From: Candidatus Acidulodesulfobacterium acidiphilum | GTDB lineage: Bacteria; SZUA-79; Acidulodesulfobacterales; Acidulodesulfobacteraceae | Assembly (NCBI GenBank): GCA_008534395.1 | Contig: SHMQ01000032.1 | Coordinates: 1 to 13,682 of the forward strand | Length of the DNA stretch: 13,682 nt | Direction: 5' to 3' | Shown: positions 1 through 13,682 of the stretch, piece by piece | How positions within the stretch are numbered: the stretch's first letter is position 1 | Layout of the letters: each line of letters opens with the position of its first letter | Made by a program: the position numbers and the translations under genes | The notes under the pieces: model-generated | The model's database searches: none | What the model saw: the letters and a program-made list of their open reading frames with translations, nothing else | Told to the model about the DNA's origin: nothing

Positions 1-56
1 TATCATATATATGAATATCAATATATAATAATATTATCATTTTTGCATATTAAATA

Positions 57-1271
57 TCAACCTTTTTTTGCAAAATTTACAACGTCGAAGGCTGGGAGGT
101 ATATAGCAAGGATAATAAATAAAACGGTGCCGAAAATTATGGTAAGCAGTATCGGTTCTATACTGGCATGCAACATGCTTATGCGGTGGTCTAACTCTTC
201 GTCGAAATAGTCTGCTACCCTGGCAAGCATTTCGTCTACCTGCCCAGTTTCTTCTCCTATGCCTAACATCTGAATAATTATGCCGGAAAATATTTCGGAA
301 TTTTTAAAACTCTCCGTTATGGATTTACCTTTTGAAACGTCGGATTGAATATCGTCTATTTTTTTTAAAATAAATTTGTTGCCGGTTTCGTTTTTTACTA
401 ATTCAAAAACTTTATTTACCGGAAGTCCGCTTTTATATAAAATTCCAAATATTCTAACGAATCTGCTCATTGCCGATTTATAAAAAATAGTCCCGAATAT
501 CGGCATCTTTAGTTTGCATTTATCCCACAAAGGTTTTCCGTAAGAGGAATTTAAATAAATCGCCGCGCCTGCGATAAATATAACCGCACCAAGAAATAAC
601 GACAGCCATTCGTTTACGAAAAAATTGGATAAACTTACGAGAACTTTGGTTTCTATAGGAAGTTTTACGTTAAATTTATTATAAAAAGACGTAAAGCTGG
701 GCATAATAAAACCTAAAAAAATTACTAACGCTATTACGATTAAGGAAACGACTATCTTTGGATAAAACACCGCTCTTTTAACTTTAGCTTTAACGGTTAT
801 TTCTTTTTCCGTTAAAAGAGCAAGTTTTACCAGCGTGTCGTATAAAAGACCGCTCGATTCTCCAATCTCAACCATATTGACGTAAATTTCGGAAAAAATT
901 TTGGGATGTTTAGCTAAACTCTTAGATAAAGTCATTCCGTTTTCTACGTCAAACTTAATCTTCAAAAGCACTTCTCTAAACTTTCTGTTTCTCGTAAATT
1001 CTATTAACAATTCAAGGCTTTTGCTTATAGACACGCCCGACTGGTAAAGAACTGCAAGCTGTCTTGAAAAAACTACTACGTCTTTTTTTGTAACGCTGTA
1101 AAATGCAGGAAAAAAATCTTTCAGATAAAAGCTCGAAGTTTCTTCTATGGATATAGGAATGAGTTTTAAATCCTCTATCTGCTTTTCTGCTAAAACTGCG
1201 GTAGAAGATTCTATTTTGCCGGTTACGAATTCTCCGCGCCTGTCTTTTGCCCTGTAATTATAAATAGCCAT
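57..1271 (-). CDS. Type II secretion/type IV pilus inner-membrane platform protein (GspF/PilC family)
   Basis: Polytopic inner-membrane protein that in this family anchors the assembly ATPase and organises pseudopilus or pilus extension. The 404-aa length matches the family. Two homologous T2SSF domains are visible at about residues 68-190 and 270-392, each carrying the family hallmark (MVEIGESSG at 133-141, MLGIGEETGQ at 335-344). Hydrophobic spans lie at about 172-193, 222-241 and 370-394. The N-terminus (MAIYNYRAKDRRGEF) is the usual start of PilC/GspF proteins and fixes the start. It follows aroD by 31 nt and is probably the last gene of that unit; I see no clear Shine-Dalgarno. No ATPase, pilin or secretin gene is in the window, so pilus and secretion roles cannot be told apart. 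Family assignment is firm, subtype open. Confidence 0.93.
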   Translation of the reverse strand: MAIYNYRAKDRRGEFVTGKIESSTAVLAEKQIEDLKLIPISIEETSSFYLKDFFPAFYSVTKKDVVVFSRQLAVLYQSGVSISKSLELLIEFTRNRKFREVLLKIKFDVENGMTLSKSLAKHPKIFSEIYVNMVEIGESSGLLYDTLVKLALLTEKEITVKAKVKRAVFYPKIVVSLIVIALVIFLGFIMPSFTSFYNKFNVKLPIETKVLVSLSNFFVNEWLSLFLGAVIFIAGAAIYLNSSYGKPLWDKCKLKMPIFGTIFYKSAMSRFVRIFGILYKSGLPVNKVFELVKNETGNKFILKKIDDIQSDVSKGKSITESFKNSEIFSGIIIQMLGIGEETGQVDEMLARVADYFDEELDHRISMLHASIEPILLTIIFGTVLFIILAIYLPAFDVVNFAKKG

Positions 1272-1302
1272 AATAAAAATATTATACTTTTTTATATTAA
1301 TG

Positions 1303-2238
1303 TCATTGCGCCGTCTTGCTTAAAAATCTTACAGTTTCATACAAATCGTCCGGCTCGATTTGCCCGGGTGCGGTAATTCCGAAAGGAGAAGAACAGTATG
1401 CGAGATATGACCCGTTAATCAAAGAAGATGCTCTGGTAACCGCCCCTTTTTTGCCCATTCCGAAAATTATAAATTCGGGAAAAACTTTTTCGTCGGTCGA
1501 TTTTATGGATCGTATCTTTATATTTTTTTCCGAAACCGCCAAAACGTCTTCATCCGATATTGCCATATCGGAAAGTTTAAAATAGTCGGCTTTAAAATAG
1601 CTTGAATCCAAATAATATCTGACCGCATCGAGCAGTTCTATGCGTCCGTTAAAATCATGAATTGATAAAATAACCTGCGTTTTTTTTAAATGAGCGAATT
1701 TTACAAAATATTTTATGGCCTTCCGCTCTAAAATATCCAGTTCTATATCGCATATATCAATGCCTGCTTCTATAACAGACTTTAAAAATTTAATTCTTTG
1801 CGGTTCCGGTTCTGTTTCAGCCGCCGCAGTATCCACGACGTCAGCTTTATTAAGACTGCGTTTGCCGCCGTTCTCTTCTGTTTCTGCATCGGCATGCCGT
1901 TTTACAAATTTTTGCTTTTCCAAAAACGAAACGCATCTGTTTGAACCGTAAAAAGCGTCCCTGTTTGTTCCTATAGTTTTAATTCCTTTATCCTTGGCAT
2001 ATAAAATTATTTTTTTAATTTCGGAAAGAATGCTTTCTTCGTCAAAATTGCCGCCGGCTGAACCTGCGTATGAATTATCTCCGCTTTTACCGTTCATGCG
2101 GTTTAATCGTGCCGTTTCGGCAATCATATCAAACCTCAGTTCGATAAATTCGACGTCTTTGCTTTTAGCGTAGTCTATAGCGCCGTATGCTTCTTTTAAT
2201 ACCGTATTGCCTATCGACAGGCAGACTCTCGGTTTCAT
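1303..2238 (-). CDS. aroD: Type I 3-dehydroquinate dehydratase (AroD)
   Basis: Converts 3-dehydroquinate to 3-dehydroshikimate in the shikimate pathway through a Schiff-base lysine. Visible landmarks: ELRFD (33-37), T-N-R (91-93), DIELD (164-168), the SxHDF motif with the general-base His194, the Schiff-base Lys221 in ADYFKLS, a substrate-binding Arg269 and the C-terminal TAPGQI (289-294). At 311 aa it is some 60 residues longer than the E. coli enzyme (about 250). The surplus sits in two low-complexity insertions at about 43-70 (N/G/S-rich) and 107-149 (A/E/T/D-rich). Odd: where the family has T-x-R-x-x-x-E-G-G, this protein reads T-N-R-D-A-F-Y-G-S, so the conserved Glu aligns with Tyr97. 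The start overlaps the upstream tautomerase stop by 4 nt (ATGA), implying translational coupling. Assignment is good; full activity is less certain because of the missing Glu. Confidence 0.88.
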   Translation of the reverse strand: MKPRVCLSIGNTVLKEAYGAIDYAKSKDVEFIELRFDMIAETARLNRMNGKSGDNSYAGSAGGNFDEESILSEIKKIILYAKDKGIKTIGTNRDAFYGSNRCVSFLEKQKFVKRHADAETEENGGKRSLNKADVVDTAAAETEPEPQRIKFLKSVIEAGIDICDIELDILERKAIKYFVKFAHLKKTQVILSIHDFNGRIELLDAVRYYLDSSYFKADYFKLSDMAISDEDVLAVSEKNIKIRSIKSTDEKVFPEFIIFGMGKKGAVTRASSLINGSYLAYCSSPFGITAPGQIEPDDLYETVRFLSKTAQ

Positions 2239-2453
2239 TTATTCTCTTCCTTTTCCTTTCGCGCCTTTATCTTATCGCAGGCCAGTTCCCCGCCGAGTCC
2301 CCACTCGTCCGAAGGAAACTCTTCGACTACTACCCATACGTTACTTTCGTCTATGCTTAAACTTTCGGAAACGCTTTTGGTTATAGACTTAATTAATTTT
2401 TTTTTCTGCTCTTTAGTTCTTCCTTCAAGCATCTTAACCGATACGAAAGGCAT
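2235..2453 (-). CDS. 4-oxalocrotonate tautomerase-family small protein
   Basis: 72-aa member of the tautomerase superfamily, whose members use an N-terminal proline, exposed after Met removal, as catalytic base; they normally assemble as hexamers. The sequence starts MPFVSVKMLEGRT, giving mature Pro1 and an Arg at mature position 11. It has the family's WVVVEEFPSDEWGLGG stretch (about 41-56) near the end of the monomer core. A Lys/Glu-rich C-terminal tail makes it about ten residues longer than the classical 62-residue enzyme. A strong Shine-Dalgarno (AAAGGAGA) stands about 8 nt before the ATG, and a sigma-70 promoter lies further upstream. It overlaps aroD by 4 nt. Natural substrate unknown; with no aromatic-degradation genes beside it, a catabolic 4-oxalocrotonate role should not be assumed. 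Confidence 0.88.
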   Translation of the reverse strand: MPFVSVKMLEGRTKEQKKKLIKSITKSVSESLSIDESNVWVVVEEFPSDEWGLGGELACDKIKARKEKEENK

Positions 2454-2507
2454 AATTTTTTCTCCTTTACTTATTTGCGATAGTTAATATATAATTTTGT
2501 TTAAAAA

Positions 2508-2536
2508 ATTATAACAAAAATAATATTTTTTAACAA
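2508..2536 (-). promoter_or_regulatory. Sigma-70-type promoter for the tautomerase-aroD-gspF/pilC unit
   Basis: Read on the minus strand, TTGTTA (2536-2531) is followed by exactly 17 nt and a perfect TATAAT (2513-2508). Transcription should start near 2501, giving a leader of about 48 nt before the tautomerase ATG at 2453. The -10 is perfect, the -35 matches 4 of 6 and the spacing is optimal. It diverges from the chemoreceptor promoter at 2651-2677; the stretch between them (about 115 bp) is AT-rich and shows no gene. Confidence 0.72.
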
Positions 2537-2650
2537 CGGCTTTAAGATTTTATTTTGCGTATACGAAAAGAAACAATTAACGATAAAAGATTTTACATAA
2601 AATTAATCTGACGTCTTTTTCTAAATCCAATTTTATTTAAGGTTAATCGT

Positions 2651-2677
2651 TATAGTTTTTTTATATAATGCCGATTA
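2651..2677 (+). promoter_or_regulatory. Sigma-28 (FliA)-like promoter for the chemoreceptor gene
   Basis: TATAGTTT at 2651-2658, an 11-nt spacer (2659-2669) and GCCGATTA at 2670-2677. The flagellar sigma-28 consensus is TAAAGTTT-N11-GCCGATAA, so each half matches 7 of 8 and the spacing is exact. Transcription would start near 2684-2690, leaving a leader of about 55-60 nt before the ATG at 2746. The spacer also contains TATAAT (2664-2669), so residual sigma-70 use is possible, but no matching -35 is evident. Chemoreceptors are classic late flagellar genes, which fits. Confidence 0.75.
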
Positions 2678-2745
2678 TATGAATAAATAATAAAAATTTA
2701 TATAACTATTGCAATATATATAATGTCTTAGGGAGGAGAAGATTT

Positions 2746-4440
2746 ATGCTTAAAACTTTAAAATCCAAGCTTTATTTCATCGCTGCCGCCGGTTTTATTT
2801 TTATCTTGATAGTAAACCTGTTTTTAATTTATTTTTCAAACGGTTTAAAAAACGAAATGATAAACTCCGGCGTTATTTCCGGCACTTCGACGGGAATTAA
2901 AACCTTTAAAGGAAATCTCCTGCAGATTATTTTTTTATCCCGCATAAAAATGCTCAAAATGAATGCGGTAAAATCTAAAAAAGCAAAAGCGCGGATTGAA
3001 AAATCTTACGACGCAAAGATTCTAAAATTAGTTGCCGCGTCAAAACCTATATATCGAAACGTAAGCAACGCTCTTACCGGATACACCGTTGGATTTGCAA
3101 AAGTTAAATCGGCAGTCGTCTTCGGCGAGCCAAAGTCGAAACTTAACGAATTTTCGTCGCAAAAAACCGCATTGCTGTTAAAAAGCCTTAAAAATAAATT
3201 TTATATATTCCGTCCCATAGTGGGAAGACTGCTAAAATACCCTCTTCTTCTTGGCGGCGCTATGAGCACCAAATATTTCGACAGCCAGCTTGATCCTATG
3301 GTTTCCCAAATTTCCCAGATTAGCGTCATCGTAAATAAATCTTATTATAAAAAGGTAAAATTGCTGGATTATATATTCATAGCATTCCCTATCGTATTTT
3401 TAATAGGAGCGCTGATAGTAATTTTATATTTTAAAAATTCCGTCATAAAGGTCTTAAACTTGGTGGACGAAAAAATCAAGCAGATCGCCAAGGGCGACCT
3501 TACCTCAAAAATCAAAATATCCGGCGTCCATAAAGAAAGCGAAATAGGCATCCTTATAGAACAGGTCAACAGCTTGGTAGATTCTTTATCCGGCAACGTA
3601 AAAGGCATCGTCAACACTTCCAACTCCTTAAGCTCGCAGTCCGAACAGCTTAATTCCTCTTCGAGAGAGTTCGAAAAGACCATAGAACAGATGAGGGAAA
3701 AAGCGTCCCGCATAATAGAATCCATTAAACAGATGTCTATAGCAATAATAGAAGTAGCAAAGAACTCTTCCTCTTCCGCCCAGAAAGCTCAGGAAACGGA
3801 AAAGGTCGTCGATTACGGCACTAAGTCGGTTCAGGACGTGGCGAGAGAGATGAAAAACATTGAAAAAACCGTATCCGCCGTTTCCGCCACTATTACCGAA
3901 CTAGGTTCTTCTTCCGAAAAAATAGGCGAAATCATAGGCGTAATTAACGACATAGCCGACCAGACTAATCTTCTAGCCTTAAACGCCGCCATAGAAGCCG
4001 CCAGAGCCGGAGAACAGGGAAGAGGTTTTGCCGTAGTAGCCGACGAGGTAAGAAAGCTGGCCGAAAGAACCACAAAAGCTACAAAAGAGATAGAGGCTAT
4101 GATACTTAGCATACAAAGAAACACTCAGGATGCGGTTACCTCTATGCAGAAAGGAAAAGAGGAAGTCTCCAAGGGAGCCGAGATTGCCGGAAAATCCGCC
4201 GAAGCTATATCCAACATAAATTCTTTAATGCTCAAACTAAAAGAGATGATAACGCAGATTGCCACCGCTTCTGAGGAGCAGTCGCAGGTTAGCGAAGAGA
4301 TATCTCTTTCATCCGAAGAAATAATTAAAGCACAGGACAACGCGCAGGCCGGTTCCAGGCAGGTCATAGCCTCTTCGGAAGAACTTGGGAGAATGGCTTT
4401 GGATTTGTCAAATATGGTAAGGATGTTTAAGACGGCGTAA
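2746..4440 (+). CDS. Methyl-accepting chemotaxis protein (transmembrane chemoreceptor)
   Basis: 564-aa chemoreceptor passing a periplasmic signal to the CheA/CheW array. Order: cytoplasmic basic start, TM1 about 9-30, periplasmic sensor about 31-206, TM2 about 207-229, HAMP about 230-283, then a long Ser/Ala/Glu/Gln-rich helical signalling domain to the end. The kinase-control tip is nearly canonical at 396-442 ([22 protein letters not shown], then [18 protein letters not shown]). Flanking helices with E/Q pairs supply likely methylation sites. It lacks a C-terminal NWETF-like pentapeptide, so CheR would not be tethered there. The sensor domain (K/S/L-rich, with [15 protein letters not shown] about 115-129) belongs to no fold I recognise, so the ligand is unknown. 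The start is set by a strong GGGAGGAG Shine-Dalgarno at 2731-2738. The gene stands alone, divergent from the tautomerase unit. Its signalling half is visibly more GC-rich than the sensor half. Confidence 0.96.
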
Positions 4441-4465
4441 TTTTTTAAAAAAATTCTAAAAAAAA

Positions 4466-4494
4466 TTGATTTTTTGAATTTTATGTTTTATAAT
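4466..4494 (+). promoter_or_regulatory. Strong sigma-70 promoter with A-tract UP-like element, driving a short transcript
   Basis: TTGATT at 4466-4471, 17-nt spacer, perfect TATAAT at 4489-4494. The -35 is preceded by A-tracts (4447-4453 and 4458-4465) that resemble an UP element. The predicted start is near 4501, at GG. No ORF of useful length follows; an intrinsic terminator comes 50 nt later. It sits 26 nt after the chemoreceptor stop codon, so it is not that gene's promoter. Confidence 0.7.
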
Positions 4495-4500
4495 TAAAAT

Positions 4501-4587
4501 GGAAGAGGTTTTATGTTTTCATCTTAACTCCTCGATGTAATGTCCTCCTAACCTGCCGGTTACCAACTACTTCCGGCAGGTTTTTTT
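4501..4587 (+). ncRNA. Candidate small regulatory RNA of about 85 nt
   Basis: The interval is bounded by its own sigma-70 promoter (4466-4494) and ends at a strong intrinsic terminator (4551-4587), so an RNA of about 85 nt starting GGAAGAGG is predicted. It holds two CU-rich stretches, CTCCTC (4528-4533) and TCCTCC (4543-4548), both complementary to Shine-Dalgarno cores. The 5' GAGG (4505-4508) can pair with CCTC (4530-4533), which could mask one of them. Coding potential is trivial: ATG TTT TCA TCT TAA at 4513-4527 and a start-stop ATGTAA at 4535-4540. I recognise no known RNA family. The alternative is that this is simply an extended 3' end of the chemoreceptor mRNA, but the near-consensus promoter argues for an independent gene. 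Confidence 0.55.
4551..4587 (+). terminator. Rho-independent terminator
   Basis: Perfect 9-bp GC-rich stem: ACCTGCCGG (4551-4559) pairs with CCGGCAGGT (4573-4581), with a 13-nt loop, followed at once by a T7 tract (4581-4587). It is oriented to stop plus-strand transcription, ending both the predicted small RNA and read-through from the chemoreceptor gene. Confidence 0.9.
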
Positions 4588-4774
4588 ATTTTATATGTGC
4601 TTTTTCGCATAATAAATTTCACATCTCCGCTTACCTAAGTCCAAAAATCTAAAAACTTTATTCAAGGAAGTGGAATATCTAAATTTTTACATATTTTTAG
4701 TGGCAAGATTATCGTCTATCTTGATGAAATATCTTAAGATAGTCTGGAAAGACTTATTTATAGAGGTTTTAAAC
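4588..4774. other. Non-coding gap between terminator and tRNA, with a cluster of small palindromes
   Basis: No convincing gene. A plus-strand frame stays open through much of it and runs into the tRNA, but has no ribosome site and an ATG only late. It contains a perfect 12-bp palindrome TATCTTAAGATA (4730-4741), an overlapping inverted repeat CTATCTT (4716-4722)/AAGATAG (4736-4742), and a small hairpin AGTCT-GGAA-AGACT (4741-4754). These lie just beyond the 3' end of the tRNA transcript but lack the T-tract of a standard terminator. With 4441-4500 and the small RNA it makes up the 334-base stretch between the chemoreceptor gene and the tRNA. Confidence 0.5.
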
Positions 4775-4850
4775 TGGCTCCCCGAGACGGATTCGAACCA
4801 TCGACCCAGTGATTAACAGTCACTTGCTCTGCCGGCTGAGCTATCGGGGA
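4775..4850 (-). tRNA. tRNA-Asn (anticodon GUU)
   Basis: 76-nt cloverleaf on the minus strand including an encoded CCA. The acceptor stem TCCCCGA pairs with TCGGGGA. The D arm contains AGCTCAG...AGAGC. The anticodon stem AGTGA/TCACT closes the loop CTGTTAA with GTT at positions 34-36, and the T arm has GGTTCGAATCC. U1-A72 and discriminator G73 agree with bacterial tRNA-Asn. I see no duplicated 3' end nearby that would mark an integrated element. Confidence 0.97.
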
Positions 4851-4896
4851 ATATAGAATGAATAATGTTATGAATTGCACTAATAACTGATAAGAT

Positions 4897-4925
4897 AGTA
4901 TAAATAAAAATTGCCTTCTTGTCAA
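4897..4925 (-). promoter_or_regulatory. Sigma-70 promoter of tRNA-Asn
   Basis: On the minus strand, a perfect TTGACA (4925-4920), a 17-nt spacer and TATACT (4902-4897). The start is predicted near 4890, giving a precursor leader of about 40 nt before the mature tRNA. A second TTGAC-containing copy of the same local sequence lies just upstream (direct repeat GTCAATATTT at 4921-4930 and 4943-4952). Confidence 0.8.
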
Positions 4926-4955
4926 TATTTTTATTGCGCCGCGTCAATATTTATT

Positions 4956-5183
4956 TTATTCGTTAAAATATTTTAGCACTAATACCGCGGAAAGCAAAAC
5001 TCCAGCGGAAAGTATAAGAAAATACAGGACGCTCTGTACGGCTATACCGACGACTAAATATAAAATCAAAATAACGCGCTTAATTTTTTTTAACTCTTCG
5101 TCCCTCAGCAAAAAACCGGTAATAAACGCAACTATAATGTAAATCGCCGACTCTATAATAACGGCGTCTATATTTATATTCAT
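4956..5183 (-). CDS. Small hypothetical membrane protein
   Basis: 75 residues, very hydrophobic, family not recognised. Two to three membrane segments can be seen at about 8-26, 37-55 and 55-70, with a short charged loop (RDEELKKIKR, about 27-36) between the first two and a short polar end. It lies 89 nt downstream of the UDP-glucuronate decarboxylase gene on the same strand and upstream of the tRNA promoter. No Shine-Dalgarno precedes the ATG, and the upstream DNA is almost pure A/T, so expression is less certain than for its neighbours. The clear TM-loop-TM layout makes it likelier than chance to be a real protein. Nothing indicates function. Confidence 0.55.
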   Translation of the reverse strand: MNINIDAVIIESAIYIIVAFITGFLLRDEELKKIKRVILILYLVVGIAVQSVLYFLILSAGVLLSAVLVLKYFNE

Positions 5184-5272
5184 AGTAAAAAATTTTTATA
5201 TATATTTATGGTTTATATTATATTCCGCATATTATTTTACGATTATTTTACGTGGTTTTATTATATTTTATT

Positions 5273-6208
5273 TTATCGCGATATTACTTTCTTAAAATAT
5301 TCTACGGTTTTTTTAATTCCGCTTTCTATATCTACCTTAGGGTTATATCCTAGTTTAGTTTTTGCAAGCGTTAAATCGGGATTTCTCTGTATAGGGTCGT
5401 CTTTAGGCAGTTCTACTAATTTAATTTTCGATTTCGACCCGGTTAGCCGTAAAACTAAATCTGCAAAATCCGATATTGTAAATTCGTAGTTATTTCCCAT
5501 ATTAACCGGTCCGGTAAATCCGCTTTTATCGTTAATGAAGAGCATAATTCCGTCGATTAAATCGGATACGTAGCAGAAAGAACGCGTCTGTTTTCCGTCT
5601 CCGTAAACGGTTAAATCTTGCCCTCTTAGAGCCTGAACGATAAAATTGGAAACTACCCTGCCGTCGTTTTCGAGCATTTTAGGTCCGTACGTATTAAAAA
5701 CCCTTATTACTTTTATATCCGTTCCGTACTGCCTGCGGTAATCGAACATAATAGTTTCGGCCGCTCTTTTTCCTTCGTCGTAGCAAGACCTTATAGAAAC
5801 GGGATTAACGTTGCCGTTGTAATTTTCCGGCTGCGGATGAACAGACGGAGAACCGTAAACTTCGGATGTAGAAGTATGAAGAACCGGTATTTTAAGGCGT
5901 CTTGCGTTTTCCATGACGTTAAATATGCCGAAAACGTTGTCTTTCATAGTTTTCAAAGGGTCTCTCTGATAATGCGGGACGGATGCAGGACAAGCAAGGT
6001 TGACGATAAAATCGGCTTCTATGTTAAAAGGCAGGCTGATATCCCACCTTATTAATTCAAAAGACGGATTTTCGATAAATTCTTTTATATTATTTTTAGA
6101 GCCGGTATAAAAATTATCCATACATAAAACTTCATGACCTTCGTTTAAAAGCCTTTCGCATAAATTAGAGCCTATAAAACCCGCTCCTCCCGTTACAAGT
6201 ATCCGCAT
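5273..6208 (-). CDS. UDP-glucuronate decarboxylase (UDP-xylose synthase, extended SDR family)
   Basis: NAD-dependent enzyme turning UDP-glucuronate into UDP-xylose for surface polysaccharide or glycan assembly. A Rossmann GGAGFIG motif is at 7-13 and a cofactor-binding DNFYTG at 31-36. The UXS-specific blocks follow: ACPASVPHYQRDPLKT (72-87), TSEVYG (114-119) followed by VHPQPE, RSCYDEGKR (140-148) with the catalytic Tyr143 and Lys147, RVFNTYGP (169-176), and DDPIQRNPD (270-278) with the Arg expected in decarboxylases. The 311-aa length is normal. A strong GGAGGAT Shine-Dalgarno lies about 9 nt before the ATG. It follows cbiH by 53 nt on the same strand with no terminator seen between, so it may be transcribed with the corrinoid genes although unrelated in function. 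A related 4-epimerase is the alternative, but these blocks favour UXS. Confidence 0.92.
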   Translation of the reverse strand: MRILVTGGAGFIGSNLCERLLNEGHEVLCMDNFYTGSKNNIKEFIENPSFELIRWDISLPFNIEADFIVNLACPASVPHYQRDPLKTMKDNVFGIFNVMENARRLKIPVLHTSTSEVYGSPSVHPQPENYNGNVNPVSIRSCYDEGKRAAETIMFDYRRQYGTDIKVIRVFNTYGPKMLENDGRVVSNFIVQALRGQDLTVYGDGKQTRSFCYVSDLIDGIMLFINDKSGFTGPVNMGNNYEFTISDFADLVLRLTGSKSKIKLVELPKDDPIQRNPDLTLAKTKLGYNPKVDIESGIKKTVEYFKKVISR

Positions 6209-6261
6209 AATTTAATTATCCTCCGTTTATTTTTTCAAATTAATTTTAATTTAATTTACGT

Positions 6262-7047
6262 CTATTTTTCAATTAAACCGTTTCCGCTTAAATCGTATTT
6301 ATTTCCGTAGCCTCTCCTCGTTATCATGAATAATTCGTTTACGAATGTATTGCCGTTGCCTATTATTATGGAAGAATTCATGCTTACTATATCGAATTTG
6401 TCGATATTTTCAAGCGTCGTAATAACTATTTCTTCGTCGGGTCTCGTTACCGCCTTTGCTATAACCGCAGGCCTGTCTTTTTCTATAGTTTCCAGCAAAA
6501 TATTTTTCGCCTGCGTTAACTCGTCTTTCCGCTTCATGCTCTTGGGATTATATATTATTATTACGAAATCTCCCGCCGCCGCAGCTCTTAGTCTTTTTTC
6601 TATATCCTGCCAGGGCGTTAAAAGATTGGACAGCGAAACAACGCAAAAATCGTTCGTTATCGGCGCTCCGGCGGCAGCCGCCACGGCGCAGAATGCCGGA
6701 ATGCCCGGAACTATTTCTACGGGAACTTTTCCGGTAAGGGACTGTTCGTCTAAAATTTCAAGCAATAAACCGCTCATGCCGTAAATTCCGGCATCGCCTC
6801 CGGAAACTAAAGCAGTCGTTTTTCCTTCCAAAGATTTTTTAACCGCCGCTTCGCACCGCTTAATTTCGTCTTTCATATTAAACGGAATCTTTTCCTGCGT
6901 ATCTTTCAATAAACCGCTAATCTGCTTTAAATAAGACGAATAGCCTATAACCGCTTCAGCTTCCATAATCGACTCCAAAGCCTTTTTGCTTAAATGCTCC
7001 AATCCGCCGGGTCCGGTTCCTATAACCGTTATTTTTCCATAGTTCAT
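6262..7047 (-). CDS. cbiH: Cobalt-factor III / precorrin-3B C17-methyltransferase (CbiH/CobJ)
   Basis: SAM-dependent tetrapyrrole methylase that methylates C17 and drives ring contraction in corrin synthesis. In order: GTGPGG (10-15), VIGYSSYL (33-40), SAM-binding VSGGDAGIYGM (81-91), VPGIPA (113-118), the CbiH/CobJ signature LSNLLTPWQDIEKRL (139-153), YNPKSMKR (166-173) and GNGNTFV near the end. At 261 aa it is close to the usual 240-250 and, unlike most cobalamin enzymes here, carries no low-complexity insertion. An AAGGAAA ribosome site stands about 8 nt before the ATG. It lies 43 nt after cbiG and is the last corrinoid gene of the row. The presence of cbiG and cbiD places it in the cobalt-containing (anaerobic) pathway, so the cbiH name is preferred over cobJ. 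Confidence 0.95.
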   Translation of the reverse strand: MNYGKITVIGTGPGGLEHLSKKALESIMEAEAVIGYSSYLKQISGLLKDTQEKIPFNMKDEIKRCEAAVKKSLEGKTTALVSGGDAGIYGMSGLLLEILDEQSLTGKVPVEIVPGIPAFCAVAAAAGAPITNDFCVVSLSNLLTPWQDIEKRLRAAAAGDFVIIIYNPKSMKRKDELTQAKNILLETIEKDRPAVIAKAVTRPDEEIVITTLENIDKFDIVSMNSSIIIGNGNTFVNELFMITRRGYGNKYDLSGNGLIEK

Positions 7048-7090
7048 TTTTTCATTTCCTTAACTTAAATTAAATCAATTATTTTTTATT

Positions 7091-8509
7091 CTAAATTTGA
7101 CCGATACTTATGACGGCCGCCGACGCCGTAACGTTTCCTTTTTTTTGCTTCGGTATCAGGGGCGTCCTTAAATTTTTAGCGGACATCATTGCGCAAGGTT
7201 CGCAGACCGAATATGCCCCCGTATATTTAAAACTAGGAGATTTTAAGTATTCAGACGATACCTGCGTATTTTTTGAAACAAACGATTCCATAAAAGCGTT
7301 TATTTCGCCTTTTGAATAGAAATCGATAAATCTGCCGTATTTAAATCCAAAATCCAAAAGCCCGCGCTCGTTTTTTTTATTGTCTATAGAAGCAATGTTT
7401 CTTATGGTATTTAAAGCAATGCCGTTTTTTTCGAATATTTCCGAAACAAAATCTTCTATCTCCTTTAAACCTGTATTCCTGTTGCATCCAATCCCTACGA
7501 CTAAACGTTTCGGCCTTAAAATGGCAATGTTTTTCGACTTCTCCAAGCCGTTCAAATCTTTTTTTATAGTAACTATTATTATTTTATGCTTATCCTTAAA
7601 ATTTTCGGAATTTAATTTCAAATTTTTAAAATCTAACGCCCCGTTTATTTTTATTCTTTTCGCGTTAATAAAACCTTTTACGTATTGTTTTATATCGAAA
7701 TCTTTGTAATTATCTTCCAAAATTATTTCAAAACTTTCGTCCTTAAGCGACGCTTCATTGAAATCCTTGACTTTTTTCTTCGCATCTTCTATATAAAAAT
7801 CGAATTTTTCGGCAAAAGCGTCTATCGAAAATTTATTTTTGGAATCCGTAGCCGTAGTTATTACCGGAATAGAATTTTCAATATATCCCGAAATTTCTTC
7901 GGCGAGCCTGTTTGCTCCGCCTATATGCCCCGAAAGCAGGCTTACTATAAATTTTCCGGCTTCGTCCACAGTTATTATGCCGGGGTCTTTATACTTATTT
8001 TTCAAATAAGGTGCAATTAACCTAACGACTGCGCCGACGGCAAGAAAAAATATTATATAATCGAAGTTTTCAAACAATAATTTAACCGTATCTCCGTCCG
8101 AAAGTTTTTTGTATTTTTTGATTTCAAATTCAATATTAATAAATTTAAATTTAAAAGGATTTAATTTTAATTCCTTTAATTCCTTTATTAATGCGGCGTA
8201 AGCGGATTTAATTAAAACTTCTTTATTTTCTTCTATAAAAAAATTTATTTTATAGTATGCTTCGGATTCATCGGCAGATTTTTTATTTATTAGGCCCCTG
8301 CAAATTTTAACGGCATTAGACAAAGAATTTTCCGATATTATAACGAATGCTATAGAGTTAATTTTTTCTATATTTATACTTATATTAATATCTGCATCTG
8401 CATTTATATCTATATTACCGTTATCGCCGCAGCAAACGCCGCCCGCTTCTGCATTGTTATTATAAACCGGCAGAAGAATCCCTGTACCCGTGATAAAAGT
8501 TCTTGTCAT
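7091..8509 (-). CDS. cbiG: Cobalt-precorrin-5A hydrolase (CbiG)
   Basis: Opens the delta-lactone of cobalt-precorrin-5A and releases the C2 fragment as acetaldehyde; a marker of the anaerobic route. The central domain is clear: FLAVGAVVRLIAPYLK (155-170), DPGIITVDEAG (175-185), LLSGHIGGANRLAEEI (191-206). The C-terminal domain starts at RLVVGIGCNRNTG (335-347) and ends with GAYSVCEPCAMM (431-442) and NVTASAA (459-465). At 472 aa it is about 120 longer than the Salmonella protein. The excess includes a 50-residue N-terminal stretch rich in N/I/D/A before the first conserved strand (IAFVIISENSLSNA, 53-66) and longer loops in the first domain. The ATG lies inside cbiF (50-nt overlap) with no Shine-Dalgarno, and no better in-frame start follows, so coupled translation is likely; the exact start is the least certain point. 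Confidence 0.93.
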   Translation of the reverse strand: MTRTFITGTGILLPVYNNNAEAGGVCCGDNGNIDINADADINISINIEKINSIAFVIISENSLSNAVKICRGLINKKSADESEAYYKINFFIEENKEVLIKSAYAALIKELKELKLNPFKFKFINIEFEIKKYKKLSDGDTVKLLFENFDYIIFFLAVGAVVRLIAPYLKNKYKDPGIITVDEAGKFIVSLLSGHIGGANRLAEEISGYIENSIPVITTATDSKNKFSIDAFAEKFDFYIEDAKKKVKDFNEASLKDESFEIILEDNYKDFDIKQYVKGFINAKRIKINGALDFKNLKLNSENFKDKHKIIIVTIKKDLNGLEKSKNIAILRPKRLVVGIGCNRNTGLKEIEDFVSEIFEKNGIALNTIRNIASIDNKKNERGLLDFGFKYGRFIDFYSKGEINAFMESFVSKNTQVSSEYLKSPSFKYTGAYSVCEPCAMMSAKNLRTPLIPKQKKGNVTASAAVISIGQI

Positions 8510-9347
8510 AAAGTTTCGACTTGTTATTTTTAAAATATTTCCCGTTAAGAGCTTCTCCGACTATTAAAACCGCCATATTTTTTATTGAAAATTCTTCGGC
8601 TTTTTTAATGACGTCTTTTAATTTACAGTTTATTAAAAACTGGCTTTTTAAAGACACGTCTTTTGCTATAAGGCAGGGCGTATCTTCATTGTAAGATTCA
8701 AGCAGGTCTTCGGTTACGGACTTTATCAGTCCGAAGCTTAAATATATAGCCATAGTAGCTCCGTGCTTTGCGAGGCTTTTTATATCCTGTCCTTCGGGCA
8801 TCTTGCCCGTCCTTCCTTCGCCCCTGCAGAATATAACGGTTTGCGAAACGTCCGGCATGGTCAAAATAGATTTGTTTGCTGCGCTTGCTGCGAAAGCGGC
8901 GGTGACGCCCGGTACAATTTCATATTCCACGCCCATCTCTTCCAAATAAGCCATCTGTTCGTTTATTGCGGAGTATATAGAGGAGTCTCCCGCATGCAGT
9001 ATAGAAATTACTTTCACTCCGCGCTTTATATCTTTTCCGTCTCTGTCATATCTGCCGTCTTTTCCGTCTTTAACCGAAATTGAACCTTCTATGCCGTTTT
9101 TGTTTTCGTTTAAACTTAAAATATTTTCGACTTTAGTTTTTATTTCTTCAAAATTAAGGCTTTTTATATCTATTAACTCGGCGCCCTTTTTGATAATTTT
9201 AAGCATTAAAGGATTAATTAAAGAACCTGCGTAAAAAACGGCATCCGATTTTTTTAATATTTTTGCGGCTTTAACGGTCAGCAGTTCCGGGTCGCCGGGA
9301 CCTGCGGACACAAAATATATTTTAGATTTTAAAAATTTATTATTCAT
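8460..9347 (-). CDS. cbiF: Cobalt-precorrin-4 / precorrin-4 C11-methyltransferase (CbiF/CobM)
   Basis: SAM-dependent methylase acting on C11 of the corrin precursor. It shows SAGPGDPELLTVKA (14-27), YAGSLINP (39-46), SAM-loop HAGDSSIYSA (118-127), VPGVTA (145-150), MPDVSQT (164-170) and the CbiF signature RGEGRTGKMPE (175-185) followed by HGATMAIYLS. The usual HTGDPSLYGA loop reads HAGDSSIYSA here, so Pro of GDP is Ser. About 30 extra residues (80-109, Gly/Lys/Asp-rich) are inserted before the SAM loop and are encoded over a 12-bp direct repeat. The length of 295 aa compares with about 257 in Salmonella. A GAGGAT ribosome site lies about 12 nt upstream of the start; cbiL ends 15 nt before. 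The last 50 nt overlap cbiG. Confidence 0.94.
   Translation of the reverse strand: MNNKFLKSKIYFVSAGPGDPELLTVKAAKILKKSDAVFYAGSLINPLMLKIIKKGAELIDIKSLNFEEIKTKVENILSLNENKNGIEGSISVKDGKDGRYDRDGKDIKRGVKVISILHAGDSSIYSAINEQMAYLEEMGVEYEIVPGVTAAFAASAANKSILTMPDVSQTVIFCRGEGRTGKMPEGQDIKSLAKHGATMAIYLSFGLIKSVTEDLLESYNEDTPCLIAKDVSLKSQFLINCKLKDVIKKAEEFSIKNMAVLIVGEALNGKYFKNNKSKLYDKNFYHGYRDSSAGL
9031..9069. repeat. 12-bp direct repeat inside cbiF encoding part of the insertion
   Basis: TCTTTTCCGTCT occurs at 9031-9042 and again at 9058-9069, offset by 27 bp (nine codons), so the frame is kept. On the coding strand it yields the DGKDGRYDRDGKD segment of CbiF. A repeat-slippage origin of this extra loop is plausible. 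Confidence 0.8.
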
Positions 9348-9362
9348 ATTATATTTATATCC

Positions 9363-10175
9363 TCACAAAAACACGCCTATTAAAATTGAAAAATAATCGA
9401 AATCCAAATCGGTTTTCTTTGTAAAATCTTTTACGACTTCCGATTTTTCTATTAAATACAGTTTTATTTTATCGTTTTCGTTCTCTCCGTATATGCCCCC
9501 TAAAACATCTTTAAACGCTTCCAGAATATTTTTTACGCAGTTTCCAGCTTTCATAAAAACTATGCTTTGCGGACGCGAAATTCTGGATTTATCGGCTATA
9601 AATTTTATTTCCGCTTTTAATTCATTTATGCTTTTTTTAAGCGGCACCGATATTAAAACGCTCGCATTTTTAGCTATGTACGGTTCTTCAAGCAGTCCGA
9701 AAGAATACAAAAAAGAAGAAACGCCGTTAATAATAATAATATTTATAGTAAAATTTTTCGCCTCAATTTCTTTAAAAGCGGCGTGAATTCCGAAATAGGT
9801 ACTGTAAAACGCCGGGTCCCCAAGAGTAACGTATGAGACGCACGAAACGCTTTCGTCTGTCAATTTTTCATAAATTTTTAAAGCGTTTTCCCTGTATAAA
9901 TCTTTATTTTTGCCTGTAGAACGCTTCATTTCTACCTGCAAAGGAATAAGCCTGTTTTCGTCGATACCGCCCAAACCGGCAAATTTTACCGCGCTTTTAA
10001 CTATATCGTAAGCGGTTTTGTTTTTGCCTCCGCAGACGTCTGGATAAAATATATAGTCGCTTTTAATCACGGCGTTTATTGCTTTTACCGTAATAAGCTC
10101 AGGATCTCCGGGTCCTACCCCGACTACGAACAGAGTTTTTTGTACGCCCCCGCTTCCGCTTCCGCTAACGCTCAT
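9363..10175 (-). CDS. cbiL: Cobalt-factor II / precorrin-2 C20-methyltransferase (CbiL/CobI)
   Basis: First ring methylase committed to corrin formation, adding methyl at C20. Visible: GVGPGDPELITVKA (19-32), FYPDV (43-47), SAM-binding LGDPAFYSTY (118-127), GVSSF (151-155), and FMKAGNCVKNI (207-217), a C-terminal region typical of CbiL/CobI. At 270 aa it is slightly longer than the usual 230-250; a Ser/Gly-rich start (MSVSGSGSGG) encoded by a hexanucleotide repeat accounts for part. The ATG overlaps the cbiE-cbiT stop by 11 nt, so initiation is probably coupled to upstream termination. CbiL and CobI cannot be separated by motif alone; the cbi neighbours favour the cobalt-containing substrate. 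Confidence 0.93.
   Translation of the reverse strand: MSVSGSGSGGVQKTLFVVGVGPGDPELITVKAINAVIKSDYIFYPDVCGGKNKTAYDIVKSAVKFAGLGGIDENRLIPLQVEMKRSTGKNKDLYRENALKIYEKLTDESVSCVSYVTLGDPAFYSTYFGIHAAFKEIEAKNFTINIIIINGVSSFLYSFGLLEEPYIAKNASVLISVPLKKSINELKAEIKFIADKSRISRPQSIVFMKAGNCVKNILEAFKDVLGGIYGENENDKIKLYLIEKSEVVKDFTKKTDLDFDYFSILIGVFL
10152..10175. repeat. Degenerate hexanucleotide repeat at the cbiET/cbiL junction
   Basis: Four 6-nt units on the plus strand: GCTTCC, GCTTCC, GCTAAC, GCTCAT. On the coding strand they give the Ser-Gly run at the CbiL N-terminus; the cbiE-cbiT stop (TAG, 10167-10165) lies in the third unit and the cbiL start codon in the fourth. Unit gain or loss in multiples of 6 would keep the cbiL frame. 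Confidence 0.7.
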
Positions 10176-11979
10176 TTTTGCCGCTCCCGCCGTTTTCTAT
10201 GTCGTAATTTAAATCGTTTGCGCCGTCTCCTTCATTTGCGTTTAATCCGCTAAATTCATCATCGGACTTAGGCGCTCCTATAGTTTTATTCCTTACTTTT
10301 ACTTTAGGCATTTTAGAATTTAATTCTTCGCTTTTTTTATCGCCTCTATTTTCTATTTTAAATGTCATATTTCTTTTTTTGCCCGCAGTTTCCGCTTCCG
10401 GCTTAATTTCGGTTTTGCGTTCCGTTTCAGCCCCGGTTTTAGCAAGCGGACTTGACTCAGGTTTTGGTCTTCCGTCGATTTTAGGTTCTATTTTAGTCTC
10501 TGCATTCTGTTTTAAAAACTTTTTGGTAATTTTAACTGCATAAATCTGGTTTAAAGCCTGAAAGTATGATGTTTCGCCGATCGATTTCAGCCTTGAAACG
10601 CTTAAGGAAACCATTTCGTATTTAAGCCCGGCGTTTTTAATAAAGTTAATTACCGCATATAAAGTTTCTATCGTGACGGCGTTAACTACGATAACTCCGT
10701 TCTCTTTCAGTATATTTAAAAATTCTTTCAATATTTCGTCTATGTTTTCGGCTCCTCCGCCCCCTATAAAAACAGAATCCGCATTAACGCCTTTTAATTT
10801 TAAATTTAAACGGCTTTTTATAGCGTCCGGAAGTTCGCCTAATATCGGCTCTATGTTATTTCTTCCGAATTTTTTCATATTTCTTTTTAGATTTTCAATT
10901 TTTTGCTTATTTTTATCGATAGAATAAACTTTGCCTCTGAAAGCGAGTCCTGCGGCTTCTATGCTTATGCTTCCGCTTCCGCAGCCTGCGTCTATTATAA
11001 CTGAATCCTCTCTAATCTCCATCATACCGAGGCTTACCGACCTTATCTCTTTTTTCGTAGGCTCTCCGGAAGCATGTATATATCTGTCGTCCTCTATGCC
11101 CAATATTATATTTCTATTTATATTGACATTAACGGCATCTACGGCGTTTGCGGCCGTTCCAGCAAAATTAACGTTGTTATTATAATTACCGCTATTACTG
11201 TTTTTACCGTCTGCATGGTTTTCGGCTTTCAAAGATTCAGTTTTATTTTTTTGATTTTTTTCCTTTAATATAACGATATTTTTTTTACCGCTTATATCTT
11301 CCAAAATCTCTTTCGTAAAATTTTTATATATTTTTTCGTTTTTAGAGCATAATTCCGTCAGGACATAAAATTCAAAATTTTCTAAAATACCTTTTTCTTC
11401 AAGTTCGCCGTAAATTTTATCAGGAGTGTTTATTTCATCGGTATATATACCTATTATTTTTTCGGAATTAAGTACGGGATGCAGGCCGTCAAAACTTCTT
11501 CCGTGAAGGCTTAATATATAAGCATGCGTCATAGGAATTTTTAATTTTGAAAATCCTATCTGCATATAGCTTATTGCCGGATATATTTCTATAAACCTTT
11601 TTTCGTTTTCTTTTAATCCGCTGATTATGGTACCGCCGATACCGAAAAAATTAGGGTCACCGTTTGCAAGTATTAAAATATTTTTTTTTCCGAGATTTTC
11701 TTTAACGTAATCTTCGATAAATTTTATTTTCCCGTCGTAAAATATCTTAGCATTGTTTAACCTGCTTATATTTCCGTTATTTTCAAGAACTAGGCTTTTC
11801 TTTTCTGCGGATATTTGCTCCCTGACCCACGTAAGAAGATGCGAATCTTCTTTTTTTGCAAACACCGTATCTATTCTGTTTTTTTTATCGCTAAACATTT
11901 CTAAAATCTGTTTTCTTGCAATATCCTGATAGCATGGAGAAACTCCTACTATATAAACTTTCTTAGACGTTTTTGCCAT
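10165..11979 (-). CDS. cbiET: Fused CbiE-CbiT cobalt-precorrin methyltransferase/decarboxylase (CobL-like) with long disordered tail
   Basis: Two-domain enzyme methylating C5 and C15 and decarboxylating the C12 acetate. The CbiE half (about 1-238) has LANGDPNFFGIGG (104-116), YPAISYMQ (133-140), AYILSLHGR (153-161) and TDEINTPDKIY (180-190). The CbiT half (about 291-487) is a class I methylase with DAGCGSGSISIE (330-341), YSIDKNKQ (352-359) and FIGGGG (404-409). Odd: the CbiE N-terminus reads VYIVGVSPCYQDIA (8-21), so the family's Gly-rich GxGPG loop is degraded. A roughly 50-residue N/A/V/G-rich linker (240-290) separates the domains, and a charged, Lys/Glu/Pro-rich tail (488-604) without predicted fold follows CbiT. 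Natural CbiE-CbiT fusions are about 400 aa; this is 604. The ribosome site GGGAGAG is inside the end of cbiD, 3 nt away. Confidence 0.93.
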   Translation of the reverse strand: MAKTSKKVYIVGVSPCYQDIARKQILEMFSDKKNRIDTVFAKKEDSHLLTWVREQISAEKKSLVLENNGNISRLNNAKIFYDGKIKFIEDYVKENLGKKNILILANGDPNFFGIGGTIISGLKENEKRFIEIYPAISYMQIGFSKLKIPMTHAYILSLHGRSFDGLHPVLNSEKIIGIYTDEINTPDKIYGELEEKGILENFEFYVLTELCSKNEKIYKNFTKEILEDISGKKNIVILKEKNQKNKTESLKAENHADGKNSNSGNYNNNVNFAGTAANAVDAVNVNINRNIILGIEDDRYIHASGEPTKKEIRSVSLGMMEIREDSVIIDAGCGSGSISIEAAGLAFRGKVYSIDKNKQKIENLKRNMKKFGRNNIEPILGELPDAIKSRLNLKLKGVNADSVFIGGGGAENIDEILKEFLNILKENGVIVVNAVTIETLYAVINFIKNAGLKYEMVSLSVSRLKSIGETSYFQALNQIYAVKITKKFLKQNAETKIEPKIDGRPKPESSPLAKTGAETERKTEIKPEAETAGKKRNMTFKIENRGDKKSEELNSKMPKVKVRNKTIGAPKSDDEFSGLNANEGDGANDLNYDIENGGSGKNER

Positions 11980-11982
11980 ATT

Positions 11983-13317
11983 TTACAATCTCTCCCTTTT
12001 TATTTCGTTTCCGCCGTAATCTATAAGTACTATTTCTATGTCGATATCGTTGCTACCGGCGTTTTTTACGATATTATACAATTTTTCTGCGGCTTTTTTT
12101 AATAATTTGCCTAAAATATCGTCCGAATAAATATTATAATCGTCAGAAGTTATATGCCCGAAAGCTTCCCGCGAAGTATTAGAGTTAATTATAAGTCCGT
12201 AAATATGCTCCGCGTCGATTTCACTATACTTTTTAACCGCTTCTTTGGCGGTTTCCGCAAGAAAACCTAAATCTAATACGGCATATTTAGCATTAGTGTT
12301 TCTTGCGCCTTGGGCAATTTTAACTATTTTCCCGAATTGTCCGGCGAATATTATATTTTTAATTCCGGTACCGGAAACTTTTCTTAAAGAATACGAAACG
12401 TAATCGCCTATTTCTATAAAACTTTCCCTGCGGATATTTTTAAATATTTTTAATGCCGCTTTTTCGCTGAATCTTCCAGGCGTAAAAACGCAGGTGTCTA
12501 TTTTATTCGCTTTTAAAAAACTTAAGCAGGCTTTAATAGTTTCGAGCCATGCCTTGGTAGATATAGGAACGACGTATCCCGATGTTCCAAGTATGCTTAT
12601 GCCTCCTTCGATGCCGAGCCTCGGATTTAAAGTCCGTTCCGCAATTTTTTCTCCTTTCGGCACATAAAGTACCGAAAAAAATATTTTCCCGGCGTAGCCG
12701 CCGTAATTAAGGCTGTCTTTTGAGCCCGTCTTCAATTCTAATATTTTTAACTTTAATTCTTCTTCGGCAGCCGATTCTATCATTTTATACGGAACCGGAT
12801 TTATTGCCGGATAACCCGCTTTTACCGGCAGCCCTTTTCTCTTAACCGTCCCTATGCCTTTAGACGATACGAAAATTATCGTCGAACCATTGCATAAAGG
12901 ACATTTTATTATATTATAAACCAAGAATTTTTCATAATATTTTTTAAAACTTTTTACGGCATTTTTATCTTTTTTATCTATAACCGTAAAATCGGCGCAA
13001 ATTTCAATTCCGCCGGTTACGTCCGCAAAATCGTCTCCCGAGTCCTTTATTAAAACGGATTTTGAAATAATATATTCGTCTTCCGGCTTTAATTTGAATT
13101 TCGATAACGATGCAACTTTTAAACAGGTATTTTCGCCGCCCGGCATTTTTATTTCTACAGAATTAAATTTTTCGTCTTCAAAATAGTATCTTATAGATGC
13201 TTTTACCGCCGCCGCGCTTGTACTGCCGGTGGAAAAACCTTTTCTTAAGCCTGAAACGTGGTTGCCTGCCGTCTTTGCAATCGATGTTTCCATCTCCGCC
13301 GTTTCCGCCGTCTCCAT
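11983..13317 (-). CDS. cbiD: Cobalt-precorrin-5B C1-methyltransferase (CbiD)
   Basis: Methylates C1 in the anaerobic corrin pathway; its fold differs from the other ring methylases. Signature blocks: LRKGFSTGSTSAAA (24-37), KDSGDDFADVTGG (91-103), GIGTVKRKGLP (154-164) with AGYPAINPVPYKMI (167-180), RTLNPRLGIEGGISILGTSGYV (228-249; P232 to G244 form the core), FTPGR (278-282) and FAGQFGK (324-330). At 444 aa it exceeds the usual 360-380. Additions are a Glu/Thr/Ala start encoded by 9-bp repeats and an insertion at about 112-150 that carries a CPLC pair (C139, C142). The start shares its A with the upstream stop (TAATG), without a clear ribosome site, so translation is probably coupled to the barrel-protein gene; Met9 is a possible alternative start. 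Confidence 0.94.
   Translation of the reverse strand: METAETAEMETSIAKTAGNHVSGLRKGFSTGSTSAAAVKASIRYYFEDEKFNSVEIKMPGGENTCLKVASLSKFKLKPEDEYIISKSVLIKDSGDDFADVTGGIEICADFTVIDKKDKNAVKSFKKYYEKFLVYNIIKCPLCNGSTIIFVSSKGIGTVKRKGLPVKAGYPAINPVPYKMIESAAEEELKLKILELKTGSKDSLNYGGYAGKIFFSVLYVPKGEKIAERTLNPRLGIEGGISILGTSGYVVPISTKAWLETIKACLSFLKANKIDTCVFTPGRFSEKAALKIFKNIRRESFIEIGDYVSYSLRKVSGTGIKNIIFAGQFGKIVKIAQGARNTNAKYAVLDLGFLAETAKEAVKKYSEIDAEHIYGLIINSNTSREAFGHITSDDYNIYSDDILGKLLKKAAEKLYNIVKNAGSNDIDIEIVLIDYGGNEIKRERL
13288..13314. repeat. 9-bp tandem repeat at the 5' end of cbiD
   Basis: Immediately after the start codon the coding strand reads GAGACGGCG, GAAACGGCG, then a diverged GAGATGGAA: three 9-nt units giving ETA-ETA-EME. 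The conserved CbiD fold begins only at residue 24, so the repeat lies in a dispensable leader. Confidence 0.75.
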
Positions 13318-13682
13318 TAGAAAGAAGTCCCCACGGTAAAATTAACTCCTCCCGCAGGCCAGTAAGGTTCCCTCGTAAGAATAAAGCCGTACGAAAAACT
13401 TATCGGCCCTATCGGCGAAAGATACATTATGCCCGCTCCTGCCGATTTATAAAGCGCTAAAGGCCTTACGTCCGACGTATCCAAAAAAACGTTGCCTCCG
13501 TCCTGAAAAATAAAAAAATCAACACTTTTATAAACGGGTATATTGAGCTGAAGATTATAATTTTCCATAACGTCTCCGCCTATAGGATAGCCGTAAGGAT
13601 TTAAGTTTACGAGTCCTATAGAATCCTGAGGGAAACCTCTGACGGTCGTTCTTCCGCCGAGAAAAAACCTTTCGTTTATCGG
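13317..13682 (-). CDS. Outer-membrane beta-barrel protein of the BamA/TamA (Omp85) family, C-terminal part only
   Basis: Only the last 121 codons are in the window; the frame is open to the right edge. The visible part contains the Omp85 hallmark RFFLGGRTTVRGF in its first 20 residues (the VRGF loop-6 motif), later FFIFQDGGNVF, and the final strands LYKSAGAGIMYLSPIGPISFSYG. It ends VNFTVGTSF, a beta-signal with terminal Phe as recognised by the BAM machine. These features show a barrel inserted in the outer membrane. Whether it is BamA itself, TamA or another Omp85 member depends on POTRA domains outside the window. It ends in TAATG with cbiD, so it is the cotranscribed upstream neighbour of the corrinoid genes. 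Confidence 0.92.
   Translation of the reverse strand, partial: PINERFFLGGRTTVRGFPQDSIGLVNLNPYGYPIGGDVMENYNLQLNIPVYKSVDFFIFQDGGNVFLDTSDVRPLALYKSAGAGIMYLSPIGPISFSYGFILTREPYWPAGGVNFTVGTSF

Follow-up and report, generated by a model that had tools for sequence, protein, structure and literature searches.

Several families of bacterial small RNAs are known to act at the start regions of messages. MicF, MicA and RybB of enterobacteria are trans-acting, Hfq-dependent RNAs that repress porins, and the cuckoo RNAs and the AbcR and alpha-r families of alphaproteobacteria are small RNAs carrying anti-Shine-Dalgarno CCUCC motifs. Helicobacter pylori is regarded as having no Hfq. The target of RepG of H. 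pylori is a G-repeat within a chemotaxis receptor mRNA leader (PMC8295292). The sulfur-oxidation cluster of Hyphomicrobium denitrificans is controlled by sHdrR and SoxR, two ArsR-type transcriptional repressors (PMC12423496). The paper describing them mentions neither small RNA, sRNA nor post-transcription, and the literature searched, a scope in which most subscription journals are not included, yielded no description of sHdr being controlled by a small RNA.

The window, which is the whole stretch of 13,682 nucleotides analyzed here, belongs to a 2.09-Mb genome, of which it forms contig C32. An earlier note had proposed that a separate small RNA gene with two anti-Shine-Dalgarno-like motifs lies within it, and comparative data now strongly support this proposal. 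The features concerned are the following:

2746..4440, + strand: methyl-accepting chemotaxis protein gene, the upstream neighbor, outside the RNA gene (Pfam MCPsignal, 2.3e-52)
4466..4494, + strand: sigma-70-type promoter TTGATT-N17-TATAAT (read from the sequence; pattern scan 10/12)
4501..4587, + strand: small RNA of about 87 nt (covariance-model matches in 22 of 30 family genomes)
4505..4533, + strand: possible 5' hairpin of GAGG (4505-4508) and CCTC (4530-4533) with box 1 in its loop (weak)
4516..4525, + strand: box 1, TTTTCATCTT, antisense to start codon regions (conservation, energy ranks, shuffle test)
4538..4550, + strand: box 2, TAATGTCCTCCTA, antisense to Shine-Dalgarno regions (conservation, energy ranks, shuffle test)
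4550..4587, + strand: intrinsic terminator, 10-bp stem and T7 (stem covariation)
4778..4850, - strand: tRNA, the downstream neighbor, whose anticodon region reads tRNA-Asn (Rfam tRNA, 65 bits)

In g1 genomes the tRNA gene and the RNA gene converge, and genes that by eye belong to cobalamin biosynthesis (precorrin and cobalt-precorrin enzymes) follow one another on the - strand of the window at 6262-13317.

The -35 box TTGATT (4466-4471) and the -10 box TATAAT (4489-4494) are separated by 17 nt and preceded by A-tracts, and the RNA would start at 4501, 7 nt past the -10 box. Reading of the sequence confirmed the earlier description of the promoter, the A-tracts, CTCCTC (4528-4533), TCCTCC (4543-4548) and GAGG, as well as of the chemoreceptor ribosome site GGGAGGAG at 2731-2738. 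The terminator is composed of the arms AACCTGCCGG (4550-4559) and CCGGCAGGTT (4573-4582), a 13-nt loop and a T7 tract (4581-4587); the tract is as first described, the stem has 10 bp rather than 9, and the pattern scan overlooked the structure because its loop limit was 8. The fold of the 90-nt RNA is better than that of its shuffles (z = -3.1). The alignment of relatives revealed no conserved ORF inside the gene, in agreement with the original statement that no meaningful ORF is present: the ATG at 4499 is unconserved, and the ATG at 4513 opens a 4-codon frame that is absent in L010 and others. Taken on its own, the promoter is not above chance, as the window contains 46 promoter-like sites compared with 40.6 +/- 5.7 in shuffles.

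The single-sequence features of the RNA gene are unremarkable when taken alone; the evidence lies in a conservation confined to promoter, RNA and terminator. Mean identity of ten relatives to the window was 0.78-1.00 from the -35 box through the terminator stem, compared with 0.66-0.77 where the chemoreceptor gene ends, 0.45 in the gap that follows this gene, 0.55-0.57 directly past the terminator stem and 0.17-0.39 from 4620 onward. Searching relatives for the promoter, the CU motifs and the terminator showed that promoter, terminator and TCCTCC are kept across genera. The promoter, 0.85-0.91 identical among relatives, is retained in all genera examined, with TTGACT or TTGACA as the -35 box in some and a weaker -10 box in the g4 copy, and the terminator stem displays changes on both sides at 6 of its 10 pairs, with 99% of cells paired versus 21-59% with slid partners. 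The genes beside this conserved unit differ: it is usually found downstream of the chemoreceptor gene in g1, between a branching-enzyme-like gene and 3-dehydroquinase in g2, and next to an upstream P-type ATPase gene in g4 and an upstream trehalose phosphatase gene in g5; in g6 a type II/IV secretion ATPase gene lies close by. With its own promoter and terminator conserved in such different surroundings, 4466-4587 is almost certainly, as judged by comparison of sequences, a real, free-standing and previously unlisted small RNA gene.

At the DNA level, promoter, RNA and terminator are together 78-95% identical in many family genomes, and more divergent copies were detected in other genera. A covariance model located the RNA in 22 of the 30 family genomes, with all six genera represented, and a second model searched against 339 genomes recovered the same 22 carriers; the other eight assemblies are mostly fragmented, and in G013 the contig stops inside the gene. 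No credible member was found by covariance model in 309 genomes outside the family, where two weak matches were taken as chance. Scanning 84,980 species genomes for the exact two-box pattern gave 18 stretches, 17 of them in metagenome bins of the source lineage (one titled Deltaproteobacteria); a match in Rhodoferax lacus was ascribed to chance. The list of relatives goes from the same family directly to the same domain, which fits an isolated lineage, and the RNA was credibly found in one family of acid-mine-drainage bacteria only, probably Candidatus Acidulodesulfobacterales (PMC6776010). The earlier note recognized no described family, and Rfam likewise returned no match for the RNA at gathering or permissive thresholds (best sub-threshold E value 0.6 or worse), the gathering threshold being reached in the window by the tRNA only. 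The RNA belongs to no described family testable here and would act in the manner of a classical trans-acting small RNA. Two unusual copies were observed. In that of G026 (contig C100; L017, 1501-1687), about 50 bases are inserted between the boxes, and box 2 (ACGTCC) and the terminator, with a compensated stem, have changed too; this copy may be decaying. G023, a g2 genome, has its own g2-type copy on C191 and a g1-type copy on the 4.6-kb contig C98 (L008), the latter either acquired horizontally or misbinned with its contig.

Hfq (PF17209) was detected in 0 of the 30 family genomes in a search whose controls were positive in 5 of 14 genomes, suggesting that small RNAs in this family act without Hfq or with another chaperone; a host encoding Hfq, as the Hfq-dependent class would require, was not found among them.

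The RNA varies between genera in the sequence and length of its 5' end and its linker, and retains two boxes. The box 2 core ATGTCCTCCTA (4540-4550) shows no variation among the 19 sequences of alignment A1, and box 2 has one base changed in L017 and one in L108. Box 1 is conserved in five of six genera, with single changes in G019 (TTTTCACCTT) and G018 (TTTCCATCTT), and is not recognizable in G017. Of the two CU motifs singled out at the outset, TCCTCC thus lies inside the invariant 11-mer, whereas CTCCTC is less conserved, and the second conserved element is instead box 1 at 4516-4525, which had been missed. CCUCCU is common to box 2 and the 16S tail, which is canonical in this lineage (GGAUCACCUCCUUU), and the conservation of box 2 exceeds CCUCC, the preceding ATG and the following TA being kept as well. 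The conserved parts of the RNA are mostly single-stranded boxes, with the terminator as the sole conserved helix. The idea that the 5' GAGG masks a CU motif is weakly supported: among 10 sequences its pairing with CCTC shows one compensatory change (L005) and one break (L016), and the hairpin is not kept in other genera.

Targets were predicted in three relatives, the window's own genome being left out, by scoring each start region against the RNA of its own genome in samples of 660 kb (G003), 800 kb (G016) and 540 kb (G019), which contain 603, 682 and 488 genes and make up 28-36% of each genome. The top-ranked start regions belong to one cluster, with genes for an ArsR-type regulator, hdrC1, hdrB1, hdrA, hdrC2, hdrB2, lbpA1, lbpA2, lipS1 and a lipoate ligase, which matches the sHdr-LbpA sulfur-oxidation arrangement known from the literature (PMC12423496, PMC10332631) and is separated from the RNA gene by about 11-27 kb in each of the three. 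By duplex energy in G003, G016 and G019, box 2 ranked hdrB1 1/603, 2/682 and 2/488 and box 1 ranked hdrA 1/603, 24/682 and 2/488, ranks that are not clean probabilities given related genomes, partial samples and exploratory target finding. In an 8-gene sliding window the cluster was best in G003 (1/589) and G016 (1/661), and in G019 it was first by score and second after shuffle correction. The predicted duplexes of the G003 RNA comprise 15 contiguous pairs with hdrB1, spanning the Shine-Dalgarno sequence and the start codon (GGAGGACATTATGTC), and 14 with hdrA (TTAAGGTGAAAACA). These best conserved partners of box 2 and box 1, which are adjacent genes, each beat 99 of 100 shuffles preserving the TCCTCC or CTCCTC core, so that the start-region complementarity is unusual and above chance in this exploratory test on samples of three genomes. 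GAGGRCATTA is kept at hdrB1 in 13 genomes, despite a start codon several bases further downstream in g2, and in G019 the single base changed in box 1 makes a perfect match of what was a wobble at the hdrA GTG start, while spoiling the match to a porin-like gene.

Close hdrA and hdrB1 orthologues are absent in 12 of the 22 carriers, the window's own genome included, and other targets must therefore keep the boxes there. The cluster (hdrA 349 aa, hdrB1 363 aa) is patchy, occurring in about half of the family and often near the RNA gene. A second sHdr-type cluster, about 46% identical, is present in nearly every family genome; as a target in genomes without the first, its match was not striking.

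The best candidate for keeping the boxes in genomes without sHdr is the porin-like gene, which box 1 ranked 2/603, 1/682 and 61/488 by duplex energy in G003, G016 and G019; with target accessibility included the result was less clear (7/372 and 27/353). Its start region GGAGGTAAAGATG is found in all six genera with small changes in some species, compared with 5 of 12 positions shared by typical G003-G016 orthologue start regions, and the encoded protein is about 57-77% identical across the six genera. The pattern GGAGG-N-AAGATGAAA gave 28 matches versus 3 for the reversed control, and 11 of the 28 are the porin-like start region. The protein (L138 and orthologues) measures about 550-640 aa and occurs in 24 of the 30 family genomes. 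It has neither a Pfam family nor a PDB relative, and its only NCBIfam match is weak and partial, so that it is called porin-like because of its signal peptide, composition and C-terminal phenylalanine.

When the exact box 2 complement TTAGGAGGACAT was used as a target pattern, most matches were to the RNA gene, and atpD was matched in one genome. Secreted proteins showed no enrichment among the highest-scoring start regions of the three genomes sampled, and outer-membrane-like proteins were enriched in one genome only. The nearby chemoreceptor, whose ribosome site had been noted earlier as complementary to both CU motifs, did not stand out, its start region ranking 68th against 603 sister-species start regions and the neighborhood varying between genera. 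A separate observation concerns the gene for a second outer-membrane-like protein, of 269 aa (MIRKIK..., an L305-like start), which ranks first among box 2 partners in G016 and ninth in G019 and in which 12 start-region bases are identical between these two genera.

As the boxes fit the start sites of sulfur-oxidation and outer-membrane genes, the RNA probably lowers their translation. We propose that it is a trans-acting, probably Hfq-independent RNA of about 87 nt, made from its own promoter, in which box 2 would pair over the Shine-Dalgarno sequence plus the bases after it and box 1 over the start codon plus the next codon, blocking the 30S subunit. In species carrying sHdr-LbpA, the best predicted targets would be hdrB1 for box 2 and its neighbor hdrA for box 1; throughout the family, box 1 would have the porin-like gene. 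In our judgment, the RNA quite probably acts by pairing at start regions. That the whole is best explained by an Hfq-independent RNA with two antisense boxes occluding translation starts we hold with moderate confidence. The odds that sHdr and the porin-like gene are its specific targets approach even without passing it, and we advance only tentatively the view that occlusion of the hdrB1, hdrA and porin-like starts links post-transcriptional control of sulfur oxidation to envelope composition. The RNA would be expressed upon some switching-on signal, would pair with its messages in the cell, and would repress rather than activate them.

If these targets were not special, box 2 might mimic the 16S 3' end and dampen many strong messages, and the CCUCCU shared with the 16S tail, the invariance of box 2 also in genomes without the sHdr cluster, and the above-average scores of sHdr start regions with the 16S tail alone all point in this direction. 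Broad action of this kind, however, would leave unexplained that box 2 is conserved beyond CCUCC and box 1 separately from it, and shuffles keeping TCCTCC reached the sHdr complementarity in only 0/60, 2/60 and 0/60 cases (1/100 for hdrB1); we regard it as unlikely, although worth keeping in mind.

Two further readings dispense with message pairing or with the gene itself. A free-standing RNA might act on a protein as a sponge, or be some other structural RNA, message pairing being a prediction; yet single-stranded boxes rather than helices are what has been conserved apart from the terminator, and the two boxes independently select neighboring genes, which makes this very doubtful. The locus might alternatively be no more than the 3' untranslated region of the chemoreceptor gene and its terminator, with promoter and motifs arising by chance in AT-rich DNA, as its position 26 nt past the chemoreceptor stop in g1 and the frequency of chance promoter-like sites would allow. 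Promoter and RNA are nevertheless conserved above the chemoreceptor coding end and retained beside unrelated genes in other genera, and we give this reading hardly any credence. A start-site-pairing small RNA remains our preferred explanation.

The RNA would represent the first well-supported regulatory small RNA family of this lineage of uncultivated acid-mine bacteria. If the proposal is true, dissimilatory sulfur oxidation by sHdr, known for its transcriptional repressors, is also controlled at translation without Hfq, and the survival of the RNA in genomes without the sHdr cluster offers a natural experiment on the upkeep of seeds by other targets.

Rfam revealed no sequence relation to MicF, MicA or RybB, which this RNA resembles in being short, in having its own promoter and intrinsic terminator and a start-region antisense seed, and in counting an outer-membrane gene among its predicted targets; it differs in that those RNAs are Hfq-dependent, whereas no Hfq was found here, and in its predicted sulfur-oxidation operon target. 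It shares a CU-rich anti-Shine-Dalgarno motif with the cuckoo, AbcR and alpha-r RNAs but differs in lineage and architecture, sequence having been compared through Rfam only, with no match. The use of a C/U-rich pairing element against a G-rich leader recalls RepG (PMC8295292), although two boxes are conserved here and the neighboring chemoreceptor is not a notable target. Finally, sHdrR and SoxR control the same type of cluster, which is headed by an ArsR-type gene here as well, but they do so transcriptionally, whereas the RNA described here would add a translational layer.
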